The position numbers and the translations under genes are program-made. The notes beneath the pieces were generated by a model. The model was not told the DNA's origin. It ran no database searches and worked only from the letters and a program-made list of their open reading frames with translations. From Bacteroidales bacterium (GTDB lineage Bacteria; Bacteroidota; Bacteroidia; Bacteroidales; UBA932), in the NCBI GenBank assembly GCA_017438975.1, contig JAFRUH010000029.1, positions 1 through 64,000 of the forward strand: a stretch of 64,000 nucleotides of DNA. The letters run 5' to 3'. Below, one piece after another: positions 1 to 64,000 of this stretch (the stretch's first letter is position 1; every line of letters starts with the position of its first letter).

Positions 1-345
1 CATATCTCTCCCGGTATATCCTTTTTTATAGTTTCCATATACTTGGAAACCATAATCAATCGCGGCTCCTGCAAGGGCAATAGGAATGTTAACGGCATCT
101 CCGAATTGATCCACCCTATTCACCGGATCCCCGGCGCAATATGCATACGGACTAATTCCGGTATACTTCTCCGCCAGGGGATCTACGCCGGTCCAGGTGC
201 AGGCGACGGGATCATAGTAGCGGGCACCGAAGTGCTGGTAGCGCTCGCCCCGGAGCCAGTGGGTGGTACTGCTCTCCGCATCCCACAGTTCGTTCTCCTT
301 GCCGCTGAACGGGCGCGCATATTGAGACCATCCTCTTGAAATCAT
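1..345 (-). CDS. Orphan Rhs C-terminal module (partial, runs off left edge)
   Basis: Reading the minus strand from about 345 down to 1 gives the end of an Rhs core (FSGKENELWD, then RYYDPVACTWTGVDPLAEKY, then AYCAGDPVNRVDQFGD) followed by a tail that differs from the neighbouring full-length Rhs protein (it begins NIPIALAGAAIDYGFQVYGN). Positions 121-309 align without gaps to 1302-1490 of the downstream Rhs gene and are clearly homologous. An in-frame stop near 373-375 lies just upstream, so there is no N-terminal core. The only nearby ATG is at 345, and homology starts at FSGKE. This is the arrangement called an orphan rhs tip: a silent C-terminal toxin cassette that can recombine onto the main gene through the shared core. 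The toxin activity lies outside the window. Whether the fragment is expressed alone is unknown. Confidence 0.75.
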   Translation of the reverse strand, partial: MISRGWSQYARPFSGKENELWDAESSTTHWLRGERYQHFGARYYDPVACTWTGVDPLAEKYTGISPYAYCAGDPVNRVDQFGDAVNIPIALAGAAIDYGFQVYGNYKKGYTGRDM

Positions 346-430
346 GACCAAAATGTTAAGACACCCGTCTTGCTAAATATGAACCAGCATTTTGCATTTT
401 ATAATTCTTCTAAGCCAATGTTTTACCGCG

Positions 431-748
431 TTACCCTTTTCTATTCTTGATTAAAAAGGGTGATGCGAAATTAATGATGCTTAATAAAAATAATAGTAAA
501 TTTTGTTTCCCGAAAAATTCAAGAAGAATTAGAGTTAAGAGAAAAATAGCAAAGGCATAGAACTCAAAAAGCCAAAAAAAGATCCTATTTCTCCCAAATA
601 TCAAAATACCTACCAAACCGATCAGAATAGCTGCTATGAACACTGCTTGGCCACCAATGCCGGAGAATAATCTAATACTCACGGCAATTAGTAACCAAAC
701 CGTAATAAAAACCAGTGTTTTAATGGCTTCTAAATAATTCTTTTCCAT
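431..748 (-). CDS. Small multi-pass membrane protein, candidate immunity protein to the Rhs effector
   Basis: This 105-residue protein has a short charged N-terminus (MEKNYLEAIK) and then three to four hydrophobic stretches (roughly residues 11-30, 33-50, 54-75 and 78-95), ending in a basic tail. Its start overlaps the last 29 bases of the Rhs gene, so the two are probably co-transcribed and translationally coupled. Both this gene and the Rhs tip are much more AT-rich than the rest of the window. A small gene of foreign composition directly after the variable tip of an Rhs gene is the normal place for an immunity gene. I recognise no named family. The immunity role is inferred from position. 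A membrane-embedded immunity protein would fit an effector acting at or across the inner membrane. Confidence 0.6.
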   Translation of the reverse strand: MEKNYLEAIKTLVFITVWLLIAVSIRLFSGIGGQAVFIAAILIGLVGILIFGRNRIFFWLFEFYAFAIFLLTLILLEFFGKQNLLLFLLSIINFASPFLIKNRKG

Positions 749-3668
749 CTGGATTCAAGGATTTGATTGCTTTGTATGCAAGAGATGGTAAATAAGGGTG
801 ATAGTACACTGACTGAATACTTATTGACGGGTTTGTAGGAATTCTTAGTTCTATTGCATTGTTGATCCCAGCAGCGTCAAGAGAGCGTTGAACGGCCGTT
901 GCACAATGGTTAACCGGAAAAGCAAGGCGATAGTTCTCGTCGCTTGCTTTACGAAACTCTTCTGCGGCCAAATCATCTTGAATATGATTAATATCAGTTT
1001 CAATCACGTATGCTTTATCGTAAATATACCCAGCGATAGAAGTATCATATTTTGACCCCTCCTGATTGAAATCACTATCTAAAAAATCTTGAACCGTATC
1101 AAATTCATGTTCTCCTAAATCATCAAATAAACGACCTCCAGTATGCTCTCCCCTTAAATTATAGATATTATCTCCGTTAACAGAATAATACTTCCAAACC
1201 AAATTGTTAGATTCATTCTTCTGCTGGATTAGTAATGCGATATGTTGGCCTCTTTTCTTCTTTAATATAGCGATGTCCTTCCCATCCGGATCCACATAGT
1301 TCACCGGATCTCCGGCGCAGTAGGCGTATGGTGTTATTCCAGGATACTTCTCCGCCAGGGGATCTACGCCGGTCCAGGAGCAGGCGACGGGATCATAGTA
1401 GCGGGCACCGAAGTGCTGATAACGCTCGCCTCTGACCCAATGGGAAGTACTGCTCTGAGCATTCCACAGTTCGTTCTCCTTGCCGCTGAAACCGAACCAG
1501 GCACTGCGGGCAGTAGTGCTTTCCGTAAGACCATTGCCTGTCATCCTTACACCGAAGGGCAAATAATCAGTACGGCTTACGACGGTGTTCTTGTCAGACG
1601 CAATGACCCGTACACTCCCAAGATGATCCCGCAGGAAATACTGCATCTGGGCATTGCTCACTCCGCTACTGCAATCAATGAATCCGTCTGCAGTTTGTAT
1701 CCCCTCCAAAGACTCCTGTCCGTTTACCCCCTTGTATATCAACGAACCGATGTATCTGGAAGTCCAGTTGCCGGTGGCAGGATCCTTCACCCCCGCCCGG
1801 GTGCCGTCCGCATAAAAAACCGTGTTGGAAAGCTCCGTGTCAGGATTGTTTCTCGCACCCGGAACCGACACTTCCGAGATCAAGTTGAGAAGATTATATT
1901 TGATCTCAAAGTTCCGGAGCGGGTCATAGGTGATGTTCCCGTTGTCGTCATATCCGTAGCCGGTCCTGTGATTACCGCTGTAGGTGAAGCTGAGGGTCGT
2001 GTTCGGCGTTGCCGATACATCCTGATACCGGTCGAGGTGGAGCAGGTTCCCGTCAAGGTCGTAGCTGATATTCCGCTCCGACCACGCATTGCCTGCGCTC
2101 TGTCCGCCGGAAGTCATCGCACTTCCCGTAAGCCGGTTCAGGGCATCGTAGGTGAAGGACTCGCTCTTTGTTGCATAGGACGTCCCCTCCGCCACGGTCG
2201 CGACATGATGCCAATCCCATTTGGTTATATTTCCCACCCAGCTCGGGGAGGACGTATTCTCATAGCCATACCCCTGAGTCAGCAGGTTGCCTCCCCTGGA
2301 AGTAAGCCATCCGTGGATATCATAGCCGGAGGACTCTGTAATCCGGTTCGTCCCGGTGCCGTAATACTTGCCGTAAAGCCGCCCCAGGTCGTCATAAGTA
2401 TACGATACCGTCGACTTGGTGCTGTTCCCGATCTTTACCGTCTCGAGTGTCGGCCTGCTTCGGGAATCATATCCCCTTTCCGTAGTTACGGCAAGGGTGA
2501 CATTTGACTTGACACAAGTTTCGGTCGTACTCGTTACATTTCCTTGCAGATCATAAGCATACCCCGTGGTCAGCGAGTAACTCTGTGGATAATCCGTCTC
2601 CGCCACGCTGATTACCCTCTCCTCGTTGTCGTACGTGTAGGTCCGGCTGAGATAATCCGTACCGCTCACCCATCCGTCCGCCGTCAGCTTATAGAACTTC
2701 TCGCTTGTTTTGAGACCGGTGTTTGCATTGTACGTGTGTTCTTCCATCGTCCGGGACACATTACCCTGCCTGGCTTTCTTAAAAGTCAGGTTCCCCACAT
2801 TGTCATACTGGTAAAGGATCGTTACACCGCCTTCCCGCTGGTTTCCGTCCTGGCTCGTGATGATCCGGTCAAGGGCGTCATACGTAAAGGTCTCCGCCTC
2901 TTTGCCGGGGATGGTCTTGGAAATGACTCTCGAACGGGAATCATAAGAATAACTGTATGTGTTCCCCTCGGGCGTGATGACTTCAGTGAGATTGCCCCGC
3001 CAGTCATACCGGTAGAGTGTCCTGGCGGGAGAACCGCTGATCTGGCGGTCCTCAGCGACCAGCCGCCCCTCATAGTCCTTCCACTCAACGGACACGCGAC
3101 CATCCCCGTCGGTCGTCTTTACGCCGACTACATTTCTACCGTCAATGGTGGCTGCGAGATAGTTATAGGAAGTGGGATGCAGATAATACTGTTCTCCGGG
3201 AAGGGATGTGCTGAGGGGCCTCCCGGACGGACTGAACTCGGAGTGGGTCTCGGAGAACGGACGTACGGGAACGGGGTCATCATCGGGATCCGGTTCGGTT
3301 CCGTACTGTTCCTGATAATACGAGAGTATACCGTCCTCCGCCGGAAGGAAGGCCTCCGCCCATTCACTCTCCGTATAACCGAGGTCTTCATACGGGACGG
3401 GAAGCCATTTCCGGGGCTCCCGCATCAAGGCATCATAAGTCAAGGCCGTCCCCAGGTCATAACCGGCCGTATGATCGACGCTCCTGACCTCGACGGGGTA
3501 TCCCAGGCCGTTGTAATAGGTCACGTCGTCGGCAAAGATATTCGAGGTTCGGTAGGTCCTCACCTTCGTCCAGCTGTATTCATCACTTGCCACGAGATAA
3601 CTGTACTGCTCCAGGGTATTACATTTGTATAGGTTTTCGTTCTTCCTTTTCAATCGCCGAAGGGTCAT
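720..3668 (-). CDS. Rhs/YD-repeat polymorphic toxin with C-terminal papain-like effector domain
   Basis: This 982-residue protein begins in a DUF6443-like region (YSWTKVRTYRTSN, then DVTYYNGLGYPVEV) and continues into many YD repeats of the Rhs shell (for example YRYDWRGNLTEVITPEGNTY). The conserved core end has RDHLGSVRV near 690, RYYDPVACSWTGVDPLAEKY and AYCAGDPVNYVDPDG. The variable tip starts near residue 797. It contains GQHIALLIQ (His809) and, later, NHCATAVQRSLDAAGI (Cys922). His before Cys fits a circularly permuted NlpC/P60 (papain-like) fold, so a cysteine peptidase, amidase or acyltransferase is likely, but this is inference. No signal peptide is visible, so the N-terminus may be shortened relative to secreted relatives. 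A minus-strand TATATTTG at 3737-3730 is a plausible promoter. The tip is AT-rich and overlaps the candidate immunity gene. Confidence 0.85.
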   Translation of the reverse strand: MTLRRLKRKNENLYKCNTLEQYSYLVASDEYSWTKVRTYRTSNIFADDVTYYNGLGYPVEVRSVDHTAGYDLGTALTYDALMREPRKWLPVPYEDLGYTESEWAEAFLPAEDGILSYYQEQYGTEPDPDDDPVPVRPFSETHSEFSPSGRPLSTSLPGEQYYLHPTSYNYLAATIDGRNVVGVKTTDGDGRVSVEWKDYEGRLVAEDRQISGSPARTLYRYDWRGNLTEVITPEGNTYSYSYDSRSRVISKTIPGKEAETFTYDALDRIITSQDGNQREGGVTILYQYDNVGNLTFKKARQGNVSRTMEEHTYNANTGLKTSEKFYKLTADGWVSGTDYLSRTYTYDNEERVISVAETDYPQSYSLTTGYAYDLQGNVTSTTETCVKSNVTLAVTTERGYDSRSRPTLETVKIGNSTKSTVSYTYDDLGRLYGKYYGTGTNRITESSGYDIHGWLTSRGGNLLTQGYGYENTSSPSWVGNITKWDWHHVATVAEGTSYATKSESFTYDALNRLTGSAMTSGGQSAGNAWSERNISYDLDGNLLHLDRYQDVSATPNTTLSFTYSGNHRTGYGYDDNGNITYDPLRNFEIKYNLLNLISEVSVPGARNNPDTELSNTVFYADGTRAGVKDPATGNWTSRYIGSLIYKGVNGQESLEGIQTADGFIDCSSGVSNAQMQYFLRDHLGSVRVIASDKNTVVSRTDYLPFGVRMTGNGLTESTTARSAWFGFSGKENELWNAQSSTSHWVRGERYQHFGARYYDPVACSWTGVDPLAEKYPGITPYAYCAGDPVNYVDPDGKDIAILKKKRGQHIALLIQQKNESNNLVWKYYSVNGDNIYNLRGEHTGGRLFDDLGEHEFDTVQDFLDSDFNQEGSKYDTSIAGYIYDKAYVIETDINHIQDDLAAEEFRKASDENYRLAFPVNHCATAVQRSLDAAGINNAIELRIPTNPSISIQSVYYHPYLPSLAYKAIKSLNPDGKELFRSH

Positions 3669-3729
3669 TATCAGGAATAATCTAAAAGAAAAAAGAAAAC
3701 TCCGTATGCAATAACCCGAAGGACGAGAG

Positions 3730-3768
3730 CAAATATAAGCTATAATTCCCGGAAAAGTGGTAAATTTG
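3730..3768. promoter_or_regulatory. Overlapping divergent promoters (Rhs gene and metallophosphoesterase)
   Basis: The Bacteroidetes -7 motif TAnnTTTG occurs on both strands of this short gap. TATATTTG on the minus strand (3737-3730) points to the Rhs gene, and TAAATTTG on the plus strand (3761-3768) lies 16 bases before the ATG at 3785. No good -33 TTTG is seen for either. The elements are about 24 bases apart, so the two promoters probably interfere with each other. Confidence 0.55.
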
Positions 3769-3784
3769 TAATCAAACTGATATC

Positions 3785-5392
3785 ATGATGAAAAAAGTTC
3801 TGCTCTTTCTTGCCTCTCTGGCGGTCTGCAGCCTCGCGTTCGGGGCAAAAGTTCTTCCTCCCAAGGTCCAGGGCCGTGTAACGGATACTTCCGGGAAGCC
3901 GGTCCCGGGCGTTCAGGTCTCCGACGGGTATCATGTGGTACTGACGGACACGGAGGGGAATTACAGTTTTCCCCGGATCCCGGAAGCTTATTATGTATAT
4001 ATCAGTATTCCCTCGGCCTATGAAATCCCCCTGCGCCAGGGACAGCCGGTTTTTTATAAGAAACTGGAAGACCGGCCCGCGTACAATTTCGTGCTGAATC
4101 CGCTGAAAAACGGCCCCGAAACAGCATTCAACCTGTTTCTGGTGGCGGATCCCCAGTGTCAGTGGGTCTGGCACGTACGTCGTCTCCGCGAAGAAGGAAT
4201 TGCGGATATGAGGGCCTATGCCCGCAAAGCCAAAGGACCCGACTATGCCATCACCCTCGGGGACATCGCCTACAGCGAGGGGTTCCGCAACACCAACTAT
4301 CTGCTGCCGGTCATCCGCGAAGAATTCTCCGCGGAAAAGACGGGCATGCCGGTGTTCCAGACGATCGGGAACCACGATTTCGAGTATGCCCTGACTGCGG
4401 TGGAAGAAGCCAGTCCGACCATTTCTCTCCGGCGCAACCGCTATTTCGAAGATCTGTTCGGCCCGGCCAATTACTCCTTCAACCGGGGAGATGTGCATAT
4501 CATTTCCATGATCGACGTCTGCTTCGAAGGCTTCGGGGCTCCCGGGAAATACCACGGCGACTTTTCCGACGCCCAGGTCAAATGGCTGGAACAGGACCTT
4601 GCCAATGTCCCGGAAGGGAAGCTGGTGATCCTCTGCGTCCATATCCCCTTCGAAGACGGGGTGAAGAAATCTCCGAATATGCAGCGGGTCCTGGACCTTC
4701 TAGGCACCCGCACCCCGCATGCCCGGATCGTCAGCGGCCATACCCATACGATCAAGCATCTGCACTACGGCAATGGCGTCAGCGAATTTGTCGCCGGGGC
4801 GATGTCGGGATGCTGGTGGTGGAGCAAGAATTGCGCGGACGGCTCTCCCAACGGGTACTCCGTATGGTCCATCCGGGGCAACGAAGTCGTCTCCGATCTC
4901 TACAAGGGACAGAATTTCAAGGAAGATTACCAGATGCGCATCTACCGGGGCGACGCCGAATTCGGCGGGGAATATGAAAAATTCCGTCTCGCGCATGGAC
5001 CCGGAACCCTGCTCGTCAATGTCTGGAACTGGGACGAGGGCTGGCGGTCCGAGGTCTATGAAAACGGCAAGTTGTGCGGACAGTTGGAAAAACTCCCGAC
5101 GACAAGCGAGTTCGAAGCCCCCTACGATGGCAGCAAGGACTGGTGGGCCATCGGTTACAACGTCGGCGTCGTCGGGCGCGGTCATTCCCAGGGCAGTACC
5201 CGGAACAACTACTGCTCAAAGAATTACCATATGTTCAAGTATGTCCTGAAGGATCCGGACGCAAAGGTCAAGGTCGTGGTATACGACCGGTCCGGCCGGA
5301 AATTCACCTGCAGCAGGATCACGACGGCCGCCGATTACGAAGGGTTCGCCAAGAGGCCGCAATATCCGGTCCTGCCCGCCTGGGAAGAGTAG
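3785..5392 (+). CDS. Secreted calcineurin-like phosphoesterase with N-terminal Ig-like domain
   Basis: This 535-residue protein has a signal peptide (about 1-20) and a carboxypeptidase-regulatory-like fold at about 27-108 (VQGRVTDTSGKPVPGVQVSD). A metallophosphatase core follows at about 115-330, then a C-terminal beta domain of the MetallophosC type. The metal-site motifs are visible: VADPQ (Asp122), LGD (Asp160), GNHD (196-198), CVHIPF (His286) and GHTHT (His319, His321). The usual first motif DxH is DxQ here, as in several members of this Bacteroidetes family. It is probably a periplasmic or surface phosphodiesterase or phosphatase. The substrate is unknown. It is the only gene downstream of the plus-strand promoter at 3761-3768 and converges on the next gene with a 3-base gap. 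Confidence 0.88.
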   Translation: MMKKVLLFLASLAVCSLAFGAKVLPPKVQGRVTDTSGKPVPGVQVSDGYHVVLTDTEGNYSFPRIPEAYYVYISIPSAYEIPLRQGQPVFYKKLEDRPAYNFVLNPLKNGPETAFNLFLVADPQCQWVWHVRRLREEGIADMRAYARKAKGPDYAITLGDIAYSEGFRNTNYLLPVIREEFSAEKTGMPVFQTIGNHDFEYALTAVEEASPTISLRRNRYFEDLFGPANYSFNRGDVHIISMIDVCFEGFGAPGKYHGDFSDAQVKWLEQDLANVPEGKLVILCVHIPFEDGVKKSPNMQRVLDLLGTRTPHARIVSGHTHTIKHLHYGNGVSEFVAGAMSGCWWWSKNCADGSPNGYSVWSIRGNEVVSDLYKGQNFKEDYQMRIYRGDAEFGGEYEKFRLAHGPGTLLVNVWNWDEGWRSEVYENGKLCGQLEKLPTTSEFEAPYDGSKDWWAIGYNVGVVGRGHSQGSTRNNYCSKNYHMFKYVLKDPDAKVKVVVYDRSGRKFTCSRITTAADYEGFAKRPQYPVLPAWEE

Positions 5393-5395
5393 GGG

Positions 5396-6346
5396 CTACA
5401 GCGCTCCGAGGATGCGCTCTGCGGGTGCGTCCTTGAGGAGGACGGTCTTGTCTCCGTCGAGCAGGTAGAGGGAGGGAAGGGCCCGGACGTGGTAGACCCT
5501 GTCATCCCGGATCGTATGCGAGGGGTCGTATCCGTTGATCCATTCCTTCGGATAGGAACCGATCCCGGCCTTCCAGGCCGCGATGTCTTCGTCGATATAA
5601 ATGTCCAGGACTTTCAGCCGTCCCTCCCGGACCATGGCGGAAAGGCGGGCGTCCCCGGAGATTTTCGCAAGGATCTCCCGGCAGCCCCGGCAGTCCGGAT
5701 TCCCGAAAATCAGCAGCACATAAGGCGCTTTGATGCCGTACAGGCTTCTCCGCCGGCCGGAAACGTCGAGGAAAGAGAAATCGGCCGCCCGGCTTCCCCG
5801 GGCGTTCAGGGCGCAGAGCTGCGCCTCGTGCCGGTATCCGGTCCGGCGGTCTTCCGGTGTCAGGGGACTCTCCGCAAGGGCGGCTGCGAAAGGCCGGTAG
5901 AGATCCTCGTCCCGGTACGGGCTGTTCGGGTCATAGAGATACTTTTCCGTCAGCCGGACCATCTCTCCGTAGACAGAGGCGTCGGGGTATTTCTTTCCGA
6001 AAGATTCGAGAAGGCCGGAAAAACGGGAGACGGCGGCCACGGCTTTTCCCGGGGGAAGCTCCAGCAGGAGGGAAACATAGCCCGGCATCATCCCCTCGAC
6101 CTCCTTGAGCGGGACTCCGTTCAGCACGGCGGAATCGCTGTAATGGAGGACGCACGTATCCAGGAATGCATCCCAGAAGCGGCCGGCGGCGTATTCCGCC
6201 CCTTCGGCCGGCTCGGCGTACATCGAAGGCACGCCGACCACGGGAAATTCCCGCAGCCGGGGCGTTTCGGCGGCCTTCCTCCCGCCGCAGGACAAAGCAA
6301 GCGCGAGCAGAAGGATCAGACCCGGTATGGTAAGCGGTTTCCGCAT
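5396..6346 (-). CDS. DUF5106 / thioredoxin-like lipoprotein
   Basis: This 316-residue lipoprotein has a lipobox ending LALSC (Cys20), a helical DUF5106-like region at about 40-180, and a thioredoxin-like domain at about 185-310. The domain opens with ADFSFLDVSGRRRSLYGI and carries the redox motif CRGC (Cys219, Cys222) after LLIFGNPD. Related proteins are membrane-anchored thiol-disulfide reductases of the Bacteroidetes envelope, but the CxxC is not the classical WCxxC, and the partner is unknown. A minus-strand TAATTTTG at 6376-6369 is a reasonable promoter. It is transcribed divergently from the large propeller/barrel protein. Confidence 0.8.
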   Translation of the reverse strand: MRKPLTIPGLILLLALALSCGGRKAAETPRLREFPVVGVPSMYAEPAEGAEYAAGRFWDAFLDTCVLHYSDSAVLNGVPLKEVEGMMPGYVSLLLELPPGKAVAAVSRFSGLLESFGKKYPDASVYGEMVRLTEKYLYDPNSPYRDEDLYRPFAAALAESPLTPEDRRTGYRHEAQLCALNARGSRAADFSFLDVSGRRRSLYGIKAPYVLLIFGNPDCRGCREILAKISGDARLSAMVREGRLKVLDIYIDEDIAAWKAGIGSYPKEWINGYDPSHTIRDDRVYHVRALPSLYLLDGDKTVLLKDAPAERILGAL

Positions 6347-6368
6347 GGTCTTTCATTCTTAATGATTA

Positions 6369-6376
6369 CAAAATTA
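6369..6376 (-). promoter_or_regulatory. -7 promoter element for the DUF5106 lipoprotein
   Basis: TAATTTTG on the minus strand matches TAnnTTTG and sits 22 bases upstream of the ATG at 6346. The opposite strand has only the weaker TAACTTTA at 6389-6396 before the ATG at 6403. Confidence 0.4.
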
Positions 6377-6402
6377 ACGAAAAACTCGTAACTTTATCCC
6401 CG

Positions 6403-9400
6403 ATGAAAAGAATGATTCTGACGCTGGCGGTCCTTCTCGCCCTTCCTCTCTCCGCAGCGGCCCAGCTCTTTACCCAGGGTTCCGACCCCGGGAGGCTCCG
6501 CTGGTGGCGGATCGATACGCCGAACTACAGGATCATCTATCCCGAAGGGACCGACTCCCTCGCGAGGGTCTACGCGATGGACCTGGAACGCCTCCGGGAA
6601 GCCACAGGGCGGAGCATCGGCATGGTCCCCGGGGAATCCGGATGGATTTCCCGCACGCCGGTCATCCTCCATACCCATAACGGCTATTCGAACGCATCGA
6701 TGTTCTGCGCCCCCTACCGGATGGACATTTTCACCCGTCCCGAACCATACGGCGGGGATCCGGCCCCGTGGGAATTCTCGCTGACGGCCCATGAACCCCG
6801 CCACCTGGCCCAGCTCCAGGCCGGATACCGCGGAATCTGGAAACCGCTGAATTACGCCTTCGGGCAGCTGATTCCCTCCGCCGTCTGGGCTCTCTATGCC
6901 GGACAGCCTCTTTCCGAGGGGGACGCGGTCGCTTTCGAGACGGCTGTCATCGGCGGTTCCCGCGCCCGTACGGCACAGTTCCTCAATTACTTCCGTGTCG
7001 CCTTCGACGAAGGGGACTGGCGCGACTGGTACCGCTGGCGCTATGGCTCCTACCGGGATTTCGCCCCGGACTATTATAAAGTCGGGTACATGACCGTCGC
7101 CGGGATGCGCTATTTCTACGGGAATACGCTGTTCATGAAGAACTATTACGACCGCACGGCCGCCCGTCCCTGGACCATCGGAGCGATGCAGAAAAGCGTC
7201 CGGGCGGTGACGGGGCGTTCTTTCCGGGATTCCTTTCGGGACATTTCCGAACATTTCCACATCCTCTGGCAGGAGCAGGCCGCCGCTCGGGCCCCCTTCA
7301 TGCCCATGGAAGCGGTTACGGAGCCGGGTTCCTTCCATACCGACTATATCCACAGCCTCACTGCCGGGGACAGCCTGATCGTCCGTCGTGAGGGGAAGGT
7401 CAATGAAACGGAACTCCTCCTCGTCGGGGACGGCCGGGAGACCCGGATCGGCCCTTTCGCCGAAGAAACCAGTTCCCTTTTCTGGGACCCTGTGAAACGG
7501 CGCATCTACTGGTCCGAGACCGTACGGGATCCCCGGTGGACCCTCGCCCATACCTCGCGGATCCGCTACATGTCGCTCCCGGATTTCAAACAGCATGACC
7601 TGACCCGGGACGGAAGGCTCTACAATCCCGAACCGTCCCCTGACGGAAGCCTCCTTTCGGTCGTCGAATATCCTTATGAAGGCGGGGCGGCGGTCCTCCT
7701 TGTCAGCACGGAGGACGGGTCGGTCCGGAAGCGTTTCCACGCTCCTGACGGGCAGCAGCCGACCGAGTCCGCCTGGGACGGTAACAAGCTGTATGTCAGT
7801 TCGATATCGGACGGGGGATACGGCCTTTACCGGATCCATGACGACGGGACCTGGGAGATGTGCCTTCCGCCCGCCTCGGCCATCATGCAGAACCTCGGGA
7901 ACGGGGAGGGGAGCATCGAGTTCGTCTCGGACCGGGACGGAGCGGACGAACTCTACCGCTATGAAACGGCGACGGGACGGCTGTTCCGGGTGACTTCAGC
8001 CCGGTACGGTGCGACGGATTTTTCGGAGAAGGACGGTTACTTGTATTTCAGCAGCCAGACCCGGGGCGGCATGATGCTCTTCAGGACGCCCGTGGACTCC
8101 CTCCGGGAGGTGCCGGTCCGGTATGAGGAGGTACGCCCCTGCCCGGTCGAAGACGCCCTTGCCGCCCAGGAAAGGGTCCTCGCCGGCGGCGGTTCCGTCG
8201 CCGGCCCCCGCGACCCGTCCGTCCTTTCCGCCCCGCAGCGCTACCGGAAGTTCCCGAACCTGATCCGGTTCCATTCCTGGGCCCCGGTCTGGTTCAACAT
8301 CGACAACATCATGGAGGCGAGTTTCGACATCGATTACAAGACCGCCTCCCTCGGCCTGACCGGCCTCTTCCAGAACGATCTCGGGACTGCAGAGGGTTAC
8401 CTCGGCTACTCGGCCCACAAGGACCCCTACAAGGACGGGAACTGGCGCCATTCCTTCCATGGAAAACTGACCTACACGGGCCTGTATCCCGTATTTGAGG
8501 CCTCTTTCGACATCAATGACCGGAATACCCTCCGGTACGGGATCCGGCGGGACTTGCCGTCGGAAGACCGGGTCCTGACCGGACACGTCGGAGACTATAC
8601 CCAGGCTTCCGCCTCCCTTCTGGCCTATGTCCCCCTCGTCTTCAACAAGGGCGGCATCCTGCAGGGAGTCATCCCGCAGGTCCGGTGGACCGGAAGCAAC
8701 GACTGCTACTTTACGGGCGAGACGCTCTTCTCCATTTCCAAGCCGTTCGCGGACCTTCCTGGCCGGCGGCGTTTCGTCGGAGGTGTCCCTGGGGATACCT
8801 TCTTCTCGCACTCGGTCAGGGCCTCCGTCCGGGGATACCGGATGCTTGCGACGCCGGAAGCGAAGATCTATCCGCGCTTCGGCATCGGCGCCGAGACGGG
8901 GCTGGTCTTCCGTCCCGGACTCGGGGACGTCTTCGCCTCGACCGGCTATGGATATGTATACGGCTACCTGCCTGGATTCCTGCCCGAGCAGGGTCTGAAA
9001 CTCACCGCCATGCTCCAGGGCGCCCTTTCCCGGGACGGCCGGATCAACCATAATATCGTTTCCATCGCTCCCCGCGGGTTTGAATCGGCGGCCGGCCTTC
9101 TCCTCTCGAAGCAGGCTCCCTCGCAGGTCAGGATAACGGCCGACTATGCCGTCCCCTTTACGTTCGGGGATATTTCTGCCCTCGCTCCCGTCCTCTATAT
9201 CAAGAATTTCCTGCTGATTCCTCATCTCGATTATTCCTTCTCGGCGGCCGGGAATCTTTTCACCGCAGGAACGGACCTGACGGCCGAACTCGGCGGGCTC
9301 GCCTGGATCCCCTTCGACACTTCCGTCGGCGTTACGCTGGGGTACAAAGGCGGTTCGCTTTTCGCCGCGACCGGCGAAAAACGGTTCCACGCCGCCCTCC

Positions 9401-9420
9401 TTTTCAACGTTGATTTCTAA
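6403..9420 (+). CDS. Exported gluzincin-like peptidase / beta-propeller / outer-membrane barrel protein
   Basis: This 1005-residue protein has a signal peptide (about 1-20, ending AAAQ). An N-terminal domain has HEPRH (His130, Glu131, His134) and a downstream EGDA near 172-175. That fits an HExxH zinc peptidase with a glutamate third ligand, although the Pro inside the motif is unusual. Residues about 320-590 read as PD40/TolB-like propeller blades (for example YNPEPSPDGSLLSVVEYPYEGG). The C-terminal 400 residues alternate polar and aromatic residues, contain many GYG/FSAAGN turns, and end in LLFNVDF with a terminal Phe, as in outer-membrane barrels. The layout is peptidase, propeller, then membrane anchor. 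It stands alone, with no co-oriented neighbour within 4 kb. Whether the peptidase is active is not known. Confidence 0.7.
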   Translation: MKRMILTLAVLLALPLSAAAQLFTQGSDPGRLRWWRIDTPNYRIIYPEGTDSLARVYAMDLERLREATGRSIGMVPGESGWISRTPVILHTHNGYSNASMFCAPYRMDIFTRPEPYGGDPAPWEFSLTAHEPRHLAQLQAGYRGIWKPLNYAFGQLIPSAVWALYAGQPLSEGDAVAFETAVIGGSRARTAQFLNYFRVAFDEGDWRDWYRWRYGSYRDFAPDYYKVGYMTVAGMRYFYGNTLFMKNYYDRTAARPWTIGAMQKSVRAVTGRSFRDSFRDISEHFHILWQEQAAARAPFMPMEAVTEPGSFHTDYIHSLTAGDSLIVRREGKVNETELLLVGDGRETRIGPFAEETSSLFWDPVKRRIYWSETVRDPRWTLAHTSRIRYMSLPDFKQHDLTRDGRLYNPEPSPDGSLLSVVEYPYEGGAAVLLVSTEDGSVRKRFHAPDGQQPTESAWDGNKLYVSSISDGGYGLYRIHDDGTWEMCLPPASAIMQNLGNGEGSIEFVSDRDGADELYRYETATGRLFRVTSARYGATDFSEKDGYLYFSSQTRGGMMLFRTPVDSLREVPVRYEEVRPCPVEDALAAQERVLAGGGSVAGPRDPSVLSAPQRYRKFPNLIRFHSWAPVWFNIDNIMEASFDIDYKTASLGLTGLFQNDLGTAEGYLGYSAHKDPYKDGNWRHSFHGKLTYTGLYPVFEASFDINDRNTLRYGIRRDLPSEDRVLTGHVGDYTQASASLLAYVPLVFNKGGILQGVIPQVRWTGSNDCYFTGETLFSISKPFADLPGRRRFVGGVPGDTFFSHSVRASVRGYRMLATPEAKIYPRFGIGAETGLVFRPGLGDVFASTGYGYVYGYLPGFLPEQGLKLTAMLQGALSRDGRINHNIVSIAPRGFESAAGLLLSKQAPSQVRITADYAVPFTFGDISALAPVLYIKNFLLIPHLDYSFSAAGNLFTAGTDLTAELGGLAWIPFDTSVGVTLGYKGGSLFAATGEKRFHAALLFNVDF

Positions 9421-9646
9421 GGAAGTGCAGAGACAAGGCTGTTTTTATCGTGAGGCGGAAGTGTCTGATAGATAATGATTTAGCCTATTTCTCCCATGTC
9501 AAAACGCAGGGGAGGAATCGCGCAAATGTTTGTGTGTCAAGGTGTTCTGCTTCACGGGACCAGAGCATCTTCCGGGCGTGTCTCCGGAAACGGGGACGGC
9601 GTTGTTCCAATAAAACAGATAGTCTCCACCGGGGCGTTTAGAGGAG
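9421..9646. other. Intergenic gap with no recognisable gene
   Basis: About 225 bases separate two convergent genes. Short open frames on both strands show no recognisable protein features. I see no clear terminator with a T-run and no REP-type palindrome, only a weak 5-base pairing around TCCGG/CCGGA near 9571-9583. Confidence 0.5.
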
Positions 9647-10285
9647 TCAGCGGAAGTAGCGTCCGATCCAGTCGGCGTCGACGCGGGCGAAGCCCGGACC
9701 GGCCTGGATGGCCGGATTGCGGGCGAGGATGCCCCGGCAGTCCTCATAGACATTGAATCCGATTTCGAGCCCTTCCATCTTCCCGTCCCGGGGATAAGTC
9801 AGGGTGATCTGGTTGTCCGGTCCGTCCATCCGGAAAAATTTGAGGGATATGTCCATCAGGGACGGATCCTTCCGGCTTTCAGCAAGTTCCATCCGGGTGA
9901 CGTACTTGCACATTTCCATGACCCGGTCGTCGAGACCGGCGTCGTGGATGTTGACCTTTTCGATGAGGGTGCCGGCGTCGGGAACACGGCGGAAGGTGTA
10001 GCCTTCGAGTCCTTCCAGCTGGCTTTCAATCGCCTCCAGGCGAGCCTCGGCGGGGTCCCCGTCAGGCAAGAGCCAGATCATCAGGCGCTCGTCGGGATCG
10101 TGGTAGAGAAGCTGCCCCTTGAGGAGGTTCCGTCGTCCGCAATAGGGACACTCCGCAACGAATAGGGAGCCGTCCCGGACGGCATCCTTGAGCCGAGGAT
10201 CCGTGCGGACATTGATTCCGCTAGGGAACGGAGCCGTCAATTGGGCCCCGCAGCCGGGGCATACATAGGAATAATCCGTCGTCAT
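9647..10285 (-). CDS. CpXC domain protein
   Basis: This 212-residue cytoplasmic protein begins MTTDYSYVCPGCGAQL and has a second cysteine pair (ECPYCGRRN) about 45 residues later, forming a zinc-ribbon-like CpXC domain. The remainder is mixed alpha/beta with no known catalytic motif. I chose the ATG at 10285 because it overlaps the stop of the upstream gene as ATGA. An in-frame ATG at 10324 would add 13 residues of unrelated sequence. It is the last gene of the galK operon. Its function is unknown; the ribbon suggests a structural zinc or protein contact. Confidence 0.7.
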   Translation of the reverse strand: MTTDYSYVCPGCGAQLTAPFPSGINVRTDPRLKDAVRDGSLFVAECPYCGRRNLLKGQLLYHDPDERLMIWLLPDGDPAEARLEAIESQLEGLEGYTFRRVPDAGTLIEKVNIHDAGLDDRVMEMCKYVTRMELAESRKDPSLMDISLKFFRMDGPDNQITLTYPRDGKMEGLEIGFNVYEDCRGILARNPAIQAGPGFARVDADWIGRYFR

Positions 10286-10563
10286 TTCTTGCCTTTTTGA
10301 TCGACCCAGATCCAGAGCCGCCACATCAGCCAGCCCCAGGAAAGGAAAAGCACGGCATGGACCCAGAATGGAACCCGGGTCTGGAAGATATCATCCCGGA
10401 TAATCTTCTCGAATCCCGGGATGTCCGCGTAATAATAGGCTCCCGCCCCGAAATCGAACCGGTCCGACAGGCCCAGGCCATGGACCATGATATAGAAAGC
10501 GGCAGCGACCGCAAGGACCGCGGCCGCTACCGTAATGATGCGTATGAGCCTCTTCCGTCCCAT
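10282..10563 (-). CDS. Small two-pass membrane protein
   Basis: This 93-residue protein has one transmembrane helix near the N-terminus (about 8-29, rich in Ala, Val and Ile), a 35-residue loop with GAGAYYYADIPGFEKIIRDD, and a second helix at about 65-86 (HAVLFLSWGWLMWRLWIW). It ends in a basic tail. It lies 1 base after yeiH and overlaps the CpXC gene by 4 bases, so it is part of one transcript. I do not recognise a family. Confidence 0.65.
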   Translation of the reverse strand: MGRKRLIRIITVAAAVLAVAAAFYIMVHGLGLSDRFDFGAGAYYYADIPGFEKIIRDDIFQTRVPFWVHAVLFLSWGWLMWRLWIWVDQKGKK

Positions 10564-10564
10564 C

Positions 10565-11899
10565 CTAACCGAGGACCGGAACCGGGAAGAACTTGCCGGA
10601 GAGGAGGAACCAGACGGCGAAGAGGGTCAGCAGGATGTTGAATACCTGTCCGATGACATAGAGCCAGAGGACCTTGCCTCCCTGCATGTTCCGCCAGATT
10701 TCCTTGAAATTGGTATCGAGGCCGATGCTCGTGAAGGCGAGGACGAACGCCCAGTTCTTGTACTGGTCGAGGACGCCGTTGATGGCCTTGACGCTGTCCG
10801 CGCCCGCCAGGGGCTGGATGATGAAGGAAGCGACGAGGGACGCCACGAAGAACCCTATGATGAACTTCGGGAAACGGGTCCAGATCTCGCCTGCGCCGAC
10901 TTTCCGGGTCGGATCCTTGTCGACCTTGGTCGCGAAGAAGAGCGCCACGGCGAAGGCGATGAATCCGATCAGGATATTCTGGATCATCTTGACGAGCGAG
11001 GCGACCTGCTCGGCTTCGGGGCCGAGGGCGCTGCCGGCGAGCACGACGGCTCCGGTCGAGTCGACGGTTCCGCCGATGAGGGCGCCGCCCATCATCTGTC
11101 CCATTCCGCAGGCCTTGATGATCATCGGTTCGAAGACCATCATCAGGATCGTGAAGAGGATCGAGATGGAGATCGAGATCGAAAGGTCATTCTTCTTGGC
11201 GCCGGCGGCGGCTCCGGTCGCGATGGCCGCGGAGGTTCCGCAGACGCTGGTCGCGGCGGCGAGGGTGATGACCATCGGCTTGTTGTCGATCTTGAGGACC
11301 TTCGTCCCGAGCCACCACATGAAGATGATGACGATCGGGGTGACGATCCAGGCGATGCCGAGGCCGTAGAGGCCGAACTTGGCGATGTTCGAGAAGAGCA
11401 CCGAGAAGCCCATGATGACAAGGCCGGTCTTGATGTAGAATTCCGTGCGTATGGCGGGGCGGAGCCAGTCCGGAATCCCGACCGTATTGGAGATTAAAAG
11501 TCCGATCAGGAGCGCCCAGAAGGCCCATTCCAGATAGCGGTTGAGGGTGAATTCGGCGCTGACGAGGCGGACGACGACGGCGATGACGAAGAGGCAGAGG
11601 AACGCCGGGACGAATTTCTTGACGCTTTCGCCCTGGAGTTTGATGCCGAGTGTGAACAGGATTCCGAGCGTCAGCACGGTCACCAGGAGTTTGCGCCAGA
11701 AGGCCCATGAGGCCAGCTGGGTGCCGAGGGCGACGGCTTTCGGGGCGTTTTCTCCGACGGTCCAGGTCGAGAACTTGAGGGCGGAGAAATCAAACGCGCC
11801 GGTCAGGACGGCGATGCATCCGATCAGGATGATGACGGCGCCGATCCATACGGCAAGCCAGTCCTCTTTCTTCCAGAGATTCGAGATTTTGCTGCTCAT
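10565..11899 (-). CDS. YeiH/YadS-type putative sulfate exporter family membrane protein
   Basis: This 444-residue integral membrane protein has about eleven hydrophobic segments. It shows family features such as the conserved CGTSAAIATGA segment and a C-terminal GLDTNFKEI. The family (Cons_hypoth698) is annotated as sulfate exporter-like, but the true substrate is unclear. It starts 9 bases after the galK stop and ends 1 base before the small membrane protein, in a tight operon. The link to galactokinase is not explained by known pathways and may reflect only co-transcription. Confidence 0.8.
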   Translation of the reverse strand: MSSKISNLWKKEDWLAVWIGAVIILIGCIAVLTGAFDFSALKFSTWTVGENAPKAVALGTQLASWAFWRKLLVTVLTLGILFTLGIKLQGESVKKFVPAFLCLFVIAVVVRLVSAEFTLNRYLEWAFWALLIGLLISNTVGIPDWLRPAIRTEFYIKTGLVIMGFSVLFSNIAKFGLYGLGIAWIVTPIVIIFMWWLGTKVLKIDNKPMVITLAAATSVCGTSAAIATGAAAGAKKNDLSISISISILFTILMMVFEPMIIKACGMGQMMGGALIGGTVDSTGAVVLAGSALGPEAEQVASLVKMIQNILIGFIAFAVALFFATKVDKDPTRKVGAGEIWTRFPKFIIGFFVASLVASFIIQPLAGADSVKAINGVLDQYKNWAFVLAFTSIGLDTNFKEIWRNMQGGKVLWLYVIGQVFNILLTLFAVWFLLSGKFFPVPVLG

Positions 11900-11908
11900 G
11901 GGGTATTA

Positions 11909-13054
11909 TTATTCAAGTTTGCGGGCGCCGTCGCTGATGACGACGTCGTAGACCTTCGGCGTCCTGCCGAACTTCTCCTGATACTGGGTGACGGCGGCGC
12001 TGACGAAGGCGTCGTAGAGTTCGTCCTTGACCAGGTTGATGGTGCAGCCGCCGAAGCCGCCGCCCATGACGCGGGATCCGGTCACGTCCATCTTGCGGGC
12101 GAGTTTGTTGAGGAAATCGAGTTCTTCGCAGCTGACCTCGTACAGGCGGGAGAGTCCGAAATGGGTCTGGTACATCATCTCGCCGACGGTCTCATAGTCG
12201 CCTCTTTCAAGGGCGTCGCAGACATCCAGCACGCGCTGGACCTCGCCGATGACGTATTCGGCACGGAGGAAGTCTTCCTCGGGAATCTCGGCGCGGACCT
12301 CGTCGAGCCAGACGCGCTTGGCGTCGCTGAGGAATTCCACTTCGGGGTGGTTCTTGCGGATCGCGGCGGCGGCGTTCTCGCAGGAGGCGCGGCGCTTGTT
12401 GTAGGCGCTCGATGCGAGTTCATGCTTGACGCAGGAGTCGATGAGGACGAGGCGGTAGCCTTCCGGATTGAAGGGGAAGTACTTGTATTCGAGGGTCTTG
12501 CAGTTGAGACGGATCAGCGATCCCTTCTTTCCGAAGATCGAGGCGAACTGGTCCATGATACCGCACTTGACACCGCAGTAGTTGTGCTCGGTCGACTGGC
12601 CGATCTTGGCCAGCTCGAACTTGTCGATATGGTTCCCGAAGATGTCGTTGATCGCGAAGGCGAAGGTGCTCTCGAGGGCCGCGGAAGAGGAGAGTCCGGC
12701 GCCAAGGGGAACGTCTCCGGCGAAGACCGTGTTGAATCCTTCGACCGTTCCGCCCCGCTTGATGGTTTCCCGGCAGACCCCGAAGATGTAGCGGGCCCAC
12801 TGCTGCATGGGCACGTCTTCCTCTCCCAGTCCGAATTCGACGAATTCGTCGTAGTCGAGGGAATAGGCCTTGACCTTCTGGGTACCGTTGACCTTGATGG
12901 CGGCCATGATGCCGCAGTCGATCGCTCCGGGGAAGACGTATCCTCCGTTGTAGTCAGTATGTTCACCGATCAGGTTGATGCGTCCTGCGGATGCGTAAAG
13001 ATCTCCGGTCTCGGAGAAAAGGGTGCGGAATTTTTCCTGGATTCTCGTTTTCAT
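11909..13054 (-). CDS. galK: Galactokinase
   Basis: This 381-residue GHMP kinase phosphorylates galactose at C1 in the Leloir pathway. The galactokinase signature GRINLIGEHTDYNGG is at 24-38, the ATP loop PLGAGLSSSAAL at about 116-127, and the third GHMP motif GGGFGGC near 340. Length is normal for the family. I take the ATG at 13054. A GTG at 13078 would add eight residues that overlap the predicted transcription start. The promoter at 13107-13078 precedes it. Neither galM nor galT is next to it. Confidence 0.95.
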   Translation of the reverse strand: MKTRIQEKFRTLFSETGDLYASAGRINLIGEHTDYNGGYVFPGAIDCGIMAAIKVNGTQKVKAYSLDYDEFVEFGLGEEDVPMQQWARYIFGVCRETIKRGGTVEGFNTVFAGDVPLGAGLSSSAALESTFAFAINDIFGNHIDKFELAKIGQSTEHNYCGVKCGIMDQFASIFGKKGSLIRLNCKTLEYKYFPFNPEGYRLVLIDSCVKHELASSAYNKRRASCENAAAAIRKNHPEVEFLSDAKRVWLDEVRAEIPEEDFLRAEYVIGEVQRVLDVCDALERGDYETVGEMMYQTHFGLSRLYEVSCEELDFLNKLARKMDVTGSRVMGGGFGGCTINLVKDELYDAFVSAAVTQYQEKFGRTPKVYDVVISDGARKLE

Positions 13055-13077
13055 GTCAGATAAATTTATGTAGCCCA

Positions 13078-13107
13078 CAAAGGTAACAAATTCGCGGCAG
13101 ATTCAAA
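13078..13107 (-). promoter_or_regulatory. Promoter of the galK-yeiH operon
   Basis: Minus strand: TTTG at 13107-13104, an 18-base spacer, and TACCTTTG at 13085-13078, followed by the galK ATG 24 bases downstream. This closely fits the Bacteroides -33/-7 consensus and supports the start at 13054. Confidence 0.65.
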
Positions 13108-13723
13108 ATAGGGACGGTTCAAGTTCTTTGGGGTGGAAGGATTTCCGGTGCCAGGGGGTCATTCCGAAGCGGCGGATGGCCTCGATGTGCTCCGGGGTAG
13201 GGTAGCCCATGTTCCGGTCCCACCCGTATTCGGGGAAGTCGGCGGCGATTTTCCGCATGAATTCGTCCCGGTGGGTCTTGGCGAGGACCGAGGCGGCGGC
13301 GATGCTGGCGAAGGTGGCATCCCCGTGGACGACCATCCGGTAATCGTTGAATCCATAGGTGCTGAAAGGCCGGAAACGGTTCCCGTCGATGAGCAGGAAA
13401 ACCGGCCGGGGGTCCAGGCGGAGGACCGCCCGCTGCATGCCCGTGACGGAGGCCCAGAGGATGTTCAGCCGGTCGATATCATCGACGCTGACGGATTCGA
13501 CCGCCCACGCGACGGCTTCCCTCTCGATGATGGGGCGGAGCAGGTCCCGCTGTTTCTCCGAGAGCTGCTTGGAATCATTGAGCAGGGGGTGGTGGAAGTC
13601 TTCCGGGAGGATGACGGCGGCGGCATGGACCGGTCCTGCCAACGGCCCCCGTCCGGCCTCGTCGCAGCCGGCTTCGAGCCGGCCGCGCTGCAGGAAAGGC
13701 TGAAGCGAAATCTCTTTTCCCAT
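13103..13723 (-). CDS. rnhB: Ribonuclease HII
   Basis: This 206-residue enzyme cleaves RNA in RNA-DNA hybrids and removes misincorporated ribonucleotides. The signature EAGCDEAGRGPLAGP (about 17-31) carries the first catalytic acid pair (Asp21, Glu22). NDSKQLSEKQR and LLIDGN supply further conserved positions, including a later catalytic Asp. The ATG at 13723 is the only reasonable start. A minus-strand TACCTTTG at 13735-13728 lies only four bases before it, so the transcript may be nearly leaderless. It is divergent from the EF-G paralog. Confidence 0.95.
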   Translation of the reverse strand: MGKEISLQPFLQRGRLEAGCDEAGRGPLAGPVHAAAVILPEDFHHPLLNDSKQLSEKQRDLLRPIIEREAVAWAVESVSVDDIDRLNILWASVTGMQRAVLRLDPRPVFLLIDGNRFRPFSTYGFNDYRMVVHGDATFASIAAASVLAKTHRDEFMRKIAADFPEYGWDRNMGYPTPEHIEAIRRFGMTPWHRKSFHPKELEPSLF

Positions 13724-13762
13724 GCATCAAAGGTACGAAAAATCGGGATTTAATTATAAAAA

Positions 13763-13793
13763 TTGTGATTGGATTGAATTTTTATTAAATTTG
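13763..13793 (+). promoter_or_regulatory. Promoter of the EF-G paralog
   Basis: TTG at 13763-13765, a 20-base spacer, and TAAATTTG at 13786-13793 give a good Bacteroidetes promoter with a leader of about 35 bases before the ATG at 13836. Confidence 0.55.
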
Positions 13794-13835
13794 CAAGTTA
13801 AGAGAAAGAACGAATAGTAATTTTTATAATACCAC

Positions 13836-15935
13836 ATGAAAACTTATCAGACCCAAAACATCCGTAACGTGGTCCTTATCGGAAGTTCCAAATCCGGAAA
13901 GACCACGTTATCCGAATCCATGCTTTTCGAAGGCAAAGTGATCGACCGCCGTGGAACCGTTGAAGACAAGAACACCGTTTCCGACAATACGGAGTTCGAG
14001 CAGACGAACCAGAAATCCATCAATGCCACCCCGCTCTATGCAGAGTTCAAGAACTGCAAGATCAATGTCATTGACGCTCCCGGTTCGGACGATTTCAGCG
14101 GCGGTGCCCTTTCCGCCTTCAAGGTTGTCGAGAGTGCCGTCCTCGTGATGAACGGAACGGCTGGCGTGGAGGTCGGTACGACGATATTCTCCCGCTATGC
14201 GGAACAGTACGGCAAGCCGGTGATCATCGCGGTCAACCAGCTCGACCATGAGAAAGCCAACTGGGACGGTGTCCGTGCCGCTCTCAGCGAGGAATTCGGC
14301 AAGCGCGCGATCCTGTGCCAGTTCCCGGTCAACCCGGGCCCGGGCCTCGAAGGCATCGTCGATGTCATCACGATGAAGTTCTACAACGCGAAGAACGAGG
14401 AACTCGACATTCCCGCCGCCTATGCGGACGAGGCCGAAGAACTCCGCGCCGAACTGATGGAGAAGGCCGCCGAAGGTTCCGATGAACTGATGGAGAAATT
14501 CTTCGAAACGATGGAGCTTTCCACCGACGAGATCCGCCAGGGTCTGACCGCCGGTATGCTCAGCGGCGAGACGATGCCGGTCTTCTGCGTTTCCGCAAAG
14601 GCCAACATCGGCGTCCGCCGGCTGATGGAGTTCATCGTCAACGTCGCTCCGGCCCCGCAGTGCGATCCGGCCGCCCCGACGAGCCTCTTCATCTTCAAGA
14701 CCTCCGTCGAGCAGCACCTCGGTGAAGTCTCCTACTTCAAGGTAATGAGCGGAACCCTCAACGAGGGCGCCGACCTCGTGAACCCCGAGACCGGCAACGG
14801 CGAGCGTCTTTCCGCCATCTACGCCGTCGCGGGTGCCAAGAAGGAGAAGGTTTCCCAGATCAGCGCCGGCGACATCGGTTGCGTCATGAAACTCAAGGCC
14901 GGCAAGTACAATACGACCCTGGCCGTTCCCGGCGTCGACGCCATCGAGCACATGGTCTTCCCGGACTACAAGTACCGCTGCGCCGTCAAGGCGACGGACA
15001 AGAACGACGAGGCGAAGGTCGGCGATGCGCTCAACAAGATCGCGGCCCAGGATCCTACGATCCACGTCGAGTATTCCAAGGAGCTCCGCCAGACCATCCT
15101 CAGCGGCATGGGCGAGCAGCATATCAACTATGTCAAGTGGAGAGTCAACAACGAGTTCAAGCTCAATGTCGAGCTCTATGCCCCGAAGGTTCCGTACCGC
15201 GAGACCATCACCCGCGTCGCGACCGCGACCTACCGCCACAAGAAGCAGTCCGGCGGCGCCGGCCAGTTCGGCGAGGTTTCGATGCTCATCTGCCCGTATA
15301 TCGAGGGAGAACCCGCATCCAACAAGTTCAAGATCGACGGTAAGGAAACCGAACTCAAGATTAAGAACCAGCAGGAATTCGAACTCGAGTGGGGCGGCAA
15401 GCTGGAGTACATCAACTGCGTCGTCGGCGGTGCCATCGACGAAGGCTTCATGCCGGCTATCCTCAAGGGTATCAACGACAAGATGACCGAGGGCCCGCTC
15501 ACCGGCTCCTATGCGCGCGACATACGCGTATATGTATATGACGGCAAGATGCACCCGGTCGACTCCAAGGAAATCGCGTTCATCATCGCCGGCCGCAACG
15601 CCTTCAAGGAGGCCTTCCGCAATGCCGGTCCGAAGATCCTCGAACCGATCTACAATGTCGACATCATCACCCCGAACGACTATGTCGGTCCTTGTATGTC
15701 CGATCTCAACACCCGTCGCGGCATGATCATGAACCAGGATATGGAGAAAGGCTTCACCGTCCTCCACGCCCGCGTTCCGCTCGCAGAGCTCTACCGCTAC
15801 TCGACCGTCCTCAGCTCCCTCACCGGCGGCAGCGCCACCTTCACGATGACCTTCTCCGAGTATCAGCCGGTCCCGGCCGATGTCCAGACGAAGCTCCTCG
15901 CCGAGTACGCCGCCCAGGAACAGGAAGAAGATTAA
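13836..15935 (+). CDS. Elongation factor G paralog (EF-G2 type) lacking the catalytic histidine
   Basis: This 699-residue translational GTPase has the EF-G domain order. The P-loop GSSKSGKTT is at 16-24. G3 reads DAPGSDDF (80-87) where canonical EF-G has DTPGHVDF, so the catalytic His is Ser84. G4 is NQLD (134-137) rather than NKxD, and G5 is VSAKANIG. The switch I block RGITI is absent; this stretch reads EQTNQKSINAT. Domains II to V are intact (AGAKKEKVSQISAGDIG; domain IV includes KKQSGGAGQFGEV). These departures match the Bacteroides EF-G2 paralog, which is reported to support translation during carbon starvation without ribosome-stimulated GTP hydrolysis. The canonical fusA is probably elsewhere in the genome. 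The neighbouring OmpA-family gene begins 31 bases downstream. Confidence 0.85.
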   Translation: MKTYQTQNIRNVVLIGSSKSGKTTLSESMLFEGKVIDRRGTVEDKNTVSDNTEFEQTNQKSINATPLYAEFKNCKINVIDAPGSDDFSGGALSAFKVVESAVLVMNGTAGVEVGTTIFSRYAEQYGKPVIIAVNQLDHEKANWDGVRAALSEEFGKRAILCQFPVNPGPGLEGIVDVITMKFYNAKNEELDIPAAYADEAEELRAELMEKAAEGSDELMEKFFETMELSTDEIRQGLTAGMLSGETMPVFCVSAKANIGVRRLMEFIVNVAPAPQCDPAAPTSLFIFKTSVEQHLGEVSYFKVMSGTLNEGADLVNPETGNGERLSAIYAVAGAKKEKVSQISAGDIGCVMKLKAGKYNTTLAVPGVDAIEHMVFPDYKYRCAVKATDKNDEAKVGDALNKIAAQDPTIHVEYSKELRQTILSGMGEQHINYVKWRVNNEFKLNVELYAPKVPYRETITRVATATYRHKKQSGGAGQFGEVSMLICPYIEGEPASNKFKIDGKETELKIKNQQEFELEWGGKLEYINCVVGGAIDEGFMPAILKGINDKMTEGPLTGSYARDIRVYVYDGKMHPVDSKEIAFIIAGRNAFKEAFRNAGPKILEPIYNVDIITPNDYVGPCMSDLNTRRGMIMNQDMEKGFTVLHARVPLAELYRYSTVLSSLTGGSATFTMTFSEYQPVPADVQTKLLAEYAAQEQEED

Positions 15936-15966
15936 TTTTCAACTTTATACTCAAATTATTTTTCTT

Positions 15967-17034
15967 ATGAAAAAGATCATCAGTATCATCTCTGCTGTTG
16001 TGCTGTCTGCAACGGTCATGACGGCGCAGACCAGTGACTTCAATCCTCATTGGTTCATGCAGCTTCAGGGAGGTGCCGCCCATACCATCGGCGAGACTTC
16101 CTTTGCGAAACTCCTTTCCCCGGCAGCTGCGGCCTCCATCGGCTACCAGTTCTCTCCGGCCCTCGGCGCCCGCCTCAATGTCAACGGCTGGCAGGGTAAG
16201 GGTTATGTGACCAACGGCGGTGTCTACAAATTCAACTTTGTTGAAGGTGCGGTAGACCTCCTCCTCGGCGGCTGCAGCGACAGCTTCATCAGCCCGTATC
16301 TCTTCGCCGGTCTGGGTGCGAACTATGCATTCAACAACGACGAGGCCAACGCGGTCAAGGAGCACTTCCCTCCGGAGAACTATCTCTGGCAGGGTTCCAA
16401 GATCCTCCCGGCCGCCCGTGCCGGTCTCGGCTTCAACTTCAGGCTTTCTGACGCTGTCGCCCTCAACCTCGAGTGCAACTCCAACTTCCTGATGGACCAG
16501 TTCAACTCCAAGGTTGGCTCCAAGGCTGACTTCCAGCTGAACGCCCTCGCCGGTCTTACCTTCTGCTTCGGCCGTAAGGCCAAGAAGGCCGCTCCGGTTG
16601 TTGCCCCCGTCGTCCCGGTCGAGCCTGCGAAGCCCGCACCGAAACCGGAACCGAAACCGGAACCGGTCGTCGAGAAGGCTGCCGAGCCTGTCGTCGCCGC
16701 CCCCGTCTGGGAGCCTCTCACCAAGTATGTCTACTTCGAGCGTGCGAAGACCGAAATCCGTCCTTCCGAGCAGATCAAGATCGACGAACTCGTCGCTTTC
16801 CTGAACGCCAACCCGGACACCAAGGTCTCCATCAAGGCTTATGCTGACAAGGCTACCGGTAACGCCAAGATCAACAAGAGACTGTCCGTCGGCCGTGCAG
16901 CCGTCGTCGCCAAGGCCCTCAAGGCCGCCGGCATCGCCGCTGACCGTATCTCCACGGAAGACTTTGGTGACACCGTCAACCCGTATCCGACTCCGGAAGA
17001 GAACCGTGTTTCCGTCTGCGTCGTTGACAAATAG
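15967..17034 (+). CDS. OmpA-family outer-membrane protein
   Basis: This 355-residue protein has a signal peptide ending TVMTAQ (about 1-20) and an N-terminal beta-barrel at about 25-195 (GYQFSPALGARLNVNGWQGKG). A Pro/Lys/Glu-rich linker follows at about 200-248 (PAKPAPKPEPKPEP). The C-terminal OmpA-like peptidoglycan-binding domain is at about 252-355 (YVYFERAKTEIRPSEQ, then SVGRAAVVAKALKAAGI). It likely tethers the outer membrane to peptidoglycan. I chose the ATG at 15967 because the signal peptide starts there; upstream frame is not hydrophobic. No promoter motif is clear in the 31-base gap, so it may be read from the EF-G promoter. A strong terminator follows. Confidence 0.9.
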   Translation: MKKIISIISAVVLSATVMTAQTSDFNPHWFMQLQGGAAHTIGETSFAKLLSPAAAASIGYQFSPALGARLNVNGWQGKGYVTNGGVYKFNFVEGAVDLLLGGCSDSFISPYLFAGLGANYAFNNDEANAVKEHFPPENYLWQGSKILPAARAGLGFNFRLSDAVALNLECNSNFLMDQFNSKVGSKADFQLNALAGLTFCFGRKAKKAAPVVAPVVPVEPAKPAPKPEPKPEPVVEKAAEPVVAAPVWEPLTKYVYFERAKTEIRPSEQIKIDELVAFLNANPDTKVSIKAYADKATGNAKINKRLSVGRAAVVAKALKAAGIAADRISTEDFGDTVNPYPTPEENRVSVCVVDK

Positions 17035-17057
17035 TCGCTGCGGAACTAACGGAAAGT

Positions 17058-17099
17058 AAAAAAAGAGACTGACCCCGATTCGAGGTCAGTCTCTTTTTT
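17058..17099. terminator. Bidirectional intrinsic terminator
   Basis: GAGACTGACC (17065-17074) pairs perfectly with GGTCAGTCTC (17084-17093). It is flanked by an A-run on the left and a T-run on the right, so it can stop transcripts from the OmpA gene and from the convergent phosphatase gene. Confidence 0.9.
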
Positions 17100-17118
17100 G
17101 TGCTGGTCACGATTCCGG

Positions 17119-19530
17119 TCAGGATACCACGATCATATAAAAGGTACATGCACCGGACTTGTCGCGGCAGACGACGATAGCGTTCCCGTCCGAGCGGGCT
17201 TTAACCGCACCCGAGGAAGAAACCGACACCACCGTGGAGTCCGGATTGCCCTCCGCGTCACAGGCGAACCATTTATTGCCCGCCCGGGTCGGCAGTTTGT
17301 ATCTTTCCCCCTTCGAGAGTTCGATGGGGACGAGATGGAAGATGCGGTCGGCGCCCCGGCCGACGCGCACCATCGTTACGACGTCGTGTTTCGCTGAAAT
17401 GGACACATAGTCGAATGTCTGCTCATAGACCGTTCCGGTTTTCCTGGGCTGCAGCGGAGCGGCGTAAGGCCTGGACTTGTCGCCGGAGCCGAACAGGCGG
17501 TCGGCCGCGGTGACGACTTTGAACACATCGCCTATGGTGGATTCCATATCACGGTGATGATGCCCCGACAGGAAGAACAGTACCCGCCCGGAGGCCGCTG
17601 TTTCCGTGCCGACACTCTTCAGGGAAGGGTACTTCTCCAAGGAGAGGGGAACATGCGAAAGCACCACCGCATCCCAGCCGTCGGGAAGGGAACCCAGGGC
17701 CGTGGAGGCAATCCACCGGTGCTGCCGGTCTGAAATGCCATAGACGACCCGGCCGTCCGACACCTCTTCGGTAGAGTCCACGAAAATGTATCTGAGATGG
17801 GCCCGGGCATTGTCGACATAATAGTAATTGGCTGCAGGGTCTCCCTCGGGGGCTACCGCACCGGCACCCCGGAATCCGGACAGACAGGACGCGACCGGGA
17901 AAGTGCCCAGGATCTCGCCGGGCTTGTCTGAATGGGTGTCGGAGGTGAAATCATGGTTGCCCCGCACGGGATACAGGCCACCGTATTTCCCCATCTGAAG
18001 GAGCGACGCGTAGAAGGTTTCGATCCCGGGAGTCAGGGCATTGCCGTTGAGGGTGGCGTCGCCGCCGAAAATCACCTTCGCGGCCCCGGCATGGTCGAGA
18101 AGGTACTCGAGCATGGTGGGAGAGTTTCCGGCGTTTTCGGGATAATGGCAGTCGGTCCAGAAATAGAAGCCGTCGGCTTCATCCTTGCGGAGTTCCCGGA
18201 TCTTTTCCGCCATGTCGGACAGATACTTTCCATAGTACCCGGGCAGGGGAACATACATTCCCAGACGCTTGAGGATGTGGGTACGGAGGTCGCTCCACCG
18301 GTAGTACGGCCCGCTTACAGGAGCGAGACCGGGAATCAGGGTTTCGTTTTCGTTGCGCAGCACTTTCACGAGATCCCCGTCCTTTCCGGAGCGGTAAAAA
18401 ATCATCTGCACGTTGGAACCCATCGGGATGTACTTCCAGGATGGCCACAGGGAAGCGGCGTCGCGCGGGTCGACTTCCCTGTCATAGCCTTCTACGCCCA
18501 GGAGGCGAAGGAAAGGTCCCACCTGGCCGTCGTGGCCGAAGCGGAGGTCGGCACAGCGGCCGTTGCCCTCCAGCGCCTTGTCGGCTTCCTGGATGATATG
18601 CCGGGCTAACATAGCGGACTCGGTGTAGGTCCGTTCCACCCCTGAATCCATCGTGCCGTAGCGGGCGCAGAAGGAGAGATTCCAGGGCTGGAAAAACTCC
18701 GCACATTCGGAAGCGGTGAAGAAACGCAGCGGATCCACCCGGATGTCGAGACAACCCGCTCCGCAGGAAGCGGCGAAAAGCTGATAGGCGAGATACGCCG
18801 GATCCCGGTCAGACTGTACGACGGAACTGGGGTTCTTGAGTATCCGTGCCAGGAAACTGCCGGCAGCCGGGGTGTTGTGTATGAGGGAGTCGCGGAGGGG
18901 CCTGTAGATCGCTGACTGCCGTTTCTGTGTTTCCCCCGGAACTTTCACGGAGATATACCCGACGCCCCGGGTACGGATGTCAAGCGAAGGGGCGAACCCC
19001 TTTATCTCGTTGACAAACGAGGTCATGCTCTCCAGAGTACGGGGCACCATGGTGGAGACGGCTTGTATCCCGGGGCGGTCTTCCTGGCGGAAGACGTCCG
19101 GGACCCTCCTGCAGAGGCGCTCCGCGATCTGGCGGTGTTCCTCGTGTCCCCGGGAGGTGAGCATTCCCACATAGCCCGTGGTGGCTTCCAGGATCAGGTG
19201 CAGTTCCTTTCGGAGGGAATCTCCCTCCGGCGTGAGGTTCTTGTAAACAGCCATGGAATCCAGGAAGGGAAGGACCGCCTCGTATACCGAGGTCCCGGTC
19301 TGAAAGCGGCTTCCATGACGCCCGAAATGGCTCACGTAAAAAGGCTTGTAGCCCTCCGGAGCCGGTGTGTCATGGAACGCGGGTGCTTCATAGGGGGCAT
19401 GGCAGCCGGCCGCGCGATAACGGTTTTCCTCAAAAATCCCGGGCGTCTGCGCGGCGGCGACAAAGGACCCGATGAAAAAGATGACCGCTCCGAATAAGGG
19501 AGCGATGGTTTTTATGATCCGGTTTGACAT
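17119..19530 (-). CDS. Fusion of histidine acid phosphatase and metallophosphoesterase, with Ig-like tail
   Basis: This 803-residue exported protein has a signal peptide at about 1-28. The first half (about 35-440) is a histidine acid phosphatase of the multiple-inositol-polyphosphate-phosphatase type, with the catalytic HFGRHGSRF (RHG at 71-73) and a distal HD (333-334). The second half (about 450-700) is a complete calcineurin-like phosphoesterase: TDCH (460-462), FGGD (about 488-491), GNHD (524-527), SH (His626) and GHHH (656-659). The tail (about 720-803) is beta-rich and ends in an Ig-like strand pattern. Two unrelated phosphatase folds in one chain suggest stepwise hydrolysis of a phosphorylated substrate such as phytate, which is inference. 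The start could also be the ATG at 19554; I prefer 19530 because it gives a cleaner signal peptide. It follows pheS. Confidence 0.82.
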   Translation of the reverse strand: MSNRIIKTIAPLFGAVIFFIGSFVAAAQTPGIFEENRYRAAGCHAPYEAPAFHDTPAPEGYKPFYVSHFGRHGSRFQTGTSVYEAVLPFLDSMAVYKNLTPEGDSLRKELHLILEATTGYVGMLTSRGHEEHRQIAERLCRRVPDVFRQEDRPGIQAVSTMVPRTLESMTSFVNEIKGFAPSLDIRTRGVGYISVKVPGETQKRQSAIYRPLRDSLIHNTPAAGSFLARILKNPSSVVQSDRDPAYLAYQLFAASCGAGCLDIRVDPLRFFTASECAEFFQPWNLSFCARYGTMDSGVERTYTESAMLARHIIQEADKALEGNGRCADLRFGHDGQVGPFLRLLGVEGYDREVDPRDAASLWPSWKYIPMGSNVQMIFYRSGKDGDLVKVLRNENETLIPGLAPVSGPYYRWSDLRTHILKRLGMYVPLPGYYGKYLSDMAEKIRELRKDEADGFYFWTDCHYPENAGNSPTMLEYLLDHAGAAKVIFGGDATLNGNALTPGIETFYASLLQMGKYGGLYPVRGNHDFTSDTHSDKPGEILGTFPVASCLSGFRGAGAVAPEGDPAANYYYVDNARAHLRYIFVDSTEEVSDGRVVYGISDRQHRWIASTALGSLPDGWDAVVLSHVPLSLEKYPSLKSVGTETAASGRVLFFLSGHHHRDMESTIGDVFKVVTAADRLFGSGDKSRPYAAPLQPRKTGTVYEQTFDYVSISAKHDVVTMVRVGRGADRIFHLVPIELSKGERYKLPTRAGNKWFACDAEGNPDSTVVSVSSSGAVKARSDGNAIVVCRDKSGACTFYMIVVS

Positions 19531-19560
19531 ATCCGTTTGTAGACCGGAACGCATTTTCGG

Positions 19561-20595
19561 TTAGACTTCCGTAGCGGTTGAGAACTCGCCGAGGAAGCGG
19601 AGGTCGTTCTCGAAATAGTGACGGAGGTCGTTGACCTGCCATTTGAGCATCGCGATGCGTTCCACTCCCATTCCGAAGGCGAAACCGCTGTATTGTTTCG
19701 AATCGATGCCGCTGGCTTCGAGGACGTTCGGGTCCACCATGCCGCAGCCCATGATCTCGAGCCAGCCGGTTCCCTTGCAGATGTTGCAGCCCTTGCCCTT
19801 GCAGATGTTGCAGCTGACGTCGACCTCGGCCGACGGCTCCGTGAACGGGAAATAGGACGGGCGCATCCGGATCTCGGTGTCGGCGCCGAACATTTCGCGG
19901 GCGAACAGGAGGATCGCCTGCTTCAGGTCGGCGAAGCTGACGTTCTTGTCGATGTAGAGTCCCTCGACCTGATGGAAGATGCAGTGGGCGCGGGCGGAAA
20001 TCGCCTCGTTGCGGAAAACGCGGCCCGGGCAGATCACGCGGATCGGAAGGGACTGGGTCTCCATGGTGCGGACCTGGACCGAAGAGGTATGGGTCCTGAG
20101 GAGGAGCGGGTTCAGATGGCCGTTGGATACGAAGAAGGTGTCCTGCATCTCGCGGGCCGGGTGGTTCGGAGGGAAATTGAGAGCCTCGAAGACATGCCAG
20201 TCATCCTCGATCTCGGGACCTTCGGCGACATCGTAGCCGAACTTCCGGAAAATGTCGACGATCTGCTGGCGGACGATGGAGACGGGGTGGCGGGAACCGG
20301 TTTCGATCGGATCGCCCGGCATGGACAGGTCCTGTTTCGGCGCGGAGGCCACCTGCGTGTCGGTGATGGTGTTCTTCAGTTCTTCGATCTTGGCCGTCGC
20401 CTGCTTCTTCAGTTCATTGAGCGTCTTGCCGAACTCGCGCTTCATCTCGGCGGGAACGGTCCTGAACTCCTCGAACAGCGCCGTTACTTCCCCTTTCTTT
20501 CCGAGGAAACGGACGCGCGCCTCTTCCACTTCTTTCTGCGTGCTGCACTTGAGCTCATTGAGTTCCGCGAGAATCTTCTCTATCGTTTCTTTCAT
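19561..20595 (-). CDS. pheS: Phenylalanyl-tRNA synthetase alpha subunit
   Basis: This 344-residue class II synthetase subunit charges tRNA-Phe with phenylalanine together with PheT, which is not in this window. It has the N-terminal coiled coil that binds tRNA (about 1-85) and the catalytic core with TSSVQVRTMETQ and GRVFRNEAISARAHCIFHQV (motif 2 region). FAFGMGVERIAML is motif 3. A Cys-rich insert (CNICKGKGCNICKGTGW) precedes EIMGCGMVDPNVL, as in other Bacteroidetes enzymes, and may bind zinc. A minus-strand TATCTTTG at 20624-20617 lies 21 bases upstream. Confidence 0.96.
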   Translation of the reverse strand: MKETIEKILAELNELKCSTQKEVEEARVRFLGKKGEVTALFEEFRTVPAEMKREFGKTLNELKKQATAKIEELKNTITDTQVASAPKQDLSMPGDPIETGSRHPVSIVRQQIVDIFRKFGYDVAEGPEIEDDWHVFEALNFPPNHPAREMQDTFFVSNGHLNPLLLRTHTSSVQVRTMETQSLPIRVICPGRVFRNEAISARAHCIFHQVEGLYIDKNVSFADLKQAILLFAREMFGADTEIRMRPSYFPFTEPSAEVDVSCNICKGKGCNICKGTGWLEIMGCGMVDPNVLEASGIDSKQYSGFAFGMGVERIAMLKWQVNDLRHYFENDLRFLGEFSTATEV

Positions 20596-20616
20596 AAGGT
20601 TCCAATTTTAATCCTG

Positions 20617-20624
20617 CAAAGATA
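20617..20624 (-). promoter_or_regulatory. -7 promoter element for pheS
   Basis: TATCTTTG on the minus strand lies 21 bases before the pheS ATG at 20595, just after the stop of the upstream gene. This would give pheS its own transcript. Confidence 0.45.
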
Positions 20625-20625
20625 A

Positions 20626-21036
20626 CTATTTTTTCTCCAACTTGGCTTTCCGTTTGTCCCGGGCTTTCTTGTCCCGGGCGGCGCCGCTCTTGAGATAGCG
20701 CTCCCACTGCTCGTCCGTGAAGAACTTGTGGTAGGTATCGTAGATCTGCTCCTGCCACTTGTCGCTGACGGAGGTGTACATATCCACATTGGCCACTTTC
20801 TTCTCCTGGAGGGCCTTCATCTCGTCCTGCATGGCGTGCAGGTCGTGGACCAGGGTCGAATCGACGTAGAACTCCTGCCAGTACTCCAGCTTCAGCATGC
20901 CGGAGAGGCGCTGGACCTCCTTGTCGACGTACTCCATCAGTTGCTTTTCCAGCTCTTCCGGAGTCGGCGGCTGCTGCTGGGCGAAGGCGGAAACCGCGAC
21001 GAGAAGGGAAGTTATCATGGTCAACCAACGTTTCAT
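20626..21036 (-). CDS. Small exported helical protein
   Basis: This 136-residue protein has a signal peptide ending VSAFAQ and a mostly helical, charged body. The middle contains EYWQEFYVDSTLVHDLHAMQ and a Trp-rich segment (DKWQEQIYDTYHKFFTDEQW), and the C-terminus is lysine-rich (RDKRKAKLEKK). Similar small proteins are common in Bacteroidales, but I know no function. The basic tail could bind a polyanion. It has its own -7 motif (TATTTTTG at 21082-21075, minus strand) and precedes pheS. Confidence 0.6.
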   Translation of the reverse strand: MKRWLTMITSLLVAVSAFAQQQPPTPEELEKQLMEYVDKEVQRLSGMLKLEYWQEFYVDSTLVHDLHAMQDEMKALQEKKVANVDMYTSVSDKWQEQIYDTYHKFFTDEQWERYLKSGAARDKKARDKRKAKLEKK

Positions 21037-21049
21037 TTCAAAAAATCGT

Positions 21050-21082
21050 TAAATTTGTAAAACGTAAAACCGGACAAAAATA
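21050..21082. promoter_or_regulatory. Divergent promoter pair
   Basis: TAAATTTG at 21050-21057 (plus strand) precedes the C69 peptidase. TATTTTTG at 21082-21075 (minus strand) precedes the small exported protein. The two overlap in the 60-base gap between the genes. Confidence 0.45.
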
Positions 21083-21096
21083 GTCAAATAATATCA

Positions 21097-22863
21097 ATGT
21101 TCAAAACGATGAGAAACAACCTTCTCGCCGCCGCTGCGGCCCTTGTTCTGGGCCTCGCCGCATCCCTTGACAGCAAAGCCTGTACCAACGTAATCATTTC
21201 AAAAGGCGCCAGCGCCGACGGGACCGTCATGGTCTCGTACGCCGCCGATTCCCATTACCTTTTCGGGGAACTGTATTTCCATCCCGCGGCAGACTGGGCT
21301 CCGGGGAGCCTCCTGAAGGTGTACGACTGGGATTCCAACCGGTATCTGGGCGAGATTCCCCAGGTCGCCCATACCTTCCGGACGATCGGAAACATGAACG
21401 AGCGCCAGCTCATCATCGGGGAGACGACATGGGGCGGCCGGCCTGAGCTCGAAGACAAGAACGGCGGGATCGACTACGGGTCCCTGATCTACATCACCCT
21501 GCAGCGGGCCTCGACCGCCCGGGAGGCGATCGCGACCATCGTCGCCCTTGCCAACGAACACGGCTATGCCTCCGAAGGGGAGACCTTCTCCATCGCGGAC
21601 AAGAACGAAGCCTGGGTCATGGACCTGGTCGGAAAGGGTCCGGAGGACAAGGGCATCGTCTGGGTCGCCCGGCGCCTCCCGGAGGGGGCGATCTGCGCCC
21701 ATGCCAACCAGGCCCGCATCGGTACCTTCCCCCTCGATGATCCCGAGAACTGCCTGTACGCTCCCGACGTGGTTTCGGTCGCCCGCAAGATGGGATGGTT
21801 CGACGGAGAAGACAAGGACTTCAATTTCGCCCGCACCTACTGCCCGCCCGATTTCGGAACGGTCCGCGGCTGCGACGCCCGCGCCTGGAGCGCTTTCAAC
21901 ATCCTCGGTGAAGGGGAGTTCACCTGGGTCGACGACGAGGGGAAATCCCATACGGAACCGGCTTCCGCCTATCTCGATTATGCGATGGGCTATGACCTCG
22001 AAGGGTCCATGCCGCTTTTCATCTTCCCGAAGAAGAAGGTGACCCCCAAGGCCGTCGCCGACGTGATGCGGGACCATTATGAAGGCACCCCCATGGACAT
22101 GACCCAAGACATCGGAGCGGGCGGGAACGCCCTTCCGTACCGCTGGCGCCCGATGGGTTTCGAGGTGGACGGGAAAAAGTATATCAACGAGCGCGCGATC
22201 GCGACCCAGCAGACCGGATTCTGGTTTGTCGGCCAGGCCCGGAGTGCCTTCCCGGACGAGATCGGAGGCATTTTCTGGTTCGGAACCGACGATGCTGCAA
22301 CTTCTTACGTGACCCCGATCTATACTTCGACGACCGAGGTCCCGGAGTGCTTCCGCGAAGGGAACGGCGACCTGCTGCACTACTCGCCGACCGCATCGTT
22401 CTGGATGAACAACCGCATCGCCAACGCCTGCTACAAGATGTACAACATCATGGCTCCGACCGTCCGAAGCGCCATCGATGCCTTCGAGAACGACCAGATG
22501 GAGGTTGCCACGCGGAAGGCGGACGAAGAGGCGATGGCCCTGTACAATGCCGCCATGGCTCGTCCGAAGAAGGTCCAGCGTGCCCTCAGGAGAGGAAAGG
22601 ATCCCTTCAAGAAAGTCACCCGTTTCCTGACGGACTATACCGTCCGGACCGCCCAGGACCAGTTCGCGGCCTGGACCTCCCTCGAGGAGCTCCTTCTCAT
22701 CAAATACATCGACGGCAATGTCAAGGACCAGGAGGCAGACGGAACGTTCAGGCATTCCGAGCATTCCGATAAAATCCCTTCCAAGATTGCCTGGCCGGGC
22801 TACACGGATCTCTGGAAAGCGACCGTCGCCCGTGATCACGGCAAGGTCATCGAGGAAAGATGA
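21097..22863 (+). CDS. Exported C69-family dipeptidase
   Basis: This 588-residue peptidase has an N-terminal nucleophile fold. A signal peptide (about 1-28) ends SKA, and Cys29 in ACTNVIISKGASADG becomes the N-terminal nucleophile after cleavage, as in PepD/U34 dipeptidases. Conserved blocks include SIADKNEAWVMDLVGKGPED and GAICAHANQARIG. It probably degrades small peptides in the periplasm. The ATG at 21109 would shorten the signal by four residues; both starts are acceptable. Its stop overlaps the next start as ATGA, so the downstream broken gene was translationally coupled to it. Confidence 0.9.
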   Translation: MFKTMRNNLLAAAAALVLGLAASLDSKACTNVIISKGASADGTVMVSYAADSHYLFGELYFHPAADWAPGSLLKVYDWDSNRYLGEIPQVAHTFRTIGNMNERQLIIGETTWGGRPELEDKNGGIDYGSLIYITLQRASTAREAIATIVALANEHGYASEGETFSIADKNEAWVMDLVGKGPEDKGIVWVARRLPEGAICAHANQARIGTFPLDDPENCLYAPDVVSVARKMGWFDGEDKDFNFARTYCPPDFGTVRGCDARAWSAFNILGEGEFTWVDDEGKSHTEPASAYLDYAMGYDLEGSMPLFIFPKKKVTPKAVADVMRDHYEGTPMDMTQDIGAGGNALPYRWRPMGFEVDGKKYINERAIATQQTGFWFVGQARSAFPDEIGGIFWFGTDDAATSYVTPIYTSTTEVPECFREGNGDLLHYSPTASFWMNNRIANACYKMYNIMAPTVRSAIDAFENDQMEVATRKADEEAMALYNAAMARPKKVQRALRRGKDPFKKVTRFLTDYTVRTAQDQFAAWTSLEELLLIKYIDGNVKDQEADGTFRHSEHSDKIPSKIAWPGYTDLWKATVARDHGKVIEER

Positions 22864-24043
22864 GAAAGATCCTCGCCGTAATCCTCTTTCTCGCGCTCTC
22901 GCTCTTTGCGGCAGGCGCGGGAAGGACTTACTATGTCAGCGGTACGGGGGATGACCGGAACGACGGCCTTTCTCCGGAGACGGCGTGGAAGAGTCTGGCC
23001 AAGGTGAACGGAGCGGCTCTCAGGCCCGGAGACCGGGTCCTCTTCCGCTGCGGAGATGTCTTCCGCGGTCAATTGAGACCCTCGTCGGGGGAAATCTCCG
23101 CCCCGGTCGGTTACGGCAGCTACGGAGAAGGAATCAAGCCGGTCATACAGCCGTCCGTTGACGCCGGAGCCGCTTCCCGCTGGGAGAAAGTCGGGAAAAA
23201 GCTCTGGCGATGCGTCCTGCCTTCCGAGACGGAAATTGGCAACATCATTTTCAACGGCGGGGATGCAGGAATGTTACCTATGAGGGTCTGTGGCTCAGGT
23301 TCGGAGCCGCCCACGGGATCGGCGGCGGCAATGTCCGGGGCATCACCGTCCGGAACTGCGACATCTGCTGGATAGGAGGGAGCACCAATTATATCGATAA
23401 TGAAGGGCGCAGCGTGCGCTATGGAAACGGGATCGAGTTCTGGGGCGGAGCGGAAGACGTGCTTGTCGAGAATTGCCGGGTCTGGGAGTGCTGGGACGCC
23501 GGCCTGACGAACCAGTCCAGCGTCCCCGGCGCCGTCCAGCGGAATATCGTCTTCCGGGGGAATGAAGTATGGAATTGCGAATACTCCTATGAGTATTGGC
23601 AGCAGGGAGACGGAGCCGTAACGGAGAATGTGATTTTTGAGAACAACGTCTGCCGGGATGCAGGGAAGGGCTGGGGGCATCTCCAGCGCTGGAATCCGAA
23701 TGCGGCCCACCTGATGTTCTATGACACGACGGCGAAGACGGACGGATTCGTGATCCGCGGCAACCGTTTCGAGAATACCGAGAACTGCGGCATACGCCTG
23801 TTCAATGCCTGGTATGCCTCCATTACCATGGAAGATAATGTGTGGATCGTTCCGGGCCATATCCTCTGCCGCTATCACGCCCGGCCGACCGACGGCCTGG
23901 TGTACAAATATCCGGACCGTCTCGATGTGATCCACAAGGACAGCAGGAGGGAAATCGAATCCCAGACAATTGAAAAGCCCCTCGTCCTGAAGGGCAGGGG
24001 GGCTCTCGGTAAGTTCCGGAAAAAATTCGGTTTTGAGCGTTAG
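22860..24043 (+). pseudogene. Right-handed beta-helix protein, frameshifted with probable internal deletion
   Basis: Two frames together encode one protein. 22860-about 23270 encodes a signal peptide and the N-terminal region (TYYVSGTGDDRNDGLSPETA, then ALRPGDRVLFRCGDVFRG, ending near GNIIFNGGDAG). From about 23262 to 24043 the next frame continues with RNVTYEGLWLRFGAAHGI, then GNGIEFWGGAEDVLVENC and EYSYEYWQQGDGAVTENV, a parallel beta-helix of the type seen in polysaccharide-active or surface proteins. Relatives I remember have several dozen residues between the two parts. The junction therefore looks like a deletion with a frame change, not one lost base. The first frame ends at 23375. A sequencing error cannot be excluded. 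Function of the intact protein is unknown. Confidence 0.7.
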
Positions 24044-24045
24044 GA

Positions 24046-26205
24046 TCAGTTTTTCAGCAGGACTTCGCCGCCGGCTGCGTCGACCGTGATGGTCGAATCG
24101 CGGCGGACGCTTCCGTCCAGGATCGCCTTGGCGAGCCGGTTGACGAGCTCCCGCTGCATCAGCCGTTTGATCGGCCGCGCGCCGTAGGCCGGATCATACC
24201 CATGCTCGACCATATGGTCCTCGAAGGCAGGGGTGAAGGTGACCGTTATTCCGTTGTCGGACAGTTTCTTCTGCAGATCTTCCATCTGGATATGGAGGAT
24301 GTCGCGGATGTCCGCCTTCGTCAGCGGGTCGAACATGATGATCTCGTCGATCCGGTTGAGGAATTCCGGACGTACGGTCTGCTTGAGAACGTCCGTGACC
24401 CGGTCGCGGCACTCGTCGAGGAGTTCCCTCCGGCGGGCGAGGGCCTGGAGGTCGACCCCGGTCACTTCCGGAAGCCGTTCCATATAGCTTTGGATGATGT
24501 CCGCTCCTGCGTTCGAGGTCATGATCAGGATCGTATTCTTGAAGTCCACGGTCCGGCCCTTGTTGTCGGTCAGACGGCCGTCGTCGAGCACCTGCAGGAG
24601 GACGTTGAAGACATCCGGATGGGCCTTCTCGATTTCATCGAGGAGGACGACGGAATACGGTTTCCGCCGCACGGCCTCAGTGAGCTGTCCGCCTTCGTCA
24701 TATCCCACATATCCCGGAGGGGCGCCTACGAGCCGGGAGACGGTATGCCGCTCCTGGTATTCGCTCATATCGATCCGGGTGATCATGTTCTCGTCGTTGA
24801 AGAGGAATTCCGCCAAGGCCTTCGCCAGTTCGGTCTTGCCGACGCCGGTCGTGCCCATGAAAAGGAACGATCCGATCGGCCGTTTCTCGTTGGAAAGGCC
24901 TGCCCGGTTGCGTCGTACGGCGTCCGAAACGGCCCGGATGGCCGTATCCTGGCCGACGACCCGCTTGTGGAGCTCGGTCTCCATCCGCAAGAGCTTTTCC
25001 TTCTCGCTTTCCAGCATGCGCCGAACCGGGATTCCGGTCCATTTCGCGACGACTTCGGCGATGTCTTCGGGGGTAACCGCTTCCGTAATGATCGGATGTT
25101 CGATGGCGGAAGCCTTGGCGGAGAGTTCGTCGATGGTCTTCTGGGCCGCGGCGATCTTGCCGTAACGCAGTTCAGCGACCTTCCCGTAGTCGCCTGCGCG
25201 CTCGGCCGCCTGCGCCTCGATCTTATAGTCGTCGATCTGCTGGCGGGCGTTCTGCAGGCCGCTCAGGATCTCCTTTTCATCGTTCCAGCGCCGCATCAGC
25301 TGCTCCCGCTCGGCGGTTGCTTCCGCGAGTTCCGCGTCGATCTTCTCCATCTTCAGGGAAACGCCTTCGCGCTTGATGGCTTCTTTCTCGATTTCCAGCT
25401 GGCGGATCCGGCTGTTGAGATCGTCGATCGGTTCCGGAACGGAGTTCATCTCCAGCCGGAGCTTGGAGGCAGCCTCGTCGACAAGGTCGATGGCCTTGTC
25501 CGGGAGGAACCGGTTCGTGATGTACCGGTGGGACAGGTTCACCGCCGCGATAAGGGCGTCGTCCTCGATCCGGACCTTGTGGTGATTCTCGTATTTTTCC
25601 TTCAGTCCCCGGAGGATCGAGATGGATTCCGCGGTGGACGGTTCATCGACCATGACCATCTGGAATCGGCGTTCCAGGGCTTTGTCGGTCTCGAAGTATT
25701 TCTGGTATTCGTCGAGGGTCGTCGAGCCGATTGTCCGGAGTTCGCCCCTTGCGAGGGCAGGCTTCAGGATGTTCGACGCGTCCATCGCACCTGAGGTGCG
25801 TCCGGCGCCGACGAGGGTATGGATCTCATCGATGAATAGGATGATTTCCCCTTGGGAATCAACGACTTCCTTGACGACACCCTTGAGCCGTTCCTCGAAT
25901 TCGCCCTGATATTTCGCGCCGGCGATCAAGGCGCCCATGTCCAGGGAGTAGACCGTCTTCGACTTCAGGTTTTCGGGGACCTGGCCGTTGACGATTTTCT
26001 GGGCGATCCCTTCCGAGATCGCGGTTTTTCCGACACCCGGTTCGCCGACGAGGATCGGGTTGTTCTTCGTCCTCCGGGAGAGGATCTGCAGCACCCGGCG
26101 GATTTCGTCGTCCCGGCCGATGACCGGGTCGAGTTTTCCGTGTGAGGCCTGTTCGTTGAGGTTGATGGCAAATCTGCCGAGGAATGAATTGTTATTGTCC
26201 GTCAT
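24046..26205 (-). CDS. clpB: ClpB-type AAA+ disaggregase lacking the N-terminal domain
   Basis: This 719-residue chaperone carries both AAA+ modules. The first Walker A GEPGVGKT is at 54-61, with the pore loop [18 protein letters not shown] and the arginine-finger region LERRFQ. The coiled-coil middle domain spans about 270-390. The second module has [23 protein letters not shown] and the sensor TSNAG. It solubilises protein aggregates with DnaK. Full ClpB is near 860 residues. This protein begins directly at [14 protein letters not shown] with no Clp N-domain, and the upstream neighbour is secG, so the domain is not encoded separately nearby. A ribosome site AAGGAG lies 9 bases before the ATG and supports this start. 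Confidence 0.9.
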
Positions 26206-26263
26206 AGTTTTTATCTCCTTTTTGCCCTTGCCGGACAGGCGTGCCGCATATATAAGAGGGAAC

Positions 26264-26337
26264 AGCCGTCTGCCCGAGGGGGCAAACGGCTATCATCAAA
26301 TCGTATTCCGTTATCTTTTTACTGACAAATTGTCAGT
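26264..26337. promoter_or_regulatory. Two inverted repeats in the clpB leader
   Basis: The 148-base gap between secG and clpB holds a 12-base stem (26264-26275 with 26280-26291, one mismatch, loop GAGG). It also holds a perfect ACTGACA/TGTCAGT palindrome with a 3-base centre (26321-26337). Neither has a T-run on the minus strand, so a simple terminator is unlikely. The second resembles an operator for a dimeric repressor; the first could be a leader hairpin of clpB. No promoter motif is certain here. Confidence 0.4.
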
Positions 26338-26353
26338 GAGACGGTTTCGTGCG

Positions 26354-26725
26354 CTACTGCTCGGGAGCGGGAGCGGGTGCCGGCTGGGTCGGGTCGACCT
26401 GCGGAACACCGGTCGGGAAAGCGGGAGCTTCGTCGGCGGCCGGCTGGTTGAGGATTTCCGTGGAGACGGCGTCCTGCGCGGCGTTGTCCGAGAAGTGCTT
26501 CAGGGTCAGGGAGCTGGCGACGGAAAGGATGAGGATGACGGCGACGAGGGTCCAGGTGGCTTTCTCCAGGGAGGAAGCGGCCTGACGTACGCCGAGAGCC
26601 TGGTTGGCGGCCGTGAAGTTGGTTGCAAGACCTCCGTCCTTGCCGTTCTGGAGAAGGACGACAATCGTGAGGAGCACCGCTGCGAGAACGATGAGGACCA
26701 CCAGGATAGTAAATGCTAATTTCAT
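26354..26725 (-). CDS. secG: Preprotein translocase subunit SecG
   Basis: This 123-residue membrane protein has two helices (about 3-24 and 58-78) separated by the conserved LLQNGKDGGLATNF segment and GVRQAASSLEKATW. It is the small accessory subunit of the SecYEG translocon. The C-terminal tail is long, acidic and Pro/Ala-rich (PAPAPAPEQ), typical of Bacteroidetes SecG. It follows the 197-residue gene by 6 bases in the lptE operon. Confidence 0.92.
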   Translation of the reverse strand: MKLAFTILVVLIVLAAVLLTIVVLLQNGKDGGLATNFTAANQALGVRQAASSLEKATWTLVAVILILSVASSLTLKHFSDNAAQDAVSTEILNQPAADEAPAFPTGVPQVDPTQPAPAPAPEQ

Positions 26726-26731
26726 ATTTTT

Positions 26732-27325
26732 TCAGTCTAATTTTTCAATAAGGCTTGCAAAGTAAGCACTTTTTTCCGGATTAACCAAAATAAGTTTGGA
26801 ATAAATGCGTTTTGCGATTTCGGGGTAGCCCTGGTCCGCAAAGATCTCGGCAAGGGATTCAGTCTGATAGGTTTCAGAGATGTCTTTTGAAGGTTTTTCA
26901 TCGGACGGTTCCTTCCTGGCCTTGATGCGGATGCCGGTGAGCAGGTCTTCCCCGCCGGTCCCGACCTGTTCGTAGTCGGATGCGGAGAAATAGTCGCCGC
27001 CGGCGACCCTGACCCTCGGGGTGGCCTGCGGGCGGGGCGCCGCCGTCCGTTCTTCCCGGGGCTTTTCAGGCTCCTGCCTGGCCATGGCCGGCTTTTCCGG
27101 GACTTCCCGGCGTATGACGGCCGGTTCCCGGAGCAGGCGGTAGATTTTCTCCCGCGCGGGGATGTGGAGGGCCATGTCCGCGAACTGCTCTTCGGAGGCA
27201 CCGCCTTCCCGGGCGAGCCTCCGGCAGAGTTCCTTCCGGGCTCCTCCGAACCAGGGGTAGATATTGATGATGCCCGTCAGTTCTCCCGTAGAGAGGGAGC
27301 GGAGCTGGATCCTGCTGTCTACCAT
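26732..27325 (-). CDS. Conserved hypothetical protein with TPR-like C-terminus
   Basis: This 197-residue protein has no signal peptide. It has an N-terminal region with WFGGARKELCRRLAREGG, a low-complexity Pro/Glu/Arg middle (about 75-115), and a C-terminal helical hairpin (SLAEIFADQGYPEIAKRIYSKLILVNPEKSAYFASLIEKL) that reads as a single TPR-like unit. The gene overlaps the lptE stop (ATGGTAG) and precedes secG. Homologues occur between lptE and secG in other Bacteroidales as I recall, so a role in envelope biogenesis is possible but unproven. Confidence 0.6.
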   Translation of the reverse strand: MVDSRIQLRSLSTGELTGIINIYPWFGGARKELCRRLAREGGASEEQFADMALHIPAREKIYRLLREPAVIRREVPEKPAMARQEPEKPREERTAAPRPQATPRVRVAGGDYFSASDYEQVGTGGEDLLTGIRIKARKEPSDEKPSKDISETYQTESLAEIFADQGYPEIAKRIYSKLILVNPEKSAYFASLIEKLD

Positions 27326-27819
27326 TGCGCTACGGTTGCATTGAAAATATCTTCGCAGAGGGTCTCGATGATCGTCTGGCAGAGGGAGGATTCGACGGCG
27401 TCGAGGGACTGGGTCGAATCGTAGTCGGCATAGGCCGAGAAGTTCTGGTCGACATCCTCTTCCGGGTATTTCCGGTTGGTGAATACGCAGTGGACGACCA
27501 CGGTGAGGCGGTTCTGCGCCGCGACTTCATCGGCGGTCACCGCCGTTGCGGCGACATCGTAACCGGTGATCTCGCAGGCGACCTCGAGGTCCCCGTCCAC
27601 GTCGACCTGCTCGAGATTCGTGAGTTTGCGGTACTTTTCCTGGAGGGCCTGGGTCAGGTTGGCCGACAGGGACGGGTTGACCCGGAGCGCCTTGTACTCG
27701 ACGTACGGGATGGTGATTGTCTTGACGTCGGCCTGGATGGACGTTCCGGAAAAGGAATAGATTCCGCACGCGATGACGAGCGGTATCAGGGCGAGGAGGG
27801 TGAGCAGCCTTCGTTTCAT
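27319..27819 (-). CDS. lptE: LptE-family LPS assembly lipoprotein
   Basis: This 166-residue lipoprotein has a lipobox in LIPLVIACGIYSFSG (Cys18) and the family pattern: SIQADVKTITIPYVEY near the start, a LTQALQEKYRKLTNL helix and the strand pattern GDLEVACEITGYDV. LptE plugs the LptD barrel that inserts LPS at the cell surface. I use the ATG at 27819 because it overlaps the sigma54 activator stop as ATGA. Longer upstream frames only shadow that gene. Confidence 0.85.
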   Translation of the reverse strand: MKRRLLTLLALIPLVIACGIYSFSGTSIQADVKTITIPYVEYKALRVNPSLSANLTQALQEKYRKLTNLEQVDVDGDLEVACEITGYDVAATAVTADEVAAQNRLTVVVHCVFTNRKYPEEDVDQNFSAYADYDSTQSLDAVESSLCQTIIETLCEDIFNATVAQW

Positions 27820-29081
27820 GCCTTTCTGCCTTTTTGGAATTCTTCCGGAAGGTTCCGATAGATCGTCCGTTCGGAGATTCCGAGTTCTTCGGCGGCCTTT
27901 TTCCGGTTGCCGCCATGTTTCTCGAGGGCCTTCCGGATGTTTTCCTTCAGGATCTCTTTCATTTTCATCGAATGACCGCCATCTTCCGCCTGCTGCTGTT
28001 CTTCCGGGAGGTCGTAATCGCCGGAAAAACTGACGTGGGGCTTTGTCTCCTGCCTCGGGGCAGTCTCTCCCTGCCATTCCGCTTCCATCGGTTCTTCGCC
28101 GTGGTGGGGGAGTTCCGCAGGGCGGGGAATGTCGCCCGGGCCCCGGTGGATTTCGGCCTTGAGAGCGTCCACTTCCTGCTTGAGGTCGAGGATGGCCTTG
28201 AAAATCGCCTGTTTTTCGGCGTCGCTCAGGCTTCCTCCGCGGTCGCCTTCATAGACGGCGGGAAGATTCGGTCCCTGCTCCTTCGGCATATACTGTGCCA
28301 CGGTCGCGGCGTCGAGGATGATCCGCTGGGTCGTAGGGGTGATTTTCATGGATTCCTGGGCGGTCAGGGCCTCGGTGAAGCCCATGAGCTGGCGGATGTT
28401 CCCGGGCCAGCGGTAGCTCTGGAGGAGGGCGATGGCGTCGTCGGTCAGGGCGACTTTGCACATGCCGTATTTCTCCGAAAAATCAGAGGTGAACTTTCTG
28501 AACAGCAGGTAGATATCGTCTTTCCGTTCGCTCAGGGAAGGGACGCGGATGCGGGCAGCGGAGAGCCGGTAGTAGAGATCCTCGCGGAACTTCCCGCGCC
28601 GGACGGCGTCGTACAGGTCGATGTTCGTCGCGGCGATGACGCGGACATCCGTCCGCTCGACCTTGTTGCTGCCGACCTTGCGGTATTCCCCGTTTTGGAG
28701 GACACGGAGAAGGAGTGCCTGCGAAAGGAGGGGGAGTTCGGCGATTTCGTCGAGGAAGAGGGTTCCGCCGTTCGCCTCTTCGAAATAGCCGGACCGGTTG
28801 TCCGACGCCCCGGTATAGGCGCCTTTGACATGGCCGAAGAGTTCCGAGTTGATCAGCCCCTCGGCGAAGGCGCCGCAGTTGACCGAGAAAAACTTCCCGT
28901 TCCGGCGGAGGCTGAACTGATGGATGATCTTCGATATATTCTCCTTTCCGGATCCCGTTTCACCGGTAATCAGGACCGACAGGTCGGTCGGAGCGAGCTT
29001 GACGGCGGTTTCCAGCGCCAGGTTAAGCGCGGGATCGTTGCCTATGATGTCAAATTTATTCTTTAATGCCTGTAATTCCAT
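27816..29081 (-). CDS. Sigma54-dependent transcriptional activator without receiver domain
   Basis: This 421-residue protein opens directly with the AAA+ domain. Walker A is GETGSGKE (about 40-47), the sigma54-contact loop reads GAYTGA (Tyr instead of the usual Phe, as in many Bacteroidetes members), Walker B is GGTLFLDEIAELPL, and RWPGNIRQL is conserved. A charged linker (about 300-375) leads to a Fis-type helix-turn-helix at the C-terminus (KHGGNRKKAAEELGISERTI). There is no phosphoacceptor domain, so it is probably controlled by level or by a partner. It is first in the lptE-secG transcript. A minus-strand TAAATTTG at 29096-29089 ends 7 bases before the ATG, implying little or no leader. 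Confidence 0.88.
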   Translation of the reverse strand: MELQALKNKFDIIGNDPALNLALETAVKLAPTDLSVLITGETGSGKENISKIIHQFSLRRNGKFFSVNCGAFAEGLINSELFGHVKGAYTGASDNRSGYFEEANGGTLFLDEIAELPLLSQALLLRVLQNGEYRKVGSNKVERTDVRVIAATNIDLYDAVRRGKFREDLYYRLSAARIRVPSLSERKDDIYLLFRKFTSDFSEKYGMCKVALTDDAIALLQSYRWPGNIRQLMGFTEALTAQESMKITPTTQRIILDAATVAQYMPKEQGPNLPAVYEGDRGGSLSDAEKQAIFKAILDLKQEVDALKAEIHRGPGDIPRPAELPHHGEEPMEAEWQGETAPRQETKPHVSFSGDYDLPEEQQQAEDGGHSMKMKEILKENIRKALEKHGGNRKKAAEELGISERTIYRNLPEEFQKGRKA

Positions 29082-29088
29082 AGTTGTG

Positions 29089-29128
29089 CAAATTTAGCAC
29101 AATTATTTAATTTTATTGATTATATTTG
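29089..29128. promoter_or_regulatory. Divergent promoters: sigma54 activator and TPR lipoprotein
   Basis: TAAATTTG (29096-29089, minus strand) precedes the activator. TATATTTG (29121-29128, plus strand) precedes the TPR lipoprotein by 46 bases. The AT-rich stretch between them is the only spacer. Confidence 0.5.
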
Positions 29129-29174
29129 CATTTCAGAGTAAGCATTCAAGAACTCTTTAAATTTTTTTACAAAT

Positions 29175-30821
29175 ATGACAAAAGCACTCAGATTGATTGC
29201 AGCCGCCGCCGTTCTGGTCGCAGCGGTTGCCTGTTCTTCCGCCGAGAAGATGGTCAAGATGGCCGAGAATGTCCAGGTCGTATGTAACCCGGAAGTCCTT
29301 GAAGCGGTCGCCGGCAATGTCGACGCCACTGTTTCCGTAACTTATCCGGACGGTTACTTCAACCCGAAGGCGATCCTCGAAGTTACCCCCGTCCTCGTTT
29401 ATCAGGGCGGCGAGGCCAAGATGGCTCCGTTCATCTATCAGGGCGAGAAGGTGAAGGACAACTACAAGGTTGTCTCCTCCGCCGGTCAGACCGTGACTGA
29501 GAAGATCCATTTCCCGTTCGTCGAGGGCATGGAGAAGTCCTACCTGGAGCTCCGCGGCGTCGTCAAGGCAAAGAACAAAGAGCTTGCCCTGCCGGTCCGC
29601 AAGGTTGCCGACGGTGTCAACACAACCTACATGCTGGTCAAGGATAACGGTATCGTTTCCTACAAGGCCGACAACTACCAGGATACCTATGCCGGAAAGG
29701 CCGAAGGCCAGATCCTGTACAAGGTGAACAGCTCCGAGGTTCGCAATTCCGAGCTCAAGGGCAAGTCCATCAAGGAATTCCTCGAGGCGGTCGACGCCCT
29801 CAAGGCCAATGACAAAGCGAAGATCACCGGTACCGAGATCGTTGCCTACGCTTCTCCGGAAGGCGCCGTCGACCTGAACAACAAGCTCTCCGGCAAGCGT
29901 TCCGAGACCGCTTCCAAGGCCTGGCAGAAAGTTACCAAGGGCCACGAAGTCGCCGATCCGGCCGTCAAGAGCGTCGGTGAGGACTGGGAAGGCTTCCAGA
30001 AACTCGTCAGCGAGTCCAACATCGAAGACAAGGACCTGATCCTCCGCGTCCTCTCCATGTACAGCGACCCGGCTGTCCGTGAAAGCGAAATCCGCAACAT
30101 GTCCGAGGTCTACACGACCCTCAAGGGGGAGGTCCTTCCGGAACTCCGCCGTGCCCGCTTCATCGCGAATGTCGAGTATGAGAACTACACCCCGGAAGAG
30201 CTCCTCAAGCTCATCGACCAGAACATCAACGTCCTCGACGAGGAGGCCCTTCTCCGCGCCGCTACCCTCGTGAAGGAGCCGGCTACGAAGGAGACCCTCT
30301 ATGAGAAGGCCGTCACCAAGTTCAACAGCGCCCGCGCCCAGTACAACCTCGGCGCCCTCGCCCTTGCCCAGGGCAAGCTTGACAAGGCTGCCGCCGCCCT
30401 CGCCAAGGCCGATCCGAAGGATGCCGACGTCCAGAACGCCCTCGGTGTCGTCGCTCTCCGCAACGGTGACCTCGCCGCCGCCGAGCGCTACTTCAGCTCC
30501 TCCAAGACGGAAGACGCAGTCGCCAACCTCGGTGCCGTCCAGATCCTGAACGGTCAGTACAACGAGGCCGTCAAGACCCTCCAGAACGCGAAGGGCTGTT
30601 GCCACAACATCGCCCTGGCCTACATCCTGACCGACCAGCTCGACAAGGCTGAAGAGGCGATCCATTGCAATAGCCTCGACTGCCAGTATCTGAAGGCCAT
30701 CATCGCCGCCCGCCGCGGCAATGAGGACGGTGTCAAGGCGAACCTCGCCAAGGCCACCGAGAACAAGGCCCTGAAGGACCGTCTCGCCAACGACATCGAG
30801 TTCTCCGCCTTCAACCTCTAG
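29175..30821 (+). CDS. TPR-containing surface or periplasmic lipoprotein
   Basis: This 548-residue lipoprotein has a lipobox VAAVACSS (Cys20). Residues about 30-200 form a beta-rich domain (QVVCNPEVLEAVAGNVDATV). A middle segment near 205-255 (GTEIVAYASPEGAVDLNN, then SGKRSETASKAW) resembles the OmpA-like peptidoglycan-binding pattern. The C-terminal half is TPR-like (ARAQYNLGALALAQGKLDKA, then AVANLGAVQILNGQYNEA). Related proteins in Bacteroidales are abundant envelope lipoproteins. A binding role is likely, with unknown ligand. Codon use is strongly biased, which suggests high expression. It is followed by a strong terminator. Confidence 0.78.
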   Translation: MTKALRLIAAAAVLVAAVACSSAEKMVKMAENVQVVCNPEVLEAVAGNVDATVSVTYPDGYFNPKAILEVTPVLVYQGGEAKMAPFIYQGEKVKDNYKVVSSAGQTVTEKIHFPFVEGMEKSYLELRGVVKAKNKELALPVRKVADGVNTTYMLVKDNGIVSYKADNYQDTYAGKAEGQILYKVNSSEVRNSELKGKSIKEFLEAVDALKANDKAKITGTEIVAYASPEGAVDLNNKLSGKRSETASKAWQKVTKGHEVADPAVKSVGEDWEGFQKLVSESNIEDKDLILRVLSMYSDPAVRESEIRNMSEVYTTLKGEVLPELRRARFIANVEYENYTPEELLKLIDQNINVLDEEALLRAATLVKEPATKETLYEKAVTKFNSARAQYNLGALALAQGKLDKAAAALAKADPKDADVQNALGVVALRNGDLAAAERYFSSSKTEDAVANLGAVQILNGQYNEAVKTLQNAKGCCHNIALAYILTDQLDKAEEAIHCNSLDCQYLKAIIAARRGNEDGVKANLAKATENKALKDRLANDIEFSAFNL

Positions 30822-30845
30822 TCCGGACTCGGCCCGACTTTTCCC

Positions 30846-30877
30846 GGAATGGCGCCCCTCGGCGCCATTCCTTTTTT
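30846..30877 (+). terminator. Intrinsic terminator after the TPR lipoprotein
   Basis: GGAATGGCGCC (30846-30856) pairs perfectly with GGCGCCATTCC (30861-30871) around a CCTC loop, followed by TTTTTT. Confidence 0.92.
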
Positions 30878-30901
30878 ATACCCCTTTTATATCCCGCCTT
30901 C

Positions 30902-30924
30902 AACTTCTTCCCGGAGAAGTTTTT
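30902..30924 (+). terminator. Second terminator-like hairpin, left end of the repeat element
   Basis: AACTTCT (30902-30908) pairs with AGAAGTT (30915-30921), loop TCCCGG, and a T-run follows. Part of it (30906-30922) is repeated in inverted orientation at 31217-31233, so it is also the left end of the element below. Confidence 0.6.
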
Positions 30925-31233
30925 GTGTCCGGGGAGGTGTCGGCGCCCGCTCCAGGGCTCTACTTATCCGTTATTCCAGCCGGTAATACCCTCTCCGGTG
31001 ATCCTATGGGTCCACGGATTGGACCGATAGGAGCAAAAACGCCCCTGAATGCTCTTAAGGGTCCACGTGCTGGACCCTTAGGCGCACCCGACACAGGGAT
31101 TACCACAATCAGTGAACGGAAAGAATAAAAAGGTGTCGGGATTCGCCGTCGAGGCGACGGACGACAGCTCCGCCCCGCCCCGAATCATGGAGCCTGGAGC
31201 CCGCCCGCCTCACCGGAAACTTCTCCGGGAAGA
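30906..31233. repeat. MITE-like element with inverted ends and structured core
   Basis: The first 17 bases (TCTTCCCGGAGAAGTTT, 30906-30922) recur exactly inverted at 31217-31233. Weaker inverted similarity continues inward for about 30 bases (CCGGGGAGG and GCTCCAGG on the left against CCGGTGAGG and GCTCCAGG on the right, read inward). No transposase is inside and I see no target duplication. The left end also resembles a piece of the insert in trmB at 46289-46333. It may be a non-autonomous mobile repeat, a long hairpin RNA, or both. No convincing protein is encoded between the genes here. Confidence 0.55.
30982..31104. ncRNA. Candidate structured RNA (multi-branch fold) inside the repeat element
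   Basis: An outer stem (30982-30992 with 31095-31104, ten pairs and one bulged A) encloses two related hairpins. Hairpin 1 is 31003-31014 with 31020-31031 (twelve positions, one mismatch, loop CGGAT). Hairpin 2 is 31054-31065 with 31071-31082 (twelve pairs including one G-U, loop CGTGC). Both contain GGTCCA-5 nt-TGGACC. A possible pseudoknot pairs CCCGACAC (31087-31094) with GTGTCGGG (31133-31140). No known RNA family matches by eye. Transcription is not shown, so the strand is left open. Confidence 0.4.
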
Positions 31234-31292
31234 TTTATTCTGCGGAAGAATTCGCTGCTTGATGGGGAAGAGGAATCCTTTCAGCCCGATTA

Positions 31293-31322
31293 TTGCAGTG
31301 TGGAGATTTCGTGCTATCTTTG
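31293..31322 (+). promoter_or_regulatory. Promoter of the lgt-proX-aldolase operon
   Basis: TTG (31293-31295), a 19-base spacer and TATCTTTG (31315-31322), followed by the lgt ATG 20 bases downstream. Confidence 0.6.
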
Positions 31323-31342
31323 CATGCTAAGATTTTTTGATC

Positions 31343-32221
31343 ATGGATTTGTTGGTCGTACATTGGAACGTGGACCCCGCCATCTTTCACATCGGCGGGT
31401 TTGAAGTGCGTTGGTATTCGCTTCTTTTCGTGTCGGGATTCATCCTGGGCTGGTTCATCGTCCGGGGCTTCTTCCGCCGGGAAAAGGTCTCCGAAAGCCT
31501 GTTGGATCCGCTTCTCTACACGCTTCTGATCGGTACGATCGTCGGTGCCCGTCTCGGTCACTGCCTTTTCTATCAGCCGGATTATTTCCTCGGCAGCTGG
31601 AAGGGATTCTTCGAGATCTTCATGCCCTGGAAAGGCGGTCTTGCGAGTCACGGCGGCACCATCGCCCTGATTCTCGCCATGATCTGGTTCGCCAACAAGT
31701 ACGGGAAGAAAGAGGGCTTCGATTTCATGTGGATCGTCGACCATATCGTCATCCCGATCTCTTTCGCGGCCTGCTTTATCCGTCTCGGAAACCTCTTCAA
31801 TTCAGAGATTTACGGTGATGTGACGAACCTGCCATGGGGCTTCATTTTCGAGCGTCGCGGGGAGACCCTGCCAAAGCATCCGACCCAGCTTTACGAGGCC
31901 GGCACCTATCTGCTTCTCGGCATCCTGCTGATGCTCCTTTATAAATACCGGCTCGACAAGATGTACCGCGGCGAGTTTTTCGGAATCTTCATGATCATCT
32001 GCTTCGGCAGCCGCATCCTGATTGAATTCATCAAGGAACCCCAGGTGGGGTTCGAGGAGAATATGCTCTTCAACATGGGACAGCTCCTCAGCGTCCCGTT
32101 CGTCCTGCTCGGAATCGCAGCCCTGATATGGGCCCATAAGAAAAAGATCCCCGCCGCCATCGTCCGGGAGACCCCGAAAAAGCAGGAACCGACCCATTTC
32201 GCCAAAAGCCTTGTGAAATGA
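31343..32221 (+). CDS. lgt: Prolipoprotein diacylglyceryl transferase
   Basis: This 292-residue inner-membrane enzyme moves diacylglycerol onto the lipobox cysteine, the first step of lipoprotein maturation for the many lipoproteins in this window. It shows WYSLLFVSGFILGW, the essential SHGG segment (GGLASHGGTIAL) and the signature ACFIRLGNLFNSEIYG, with about seven membrane helices. I prefer the ATG at 31343; a TTG two codons earlier is less likely. It overlaps the next gene as ATGA. Confidence 0.95.
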   Translation: MDLLVVHWNVDPAIFHIGGFEVRWYSLLFVSGFILGWFIVRGFFRREKVSESLLDPLLYTLLIGTIVGARLGHCLFYQPDYFLGSWKGFFEIFMPWKGGLASHGGTIALILAMIWFANKYGKKEGFDFMWIVDHIVIPISFAACFIRLGNLFNSEIYGDVTNLPWGFIFERRGETLPKHPTQLYEAGTYLLLGILLMLLYKYRLDKMYRGEFFGIFMIICFGSRILIEFIKEPQVGFEENMLFNMGQLLSVPFVLLGIAALIWAHKKKIPAAIVRETPKKQEPTHFAKSLVK

Positions 32222-32829
32222 GCCGGAATCCGATCGTTCTCGGACCTGCGGACGCCCCGTACCTGAATGACGAAGCGGTCAATGCGAGGATCGGCGCCGT
32301 CCTGGATTTCCTCGACGCGAACGGCATTTCCTATGATTATTACCGGCATCCGCCGCTCCCGACCGTAGAGGCCGCGCTCGAGTATTGGAAGTTCATCGAC
32401 AGCACCCACTGCAAGAACCTGTTCATGCGGAACCACAAGGGGAACCGTCACTATCTGATCAGTTTCGAGTGCCACAAGAACCTCTCGATCCACGATCTGG
32501 AGCATAAGCTCCGCCAGGGAAAACTCTCCTTCGCCTCTCCGGAAAGGATGGCCCGCTGCCTGGGACTTTTCCCAGGAAGCGTCTCCCCGCTCGGCCTTAT
32601 CCATGACATGGACCTGTCCGGCGCCGATCCGAAGGAACTCTTCGAGAACGGTCACCGCGTCAAACTCTTCCTCGACGGCAGCCTCCGGGAGGCGGAGCGG
32701 ATCAGTTTCCATCCCTGCGACAATACGGCAGGCGTCGTCCTGACGCAGGATGGATTCCTGCGTTTCTTGGACCTCTGGGGGGGGGAAGTCGAATGGCTTG
32801 ATTTGTTTGAAAACAACGAAACGATATGA
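32218..32829 (+). CDS. YbaK/ProX-type aminoacyl-tRNA deacylase
   Basis: This 203-residue protein has the editing-domain fold: ISYDYYRHPPLPTVEAALEY, the lysine motif KNLFMRNHKGNRHYL, SFASPERMARCLGLFPGSVS, and a late SFHPCDNTAGVVL. This matches ProX/PrdX, free-standing enzymes that hydrolyse misacylated tRNA (for example Ala-tRNA-Pro). It lies between lgt and the aldolase, with 4-base overlaps on both sides. Near its 3' end is a run of nine G (32777-32785) in which slippage would change the last 17 or so residues. Confidence 0.85.
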   Translation: MSRNPIVLGPADAPYLNDEAVNARIGAVLDFLDANGISYDYYRHPPLPTVEAALEYWKFIDSTHCKNLFMRNHKGNRHYLISFECHKNLSIHDLEHKLRQGKLSFASPERMARCLGLFPGSVSPLGLIHDMDLSGADPKELFENGHRVKLFLDGSLREAERISFHPCDNTAGVVLTQDGFLRFLDLWGGEVEWLDLFENNETI

Positions 32830-33650
32830 CAATCAAAGAATTGCTCCTTCAGTGCCAGAAGGAGGGAACAGCGGTCCTTGCGACCAACTTCTACAATTTC
32901 GAGACTTTGACCGCCGTGATGAAGGCGGCACAGGCCGTCGAAGCCCCCGTCATGCTCCAGCTGACGCGGAGTTCCATCGACTATATGGGCCTTGACGTCG
33001 CCGTCAGGATGGCGCGAGAGGCGATTTCCGACTATGGACTCCAGGGGTACATCCATCTCGACCACGGCGGCTCCGTCGAACTCGTGCAGCGCTGCCTGGA
33101 CGCCGGTTTCGATTCCGTGATGATCGACGCCAGCGAGAAACCGTTTGCAGAGAATGTTGAAACAACCCGGAAAGTCGTCGAAATGGCGGCAGCTTATGGA
33201 GTTCCCGTTGAAGCGGAACTCGGATATGTCGCAAAACTCGGCCAGGAGCAGGGCGGCGGGTTTACGACCCCTGAAGAAGCGAAGACATTCGTCGACGAGA
33301 CGGGTGTCGACTCCCTCGCCGTCGCGATCGGATCCGCCCACGGCTTCTACAAGCAATCGCCGCATCTCGACATCCCGCGGCTGAAGGCGATCCATGCCGC
33401 AACCCCGGTGTGCCTAGTCCTTCACGGCAGTTCCGGCATTCCGCATGACCAGGTCCGCGAGGCGATCGCGAACGGAATCGTCAAGGTCAACCTCGCCACC
33501 GAAATCAAGGATACCTTCATGCGTGCACTCAAGCAGATCCTGCTCTCGACCGACGAAATCGACCTTCGGAAAGTCTTCCCGAAGGCCGTCACTCCGGTTG
33601 TCGACCTCCTCTGCGGAAAATACCGCATGGTCGGAACGGCGAAAAAGTAA
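32826..33650 (+). CDS. Class II fructose-bisphosphate aldolase family protein
   Basis: This 274-residue zinc aldolase has ATNFYNFETL near the start, YIHLDHGGS (Asp79, zinc ligand His80), an EAELGYV segment, AIGSAHGFYK with a second zinc His, VLHGSSGIP with a third, and KVNLATEIKDTF binding phosphate. It cleaves or forms a ketose bisphosphate. The exact substrate (fructose- or tagatose-bisphosphate) cannot be set from sequence because FbaA, GatY and KbaY share these motifs. It is translationally coupled to the ProX gene and followed by a strong terminator. Confidence 0.88.
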   Translation: MTIKELLLQCQKEGTAVLATNFYNFETLTAVMKAAQAVEAPVMLQLTRSSIDYMGLDVAVRMAREAISDYGLQGYIHLDHGGSVELVQRCLDAGFDSVMIDASEKPFAENVETTRKVVEMAAAYGVPVEAELGYVAKLGQEQGGGFTTPEEAKTFVDETGVDSLAVAIGSAHGFYKQSPHLDIPRLKAIHAATPVCLVLHGSSGIPHDQVREAIANGIVKVNLATEIKDTFMRALKQILLSTDEIDLRKVFPKAVTPVVDLLCGKYRMVGTAKK

Positions 33651-33676
33651 GGGACCGACCCTTGGTTTTATCCACT

Positions 33677-33708
33677 AGGAAACCCGAAAATTTTTCGGGT
33701 TTCCTTTT
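33677..33708 (+). terminator. Intrinsic terminator after the aldolase
   Basis: AGGAAACCCGAAAA (33677-33690) pairs with TTTTCGGGTTTCCT (33691-33704) with a minimal loop, followed by TTTT. The A/T inner part makes it readable from both sides. Confidence 0.88.
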
Positions 33709-33785
33709 GTTTGTATGTAACAAACTGAAAATAAGCCGTTTATATTTCCGAATAAATTTTCAACAATGAATTTTTAAATTTTTTC

Positions 33786-33843
33786 TTTGAGATTCCTCTC
33801 TTTTGCATTACTTTTGCACTCCGTTACGCGCACCCGCGGGTGC
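33786..33843 (+). promoter_or_regulatory. Promoter and candidate TetR operator of the efflux operon
   Basis: TTTG (33786-33789), a 19-base spacer and TACTTTTG (33809-33816) give the best promoter match in the window. Immediately downstream, across the expected transcription start, is the perfect 14-base palindrome GCACCCGCGGGTGC (33830-33843), 15 bases before the tetR ATG. This position is typical for autorepression. Confidence 0.7.
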
Positions 33844-33857
33844 ATGATCAATAGTGT

Positions 33858-34499
33858 ATGGCTGAAGATCTGAAAGATAAGATTCTGGAGACGGCATCTG
33901 CGCTCTTTGACGGGCGCGGCGTCCGCGATGTGACAATCGAAGACGTCTGCCGGGCCCTCTCCATCTCCAAAAAAACGTTCTACCAGTATTATTCCCAGAA
34001 GGAAGACCTCGTTTTCGATGTCATCCAGTCCCGTTTCGAAACCCGGAAACAGTTCCTTTCCAGCCTTTGCCACGGAAAGAACGCCATTGAAATCCTCGGG
34101 GTCGCGTCGACCCTGATGGCACAGAAGCACTGGATCGATAAAGAAAGCCGGATGGCCTCCGACGTGATGAAATACTATCCCGAAACATTCCGGAAATCGA
34201 CCGCTCTCCGGGAATCGGATATCCGGAAAACCTTTGTCAGCTATGTCCTTCAGGGACAGGAGGAAGGCTTTTTCCAGAAGGATATCGATGTCGAAGCGCA
34301 GGCGCTCGTCTTCGGGTTCATCCACAAGGGGATCGCGAAATACGGGTCCGGGAACGATTCCATCCCCGGAAAGAAGATTTCCCACAAACGCCTCTGCTCC
34401 GCTTTCGCGAAGACGGTCGGGTTTACTCTCTTCACGGAAGAGGGCTGGGAAGCATATCATGAATTATTTAAAGATCAATTATATGAGAAGAATGAATAA
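33858..34499 (+). CDS. TetR-family transcriptional regulator
   Basis: This 213-residue repressor has the N-terminal helix-turn-helix (about 8-52): ILETASALFDGRGVRDVTIE, then VCRALSISKKTFYQYYSQKE. The ligand-binding half has no specific relatives that I can name. It is the first gene of an RND operon and overlaps the tolC-like start. The palindrome just upstream is its likely operator, so it probably represses the whole operon until an efflux substrate binds. Confidence 0.9.
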   Translation: MAEDLKDKILETASALFDGRGVRDVTIEDVCRALSISKKTFYQYYSQKEDLVFDVIQSRFETRKQFLSSLCHGKNAIEILGVASTLMAQKHWIDKESRMASDVMKYYPETFRKSTALRESDIRKTFVSYVLQGQEEGFFQKDIDVEAQALVFGFIHKGIAKYGSGNDSIPGKKISHKRLCSAFAKTVGFTLFTEEGWEAYHELFKDQLYEKNE

Positions 34500-35991
34500 G
34501 GCGCTGCTCCTCGTAGCGGTGTCCGTCCTGTTTCCTGCCCTATCACGGGCCCAGTACCGCAGCGGGGCGGCCCCGGCCGATTCGACGGTGGTCCTGACCC
34601 TGGACGACGCCCTGAAGATCGCCCTGAGCGAAAATGTATCCGTCAAGGTGGCGGATATGGAGATCGAGCGGACGCAGTATGCCCGGAGGGGGACCTACGC
34701 CTCCCTGCTCCCGCAGGTCAACGGCACCGGATCCTACCAGCGGACGATCAAGAAACAGGTCATGTACATGGGCGGCGGTTCCGACGGAGAAGAAAGCGGC
34801 GGAGGCATGGGCAGCATGATGAGCGGCATCCTGGACCCGATCATGTACTATATCCAGCAGATCATGCTTGCGGGCGGATACCAGATCCCTCCCTATGTCG
34901 CACCGGAAAAACCGGATTCGGGTTCATCCGACAACGGTTTCGAGGTCGGCCGTATGAATACCTACAGCGGGGGCGTGAACCTCGCGATGCCGCTGGTCAA
35001 CGCCCAGCTCTGGGAGAGCCTCCGGCTCACGGGGGACCAGGTCGAACTCTCCGTCGAACAGGCGCGGGAGTCCCGCCTCGGTACGGTCGCGTCCGTCAAG
35101 CAGGCCTTCTACGCTGCCCTGATGGCCAAAGAGGCCTTCAATGTCTATAAAGAGGTCTATGAGAACGCGGTCGCGAATTTCCGCCAGACCGAGATGCGCT
35201 TCAACGCCCAGAAGGCGTCCGAACTCGATTTCACCCGTGCGAAGGCCAATGTCGCCAGCGCCATCCCGAACGTTTATAATGCGGAGAATTCTGTCATGCT
35301 CGCCCTCTGGCAGCTCAAGGCCGTGATGGGCGTCGACCTGGATATGAATATGGACATCGCCGGGACCCTCGGGGACTATGCGGACCATATGTTCTATGAT
35401 ATCCATTCCCAGGACGATCCGTCCCTCGACCGGAATACGACCCTCCGCCAGCTGGCGATCCAGGCCGAGATGCTCGCGAAGACGATCCGGACCCAGCAGT
35501 ATGCCTATCTGCCGACCCTTTCCCTCGCGGGCGCCTACAGCTACAACGCCATGACGGACGATTTCAAGTTCAGCAACTACCGCTGGACCCCCTATTCCTA
35601 TGTCGGCCTGCAGCTGAGCATTCCGATTTTCTCGGGTGGGAAACGCTATCACGACATCAAGCAGTCCCGGGTCCAGGCGGCCGAACTCGACCTCCAGCGG
35701 ATCAACGCGGAGCGGCAACTCAAAATCGGCATCCGCCAGAGCCTTTCTACGATGGAAACTGCGATGCGCACCTACGACGCCTCCCGCGAAGGACTGGCCA
35801 CGGCCGAAAAGGCCTATGAAATCGCCGAAAAATCCTATCAGCTCGGCGGAAGTACGCTGACGGACCTGAACAATACGCAGCTGGTGCTGACCCAGTCCCG
35901 CCTGGCCGTTTCCCAGGCTATCTACAATTTCCTGGTCGCCAAGGCCGGTCTCGAGCAGACGCTCGGGTATGATTTCAATGCAGAAAAATAA
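34483..35991 (+). CDS. TolC-family outer-membrane efflux protein
   Basis: This 502-residue trimeric channel subunit has a signal peptide ending LSRAQ. It shows two TolC repeats with long coiled-coil helices (VVLTLDDALKIALSENVSVK; VASVKQAFYAALMAKEAFNV; RQLKIGIRQSLSTMETAMRT; GGSTLTDLNNTQLVLTQSRL). A Gly/Met-rich loop at about 98-130 (MYMGGGSDGEESGGG, then PIMYYIQQIM) is an unusual insert in the first repeat. I chose the ATG at 34483, which overlaps tetR by 17 bases. 34492 is an in-frame alternative. Confidence 0.9.
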   Translation: MRRMNKALLLVAVSVLFPALSRAQYRSGAAPADSTVVLTLDDALKIALSENVSVKVADMEIERTQYARRGTYASLLPQVNGTGSYQRTIKKQVMYMGGGSDGEESGGGMGSMMSGILDPIMYYIQQIMLAGGYQIPPYVAPEKPDSGSSDNGFEVGRMNTYSGGVNLAMPLVNAQLWESLRLTGDQVELSVEQARESRLGTVASVKQAFYAALMAKEAFNVYKEVYENAVANFRQTEMRFNAQKASELDFTRAKANVASAIPNVYNAENSVMLALWQLKAVMGVDLDMNMDIAGTLGDYADHMFYDIHSQDDPSLDRNTTLRQLAIQAEMLAKTIRTQQYAYLPTLSLAGAYSYNAMTDDFKFSNYRWTPYSYVGLQLSIPIFSGGKRYHDIKQSRVQAAELDLQRINAERQLKIGIRQSLSTMETAMRTYDASREGLATAEKAYEIAEKSYQLGGSTLTDLNNTQLVLTQSRLAVSQAIYNFLVAKAGLEQTLGYDFNAEK

Positions 35992-36001
35992 AAAATCGTA
36001 T

Positions 36002-37042
36002 ATGAAAAGAATTTACATCCTTGCAGTTATAACTCTCGCGGCCGTTTCCTGCGGCAGCCGGGAAGGACAGAAAAGCGGAGTCGGGGAGCAGGTAGCCCCT
36101 TCGGAGGCGGTCGAGATCGTCCGTAACGTTGAGGTGACGGTCGCCACCTCCCGGGAAGTTTCCGACGAGAATACGTATTCCAGCACCGTCGAAGCGTACG
36201 CGACGAATAATATCATGCCCCAGCAGGGCGGACGCATCCGGAAGATCAACGTCGAGGTCGGCGATTTCGTGTCCCGGGGACAGATCCTTGCCGAGATGGA
36301 CCGGCTGCAGCTGGACCAGCTCAAGCTCCAGATCCAGAACGACGAGATCGAATATGCCCGCCTGAAGGGCCTTTACGAGCAGGGAGGCGTCTCCCAGTCC
36401 GATTTCGAGACCGCGGAACTCGGGTTCAAGCTCCGCAAGTCGAATTACGACAATCTTCTGGAGAACACGATCCTGCGCAGTCCGATTTCCGGCTTTGTCA
36501 CGGCCCGGAATTTCGACAAGGGGGATATGTTCGGGATGACCGCTCCGCTCTTCACGGTCCAGCAGGTCACGCCGGTCAAGCTCCTCGTCGGCATCTCCGA
36601 GAATGAATATACGAAAGTCAAGAAAGGCGATTCCGTTTCCCTGACCGTAGACGCCCTGCCCGGCCGTACCTTCACCGGCAAGGTCCAGCGCCTCTATCCG
36701 ACGATCAACCCGCTCACGCACACCTTCAATGCTGAGGTCCATGTCACCAATTCCGACCGGGTCCTCCGTCCGGGCATGTTCGCCCGGGTTACGGTCGTCT
36801 TCGGAACGAATGACCGCATCGTCCTTCCGGACCAGGCGATCGTCAAGCAGGAAGGCACCGGCCAGCGCTATGTCTATGTCGTCAACGAGGACAGCACGGT
36901 CAGTTACATCCCGGTCGGCGTCGGCCGCCATATCGGGAGCGAATATGAAATCACCGGCGGCCTCTCCGAAGGCCAGACCGTCGTCGTCAAGGGCCAGAGC
37001 GCCCTCCGTGACGGTGTGAAAGTCAACATCCTCAGCAAATAA
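36002..37042 (+). CDS. RND efflux periplasmic adaptor (membrane fusion lipoprotein)
   Basis: This 346-residue adaptor has a lipobox AAVSCGS (Cys17), a biotinyl-lipoyl-like half-motif (GGRIRKINVEVGDFVSRGQI) and a short coiled coil (about 100-150). It then has a beta-barrel (PVKLLVGISENEYTKVKKGD) and a membrane-proximal domain (GTGQRYVYVVNEDSTVSYIP). It links the RND pump to the TolC channel. I use the ATG at 36002. The gene is 10 bases after tolC and 6 bases before the pump gene. Confidence 0.92.
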   Translation: MKRIYILAVITLAAVSCGSREGQKSGVGEQVAPSEAVEIVRNVEVTVATSREVSDENTYSSTVEAYATNNIMPQQGGRIRKINVEVGDFVSRGQILAEMDRLQLDQLKLQIQNDEIEYARLKGLYEQGGVSQSDFETAELGFKLRKSNYDNLLENTILRSPISGFVTARNFDKGDMFGMTAPLFTVQQVTPVKLLVGISENEYTKVKKGDSVSLTVDALPGRTFTGKVQRLYPTINPLTHTFNAEVHVTNSDRVLRPGMFARVTVVFGTNDRIVLPDQAIVKQEGTGQRYVYVVNEDSTVSYIPVGVGRHIGSEYEITGGLSEGQTVVVKGQSALRDGVKVNILSK

Positions 37043-37048
37043 TCCGCC

Positions 37049-40000
37049 ATGAGTATCTACAGAACAGCCGTCAATAAACCGGTCACGACCGCGCTGATCT
37101 TCCTCGCGTTCGCGATCCTTGGCGTGTTCTCCCTGACCCGGCTTCCGGTCGACAACTTCCCGGATATCGAGTCGAACGTCATTATGGTCATGTCCTCCTA
37201 TCCCGGGGCCAGCGCCGAAGACGTGGAGAACAACCTGACCAAGGTCCTGGAGAACTCCCTCAATGGCGTTCCCAACCTGAAGGACCTGACTTCCAATTCC
37301 CGGGAGAACATCTCGATCCTGACCCTCCAGTTCCGCTACGGCATCGACATCGACGAAGCGACGAACGATGTCCGGGACAAGCTCGACATGGTCAGTCAGG
37401 CGCTGCCGGACGGGGCATCCACTCCGTTCATTTTCAAGTTCAGCGTCGATGACATGCCGATCATGATCCTGGCGGCGACCGCGGACCAGAGCGTTCCGGC
37501 CCTCGACAAGATCCTCGACGACCGTGTCGCAACCCCGCTCGCCCGCGTCTCGGGTGTCGGTACCGTTTCCGTCGCGGGTGCGCCGAAACGAGAGATCCAG
37601 GTCTATTGCGATCCGGAAAAACTTGCCGCTTACGGACTTACCGTCTCCACCCTGTCGCAGATCATTGCGGCGGAGAACCGTAACGTCCCTTCCGGCAGCA
37701 TCGATATCGGATCGGATACCTATTCGCTCCGGATCAAGAAAGAGTTCGGGGATCCCTCCGAACTGCTGAACGTCATCGTCGGCAGCTACGGCGGCAATGC
37801 GGTCTACCTCCGCGATGTCGCCCGCGTCGACGATACGCTCGAGGAGAAGTCCCAGGAATCCTATACCGACGGTGTCCGGGGCGCCCAGATCATCATCCAG
37901 AAGCAGTCCGGTTACAATACGGTCAACGTTATCCGTCAGGTCAAGAAGGAACTGAAAAAGATCAGCCGGGATCTTCCGACCGACATCAAGATCACGACGG
38001 TCGTCGACAATTCCGACAACATCCTCCGGACGATCAACTCCCTGAAGGAAACGATCATGATCACCTTCCTCGTGGTCATGCTGGTCGTTTTCCTCTTCCT
38101 CGGCCGGTGGAGGGGCACCCTGATCGTCGTCCTGTCGATCCCGATCGCCCTCCTCGCCTCGCTGATGTACCTTCTCGCGACCGGCAATACGCTGAATATC
38201 ATCTCGATGTCGGCACTTTCAATCGCGATCGGAATGGTCGTGGACGATGCCATCGTCGTCCTGGAGAATGTGACGACGCATATCGAACGGGGAGAAAAGC
38301 CGAAGGAAGCCGCCGTTCACGGTACCGCCGAGGTCGGCATCTCCGTCATCGCGTCGACCCTGACGATGCTCTGCGTCTTCATTCCGCTGACCATGATTTC
38401 CGGTATGGCCGGAATCATGTTCAAGCAGCTCGGATGGATCGTATCGATCATCATGATCGTCTCCACGACGGCGGCCCTGACCCTCGTCCCGATGCTCTGC
38501 TCGGTCCTTCTGACGAACAAACCGAAAACCGGAAAACTGTACAAGGCCTTCTTCACGCCGGTCAACCGCGTGCTCGATGCGATTTCGCACGGTTACGCCC
38601 GGCTGATCGCCTGGTGCATGCGCCATAAGGCGATCGTCCTCCTGGGAGCCGTGGTGATCTTCGTCCTCGTGCTTGCCGTCTACCTGCCGGGCATGAAAAC
38701 CGAGTACATGCCGAAGTCCGACCAGGGACGTCTGTCCGCTTCGATCGAACTTCCGATCGGGACCTCGCAGGATGTGACCCGCGACGTAGCCGCCCGCATC
38801 TATGAAAAAATCACCGGGGATGTTCCGGAGATCAAGGTGCTCAGTTACCGTTTCGGCCAGGCGGACACGGACAATGCCTTTGCGAGCATGCAGAACAACG
38901 GCACCTACCTGATTACGATGAACATCAACATCGGCAGTATGGAGGAGCGCAAGCGTTCGAATGTCGAGATCGCGGACATCATCCGCGCCGACCTCGCCCT
39001 CTTCCCGGAATTGAACCGGTTCAACGTGAACGAGGGTATGGGAATGGGCGGCTCCGCCAGCGTCCAGCTCGAGATCTACGGCTATGATTTCGAGCAGACG
39101 GAACGCCAGGCGCGCGAGGTCCGTGCGAAGATGATGGAGACCCCGCTCTTCGCGCAGGCGATCCTCAGCCGCGACCAGTACACACCGGAATACGAGGTTG
39201 ATTTCGACCGTCAGAAGCTGGCGCTCAACGGGTTGACCTCGACCGCCGCGGCGGCTGCCGTCAGCGCGGCGATGAGCGGATCCGTCATGTCCTTCTACCG
39301 GGAGGACGGCGACGAGTACAATATCCGCGTCCGCTATGCCCCCGAGTTCCGCCGGAGCACGGAAGATATCGAGAATATCCTCGTCTACAATGCCCAGGGC
39401 CAGGGAATCCGGGTCCGGGATCTCGGGTCCATCGTCGAGTCGAAGGTTCCTCCGACCATCCAGCGGAAAAACCGCGACCGGTACATCATGGTCACGGGCA
39501 TTGTCGGCAGGGGCCATGCGCTGAGCGAGGCAGTCGAGGGCGTGACGAAGATCATGGACGAGCAGCAGCTTCCGCCCGAAATGAGCTGGCGCATCGGCGG
39601 TGACTATGAGGACCAGCAGGAGATGTTCGGGGACATGATCCTCCTGATGCTCCTGATCATTATCCTGGTCTATATGGTGATGGCATCCCAGTTCGAGTCC
39701 TTCATGGGCCCGCTGGTCATCATGGTTTCGATCCCCTTCGCCTTCACGGGCGTCGCCCTCGGGAACATGGTCCACGGGATGGCGATCGGGATCATGTCGA
39801 TGATCGGTATCATCATCCTCCTGGGTATCGTCGTGAAGAACGGTATCGTCCTGATCGACTATACGATTCTCTGCCAGGAGCGGGGAATGGCGGTCCGGGA
39901 CGCTTCGGTAACGGCCGCCCGGAGCCGTCTGCGTCCGATCCTGATGACCACCCTGACGACGGTTCTCGGTATGCTTCCGATGGCCCTCGGTAGGGGAGAA

Positions 40001-40156
40001 GGCTCGGAACTCTGGAACGGACTCGGCGTAACGGTCGCTTGGGGTCTGAGCATCTCGACCCTGATCACCCTTGTCATCATCCCGGTCCTGTACTGCGGAA
40101 TTTCCGAGCGCCGGGAAAGAAGGAAAGCACGGAAAAATAACCAGGAGAAAATATGA
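37049..40156 (+). CDS. RND-family efflux transporter (AcrB/MexF type)
   Basis: This 1035-residue inner-membrane pump has the classic layout of twelve helices and two periplasmic loops. It begins VNKPVTTALIFLAFAILGVF and has RLPVDNFPDIESNVIMVMSS. Helix IV contains IGMVVDDAIVVLENV, whose paired Asp carries protons. GLGVTVAWGLSISTLITLV is in the last helices. The hydrophobic drug-type loops make multidrug or hydrophobic-compound export likely; there are no CzcA-type metal-site motifs that I can see. It ends overlapping the PII-like gene as ATGA. Confidence 0.95.
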   Translation: MSIYRTAVNKPVTTALIFLAFAILGVFSLTRLPVDNFPDIESNVIMVMSSYPGASAEDVENNLTKVLENSLNGVPNLKDLTSNSRENISILTLQFRYGIDIDEATNDVRDKLDMVSQALPDGASTPFIFKFSVDDMPIMILAATADQSVPALDKILDDRVATPLARVSGVGTVSVAGAPKREIQVYCDPEKLAAYGLTVSTLSQIIAAENRNVPSGSIDIGSDTYSLRIKKEFGDPSELLNVIVGSYGGNAVYLRDVARVDDTLEEKSQESYTDGVRGAQIIIQKQSGYNTVNVIRQVKKELKKISRDLPTDIKITTVVDNSDNILRTINSLKETIMITFLVVMLVVFLFLGRWRGTLIVVLSIPIALLASLMYLLATGNTLNIISMSALSIAIGMVVDDAIVVLENVTTHIERGEKPKEAAVHGTAEVGISVIASTLTMLCVFIPLTMISGMAGIMFKQLGWIVSIIMIVSTTAALTLVPMLCSVLLTNKPKTGKLYKAFFTPVNRVLDAISHGYARLIAWCMRHKAIVLLGAVVIFVLVLAVYLPGMKTEYMPKSDQGRLSASIELPIGTSQDVTRDVAARIYEKITGDVPEIKVLSYRFGQADTDNAFASMQNNGTYLITMNINIGSMEERKRSNVEIADIIRADLALFPELNRFNVNEGMGMGGSASVQLEIYGYDFEQTERQAREVRAKMMETPLFAQAILSRDQYTPEYEVDFDRQKLALNGLTSTAAAAAVSAAMSGSVMSFYREDGDEYNIRVRYAPEFRRSTEDIENILVYNAQGQGIRVRDLGSIVESKVPPTIQRKNRDRYIMVTGIVGRGHALSEAVEGVTKIMDEQQLPPEMSWRIGGDYEDQQEMFGDMILLMLLIIILVYMVMASQFESFMGPLVIMVSIPFAFTGVALGNMVHGMAIGIMSMIGIIILLGIVVKNGIVLIDYTILCQERGMAVRDASVTAARSRLRPILMTTLTTVLGMLPMALGRGEGSELWNGLGVTVAWGLSISTLITLVIIPVLYCGISERRERRKARKNNQEKI

Positions 40157-40446
40157 AAGCGATATTTGTAGCCTATAATCAGGCATATAACCAGGAAATC
40201 GTAGAAGTGCTCGAGGCGTGCGGCCAGCGGGGTTATACCGTATGGGAAGAGATCGGCGGCCGCGGCGGCGAAAATGGAGACCCGCATCTGGGGAACCACG
40301 CATGGCCGACCCAGAACCATGCGGTTTTCTCCGTCGTCGACAACGAAAAGGTGCCGGAAATCATGGACCTGCTCCGCCGCAAAGATGCGGATTATCCCAA
40401 CCTTGGCCTCCGTGCCTGGGTCCTCCCGGTCGAGGACGCGTTGTAG
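40153..40446 (+). CDS. Small PII-like (ferredoxin-fold) protein of the efflux operon
   Basis: This 97-residue protein reads as a beta-alpha-beta ferredoxin-like fold: MKAIFVAYNQAYNQEIVEVL, then GYTVWEEIGGRGGENG, a GNHAWPTQNHAVFSVVDNEK strand/loop, and a final LRAWVLPVEDAL. The T-loop-like insert rich in Gly and His (about 35-52) suggests binding of a small ligand or metal. The 4-base overlap with the RND pump implies equal expression and a possible role as a cytoplasmic sensor or modulator of transport, as PII-like proteins do for other transporters. Assignment is by pattern only. Confidence 0.6.
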   Translation: MKAIFVAYNQAYNQEIVEVLEACGQRGYTVWEEIGGRGGENGDPHLGNHAWPTQNHAVFSVVDNEKVPEIMDLLRRKDADYPNLGLRAWVLPVEDAL

Positions 40447-40470
40447 GAATTTAAATAATTGTTATATTTG
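40441..40470 (+). promoter_or_regulatory. Promoter of trxA
   Basis: TTG (40441-40443), a 19-base spacer and TATATTTG (40463-40470), 22 bases before the trxA ATG. Confidence 0.6.
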
Positions 40471-40492
40471 CAGATAATTAAAAGAGAACACC

Positions 40493-40807
40493 ATGGCAAC
40501 GATAGCTACCAATGCAACTTTTGACGAACTTCTCAAGGATGAGAAGCTTGTTATCGTGGACTTCTGGGCCGTCTGGTGCGGACCGTGCCGGATGATCGCC
40601 CCGATCCTCGACCAGATTTCCGAAGAGATGGCGGACAAGGTCTCTGTCGTCAAATGCAACGTCGACGACTGCGAAGATGTCGCGATGCGTTACCGCATCA
40701 TGAACATCCCGACCCTCCTCTTCTTCAAAAACGGCGAAATGGTCGACCGGACGGTCGGCGCCATGCCGAAAGCCGCCCTTGTTGAAAAAATTGAATCACT
40801 TTTATAA
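40493..40807 (+). CDS. trxA: Thioredoxin
   Basis: This 104-residue thioredoxin has the active site VDFWAVWCGPCRMIAPIL (Cys29, Cys32), cis-Pro in NIPTLLFFKNGE and the C-terminal helix. It is cytoplasmic (no signal peptide) and reduces disulfides in ribonucleotide reductase and other proteins. It is followed 10 bases later by a small barrel protein that shares its transcript. Confidence 0.96.
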   Translation: MATIATNATFDELLKDEKLVIVDFWAVWCGPCRMIAPILDQISEEMADKVSVVKCNVDDCEDVAMRYRIMNIPTLLFFKNGEMVDRTVGAMPKAALVEKIESLL

Positions 40808-40817
40808 TTAACTGAAA

Positions 40818-41447
40818 ATGAAAAAATTAGCTGTACTCCTTGTCGCTGCGGCGTCGCTTCTTTTCGCGGCCAATGCCCATGCGCAGTTCGGAATCATCGG
40901 AGGTCTGACCTCCTCCAACGCCAATATGAAAACGGTTGACGACGTCAAGGCCGTCAATCTGTATCATGCCGGTTTGACCTACAAGTTCGACCTCGGACTC
41001 GGTTTCGCCATCCAGCCGTCCGTCCTCTATCAGGTAAAGGGCGCCAAGACCGGCGATCTGAAGCAGGAGAATTCGCTCGATTCCTTCGAGCTCAAGACGG
41101 GATTCATCGAGATCCCCGTCGGATTCCAGTGGGGACCGGACCTCGTCGCCTTCCGTCCTTATCTTTTCGCCGAGCCTTTCATCGGTTATGCGATTACGGC
41201 CGCCGACAAATATGACGGAACGGTGAAGGAAGCCGCCAAGACCTGGGCCGACAACGCCCGCAACAAGATGGAATATGGCTTCGGCCTCGGCGCCGGCGTC
41301 GAGATCGCCCGCCATTTCCAGGTTTCCGCCCAGTATTTCTCGAACCTCGGCAAGGTCTTCAAGGGTGAGGAAGGAAACAGCTCCGTCCAGTCCCTCAAGG
41401 ACGTGAAGTTCCAGGGAGTCAAGGTTTCCCTCGCTATCCTTTTCTAA
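40818..41447 (+). CDS. Outer-membrane beta-barrel protein (PorT-like)
   Basis: This 209-residue protein has a signal peptide ending ANAHAQ. The body is short alternating strands, for example FGIIGGLTSSNANMKT, then LGLGFAIQPSVLYQVKGA and GFGLGAGVEIARHFQVSAQY, and it ends in VKVSLAILF with a terminal Phe. It fits the outer-membrane beta-barrel family common in Bacteroidota (PorT-like). Its role is unknown. Its stop overlaps the next start by one base (TAATG). Confidence 0.8.
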   Translation: MKKLAVLLVAAASLLFAANAHAQFGIIGGLTSSNANMKTVDDVKAVNLYHAGLTYKFDLGLGFAIQPSVLYQVKGAKTGDLKQENSLDSFELKTGFIEIPVGFQWGPDLVAFRPYLFAEPFIGYAITAADKYDGTVKEAAKTWADNARNKMEYGFGLGAGVEIARHFQVSAQYFSNLGKVFKGEEGNSSVQSLKDVKFQGVKVSLAILF

Positions 41448-41983
41448 TGGGGGAAAAGAAGGCAGTCATCTTCTGTTCAGCGAGTTACTCGATTGATCCG
41501 AAGTACAATGATGCAGCGCGTGAAGCAGTTCGCGCGCTGCATCGTTCAGGGTGGACTGTCGTCTCCGGCGGAACCGTCAAAGGGACCATGGGCGTAATCG
41601 CCGATGAATCGGTTGCCTGCGGCGGACGCCATATCGGGATTCTCCCGCGATTCATGGCGGATGTCCTCCATCCCGGTCTCAGCGAGGTCGTCTGGACCGA
41701 TACGATGGGCGCCCGCAAGAAGGAAATGCGGAAGGACGCGGATGTCGCCATCGCACTCCCCGGGGGGATCGGGACCCTGGACGAGGTCATTGAAACCCTT
41801 GTCCTGGCGAAACTGGGCCTCTTCCGGGGACGGATTTTCGCCCTGGACGTCGACGGGTTCTATGAGCCTTTCGTCCGGCTTCTGGACCATTATGTCGAGA
41901 CCGGGATGCTCGACGAGGGATCCCGCGCGATGATCCGGTTCCCGAAGACGGTGGAACGGATGATGGAGGAAATCTCGAAATGA
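41447..41983 (+). CDS. LOG-family protein (cytokinin riboside 5'-monophosphate phosphoribohydrolase-like)
   Basis: This 178-residue Rossmann-type protein has the LOG motif PGGIGTLDE and an upstream GARKKEM that replaces the usual RK-containing helix. SGGTVKGTMGVIAD corresponds to the nucleotide loop. Family members release the base from nucleoside 5'-monophosphates. The normal substrate in bacteria is not settled. It lies between the barrel protein and the polyprenyl synthase with 1-base and 4-base overlaps. Confidence 0.85.
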   Translation: MGEKKAVIFCSASYSIDPKYNDAAREAVRALHRSGWTVVSGGTVKGTMGVIADESVACGGRHIGILPRFMADVLHPGLSEVVWTDTMGARKKEMRKDADVAIALPGGIGTLDEVIETLVLAKLGLFRGRIFALDVDGFYEPFVRLLDHYVETGMLDEGSRAMIRFPKTVERMMEEISK

Positions 41984-42960
41984 GCGGAATCCGGGACATC
42001 AGGGCGTTTCTCGCGCCCCGTCTGGAAAGGACGGAGGCGCTGATCGCGGCTTCCCTCCGGAGCGATATCCGGCTCTTGGATGAAACCAACCGCAGCCTGC
42101 TTTCGCATTCCGGAAAAATGATCCGGCCGATGATCTCCCTGCTCTGTTCAGGAGCGGCCGGGGTCCCCGGAGAGGATTCGATCCGCTTCGCTGCCGCTAC
42201 GGAACTGCTTCATAATGCGACGCTTCTGCATGACGATGTGGTGGACGGGAGTCCGACCCGCCGCGGGCAGCCGACGGTCCTGTCGATCCTCGGCGGACCT
42301 GCTTCCGTGCTGATCGGGGATTTCTGGCTCGTCAAGTGCATCGGGTGCATCCTCGCGGCTGACCGGTACAGCGAAGAAGTGATCCGTCTTTTCGCCGGGA
42401 CCCTGTCGGACCTTGCGGAAGGGGAGATGCTCCAGCTTCAGAAATCCTCCGAATGCGACACGACGGAAGACGACTATCTTCGGATCATCTACTGCAAGAC
42501 GGCCTCGCTGTTCGTTACGGCCTGCCGGAGCGCGGCCCTCTCGGTCGGCGCGCCGGAAGCGGCCATGGAAGCCCTGGCTTCGTATGGACGCAACCTCGGA
42601 CTGGCTTTCCAGATCAAGGACGATATCCTTGATTATCAGGGCGGAGAGGCCCTCGGAAAGCCGACCGGGCAGGATCTTCGGGAACAGAAAATCACCCTGC
42701 CTCTGCTCTGCGCCCTCGCCTCCGTCCCGGAGGAAGAGGCCAGGCGGATCCGGAAGATCGTCTCCGGTCTTTCCGACCATCCGGAGGATCTCCCGGCCAT
42801 CTTCTCCTTCGTCCGGGAGCACGACGGTATCGCCCGGGCTTCTGCCAGGCTGGACCGGTATGTCGAGGCGGCGGTCCGCTCCCTCGATCCCCTTCCGGAT
42901 TCAAAAGAAAAATCGTATCTTTCAGAACTGGCCTTCTTCGTCGGGGCCCGTGAAAACTGA
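41980..42960 (+). CDS. Polyprenyl diphosphate synthase
   Basis: This 326-residue all-helical prenyltransferase has the first aspartate-rich motif LLHDDVVDGSPTRRGQ and the second KDDILDYQG. It makes long-chain all-trans polyprenyl diphosphate, probably the tail of menaquinone (IspB-like); chain length cannot be read reliably. It overlaps the LOG gene by 4 bases and is followed 6 bases later by holB. Confidence 0.92.
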   Translation: MSGIRDIRAFLAPRLERTEALIAASLRSDIRLLDETNRSLLSHSGKMIRPMISLLCSGAAGVPGEDSIRFAAATELLHNATLLHDDVVDGSPTRRGQPTVLSILGGPASVLIGDFWLVKCIGCILAADRYSEEVIRLFAGTLSDLAEGEMLQLQKSSECDTTEDDYLRIIYCKTASLFVTACRSAALSVGAPEAAMEALASYGRNLGLAFQIKDDILDYQGGEALGKPTGQDLREQKITLPLLCALASVPEEEARRIRKIVSGLSDHPEDLPAIFSFVREHDGIARASARLDRYVEAAVRSLDPLPDSKEKSYLSELAFFVGAREN

Positions 42961-42966
42961 CCGGTC

Positions 42967-43959
42967 ATGGAATTATCTGACATTCGGGGAAATGATGCCG
43001 TTGTCGGCGCCCTCCGGGGGATGGTCGACAGCGGGCGCATTCCGCACGCCCTGCTGCTTCATGAGAATGACGGCGGCGGAGCATTCCCGATCGCGCTCGC
43101 CTTCCTGCAGTATCTGTACGGTCCTTCCGGCCACCGTGTCGCGAAGCTGATCCATCCGGATGTCCATTTCGTTTTCCCTGTCGCCGGCAAGGACAAGCCG
43201 GTATCCGAACAGTTTATCCGGCCGTTCCGCGAGATGGCCCTCGCCAACCCGCTTTTCCGGGAAGGCGACCTTTATGCGGCCCTCGGATTCGAGGGGAAGC
43301 AGGGTCTGATTTCCGTCAATGAGTCGAAGTCCCTGCTGGACAAGCTGTCGCTCTCCGGAGTTGAGGGCGGCTACCGGTCCGTCGTACTGTACCTTCCGGA
43401 GAAGATGAACCAGCAGGCCGCGAATACCCTGCTCAAGATGGTGGAGGAACCGCCTGAGAAAACCCTGTTCCTCCTGATCACGCACGAGCCCGAGAAGGTA
43501 CTCGCGACGATTTTCTCCCGCTGTCTGTTCCTTCGGGTCATGCCTCCGTCCGTGGAGGACGAAATGGCCCTGGGAAGGCATCTGGACGGGGATTCGCAAG
43601 CCTACATGGACCTCTTTTCGGACCTGATGGGGGCCCTGCTGGAGAAGGATCTTCTCACGGCGCTCGAGACCGGAGAGGCGATTGCGAATCTGGAAAATAG
43701 GGAAAAACAGAAATCTTTCTGTAAATTTGCGTCGGAATGCCTCCGCTGGATCTTCCTTGTCCAGCAGGGACTCGGCCGGTTGGCGCGGGTCCCGGAGGAG
43801 TGGTCGGACGCGATTGCGTCTTACGCCTCCCGCTGCAGGAAGACTTTCCCTCGCGGAGCGGCCAGACACGTCGACAGGGCGGTGATGCTGCTGGAAAGGA
43901 ACGTCAACCAGCGAGTGCTGTTCACCGACCTCGTCAACCGGCTTTTTATGATCGTTTAA
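42967..43959 (+). CDS. holB: DNA polymerase III delta' subunit
   Basis: This 330-residue clamp-loader subunit starts MELSDIRGNDAVVGAL and has a degenerate nucleotide loop (LLHENDGGGAFPIALA), as expected because delta' does not hydrolyse ATP. It has the conserved NQQAANTLLKMVEEPPEKTL and SRCLFLRV. It forms part of the loader that places the sliding clamp on DNA. The PSP1 gene follows by 1 base. Confidence 0.9.
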   Translation: MELSDIRGNDAVVGALRGMVDSGRIPHALLLHENDGGGAFPIALAFLQYLYGPSGHRVAKLIHPDVHFVFPVAGKDKPVSEQFIRPFREMALANPLFREGDLYAALGFEGKQGLISVNESKSLLDKLSLSGVEGGYRSVVLYLPEKMNQQAANTLLKMVEEPPEKTLFLLITHEPEKVLATIFSRCLFLRVMPPSVEDEMALGRHLDGDSQAYMDLFSDLMGALLEKDLLTALETGEAIANLENREKQKSFCKFASECLRWIFLVQQGLGRLARVPEEWSDAIASYASRCRKTFPRGAARHVDRAVMLLERNVNQRVLFTDLVNRLFMIV

Positions 43960-43960
43960 G

Positions 43961-45136
43961 ATGGACACACCTGTCAATGAAAATATCCGTTACGACTGTT
44001 TCCGGGGTTGTACGATAACCAAGGCGGAAGGGACCGGCGAGACCCGGTGCACTTACCGTCAGGGCTGCTGCAAGCTGGAAGTCTACGACTGGCTGAAAGG
44101 CGTCGGCCAGGAGCAGTACAACCACCTGTTCGAGGTCCGGTTCAAGAATACCCGGAAAGGGATCTATGTCAACGGCTCCGGCCAGAGCATCAAGACCGGC
44201 GACCTGGTGATCGTCGAGGCCCAGACCGGCCATGACCTCGGCATCGTGACCCTGGAGGGCCCGATCGTGGCCCGCCAGATGAAGGCGAAGGGGATCGATC
44301 CCGAGACCACGACCTTCCGCCGGATCTACCGGAAGGCGAAGAATTACGATATCGAGAAATGGCAGGACGCCATCGCCCGCGAGCAAGAGACCATGATTCG
44401 CGCCCGCGTCATCGCCGCCGACCTCGGCCTCGAGATGAAAATCGGGGACGTGGAGTTCCAGGGCGACGGTACAAAGGCGATTTTCTATTATATCGCGGAC
44501 GGCCGCGTCGATTTCCGGCAGCTGATCAAGGATTTTGCGGAGGAATTCCGCATCCGGGTAGAGATGAAGCAGATCGGCGCCCGGCAGGAAGCCGGCCTGA
44601 TCGGCGGTCTCGGCATCTGCGGCCGTGAGCTCTGCTGCGCGAATTATATTACGAATTTCCAGTCGATTACGACAGCCGCCGCCCGTACGCAGGATCTCTC
44701 CCTGAACCCCCAGAAACTGGCCGGCCAGTGCGGAAAACTCAAATGCTGCCTCAATTATGAGGTGGCGGCCTATATGGACGCCCAGTCCCGGCTCCCCAAG
44801 GTTGTCGAACCGCTCGAATTCGAGGATGGCCTGGCTTATCTGGTCAAGACGGACATCCTTCGCGAGACCCTGTATTTCTCCTATGAGAAAGGCTCGCTGG
44901 CCGATGTCTATCCGCTGCCTGCGGAAGAGGTGAAAGAGATTATCCAGATGAACCGCCGCGGCCGCCGGCCCGAGTCGCTCCGGAAGGATCAGTTCGCCGC
45001 CGCGCCCGAATTCGTCACCGCCGTCGGAGACGACAGCATCTCCCGTTTCGACGAAGCCAAGAAAAAGAAGCACCGGAACAAGGGCCGCCGGAACGGTCAT
45101 CGCAAGGGACAGGGTTCCGGGAAACAGGAGTCCTGA
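43961..45136 (+). CDS. PSP1 / RicT-like protein
   Basis: This 391-residue protein has the PSP1 domain in its middle and C-terminal parts: VIVEAQTGHDLGIV, AIFYYIADGRVDFRQLIKDF, then GLGICGRELCCANYIT and CGKLKCCLNYE. The Cys pairs match the RicT-type proteins thought to bind an iron-sulfur centre in a complex affecting RNA maturation and signalling. A basic tail ends the protein (GRRNGHRKGQGSG). It sits between holB and gldH, as in many Bacteroidota. Confidence 0.88.
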   Translation: MDTPVNENIRYDCFRGCTITKAEGTGETRCTYRQGCCKLEVYDWLKGVGQEQYNHLFEVRFKNTRKGIYVNGSGQSIKTGDLVIVEAQTGHDLGIVTLEGPIVARQMKAKGIDPETTTFRRIYRKAKNYDIEKWQDAIAREQETMIRARVIAADLGLEMKIGDVEFQGDGTKAIFYYIADGRVDFRQLIKDFAEEFRIRVEMKQIGARQEAGLIGGLGICGRELCCANYITNFQSITTAAARTQDLSLNPQKLAGQCGKLKCCLNYEVAAYMDAQSRLPKVVEPLEFEDGLAYLVKTDILRETLYFSYEKGSLADVYPLPAEEVKEIIQMNRRGRRPESLRKDQFAAAPEFVTAVGDDSISRFDEAKKKKHRNKGRRNGHRKGQGSGKQES

Positions 45137-45567
45137 TGCGCCGGGCGTTCCCTTTCCTTCTGATTCTGCTCTCGGTGCTTTCTTGCCGGGAGCCGATGTC
45201 TGTCGAGACCTATATCCGGTCGGAGACAGGCCCCTTTGCGTTTACCGTGGACATGAGTGATACGACGGCTGTCTATGACCTCACGTTCTACACGCGTCTG
45301 GACGGGCCGCACCGTTACCTGGAATCAGATTTCGAGACGCCGCTGACGGTTTACTGGCGTTCTCCTTCCGACAGTCTGTACGAGGAAACGGTCTATCTTC
45401 CGCTGGAAGGGGAGGACGAGAATTTTTATTCGCGCCAGCTGAAAGTGCCGTATCGGGAGGAGGTTTCTCCCCGCGAGGCCGGAGTCTGGACGCTGACGGT
45501 CACCCTGCCGTCCCCGGTCCCGGGATTCCGGGGGCTGGGGCTGGTCACAACGAAGAGGAGGATTTGA
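45136..45567 (+). CDS. GldH-like lipoprotein
   Basis: This 143-residue lipoprotein has the lipobox LLSVLSC (Cys17), a beta-rich middle (TYIRSETGPFAFTVDMSDTT, then ALYDLTFY-like strands) and a C-terminal PVPGFRGLGLVT that is typical of the GldH family. GldH is needed for gliding in Flavobacterium. Non-gliding Bacteroidales keep it next to PSP1, where its job is unclear (possibly envelope secretion). It starts on the last base of the PSP1 stop. Confidence 0.75.
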   Translation: MRRAFPFLLILLSVLSCREPMSVETYIRSETGPFAFTVDMSDTTAVYDLTFYTRLDGPHRYLESDFETPLTVYWRSPSDSLYEETVYLPLEGEDENFYSRQLKVPYREEVSPREAGVWTLTVTLPSPVPGFRGLGLVTTKRRI

Positions 45568-45569
45568 GA

Positions 45570-46583
45570 ATGGGCCATGGAAAACTGAGGAAATTCGCTG
45601 AGAATGAGACGTTTCGCTGCCTGCTGCAACCGGCGGCGGAAGAGGTGATGTCACATGGCCCGGGCGGGGAACTCCTGCTGAAAGACCACCCGGTAAAAGG
45701 CCGTTGGAACAGGGACATGTTCGCAGCGGACCAGCCCATCGTGCTGGAACTCGGCTGCGGGAAAGGGGAGTACACGATCGCCCTTGCGGAGCGCCATCCG
45801 GAGATGAATTTCATCGGCGTCGACATCAAGGGCGCCCGGCTGTGGAAAGGCGCGAAATACGCTACGGAGAAATCGCTTCCGAACGTCGCCTTCCTCCGGA
45901 CCCGGATCGAGTTCATTCCGGCATTTTTCGGTCCCGGCGAGGTATCCGAAATCTGGCTGACCTTTTCCGATCCGCAGCTCAAGAGTCCGAACAGCCGTCT
46001 CACCTCTCCGCTCTTCCTGGACCGTTACCGTTCCTTTCTCGCCCCCGGCGGCATCGTGCACTTGAAAACCGATTCCCGTTTCCTGCACGAATATACGAAG
46101 GCGGTCATCGCGGCGAACGCCCTTCCCGTCCTCGCCTCCGGCACCGACATCTACCATGATGGACTCACGGTCGCCTGCGCTTCCGGGGAGATCCTTCTTC
46201 CGGGGGGAAGGGCTTCTTACCCCGGACCCATGGCCACCCTCGGCCATGTAAGAGGGAGTGGCCCGGAGATCCGGGACCGACTGGAGGGAACTTGTTCCCG
46301 GAAAGAAGGTCGGGGAACTCCGGGAGGGGTCGCGCAGCGACGGTCCGGGGAAGATCCCTTTCCCCCGGAAGAATCGCCCCTGAAGGATTTGGCAGCCGTT
46401 TTCGAGGTCCAGACCTTCTACGAAAGCATGTTCCTCGAGATGGGCCTCCCCATCACCTACCTCGCCTTCACCCTCGACCGCCCTACCGGCCCCTTCGCGG
46501 CCCCGGAGGACTTCGATGAAAAGTTCTGGCGCGAAGCCGAAGGCCCCCGCCGCTCCTTCTCCCACCAACCCGCAAAAAAATAG
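45570..46583 (+). CDS. trmB: tRNA (guanine-N7-)-methyltransferase with in-frame repeat insert
   Basis: This 337-residue protein is a TrmB methyltransferase that makes m7G46 in tRNA: VLELGCGKGEYTIALAERHP (SAM loop), NFIGVDIKGARLWKG, IWLTFSDPQLKSPNSRLTS and VHLKTDSRFLHEYT. Residues about 211-273 are an extra Gly/Arg/Pro-rich stretch (46200-46390) before the C-terminal helix AAVFEVQTFYES, which is normally reached directly. The insert keeps frame and contains a CATGGCC/GGCCATG hairpin (46229-46248). Parts resemble the insert in miaA and the end of the element near 30.9 kb. Start chosen at the ATG 45570, right after the gldH stop. Confidence 0.88.
   Translation: MGHGKLRKFAENETFRCLLQPAAEEVMSHGPGGELLLKDHPVKGRWNRDMFAADQPIVLELGCGKGEYTIALAERHPEMNFIGVDIKGARLWKGAKYATEKSLPNVAFLRTRIEFIPAFFGPGEVSEIWLTFSDPQLKSPNSRLTSPLFLDRYRSFLAPGGIVHLKTDSRFLHEYTKAVIAANALPVLASGTDIYHDGLTVACASGEILLPGGRASYPGPMATLGHVRGSGPEIRDRLEGTCSRKEGRGTPGGVAQRRSGEDPFPPEESPLKDLAAVFEVQTFYESMFLEMGLPITYLAFTLDRPTGPFAAPEDFDEKFWREAEGPRRSFSHQPAKK
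46224..46333 (+). repeat. Coding-sequence repeat insert in trmB
   Basis: The segment has two recognisable parts. 46224-46276 encodes GPMATLGHVRGSGPEIRD and matches a stretch of miaA (48123-48186, GPTQPRLGERRGEEPESGD) in DNA spacing and frame. About 46289-46333 contains AACTTGTTCCCGGA and TCCGGGAGGGGTCGCGC, resembling 30902-30950 (AACTTCTTCCCGGA and TCCGGGGAGGTGTCGGCGC). Boundaries are approximate. Confidence 0.5.
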
Positions 46584-46590
46584 TGTGATT

Positions 46591-46620
46591 TACCTCTGGT
46601 TAAAACTCACCAGAGGCGCA
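46591..46620 (+). repeat. REP-type palindrome, copy 1
   Basis: CCTCTGGT (46593-46600) pairs with ACCAGAGG (46609-46616) around the loop TAAAACTC, preceded by TGTGA. It lies between trmB and the transposase and is almost identical to copy 2. Confidence 0.8.
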
Positions 46621-46672
46621 TAAGGTTTTTCCTTCTGAATCAGCAGATTAGCCTCCACCGGCGTTTGGGAGA

Positions 46673-47602
46673 TTATTTCCGCCTTAGGACAATCTGCAGG
46701 TACTTCGCGATTTGGTCCGGCATGGCGTTGGTCTTTTCGGAGAGATACTTGAACAGGGTCCATTTTTCTTCATCGGGGAGGGAGAGGATCTCGTGGATGT
46801 CTCCGAAATGGCCGGTGTCCATAAGAATCCGGGTCATTTCTTCGTATACGGCATCGGACCGGCCGACGAACCGCTCCTTCAAGTCGTATTCCGAACCAGT
46901 GGTTGAATGGACGGCCGTCAGCATATTCTCATAGGAGCCAAAATACTGAATCACAGTTTTATGGTCCAGGATGGAGTAAGTAGAAATGATGAAATCTGTC
47001 AACTGTTCTTTCTCCTCGAAGCGGAGGGGCGTGAACAATTGTCGAAGTATATCATACCTGAGATACCATCCGTTCTTATGGTATTCTTTTACCCGTTTCA
47101 GCGCACGTCGAAGCGGGGCGGAGGCCTTTTTCAAATTGATAGGAGTGGAATACGGGTGATCGCTATCCGAATAGGCCAGGAAATTCCACCGGTATTCTTC
47201 GGCCATCCGGCACAGATGGCGTTCAACCGGGTTATTGTCCAGATAGATGAATGTTGAGCGGACCTTTTTTTCCCCCCTTTTCGGCACGCTTCCGAAAGGA
47301 GATTCGAAAAATGGACCTTTCTTGCCCCGCTGTTGATTGTTTTCCCTTGAAAACAGAGAGACGAGTTCTTGGATGAACCGAAATAGCGTCACTCTGCTCG
47401 GTGCAATGGCGCCCATGTGGTAATGGTCCGGCATCAGGCTGAGTTTCAGAACGATGACGTCAAACCGCGGCGCGACGACGCTGAACAAGGTATAGAACAA
47501 TAGGTAATCATAGAGATTGTAGAAAATCAAAAACCCATTACGGGTCCGCTGATAGCAATGATTCAAAATGCCGGGAAGGTATTTTCGGTTCTGGCCTTTC
47601 AT
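46673..47602 (-). CDS. REP-associated (IS200-like Y1) transposase
   Basis: This 309-residue protein begins MKGQNRKYLPGILNHCYQRT, the typical start of Bacteroidetes Y1 transposase-like proteins. The HUH motif is LSLMPDHYHMGA (His60, His62). Tyr120 in STFIYLDNNPVERHL is a candidate catalytic Tyr, followed by the family's EEYRWNF. The C-terminal half is a long helical extension. I prefer the ATG at 47602; an upstream ATG at 47638 adds 12 residues. The gene is bracketed by two near-identical REP palindromes, so it is a RAYT that probably acts on them. No insertion-sequence ends or target duplications are visible. Confidence 0.8.
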   Translation of the reverse strand: MKGQNRKYLPGILNHCYQRTRNGFLIFYNLYDYLLFYTLFSVVAPRFDVIVLKLSLMPDHYHMGAIAPSRVTLFRFIQELVSLFSRENNQQRGKKGPFFESPFGSVPKRGEKKVRSTFIYLDNNPVERHLCRMAEEYRWNFLAYSDSDHPYSTPINLKKASAPLRRALKRVKEYHKNGWYLRYDILRQLFTPLRFEEKEQLTDFIISTYSILDHKTVIQYFGSYENMLTAVHSTTGSEYDLKERFVGRSDAVYEEMTRILMDTGHFGDIHEILSLPDEEKWTLFKYLSEKTNAMPDQIAKYLQIVLRRK

Positions 47603-47697
47603 AGTATAGTTGTTTAGTCCCCCAAAGGTCGTGATCATTTATGGAAATAACAAATCGGGTGGAGCCTTAGCGTCTATGTGTCAGCGTATTATGTGAA

Positions 47698-47727
47698 GTA
47701 CCTCTGGTTAAAACTCACCAGAGGTAC
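47698..47727 (+). repeat. REP-type palindrome, copy 2
   Basis: GTACCTCTGGT (47698-47708) pairs perfectly with ACCAGAGGTAC (47717-47727), loop TAAAACTC, preceded by ATGTGAA. It has the same orientation as copy 1 and lies between the transposase and miaA. Confidence 0.85.
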
Positions 47728-47792
47728 ATGCGGTAAGCGGCTGATTATGAGGGAAATGGGATCCACCGAGGAAGCAGCGACGGGGAAAGGGC

Positions 47793-47824
47793 CTTGTGGG
47801 GGAAGGAAAAAATTCCTAATTTTG
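47793..47824 (+). promoter_or_regulatory. Promoter of miaA
   Basis: CTTG (47793-47796), a 20-base spacer and TAATTTTG (47817-47824). The -7 box ends 4 bases before the ATG at 47829, so the transcript may be leaderless. Confidence 0.5.
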
Positions 47825-47828
47825 AAGT

Positions 47829-48989
47829 ATGGGAAAGAAAGAGAAGAATCCTGAGGCGGCGGCTCCGGCCCTGGAGGCGATCCGGGCGGAGGATCTGCTC
47901 TCCGCCTGGTCCGGGCTTTCCCGGAAAGGCACCGACGGCACGGCCGGGGATACCGTTCCGGCAGAGTCCGGGGAGACTGGAAGCGAGCCCGGGGAGGGTC
48001 CATGGGACCTTCTCTGTGTGCTGGGACCGACGGCGTCGGGGAAGACGCGGTATGCGGTCGCCCTCGCCCGGAAGTTGGACGCCCTGCTCGCGGAGGCCGG
48101 GAAACCGATCCTGGCAAGGACGGGTCCGACCCAACCAAGGCTCGGTGAGAGAAGGGGAGAGGAACCGGAATCCGGAGATCCGGTGCCTGGCAAGGCGCCC
48201 CGGGTCGAGATCATTTCCGCAGACTCCCGGCAGGTCTACCGGGGAATGGACATCGGAACCGGGAAGGACCTCGATGAATATGGGGAGGTCCCGTACCATC
48301 TGATCGATATCGTCGAAGCGGGGGAGAAATATGATCTTTTCCGGTATCAGGCGGATTTTGAGAAAGTCTACCGGGAGATCCGGGAAAGAGGGAACATCCC
48401 GCTCCTCTGCGGGGGGACGGGTCTTTATATCCAGGCGGTTACGGAGGCGTTCCATCTTCCCGACGTCCCGGCCGACCCTGAACTTCGGGCGGAACTGGAA
48501 GAAGCTGATATCGAAGAGCTTCGCGAGGCGTATGCCGAGCGGACCGAGCCGGATCCGGAGGTGATGGTCAGTAAAAAACGGCTGATCCGCGCCCTGGAAA
48601 TCCTCCTTTCGGGGAAAGAGATCCGCCGGAGTGACTATGCCCCCAAGCGCACTTTTTTCATCGGGCTTTCCCTCCCCAAGGAGGAGTTGCACGGAAGGAT
48701 CGCCGAACGCCTGAGGACGCGCCTCGACAACGGGATGGTCGAGGAGGTCCGGGGACTTCTCGACCGGGGACTCGACACCGGAGACCTCATCTACTATGGA
48801 CTTGAGTATAAATTCATTACATATTATCTGACAGGGTTGATGGACCGGGAGACCATGCTCTCCCAGCTGGAGACTGCCATCCGCCATTTCGCAAAACGGC
48901 AGATGACCTTTTTCCGGTCCATGGAATCGAAAGGGACGGTCATTCACTGGACCGCCCCGTCCCTCGGACCCGAAGGGATGAATCAGTGA
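47829..48989 (+). CDS. miaA: tRNA dimethylallyltransferase with two extra segments
   Basis: This 386-residue protein is MiaA, which adds a dimethylallyl group to A37 of tRNAs: LCVLGPTASGKTRYAVALAR (P-loop about 66-73), VEIISADSRQVYRGMDIGTG, PLLCGGTGLYIQAV and KRLIRALEILLSGKEI. Typical enzymes are near 300 residues. This one has about 58 extra residues before the P-loop (rich in Gly, Glu and Pro) and about 40 extra between KLDALL and VEIISADSRQ. The second insert resembles the one in trmB. No alternative ATG, GTG or TTG lies between the first ATG and the P-loop, so the N-terminal extension should be translated. Confidence 0.9.
   Translation: MGKKEKNPEAAAPALEAIRAEDLLSAWSGLSRKGTDGTAGDTVPAESGETGSEPGEGPWDLLCVLGPTASGKTRYAVALARKLDALLAEAGKPILARTGPTQPRLGERRGEEPESGDPVPGKAPRVEIISADSRQVYRGMDIGTGKDLDEYGEVPYHLIDIVEAGEKYDLFRYQADFEKVYREIRERGNIPLLCGGTGLYIQAVTEAFHLPDVPADPELRAELEEADIEELREAYAERTEPDPEVMVSKKRLIRALEILLSGKEIRRSDYAPKRTFFIGLSLPKEELHGRIAERLRTRLDNGMVEEVRGLLDRGLDTGDLIYYGLEYKFITYYLTGLMDRETMLSQLETAIRHFAKRQMTFFRSMESKGTVIHWTAPSLGPEGMNQ
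48086..48205 (+). repeat. Coding-sequence repeat insert in miaA
   Basis: This is the roughly 40-codon stretch between the P-loop helix and the next conserved block. Within it 48123-48186 matches 46224-46276 of trmB: GACCCA, then CTCGG, then AGAG, then CCGGAGATCCGG (the miaA copy adds a few bases before the last piece). Limits are approximate. Confidence 0.5.
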
Positions 48990-49002
48990 AAAAAGGCAGA
49001 AC

Positions 49003-50289
49003 ATGAAACCAGGCAGTCTATTTACCATCTTCTTTCTGGCGGCATCCCTCGAGGCGGGCTGCACCAACAAGCCCGTTCCCGAAGAACCCGTCCCTCCGGT
49101 CGAACAGGGATATGTGACCCTTGTTTCCGGCGGCAAGGCCTCCGCCGTCATCCGTTTCCAGCAAAGTCTTTCCAGCAGTGCGGGGACTTTCGCCAAAGAC
49201 ATCCAGAAAGCCACCGGAGCCCAGTTGGAAACCATTACCCCTTGGGCTCCGGTCAAGGAGGGCGTCCCCGAAATCGTCATCGGGGACATCCCGTCCCTCG
49301 GGGAGATCATCGACTCCGCGAAGAAAGAACTCCGGCACGGGTACGTCATCAGGGCCGTCGGACAGAGAGTCCTCATTTTCGGAACGGACGACGCCTGGAC
49401 GGTTCTCGGCCTTGAGTATTTCGCCTCGAAAGTGCTGACCAATCCGGCTTATTGCAAGGAGGGAACCTTCAGGCTGCCGGAGAAATATTCGCAGAAGCAG
49501 GACAGCGCGGATCCGCAACTGATCGCCGCCCTGCTTTCGAAGGGGCGGAAGTTCGACCTCGTCCCCGTCCTCGTCGGCACCTGTCCGCGGGAAGGCGTTT
49601 TTACTGTGGCCCAGGGAGCCGCTTCCGACGGGGAGTACGTCTATTTCACCATGAAAGGGAAAGAGGACAGCGACACCCACGATTCCCAGGTCTGCGTGTA
49701 CCAGTATAAACTATCCCCGTTCGGGAAAGTCGGGGTCTCCGAGACCTTCAACGGGCACCACGCCAACGACATGACCTATGATTCGAAAGGCCGCCGCGTC
49801 CTGGTGGTCCATGGCTCCGGCGCCTCTGCCTGCCTGACCGCGATTCCGACCAACCCCGTCCTTGGCAAGCCGGAACTCATCACGACCTCTCTCGGCATCG
49901 GAGGGATTACCTACAACGCGAAACGGGACATCTACGGGATCACGCAGGGCGGCTCCAAGTACCAGACCGCCGGCGCTGATTTCAAGATGATCAAGAATTT
50001 CGGGCGGACGGACACCATGAAGAGTACCTATACGGCCCAGGGAATGGGAAGTGACGATTCCTATGTCTATTTCCCGATGAGTCCGAACAGCAACTCTCCC
50101 GAGAAGGTCAATTTCCTGGTCGTCTATGACTGGGAGGGGAAATATGTCGGCAACCTCCGGATTCCGCTGAATCTGGAGTCGGAAAGCATGTTCTATGCAG
50201 CCGGAGAGTACTATGTCAATTTCTACAACAAGGCCGCTGCCCTTTACCGGGTCTATCCCCGCCTGACCTACCAGCCGCAGGTTAAATAG
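49003..50289 (+). CDS. Lipoprotein with GH67-N-like domain and beta-propeller
   Basis: This 428-residue lipoprotein has the lipobox SLEAGCTN (Cys20). Residues about 35-155 resemble the helper domain found at the front of alpha-glucuronidases and similar carbohydrate enzymes (VIGDIPSLGEIIDSAKKELR, then GYVIRAVGQRVLIFGTDD and GLEYFASKVL). Residues about 170-425 form repeated beta units (AASDGEYVYFTMKGKE; SKGRRVLVVHGSGASA; AKRDIYGITQGGSK). No catalytic acids stand out, so a binding role is more likely than hydrolysis. It is 13 bases after miaA but unrelated in function. Confidence 0.6.
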   Translation: MKPGSLFTIFFLAASLEAGCTNKPVPEEPVPPVEQGYVTLVSGGKASAVIRFQQSLSSSAGTFAKDIQKATGAQLETITPWAPVKEGVPEIVIGDIPSLGEIIDSAKKELRHGYVIRAVGQRVLIFGTDDAWTVLGLEYFASKVLTNPAYCKEGTFRLPEKYSQKQDSADPQLIAALLSKGRKFDLVPVLVGTCPREGVFTVAQGAASDGEYVYFTMKGKEDSDTHDSQVCVYQYKLSPFGKVGVSETFNGHHANDMTYDSKGRRVLVVHGSGASACLTAIPTNPVLGKPELITTSLGIGGITYNAKRDIYGITQGGSKYQTAGADFKMIKNFGRTDTMKSTYTAQGMGSDDSYVYFPMSPNSNSPEKVNFLVVYDWEGKYVGNLRIPLNLESESMFYAAGEYYVNFYNKAAALYRVYPRLTYQPQVK

Positions 50290-50327
50290 CGCACTCCGTT
50301 TTTTCTTGAAACATGGCAGATTTTTTC

Positions 50328-50359
50328 GTTGGAACAGACGAAATTATTTGCTATATTTG
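50328..50359 (+). promoter_or_regulatory. Promoter of the nucleobase-uptake operon
   Basis: TTG (50329-50331), a 20-base spacer and TATATTTG (50352-50359), followed by about 40 bases of leader before the uraA ATG. Confidence 0.6.
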
Positions 50360-50403
50360 TATGGTCTTTCGGCCGCAGGGACGCTACCTAATTTATTTAA
50401 CAT

Positions 50404-51759
50404 ATGACAAGCAACAGTCAAGCTATCTATGATGCCCGCACGCTCGGTCGCGGCAAGATGCTAACCCTCGGTCTCCAGCACATGTTCGCCATGTTCGGCG
50501 CAACGGTCCTGGTTCCTGTGATCACCGGACTTTCGATGTCCGCCACCCTTCTCTTCGCCGGTCTCGGCACCCTTCTGTTCCATTTGCTCACCAAGATGCG
50601 GGTCCCGGCATTCCTCGGCTCGTCCTTCGCTTTCCTGGGCGGCTACGCTGCCGTCGTCTCCATGGGAGAAGCACAGGGCCTTTCCGTCGCCGAATCCTTG
50701 CCCTACGCCTGCATCGGAGTTTTCTGTGCAGGCCTTTTTTATTTCGTTCTCGCAGGCCTGTTCGCAGCCTTCGGGGCGAAGAGGGTGATGCGTTTCTTCC
50801 CGCCCGTCGTGACGGGACCGATCATTATCGCCATCGGTCTCATCCTGTCCGGTTCCGCTATCCAGAACTGCTCTCAGAACTGGTGGATCGCCCTCCTTGC
50901 AATCCTGATCATCATCGTGTGCAACATCTGGGGCAAGGGGATGATCAAGATTATCCCGATCCTGCTGGGTGTGCTCGGCTCCTATCTCGTAGCTGCCTGT
51001 TTCGGACTGTGTGATTTCTCCGCCGTGAAGCAAGCCGACTGGGTCGGCCTTCCGTTCCAGTGGCAGAATACCGCGTTCCACGTATTCCAGAATCCGAACT
51101 GGGGACTTGTCATCGCCGCGATCATCGCCATCCTGCCTATTTCCCTGGCGACGATGATCGAGCATATCGGTGACATGTGCGCCATCTCTTCCACCGTAGG
51201 AATCAACTTTCTGGAGGATCCCGGCCTGCACCGCACCCTCATGGGCGACGGTCTCGCCACAGCCCTGGCCTCCTTGTTCGGTGCCCCTGCGAATACCACC
51301 TACGGCGAGAATACCGGCGTCCTGAACCTCACCCGCGTGTATGATCCCCGCGTTATCCGGATCGCCGCCTGCTTTGCCATCATCCTGTCCTTCTGCCCGA
51401 AATTCTCCGCGCTCATCAGCGCAATGCCGGCCGCTACGATCGGCGGCGTCTCGCTCGTCCTTTACGGTATGATTTCGGCCGTCGGCGTCAGGAATATCGT
51501 GGACAACCGGGTAGACTTCACCTCTTCCAGGAACGTCCTCATCGCCGCGCTCATCCTCGTTCTCGCCATCGGCATCAAGTACGGGGCGAACGACTGCATC
51601 TCCCTGGGACGGATCTCCCTTTCCGGCCTCGCCGTCGCGGCCCTCGTCGGCATTATCCTGAATGCCATACTGCCTGGCAAGGACTATGAGTTCGGGTCCA
51701 ATCCGCAGGGCGACAAAGCGGTCGATTTCGAGATCAACCCCTCGCTCCGCAAAGACTGA
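50404..51759 (+). CDS. uraA: Uracil permease (NCS2 family)
   Basis: This 451-residue transporter has about fourteen helices. It begins LGRGKMLTLGLQHMFAMFGA, contains MRVPAFLGSSFAFLGGY, the conserved VTGPIIIAIGLILSGSA and the NCS2 signature around PANTTYGENTGVLNLTRVYD. It moves uracil with protons. It is the first gene of an operon with an outer-membrane Tsx-like protein and a purine permease, which supports nucleobase uptake. Confidence 0.92.
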   Translation: MTSNSQAIYDARTLGRGKMLTLGLQHMFAMFGATVLVPVITGLSMSATLLFAGLGTLLFHLLTKMRVPAFLGSSFAFLGGYAAVVSMGEAQGLSVAESLPYACIGVFCAGLFYFVLAGLFAAFGAKRVMRFFPPVVTGPIIIAIGLILSGSAIQNCSQNWWIALLAILIIIVCNIWGKGMIKIIPILLGVLGSYLVAACFGLCDFSAVKQADWVGLPFQWQNTAFHVFQNPNWGLVIAAIIAILPISLATMIEHIGDMCAISSTVGINFLEDPGLHRTLMGDGLATALASLFGAPANTTYGENTGVLNLTRVYDPRVIRIAACFAIILSFCPKFSALISAMPAATIGGVSLVLYGMISAVGVRNIVDNRVDFTSSRNVLIAALILVLAIGIKYGANDCISLGRISLSGLAVAALVGIILNAILPGKDYEFGSNPQGDKAVDFEINPSLRKD

Positions 51760-51792
51760 CAATCGATATATTAATCTCATAAACTACGTTTT

Positions 51793-52515
51793 ATGTCCAC
51801 CAAACATCTCCTCGTCGCTGCTTTCGCGGCGCTGGCGCTGGGTGCAACCGCTCAGGCGCAGACCAATTTCCAGACGTTCTACGATTTCGGTCGTAAACAC
51901 TTCACCACCACCCTGGAAGGCTTCCATATGGACGACTGGGGTAACACCTTCTTCTTCATCGATTACGATTACAACAACAGGGATGGGAAAACGGTCGTTT
52001 CTCCGAACAACACGTATTTCGAGATTGCCCGCTGCCTGAATTTCTGGGGTGACTCCGCCCTGGCTCCGCTGAGCCTCCAGCTCGAGTACAACGGTGGTTT
52101 CGGTACATGGGGGAATCTGAGCGGCGTTCCCGGACGGGATTACGGTGCCTTCCCGGTCAACAGCGCCTTCCTCGTCGGCGTGGACTGGTTCCTGCACAGC
52201 GGTGACTTCAAGAACACCCTGAACCTGAAGCTCCTGTACAAGTATTTCGTGAATCTTCCGTCCAAGATTCCGATGCAGTTCACCGTCGTCTGGGGCTGCC
52301 AGGACCTCTTCGGCCTGAACGGTCTCCGCTTCTCCGGCTTCGCGGATGTATGGACCGAATTTGACAATGTCGTCTTCCTTTCAGAGCCCCAGCTCTGGTA
52401 CAGCTTCGGAACCAAGCACTTCAATGTCGGCGGCGAGGTCGAACTCAGCTACAACTTCGCGGGAATGGAAGGATTCCATGTCATGCCTTGCCTCGGTACC
52501 AAGTGGGTTTTCTAA
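51793..52515 (+). CDS. DUF5020 / Tsx-like outer-membrane channel
   Basis: This 240-residue protein has a signal peptide ending GATAQAQ and then barrel strands: NFQTFYDFGRKHFTTTLEGF, FFFIDYDYNNRD, NTLNLKLLYKYFVNLP, and it ends PCLGTKWVF with a terminal Phe. DUF5020 proteins resemble the nucleoside-specific channel Tsx. Its place between two nucleobase permeases supports a role as the outer-membrane route for nucleosides or bases. Confidence 0.82.
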   Translation: MSTKHLLVAAFAALALGATAQAQTNFQTFYDFGRKHFTTTLEGFHMDDWGNTFFFIDYDYNNRDGKTVVSPNNTYFEIARCLNFWGDSALAPLSLQLEYNGGFGTWGNLSGVPGRDYGAFPVNSAFLVGVDWFLHSGDFKNTLNLKLLYKYFVNLPSKIPMQFTVVWGCQDLFGLNGLRFSGFADVWTEFDNVVFLSEPQLWYSFGTKHFNVGGEVELSYNFAGMEGFHVMPCLGTKWVF

Positions 52516-52527
52516 TCTGACAGTCCT

Positions 52528-53847
52528 ATGAGTACGTTCCTTACCAAAGCCTTCGGCTTCGACAGAGAGAAGCATACCGTGCGCACGGAGATCGTCGCCG
52601 GTATCACCACCTTCCTCACGATGGCGTACATCCTCGCCGTCAACCCGGGTATTTTCAGCGCCCTTGACATGCCCGGCGGCGCCGTGTTCACGGCAACCGC
52701 CCTCGCGGCCATCGTCGGTACCCTTGTCATGGCCCTTTTCGCCAAGAAGCCGTTCGCCCTTGCCCCGGGCATGGGCCTGAACGCTTTCTTCGTATTCACC
52801 GTCTGCCTCGGCTATGGCCATTCCTGGCAATTCGCCCTGACGGCCGTCTTCCTCGAGGGTATCCTTTTCATCATCCTGACCCTTACGAAAGTCCGTTCCT
52901 GGATCCTGAATGCCATTCCGCTCAGCCTCAAGCACGCGATCGGCGCCGGTATCGGCCTTTTCATCGCCTTCATCGGTCTGCAGAACGCCGGAATCATCGT
53001 CAACAATGACGCGACCCTCGTCGGCCTCGGCAAGATTACGCAGGGCACCGCTCTCCTGGCCGTGATCGGCCTCGTCATCACCGGCGCCCTCGTCATCCTC
53101 AAGGTCAAAGGCAGCATCCTGATCGGCATCCTTGCCACGGCGGTGATCGGTCTCTTCATCAAGGACCCGGCCACGGGTGCCGCCATCACCAAGTTCAGCG
53201 GCGTGGTTTCCGCTCCGGACAGCATCGCTCCGATTTTCTGCAAGTTCGAATGGGGGAGCATCCTGAGCTGGGACATGCTTGCGATCGTCTTTACCTTCCT
53301 GTTCATCGATATGTTCGATACGATGGGGACCATCATCGGCGTTTCCCAGAAGGCCGGCATGGTCGATGAGAAAGGCAATGTCGACGGAATCGACAAGATG
53401 TTCATGGCCGACTCCATCGCTACCGTGTGCGGTGCCTGCTTCGGTACCTCCACGACGACGACCTATGTCGAAAGCGCTTCCGGTGTCGGTGCCGGCGGCC
53501 GTACGGGCCTGACGGCCTTCACGACGGCCTGCTGCTTCGCCCTCGCCTTGCTCTTCTCCCCGATTTTCCTGGCCATCCCCAGCGCAGCCACGGCTCCCGC
53601 CCTGGTTATCGTCGGCGTCATGATGATGACCCCGGTCGTGAAGATCGACTGGGAGGACTTCACCGAGAGCATCCCTGCGTTCATCACGGTCCTGCTGATG
53701 CCGGTCGCCTACTCGATTTCCGACGGTATCCTCATCGGTGTCATCTCCTATGTCCTGCTGAACGCCTGCGCCGGCAAGTTCAAGAAGATCTCGCCCACAA
53801 TGTGGATCCTCGCAGCTCTCTTCATCTGCAAGTACATCTTTATTTAG
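52528..53847 (+). CDS. Guanine/hypoxanthine permease (AzgA-type NCS2)
   Basis: This 439-residue membrane protein has RTEIVAGITTFLTMAYILAV near its start and the AzgA-type motif KPFALAPGMGLNAFFVFTVC. It also has LFIDMFDTMGTIIGVSQKAG and FGTSTTTTYVESASGVGAGG, typical of purine (guanine/hypoxanthine) importers. It closes the nucleobase operon; no T-run terminator follows, but the REP palindrome at 53885 lies just downstream. Confidence 0.9.
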   Translation: MSTFLTKAFGFDREKHTVRTEIVAGITTFLTMAYILAVNPGIFSALDMPGGAVFTATALAAIVGTLVMALFAKKPFALAPGMGLNAFFVFTVCLGYGHSWQFALTAVFLEGILFIILTLTKVRSWILNAIPLSLKHAIGAGIGLFIAFIGLQNAGIIVNNDATLVGLGKITQGTALLAVIGLVITGALVILKVKGSILIGILATAVIGLFIKDPATGAAITKFSGVVSAPDSIAPIFCKFEWGSILSWDMLAIVFTFLFIDMFDTMGTIIGVSQKAGMVDEKGNVDGIDKMFMADSIATVCGACFGTSTTTTYVESASGVGAGGRTGLTAFTTACCFALALLFSPIFLAIPSAATAPALVIVGVMMMTPVVKIDWEDFTESIPAFITVLLMPVAYSISDGILIGVISYVLLNACAGKFKKISPTMWILAALFICKYIFI

Positions 53848-53884
53848 GTGGAGTTGAAATAGCTGATCGTCAGCGCTTTATATG

Positions 53885-53918
53885 ATGTGCGTCTGGTGGG
53901 TTTTCACCAGACGCACAT
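53885..53918 (-). repeat. REP-type palindrome, copy 3 (solitary)
   Basis: ATGTGCGTCTGGTG (53885-53898) pairs perfectly with CACCAGACGCACAT (53905-53918) around GGTTTT. In reverse orientation it aligns with the copies beside the transposase (TCTGGT, an A-rich loop, CACCAGA). It lies between two convergent genes. Confidence 0.75.
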
Positions 53919-53949
53919 ATTGTATACCCCTGTCGCCGGGGGAGAGGAG

Positions 53950-54399
53950 CTAGTCGCGCTCCATCTCGCGGCGGATGTCGCGTTCCCGGATCGTCTGGCG
54001 CTTGTCGTACTCGCGCTTGCCCTTGGCGAGGGCGATCAGAAGCTTTGCGTAGCCGTTCTCGGCGATGAAAAGGCGGACGGCGACGATCGTGAGGCCTTTC
54101 TTCTTGTCTTCCGCCTGGAGGTGGCGGAGTTCTTTCCGTTTGAGGAGCAGCCTGCGGTCCCGCGTGGGTTCATGCTGTCCCCAGGAGCCCCAGAAATACT
54201 GTGCGACGTTCATTCCCTTGACAAAGAGTTCGTTCCCGACGAAATAGCAGTAGGCGTCGCTCAGGGAAGCCTTCCCGGCGCGGATGGACTTGATCTCCGT
54301 TCCGGCCAGCTGGATCCCGGCGACATAGGTCTCGAGGAATTCGTAATCGAACGAGGCCCTGCGGTTGTTGATCTGTATTTTACTCTTTGCTTTCGGCAT
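53950..54399 (-). CDS. smpB: SsrA-binding protein SmpB
   Basis: This 149-residue protein carries tmRNA to stalled ribosomes. It has QINNRRASFDYEFLETYVAG, GTEIKSIRAGKASLSDAYC and HEPTRDRRLLLKRKEL, and the basic C-terminal tail KGKREYDKRQTIRERDIRRE that enters the mRNA channel. I use the ATG at 54399 (MPKAKSK). tmRNA itself is not in this window. Confidence 0.95.
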   Translation of the reverse strand: MPKAKSKIQINNRRASFDYEFLETYVAGIQLAGTEIKSIRAGKASLSDAYCYFVGNELFVKGMNVAQYFWGSWGQHEPTRDRRLLLKRKELRHLQAEDKKKGLTIVAVRLFIAENGYAKLLIALAKGKREYDKRQTIRERDIRREMERD

Positions 54400-54417
54400 A
54401 ATTTCACTAAAGGACTG

Positions 54418-54444
54418 CAAATATAATTATTTTTCTTATCTTTG
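54418..54444. promoter_or_regulatory. Divergent promoters of smpB and metK
   Basis: TATATTTG (54425-54418, minus strand) drives smpB. TATCTTTG (54437-54444, plus strand) drives metK. They are separated by 11 bases. Confidence 0.55.
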
Positions 54445-54458
54445 CGGTCCAATTACAT

Positions 54459-54490
54459 ATGTGGAAGGATTTGGTTGCTTGCAACCACAT
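54459..54490 (+). promoter_or_regulatory. metK leader hairpin with competing stems
   Basis: ATGTGG (54459-54464) can pair with CCACAT (54485-54490). TGGTTGC (54472-54478) can pair with GCAACCA (54481-54487). The two share CCA, so they exclude each other in part. The leader is too short for known SAM riboswitches as I know them, so this is only a candidate. Confidence 0.3.
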
Positions 54491-54506
54491 TAAAAAATGC
54501 TAAAAA

Positions 54507-55820
<1,314 letters not shown>

Positions 55821-55829
55821 CAGGTTAGG

Positions 55830-55857
55830 AAAGCACGGATCGGAAGCCGTGCTTTTT
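55830..55857 (+). terminator. Intrinsic terminator after metK
   Basis: AAGCACGG (55830-55837) pairs with CCGTGCTT (55846-55853), followed by a T-run. The stem sequence is nearly the same as the terminator at 63260-63291. Confidence 0.88.
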
Positions 55858-55897
55858 TAATATGGTAACTTTATTTTTCCAAGTCAAAAAATAGTTG

Positions 55898-55905
55898 TAT
55901 CTTCG
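55898..55905 (+). promoter_or_regulatory. Weak -7 element before the TonB receptor
   Basis: TATCTTCG deviates by one base from TAnnTTTG and lies 49 bases before the ATG at 55955. No clear -33 box is seen. Confidence 0.3.
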
Positions 55906-55954
55906 CACCACTTTTTATTGGTAAAAATATTCAGTATCAATATTATTTAACACC

Positions 55955-58900
55955 ATGAGAAACGCTTTCAAAAGCTTTTTGCTCGCATGCATCGCAATGT
56001 TTGCGGGCGTGTTCGCATTTGCGCAGGTGACGACCTCCTCCCTCGCGGGTAAGGTGGCCGACCAAAACGGTGAAGCCGTCCCCGGCGCAGCGATCGTCGC
56101 CGTCCATGTCCCTTCGGGAACGTCCTACGGCGCTGTCACCAACACCGAAGGCCGTTATACCATCCAGGGTATGCGTACCGGCGGTCCTTACAAAGTCGAG
56201 GTTTCCTGCCTCGGTTACAGGTCTGTCGAGTATACCGACGTGGTTCTCCAGCTCGGTGAAATCTATGGCCTGAACGCCAAGCTCGACGAGTCTTCCGAGT
56301 TCCTCAGCGAAGCCCTTGTCATCGCGAGCCCGACCTCGAAATTCGCGGCCCAGGAAAAGACCGGTGCCAGCACCAACATCTCCAATGAGGACATCCTCTC
56401 CCTGCCCTCGACCTCCCGTTCCATCACGGACGTCGCCAAGCTTTCTCCCTACGGCGGCAACGGCATGAGCTTCGCCGGCGGCGATGGCCGTAGTACGAAC
56501 TTTACGATCGATGGTGCGAATTTCAACAACAACTTCGGTCTTTCTGATGCGCTTCCGGGCGGCGGCATGCCGGTTTCCCTGGATGCAATCGAAGAGGTCC
56601 AGGTCGTGGTTTCCCCGTTCGATGTCCGCCAGTCCAACTTCATCGGCGGCGGGGTCAACGCGATCACCAAGTCCGGTACCAACACCCTCAAGGGTACGGT
56701 TTATGCTTATCACCAGAACGCCAAGCTCCGCGGCAAGACCATCAACGGACAGGAAGCCACCGGCGACTACAGCGATAAGACTGTCTACGGTGCAACCCTG
56801 GGCGGCCCGATCATCAAGAACAAGCTCTTTTTCTTCCTGAGCGGAGAATACAGTGGTAATGTCCGAGAGATCAGTTATGCTGACTGGCGTCCTTCCACTG
56901 ATGGAGTATCCAACCCGGAAAAGAAAATATCCCGGACCACCCAGGCCGACATGGACAAGGTCTCCAAGTACCTGAAAGAGACCTACGGCTATGACACCGG
57001 CGGGTATACCGATTACTACCGCCCGTTCGCCAACATGAAGCTCCTCGGCCGTATTGACTGGAACATCAACCAGAACCACCACCTGGCCCTCCGTTACAAC
57101 TATACCCTGAATCAGTCTTGGACCGGAACCAACGGCAATTCGATGGACTACTACTCCATGACCGATGACGGAACAGCACAGATGAACGGTACTCGCCTGA
57201 GTCTGAACCGAATCTCCGAGTATTCGATGGCTTTCGTCAACTCCTGCTATTCGACCGAGAACAAGGTCTGGTCCGCGTCCTTCGACCTCAACAGCCGTTT
57301 CGGGACGAACCTTTCGAACCAGTTCCTGGCCACCTATTCCAACATCCAGGATGTCCGCGGATCTGATTCCGACAAGTTCCCCTTCATCGATATCATGAAC
57401 GGTTATACTGTCCAGAACGACGGCTCCATCAAGCAGGTCCTCGAGCCTTATATGTCCGCCGGTTACGAACTCTTTACCTGGTACAACGGTGTCCACAACC
57501 GTGTTCTCAACATCAAGGACGACCTGACCTGGTATGCCGGTTCTCACAAACTGATGGCCGGTGCGAGCTATGAGTACCAGTTCGCAGACAACTCCTACAT
57601 CCGTGAAGGTACGGGTTACTACCGTTTCCGCAGCCTGGATGACTTCCTCAACGGAGAAGCTCCGGAACTTGTTTCTCTCGGTTATGGCTTTGGTGGTAAC
57701 GAGACTCCCTCTGCCCGTATCCAGTTCTCCCAGATCGGCCTCTATGCCCAGGATGAGTGGAACGTAACCGACCGCTTCAAACTGACCGCAGGTGTTCGTT
57801 TCGATACCATCCTCTACGACAACGGTGACCTCATGACCAATAAGGCCATCTATGATGTCGACTTCAACGGGACCCATATCGATACCGGTCTTTGGCCGAA
57901 GACCAACGTGCAGATCTCCCCGCGTCTCGGTTTCTCCTGGGACATCTTCGGAGACAAGAGCTTGAAGCTCCGCGGCGGTACCGGTCTCTTCGCCGGCCGT
58001 CTCCCGCTGGTATTCTTAACCAACATGCCCTCCAACGCCTCGATGTACCAGCTTCACCGTCAGGCTATTGTTACTCATTATAAGAACGGAGTTGTGGATG
58101 ATCGCAATGCGGGTCTCGATGCTTTTGCGGCGAAGAACAACGGCGGCAAGCTCCTGACCAACACCCAGGATATCCTCAACAAACTCAACCAACTTTACCC
58201 TAACCGTTTCCCGAAGGACATCAAGCCGGAAGACGGAGTTCTCCCTTCCCAGCTGAATGCGGTCGATTATCACTTCAAAATGCCGCAGATCTGGAAGTCC
58301 TCCCTTGCGCTGGATATCCAGCTCCCGACCGCCTTCCCTTGGGCGATGTCTGTTGAAGGTATTTTCAACAAGACGATCAACGGTAACTTGATCAAAGATT
58401 ACAACATCAAGGACAATGCCTCCTGGTCCCAGTACACCGGACCGGACAACCGCCATATCTATCCGAGTGCCGCTGTAGCAAACTACACGACTACTTCCGC
58501 CCTGGTTCTTACCAACACCAACAAGGGTTATGGATATACCGTTAACTTCAACACCAATCTTGAGCCGGTCAAGAACCTCAAACTCATGTTCTCTTATACG
58601 CACACCGAGCAGAAGGAAGTCACCGGTATGCCGGGTAGTGATGCAGGCTCCGTGTTCAACGGCCTTCCGACCGTTGAGGGCCCGAACTTCGCGGTTCTCC
58701 AGAATTCCCGCTATGTCGAGCCCGACCGTCTGATCGCTTCCGTATCCTATAAGCTCCCGACCCGCACACACTTCAGCATCTTCTACGAAGGATATATCCC
58801 GACGGGTTACAGCTATATCTACAAGGGCGACGTTAACGGAGACAGTGTCCAGCAGGACCTGATTTACATTCCGAAGGATGCCAATGAGATTCTCTTTGTC

Positions 58901-59311
58901 TCCGATACCGACAAGAAGAATTTCTGGTCCTACGTTGAGCAGGATGCTTATCTTTCCGCCCACAAGGGCAGCTATGCAGAGGCCTACAGCGTCCGTCCTC
59001 CGATGGTCCATCGCTTCGACCTCCGCGTCACCCAGGATTTCCGCATCCGTATCGGAAACACCACCAACACCTTCCAGCTCAACGCCGACCTCATGAACTT
59101 CACCAACCTGATGAAGGACACCTGGGGTATCAGCAAGATCTTCGACACGAGCGCAAACAGCGGCCAGATCCTTTCCCTCGAAGGTGTCAACGCGAGCGGC
59201 CAGCCAGTTTACAAGTCCAATGTCGGCGAAGGCGCCAAGACCTGGCGTTACGGCGACTCCAGGGGCCAGTGCTGGTACCTGCAGCTCGGTATCAAGTATA
59301 TGTTCAACTAA
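55955..59311 (+). CDS. Oar-like TonB-dependent outer-membrane receptor
   Basis: This 1118-residue protein has a signal peptide ending FAFAQ. It then has a carboxypeptidase-regulatory-like domain (about 28-110: GKVADQNGEAVPGAAIVAVH) and a plug (about 120-240: DILSLPSTSRSITDVAKLSP, then STNFTIDGANFNNNFGLSDA). A very long barrel follows, ending YLQLGIKYMFN. Domain order and the STNFTIDGANFNN stretch match the Oar-type receptors rather than SusC. Substrate unknown. The BACON lipoprotein gene follows after 15 bases, suggesting a receptor-lipoprotein pair in which a BACON protein takes the place of SusD. Confidence 0.85.
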   Translation: MRNAFKSFLLACIAMFAGVFAFAQVTTSSLAGKVADQNGEAVPGAAIVAVHVPSGTSYGAVTNTEGRYTIQGMRTGGPYKVEVSCLGYRSVEYTDVVLQLGEIYGLNAKLDESSEFLSEALVIASPTSKFAAQEKTGASTNISNEDILSLPSTSRSITDVAKLSPYGGNGMSFAGGDGRSTNFTIDGANFNNNFGLSDALPGGGMPVSLDAIEEVQVVVSPFDVRQSNFIGGGVNAITKSGTNTLKGTVYAYHQNAKLRGKTINGQEATGDYSDKTVYGATLGGPIIKNKLFFFLSGEYSGNVREISYADWRPSTDGVSNPEKKISRTTQADMDKVSKYLKETYGYDTGGYTDYYRPFANMKLLGRIDWNINQNHHLALRYNYTLNQSWTGTNGNSMDYYSMTDDGTAQMNGTRLSLNRISEYSMAFVNSCYSTENKVWSASFDLNSRFGTNLSNQFLATYSNIQDVRGSDSDKFPFIDIMNGYTVQNDGSIKQVLEPYMSAGYELFTWYNGVHNRVLNIKDDLTWYAGSHKLMAGASYEYQFADNSYIREGTGYYRFRSLDDFLNGEAPELVSLGYGFGGNETPSARIQFSQIGLYAQDEWNVTDRFKLTAGVRFDTILYDNGDLMTNKAIYDVDFNGTHIDTGLWPKTNVQISPRLGFSWDIFGDKSLKLRGGTGLFAGRLPLVFLTNMPSNASMYQLHRQAIVTHYKNGVVDDRNAGLDAFAAKNNGGKLLTNTQDILNKLNQLYPNRFPKDIKPEDGVLPSQLNAVDYHFKMPQIWKSSLALDIQLPTAFPWAMSVEGIFNKTINGNLIKDYNIKDNASWSQYTGPDNRHIYPSAAVANYTTTSALVLTNTNKGYGYTVNFNTNLEPVKNLKLMFSYTHTEQKEVTGMPGSDAGSVFNGLPTVEGPNFAVLQNSRYVEPDRLIASVSYKLPTRTHFSIFYEGYIPTGYSYIYKGDVNGDSVQQDLIYIPKDANEILFVSDTDKKNFWSYVEQDAYLSAHKGSYAEAYSVRPPMVHRFDLRVTQDFRIRIGNTTNTFQLNADLMNFTNLMKDTWGISKIFDTSANSGQILSLEGVNASGQPVYKSNVGEGAKTWRYGDSRGQCWYLQLGIKYMFN

Positions 59312-59326
59312 TCTGACGACAAGAAT

Positions 59327-62300
59327 ATGAAATTCAAGTATGCATTCCTTACCCTCCTCGCAGGCGCCACCCTCGCTTTTACGGGCTGCGTAGAGGAGGC
59401 TCCGGTCAACGATCCGGCTCTTGCCGTCAACGTTGAGCCCTCTATCCTGATGTTTGACGGGAAGACCCCCGGCTCTGCAACTGTCGAAGTGAACGCGACA
59501 GCCTCCTGGTCTGTCTCCGGCGTTCCTTCCTGGATGACGGTCACTCCTCCGAGCGGAAGCGCGGGAAAGACCAGCGTCACCGTCGCCGTTGAAGTCGGCG
59601 GCGAAAAAGCCCGTGGAGCGGAAGTCGTCTTCAAGGCGGGAAACGATTCCAAAATCCTGACTGTCAACCAGGAAGGCGGTACCACTTGGGGAACCCTCGA
59701 GAATCCGTATACCTGCGCCAAGGCGATCGAGTTCTGCGCGACCCTCGCCGACAGGGCCAAGGGTCCGAAGGAAGTCTATGTCAAGGGTATCATCACCCGG
59801 ATCGTCGAGAAGTACGGCACCCAGTATGGAAACGCCACGTTCTTCATGTCCGATGACGGCAGCGCCGATTCTCCTGAATTCGAGGTCTACCGTGCCTACT
59901 ACTTCGACAACCAGAAGTACGATGATGTCACCAAGCAGAACATCAGCGTCGGCGATGAGGTCATGGTCTACGGTATGATCATGAACTACGGCGGACAGGC
60001 CGAGACTTCCCAGAACGAGGCTTACCTCTACTCCCTCAAGGCCGGTACCAGCCCGGTTCTCTCCGGAGACGTGACCAGCGCCGAACTCCTTGCGGACGAG
60101 ACCGAGGCGACCTTCTCGGTTACCGCCAAGAACCTCAAGGGCAAATGGACCGTCACCCCGAAGGAGACCTATGCCTGGGTGACCGAATATACGAAGGAAG
60201 GCACAGAGAGCGGCAACATCGTCGTGAAGGTGGCCCCCAATACCGCCGAAGAGGCCCGTACGGCCGAATTCAGCGTCGCTGCTGACGGCGTTACTCCCGT
60301 AACCCTCACCCTTATCCAGAAGGGCGCCAAGGTCGTCACGACGGTCGCCGGTATTACCGAGCAGATTACCTCTACCGACCGGAACGCTCCGAGCGCCTAT
60401 GCGGCGAACCTCACCGGTGCCGTCGTTTCCTACGTGAACGGAAACAACGTCTATATCGAGGACGCTTCCGGCGCAATCCTGCTTTATCTTGCGGACCATG
60501 GCCTCGCCGCCGGCAAGAAGATCAGCGGTGCTCTCAAGGGTACCGGCTACATTTACAACGGTCTTCCCGAGATTACGTCTCTGGGCGCTGACGTCAAAGT
60601 CGAGGACGGCGGAACCATTCCCGAGACGACCATGACGGTCGCCGACCTCCTCAAGAACTACAATGCGAACCTCAGCCGCCGTATCAGACTCGCCGATGTC
60701 ACGGTCAAGGATGCCATCGCCGACGGCGACCGCAACGGTGTCGTCACCCAGGGCGAAGCGGAGATCAATGTCTATGCAGGCCTGAACAATCAGGGCCTCG
60801 TGATGGCCGAAGGCGCCAAGGGCGACCTCATCTGCTACCCGACCCTCTACAAGGAGACCAAGCAGGTCAGCTTCTGGGACAACAACGACTTCGCCTCCTC
60901 CACGCCGTCGATCACGGCCGACAAGGACAGGGTTGAAATCGAGCCCGATGCGACCGAAGCCAAGTTCGCCCTCACCGCGAAAAACCTCAAGAAGGGATGG
61001 ACCGTCACCCCGAAGGAGACCTATGAGTGGGTAACCGAGTATACCAAGGAAGGTCTGACCTCCGGTGACGTCGTCATCACGGTAACGCCGAACCCGGGCG
61101 AAGCCCGTACGGCTGAATTCACGGTAGCCACCGAGGGTGCGGCCGCTCTGACCCTGACCCTGGTCCAGAAGGGCGCCGGCATGGCACCCAACATCGCCGG
61201 CATCGCCGCCCAGATCACCTCTACCAGCAGCTCGAACCCGAGCTCCTACAAGGCCAACCTGACGGAACCCGCCGTCGTTTCCTATGTGAACGGAAACAAC
61301 GTCTATATCGAAGACGCTTCCGGTGCGATCCTGCTCTATATGAAGGGCCATGGCCTCGTTCCGGGCGTGAAACTCAGCGGTGTGATGGAAGGTACCGGTT
61401 ACCTTTATAACGGACTTCCGGAAATCACCGCTATCGGCGGGGAAGTGAAGACGGAAGAAGGCGGCGAGATTCCGCTGACGACCCTGACGGTCGCCGACCT
61501 CGTCGCGAACTACCAGGCGAACCTCAGCCGTCGTATCAAGCTTGTCGGAGTGACGGTCAAGGATGCCATCGCCGATGGCGACCGCAACGGTGTCGTCACC
61601 CAGAACAATGCGGATATCAATGTCTATGCAGGCCTGAACAACAAGGGACTTGCCATGGCTGAAGGCGCCAAGGGCGACCTCATCTGCTACCCGACCCTCT
61701 TCAAGGAGACCAAGCAGGTCAGCTTCTGGGACAACGCAGACTGGACGGTTTCCGGCGCTCCCCAGCCTGACGGAACGATCAAGACGGCGGATGAGCTCAT
61801 CGCTTGGTTCGCCGCTCCGACCGCCGAGGCCAAACTCGGCGCCGATATCAATCTCGCCGGCAAGGAATTGGCTCCTGTAGCCGAATTCGCCGGAACCCTC
61901 GACGGACAGGGCCACAGCATCAAGGGTCTGTCCCTCAAAGCCCCGCTCTTCCAGGTCCTGACCGGAACCGTCAAGGACCTTACGCTTGAAGGCACTGTTT
62001 CCGCTACGGTCGAAGGTGACGACAGTGGTGTCGGCCACGCGCTGGCAACTCTTGCCAACATTTCCAAGGGTACCGTGACGGGATGTACCAATAAGACTTC
62101 CGTGTCCCTTTCCGGCACTGGAATCGTCGGCAGCCCTGTCGTGGCAGGTCTCGTCGCTTTCCAGCAGGGAGGAACGTTCAAGGGGAATAAAAACCTTGGT
62201 TCCGTGACCCTGACGACGGGCGGTACGGCCAACGCCGCCATCGAAGGTTTCAACCGCAAGCCGTTCTCCGTAGCGGCCGGTGTCGTCGGCGTTCTGGTCG

Positions 62301-63238
62301 GAGCGACGGCTGAAGACTGCGTGAATGAAGGCGCTGTCAAGGTCGGTTGTACTGCAGTCAAGAATGTCGGTGCCCGCCATTATGTGGGTGGTGTCGTCGG
62401 TACGCCGGAAGACGCCCGCGTCATCAACTGTACGAACCGCGGAGCCATTTCCGCTGACTTCACGGACCCGGACAAGAATGCCGCGAAGCAAGTTTGGGTC
62501 GGTGGTGTCATCGGAGGCCGCAATGGTGATGTCAAGACGGTTGACGGTGCATACGTCGAAGGATGCAAGAACTACGGAGAATGCACTCTTGTCGCTGAAA
62601 ACTCTGTCAATAACTACCTTGGTGGTATTGCGGGACAGGCAACGGTCGAGGCGACCGGTTCGAGTTATACCGCAGATCAGAGTACGATCCAGAAACTTGT
62701 CAACTGCCACAATTATGGCAAGCTTGTCAAGAAGGGTGCCGGTGGATGCCGTCTGGGTGGAATCCATGGTGGCGCTGCTACCTTGGAGAACTGTGTAAAC
62801 GAAGGAGCCATCACCGTTGAGGGAATCTCTACGGCAGGCGCCGTCGGTGGTCTTGTCGGTTATCCGACCCAGATTTACCATCCGGTTACCGGTTCGAAGA
62901 ACCTTGGTAACATTACGGTCACCTGCGACGTCGAGTTCGCCGTCGGCGGTCTCTTCGGTCAGGGCGGCAATACGAACCAGACCTACGCCGGAAATGCTGT
63001 GAACTGCACGATTACGGCTCCGGCTTCTGTTAATGCGGGTATTATTGTCGGAACGGCCAAGACCTTGAAGGGAAAGACGATTACCTATGGTACCGCTGAA
63101 GCCCCGATCAAGGTAAAGGGATCGGTCAAGGGCACGACCCTTTCCGCCGGCAACTTCACCCAGTTCCTGGTTGGAGATGGTGGTGTGACTGCCGAAGGCG
63201 GTGTCATCGACACGACCAACGTCCAGTACGGTGAATAG
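59327..63238 (+). CDS. BACON-domain surface lipoprotein with tandem 852-base duplication
   Basis: This 1303-residue lipoprotein has the lipobox LAFTGCVEE (Cys21). A BACON domain spans about 35-115 (SATVEVNATASWSVSGVPSW). An OB-like DUF6359 domain spans about 125-245 (PKEVYVKGIITRIVEKYGTQ). Two tandem copies of a BACON plus OB-like unit follow (60072-60900 and 60924-61752, offset exactly 852 bases). Residues about 810-1230 contain GLUG-like repeats (VGGVVGTPEDARVINCTNRG). The protein is likely exposed on the cell surface, binding glycans or mucin. It sits directly behind the TonB receptor. Confidence 0.82.
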   Translation: MKFKYAFLTLLAGATLAFTGCVEEAPVNDPALAVNVEPSILMFDGKTPGSATVEVNATASWSVSGVPSWMTVTPPSGSAGKTSVTVAVEVGGEKARGAEVVFKAGNDSKILTVNQEGGTTWGTLENPYTCAKAIEFCATLADRAKGPKEVYVKGIITRIVEKYGTQYGNATFFMSDDGSADSPEFEVYRAYYFDNQKYDDVTKQNISVGDEVMVYGMIMNYGGQAETSQNEAYLYSLKAGTSPVLSGDVTSAELLADETEATFSVTAKNLKGKWTVTPKETYAWVTEYTKEGTESGNIVVKVAPNTAEEARTAEFSVAADGVTPVTLTLIQKGAKVVTTVAGITEQITSTDRNAPSAYAANLTGAVVSYVNGNNVYIEDASGAILLYLADHGLAAGKKISGALKGTGYIYNGLPEITSLGADVKVEDGGTIPETTMTVADLLKNYNANLSRRIRLADVTVKDAIADGDRNGVVTQGEAEINVYAGLNNQGLVMAEGAKGDLICYPTLYKETKQVSFWDNNDFASSTPSITADKDRVEIEPDATEAKFALTAKNLKKGWTVTPKETYEWVTEYTKEGLTSGDVVITVTPNPGEARTAEFTVATEGAAALTLTLVQKGAGMAPNIAGIAAQITSTSSSNPSSYKANLTEPAVVSYVNGNNVYIEDASGAILLYMKGHGLVPGVKLSGVMEGTGYLYNGLPEITAIGGEVKTEEGGEIPLTTLTVADLVANYQANLSRRIKLVGVTVKDAIADGDRNGVVTQNNADINVYAGLNNKGLAMAEGAKGDLICYPTLFKETKQVSFWDNADWTVSGAPQPDGTIKTADELIAWFAAPTAEAKLGADINLAGKELAPVAEFAGTLDGQGHSIKGLSLKAPLFQVLTGTVKDLTLEGTVSATVEGDDSGVGHALATLANISKGTVTGCTNKTSVSLSGTGIVGSPVVAGLVAFQQGGTFKGNKNLGSVTLTTGGTANAAIEGFNRKPFSVAAGVVGVLVGATAEDCVNEGAVKVGCTAVKNVGARHYVGGVVGTPEDARVINCTNRGAISADFTDPDKNAAKQVWVGGVIGGRNGDVKTVDGAYVEGCKNYGECTLVAENSVNNYLGGIAGQATVEATGSSYTADQSTIQKLVNCHNYGKLVKKGAGGCRLGGIHGGAATLENCVNEGAITVEGISTAGAVGGLVGYPTQIYHPVTGSKNLGNITVTCDVEFAVGGLFGQGGNTNQTYAGNAVNCTITAPASVNAGIIVGTAKTLKGKTITYGTAEAPIKVKGSVKGTTLSAGNFTQFLVGDGGVTAEGGVIDTTNVQYGE
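60072..61752 (+). repeat. Tandem duplication inside the BACON lipoprotein gene
   Basis: Matching words fall at a constant offset of 852 bases, for example CGTCACCCCGAAGGAGACCT at 60151 and 61003, and GACCCTCT at 60841 and 61693. Each unit is 284 codons, so frame is kept. Confidence 0.85.
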
Positions 63239-63259
63239 TTATCTCCGAATTCCATTGAT

Positions 63260-63291
63260 AAAAAAGCACGGCCGCAAGCCGTGCTTTTTTT
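63260..63291 (+). terminator. Intrinsic terminator after the BACON lipoprotein
   Basis: AAGCACGGC (63264-63272) pairs with GCCGTGCTT (63278-63286), loop CGCAA, then a T-run. Confidence 0.92.
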
Positions 63292-63301
63292 GTCAAGTGG
63301 A

Positions 63302-63332
63302 TTGAATTTTCGGGAATATCTTATTATATTTG
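63302..63332 (+). promoter_or_regulatory. Promoter of the last lipoprotein gene
   Basis: TTG (63302-63304), a 20-base spacer and TATATTTG (63325-63332), 45 bases before the ATG at 63377. Confidence 0.6.
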
Positions 63333-63376
63333 TAATGTACCAAGAAGGCAATTCCACAACATTAAAACATAAGTCT

Positions 63377-64000
63377 ATGAATTTCAAGCATTTGCTTTTT
63401 GCTGTCGTAGCCTGCACACTTGCTGTCGCGGGTTGCAAGAAGCCCGAACCGATCGTCGAGCCTGATTCCATCACCGTCGATCCTTCGGCCTTGACTTTTG
63501 ACGGGAAAGCCGGTTCGGCCCAGGTGACCGTTACCGCGAACACTTCCTGGTCTACTTCCGGGGCGCCCGCGTGGGTGACCGTTACTCCTGCGAGCGGCAG
63601 TAACGGTACTGCCAAAGTGACCGTCTCTGTCGAGGCGGGTGCTGAACAGGCACGTAATGCCAGCCTCGTCTTCACGGCCGGTAAAGCATCCAAAACCGTC
63701 ACGGTCAACCAGTCCGCCGGCGAAGCGCCGGCCGTTCCGACCCTGACCGGCGAAGTGACCCAGGTCGATCTGCTTGCCGACCAGACCGAAGCGACCTTCA
63801 AGATTAAGGCCAGCAACCTCAAGGGAAAATGGACCGTTACTCCGAAGGCGACCTATGATTGGGTCTCCGACTTCACGAAGGAAGGCACCACTTCCGGTGA
63901 CATCGTCGTGAAGGTGACGGCCAACAAGTCCGAGAACGACCGTACGGCTGAATTCACCGTCGCCGCGGAAGGCGCCTCCAATGTCGCCCTCACCCTGGTC
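63377..64000 (+). CDS. BACON-domain lipoprotein, paralog of the preceding gene (partial)
   Basis: The first 208 codons are visible; the gene runs off the right edge. It has a lipobox (LAVAGCKKPE, Cys20), a BACON domain (SAQVTVTANTSWSTSGAPAW) and then LLADQTEATFKIKASNLKGK, WTVTPKATYDWVSDFTKEGT. This closely follows the same blocks in the upstream gene, so the two arose by duplication. It has its own promoter and is separated from the first copy by a terminator, so it is regulated separately. Surface location is expected. Confidence 0.85.
   Translation, partial: MNFKHLLFAVVACTLAVAGCKKPEPIVEPDSITVDPSALTFDGKAGSAQVTVTANTSWSTSGAPAWVTVTPASGSNGTAKVTVSVEAGAEQARNASLVFTAGKASKTVTVNQSAGEAPAVPTLTGEVTQVDLLADQTEATFKIKASNLKGKWTVTPKATYDWVSDFTKEGTTSGDIVVKVTANKSENDRTAEFTVAAEGASNVALTLV

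What the first reader, a model, noticed from the sequence alone, without database searches (positions are those of the whole stretch)
46224..48186. A repeat that has entered two neighbouring tRNA-modification genes in frame
trmB has about 60 and miaA about 40 extra codons at non-conserved sites. The two inserts share word order in DNA (GACCCA, CTCGG, AGAG, CCGGAGATCCGG) and read in the same frame to give similar peptides (GPMATLGHVRGSGPEIRD and GPTQPRLGERRGEEPESGD). Another part of the trmB insert resembles the end of the intergenic element at 30.9 kb. In-frame palindromic inserts are known in Rickettsia (RPE), but I know of none in Bacteroidota. The transposase with its REPs lies between the two genes.
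Basis: partly seen in the sequence, partly recalled or inferred. Interest (0 to 1): 0.75.

Follow-up and report, generated by a model that had tools for sequence, protein, structure and literature searches.

The report
Folding repeat inside bacterial protein genes
A short repeated DNA element that folds on itself sits dozens of times in this gut bacterium's genome, sometimes inside working genes without breaking their reading frame, and its two flanking arms change sequence together while still matching each other.

Summary
The trmB half of the finding holds and is larger than stated; the miaA half does not. Window 46203-46366 (outer arms to about 46180-46385), in frame in trmB, is one of 31-32 copies in its genome of a dispersed palindromic repeat. 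It occurs in 31 of 37 same-genus genomes (rumen Bacteroidales, probably Cryptobacteroides) and 0 of 24 from other families. A long copy-specific stem encloses a conserved three-hairpin core whose loop-linker pseudoknot covaries. Copies also lie in frame in rsmH, in a THUMP-like methyltransferase ORF and between hisD and hisC. Nineteen of 80 other trmB loci carry it at the same site, all in the opposite orientation, 18 demonstrably in frame. At shared positions the arms change on both sides together (32 double, 9 single changes in 4 copies; a fifth copy 0 and 4), and the core can be inverted: the two signatures of replication template switching. The miaA insert has no other genomic copy, folds weakly and has its own direct repeats. 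A new variant of the Rickettsia-palindromic-element kind; its mover and the core's role are unknown.

The parts
45564..46583 (+). trmB (tRNA guanine-N7 methyltransferase) with the element inside; only the part before the insert matches PF02390
   Evidence: ORF; PF02390 E 1.3e-25 at residues 38-167 of the 321 searched
46203..46366 (+). copy of the dispersed structured palindromic element, in frame in trmB
   Evidence: covariance model R1, 80.5 bits, E 9.4e-18, whole model matched; genome-wide copies
46180..46228 (+). 5' arm of the outer stem (P1), copy-specific sequence
   Evidence: predicted fold; arms compared across copies
46230..46247 (+). P2 hairpin ATGGCC-ACCCTC-GGCCAT; loop bases 46237-46241 (CCCTC) form the pseudoknot
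   Evidence: invariant loop and P2 inner stem in A1; pseudoknot covariation over held loci
46252..46256 (+). GAGGG, pseudoknot partner of the P2 loop
   Evidence: 95 of 97 motif matches in held loci pair fully, with three pair types at one position
46262..46324 (+). P3 hairpin, in this copy extended to about 63 bases; contains the 12-mer shared with miaA
   Evidence: fold; P3 differs in length and sequence between copies
46329..46341 (+). P4 hairpin GTCGC-GCA-GCGAC
   Evidence: fold; covarying pairs in A1
46342..46385 (+). 3' arm of the outer stem; its outer part reads EESPLK where empty L132 reads DDARLR
   Evidence: fold; alignment with L132

Best explanation
The trmB insert is one copy of a genus-wide, non-autonomous, folding repeat of the Rickettsia-palindromic-element type. 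Shown: a conserved core (three hairpins plus a loop-linker pseudoknot) enclosed by a roughly 26-bp stem whose sequence differs from copy to copy; many copies per genome, mostly between genes and, where flank orientation was scored, not between divergent genes; some copies inside genes, in either orientation and in at least two frames, with the gene left open. Inferred: the copies spread by some trans-acting transposition activity. Once in place, DNA polymerase template switching between the arms copies changes from one arm to the other (arm homogenisation) and flips the core (spacer inversion), so positions last while arm sequence and orientation turn over. The GC-rich core is open in most frames, so inserts at tolerant surface loops such as the one before the TrmB T-x-Y-E motif (motif recalled) are translated and survive. 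The core itself is kept by recognition of its folded single-stranded form (RNA or ssDNA) by an unknown partner.
For: 31 copies by pattern with 0 in the reversed control, 32 by model. Structure counted on 28 of 31 copies: 94.5% of cells paired, 23 of 26 outer-stem pairs changed on both sides, 0 of 500 shuffles as high, slid controls 45-54%. Pseudoknot: CCCTC/GAGGG 90, CCCCC/GGGGG 4, CCCGC/GCGGG 1, one mismatch 2. Genus only: 31 of 37 against 0 of 24. In-frame copies in trmB, rsmH (PF01795 spans the insert, E 5e-91), a THUMP-like ORF and between hisD and hisC. trmB site: 19 of 80 named loci, 18 of 19 read through to QT[FY]YE, in two phases where the phase could be read. G000 against G086: 32 double standard-pair changes against 9 single in 4 copies. 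Both-side against one-side changes in close species: 6:0, 10:1, 3:2, 6:0, the last partly one base inserted in both arms. Core inverted within near-identical arms (G085 against G062) and at a shared position (G000 against G086).
Against: G.T mismatches exceed A.C in the pooled ungapped arms (72:43, two-sided p 0.009) and in the model-fitted alignment (59:22), which leans towards RNA-level selection; only G000 shows none (14:18). Shared copy C23:36061 shows 0 double and 4 single changes. Some shared copies keep arms 26/26 identical while flanks differ by about 8-12% (L217/L218, L236/L237), so arms are not simply free. No autonomous partner, target-site duplication or recent insertion was shown; of 7 window-genome copies checked in G086, 5 are shared, 1 probably shared, and only the trmB copy is absent, so present-day mobility is unproven.
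Confidence: 0.7

Rival explanations
1. The element is primarily a functional RNA (bidirectional terminator, 3'-end protector or regulator). Its long stem is kept by compensatory RNA evolution; gene-internal copies are accidents.
For: Covarying pseudoknot and stems with invariant loops; positions conserved between G000 and G086; of 31 copies, 15 sit between convergent and 16 between co-directional flanks (4 of those intragenic), 0 between divergent ones; pooled G.T excess over A.C.
Against: Copies stand in both orientations relative to the same gene, which swaps G.U for A.C in the mRNA; double changes far outnumber single ones; a one-base insertion is matched in both arms (L214/L216); copies lie inside coding frames; flank orientation rests on a simple codon score, with the best score below zero on one flank of 4 copies.
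Confidence: 0.2
2. Each insertion is the core alone: it captures about 25 nt of target by fold-back synthesis, so the stem is an inverted duplication of host DNA made at insertion.
For: Arm sequences differ between copies; in window trmB the outer 3' arm resembles the empty site's codons (EESPLK against DDARLR); in L137 one arm is present without the core.
Against: Shared copies change arm sequence in place after insertion; L151, more distant from both, shares the filled state with L139, so L137 is more simply a deletion; arms share a loose purine-rich pattern across copies.
Confidence: 0.07
3. The insert is an ordinary, slowly evolving linker of TrmB.
For: Length at this site varies widely in the genus.
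Against: 31 copies of the same core elsewhere in the genome, mostly outside genes; the same element in both orientations and two phases at this site.
Confidence: 0.01

Closest known systems
Rickettsia palindromic elements (RPE)
   Same: About 100-150 bp, palindromic, dispersed, in non-coding places and in frame inside unrelated genes without breaking them (passages of PMC10969869).
   Different: Found here in Bacteroidota; conserved pseudoknotted core with free arms; read in both orientations and at least two phases rather than as one conserved peptide; arms co-evolve and the core inverts. Sequence relation to RPEs not tested.
[quoted passage not shown]
   Same: Short, non-autonomous, dispersed, with inverted ends.
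   Different: The outer arms are not a shared terminal sequence but differ from copy to copy; no target-site duplication or parent transposon was established.
REP / REPIN elements of Y1 (RAYT) transposases
   Same: Palindromic, mostly extragenic; a Y1-like gene lies next to trmB in the window.
   Different: That gene's flanking hairpin is another sequence (9 places); the element is several times longer than a REP.
Short inverted repeats evolving by template switching (yeast genes, PMC8604942; coding palindromes of Nematomorpha mitochondria, PMC6649704)
   Same: Arm homogenisation and spacer inversion inside coding DNA (passages of PMC8604942; abstract of PMC6649704).
   Different: There the repeats are not copies of one dispersed family; here the spacer is a conserved folded core of about 60-110 bases, where the yeast table showed spacers of a few bases.

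Membership tests
Rickettsia palindromic elements | dispersed palindromic repeat of about 150 bp or less | tested here: met
Rickettsia palindromic elements | in-frame insertion in unrelated protein genes | tested here: met
Rickettsia palindromic elements | each element encodes one conserved peptide | tested here: not met
   both orientations and two phases at the trmB site alone
Rickettsia palindromic elements | sequence homology to RPE families | not tested
   no RPE sequence was fetched
MITE | shared terminal inverted repeats | tested here: not met
   only the inner GAAACC/GGTTTC end of the stem is shared; outer arms differ
MITE | target-site duplication | tested here: inconclusive
   no clear duplication in trmB against L132; GAAAA repeats in L139 against L137 fit a deletion as well
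REP / REPIN of the window's Y1 gene | same hairpin as flanks the transposase gene | tested here: not met
   CCTCTGGTTAAAACTCACCAGAGG flanks the gene (46593-46616, 47701-47724); the element core does not
Rfam families | match at gathering score | tested here: not met
   9 of the loci with copies searched at E up to 5: 6 matches, none at gathering score; sub-threshold mir-4716 (35.3 of 76 bits) and PhotoRC-I (20.2 of 45) overlap one copy, L011
Inverted repeats under template switching | coordinated arm changes and spacer inversion | tested here: met
   counter-results

The most novel reading that the evidence does not exclude
The core is a new class of folded nucleic acid, a pseudoknotted three-hairpin ssDNA or RNA that is the recognition form for a dedicated mobility or processing partner. 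The enclosing stem is a renewable, sequence-free handle, rewritten and flipped by template switching, so the element can live in either orientation in coding and non-coding DNA and act as a standing source of new protein segments.
Probability: 0.3. Interest if true: 0.85.

Novelty: new variant of a known kind. Interest (0 to 1): 0.7.

Why it matters
In-frame palindromic inserts are discussed mainly for Rickettsia; a second, unrelated lineage lets one ask whether such repeats really feed protein evolution. Here dozens of species carry filled, empty, flipped and partly deleted versions of the same sites in conserved genes such as trmB and rsmH. That makes the question testable, and the arms offer a natural record of template switching over species-level time. 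Five literature searches (listings only, open-licence PMC library) listed no report, by title or abstract start, of such elements in Bacteroidota; that is not proof of absence.

Tried and rejected
Rejected: one repeat shared by trmB and miaA. Rejected: membership of the 30.9-kb element. Considered and set aside: insertion by fold-back copying of the target (rival 2). Considered: arms kept by RNA selection; the mismatch test was mixed. Considered: mobility by the neighbouring Y1 gene; only a weak co-occurrence in 23 genomes, confounded by relatedness and completeness. No relative in phages or plasmids (E up to 0.01), and no exact match to one core pattern in viral contigs.

Rows dropped: alignment A1 holds 28 of 31 copies (L045, L048 and L031, the window copy, left out for long P3). 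The 32nd model hit in G000 (C23:59673) was not studied. In one search six copies could not be registered, and 83 of 107 passed the filter of at least 24 of 26 Watson-Crick or transition pairs. In one search the left flank of C20:284969 was not found. In one search the register of C20:292297 was reset by hand, and the fifth shared copy, C23:36061, was left out because its ungapped arms pair only 16-17 of 26 (0 double, 4 single). Several G handles and named loci are the same genomes (for example L103/L149, L108/L150, judged from contig lengths), so the two sets are not independent.

A structure prediction of TrmB (A3, ticket) was still unfinished at the last poll; nothing is claimed from it. Five of 30 P1 comparisons aside, most of the close-species counts were read from the printed strings, whose output was cut in the middle.
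Full report
Observation. The window's trmB has about 60 extra codons that the closest relative at hand lacks (L132; 82% nt over the longest aligned block). A DNA search of the own genome with this segment gave 57 matching pieces, many of them the two halves of one element. A core pattern matched 31 places with up to 3 mismatches and 0 places when read backwards; a covariance model built later gave 32. The second miaA segment gave no other copy (next best E 0.099).

Anatomy. Each copy is a long outer stem closed by GAAACC/GGTTTC around a core: hairpin P2 with loop ACCCTC, the linker RTAAGAGGGAGGGGCCC, hairpin P3 of free length, GGGAGGGG and hairpin P4. On 28 of 31 copies, 94.5% of cells pair; 23 of 26 outer-stem pairs show changes on both sides; no shuffle of 500 reaches the observed values; structures slid by 1-3 columns give 45-54%. 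The P2 loop pairs with the linker: over all held loci 90 motif matches read CCCTC/GAGGG, 4 CCCCC/GGGGG, 1 CCCGC/GCGGG, and 2 have one mismatch. So the pseudoknot covaries. Nine loci were scanned against Rfam and gave no match at gathering score; two sub-threshold matches overlap one copy.

Distribution. With the model, 31 of 37 genomes of the genus and 0 of 24 of other families in the order have matches at E up to 0.01 (strict filters lose weak ones). The genus is probably Cryptobacteroides: one of the 80 named trmB loci is titled Candidatus Cryptobacteroides equifaecalis and the rest are uncultured Bacteroidales or Bacteroidia, mostly from ruminants (inference). Phage and plasmid records gave no match at E up to 0.01 and viral contigs no exact pattern match.

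Coding copies. In the window's genome 4 of 31 copies lie in open genes: trmB; rsmH, where PF01795 spans the insert (E 5e-91); an ORF with PG_1098 and THUMP-like domains downstream of the insert; and one ORF in which the copy lies between histidinol dehydrogenase and an aminotransferase domain. Six or more other copies have a frame open through them without any Pfam match. In a second species three copies on one 16-kb stretch lie inside genes, read by eye as an aminotransferase, an M20-type peptidase and an unidentified gene (no family search was run). At the trmB site, 19 of 80 named loci have a model hit, all on the strand opposite to trmB; 18 of 19 stay in frame to the QT[FY]YE motif, L206 not shown, and two phases occur among the 13 whose phase could be read. 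The window and two other genomes (G017, G015) have the other orientation, judged by peptide in 30 loci.

Non-coding copies. Scored by codon usage, flanks of the 31 copies are convergent in 15, co-directional in 16 (4 intragenic) and divergent in 0. If a quarter of gene pairs were divergent (assumed), 0 of 27 would have a chance of about 4e-4. One flank of 4 copies scored below zero, so these are uncertain.

Evolution in place. Between the window's genome and G086 (the genome of L132), 5 of 7 positions examined are shared, 1 probably is, and the trmB copy is absent. In 4 shared copies, 32 of 104 stem pairs changed from one standard pair to another on both sides and 9 on one side; the fifth shows 0 and 4. 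Among close species the counts are 6:0 (L147/L151), 10:1 (L170/L174), 3:2 (L144/L147) and 6:0 (L214/L216, partly a base inserted in both arms). Against this, other shared copies have unchanged arms: L217/L218 and L236/L237 are 26/26 on both arms with flanks 88-92% identical. P3 can be replaced whole by another hairpin (L214/L216, L227/L232). The core is inverted within nearly the same arms in G085 against G062, inverted and truncated in G005 against G061, and inverted with different arms in G086 against the window's genome at C20:294106.

Mechanism. Template switching is reported to homogenise inverted-repeat arms and invert spacers, also in coding DNA (passages of PMC8604942). The observed double changes, matched indel and inversions fit that. 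RNA selection is not excluded. G.T exceeds A.C among mismatches in the pooled ungapped set (72:43, p 0.009) and in the fitted alignment (59:22), though not in the window's genome (14:18). Conserved loops and a covarying pseudoknot mean that some folded single strand matters. How copies spread is unknown; Y1 gene number and copy number go together weakly in 23 genus genomes.

miaA. Two extra segments of about 81 and 90 bp are absent from L132; the second is bounded by CCTGGCAAGG at 48110 and 48186. It is a separate, single-copy insert. Its resemblance to the trmB insert is a 12-mer and words of 4-6 bases.

Verdict. The trmB insert is a member of a genus-wide folding repeat that works like a Rickettsia palindromic element. 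It does not meet the one-conserved-peptide feature and was not tested for homology, so it is filed as a new variant of that kind and not as a member.

Noticed in passing
window 47910-47990 and 48095-48195: miaA carries two extra segments absent from L132; the second is bounded by a 10-bp direct repeat CCTGGCAAGG and has no other copy in the genome.
   Followed up: partly
window 46593-46616 and 47701-47724: The Y1-like transposase gene (46673-47638, -) is flanked by two identical hairpins CCTCTGGTTAAAACTCACCAGAGG; related ones occur at 7 more places in the genome.
   Followed up: partly
L139, L151, L144, L147, L141 at about 2380-2580: A copy sits at the start of a lipoprotein-like gene, just after the stop of the upstream gene; read by eye, in L139 the arm supplies an ATG start and in L151 a TTG.
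   Followed up: partly
L144, L155, L163, L109 at the trmB site; L273 in another gene: A different hairpin repeat (GTCATTYCGAGCGAAGC...GARATCTC-like) also sits in frame at sites where other species have the element.
   Followed up: no
L070 393-2858 (-): hisD and hisC are one open frame with a copy of the element as linker (residues 432-473).
   Followed up: partly
L103 (G061 trmB): Two element copies or remnants in tandem in one trmB, with the reading frame open.
   Followed up: no
L045, L048, L141 and G086 at the position of C20:292297: P3 in several copies carries an extra hairpin with similar letters (..ATCTCTGATTCTTGGGG..), possibly an inserted sub-element.
   Followed up: no
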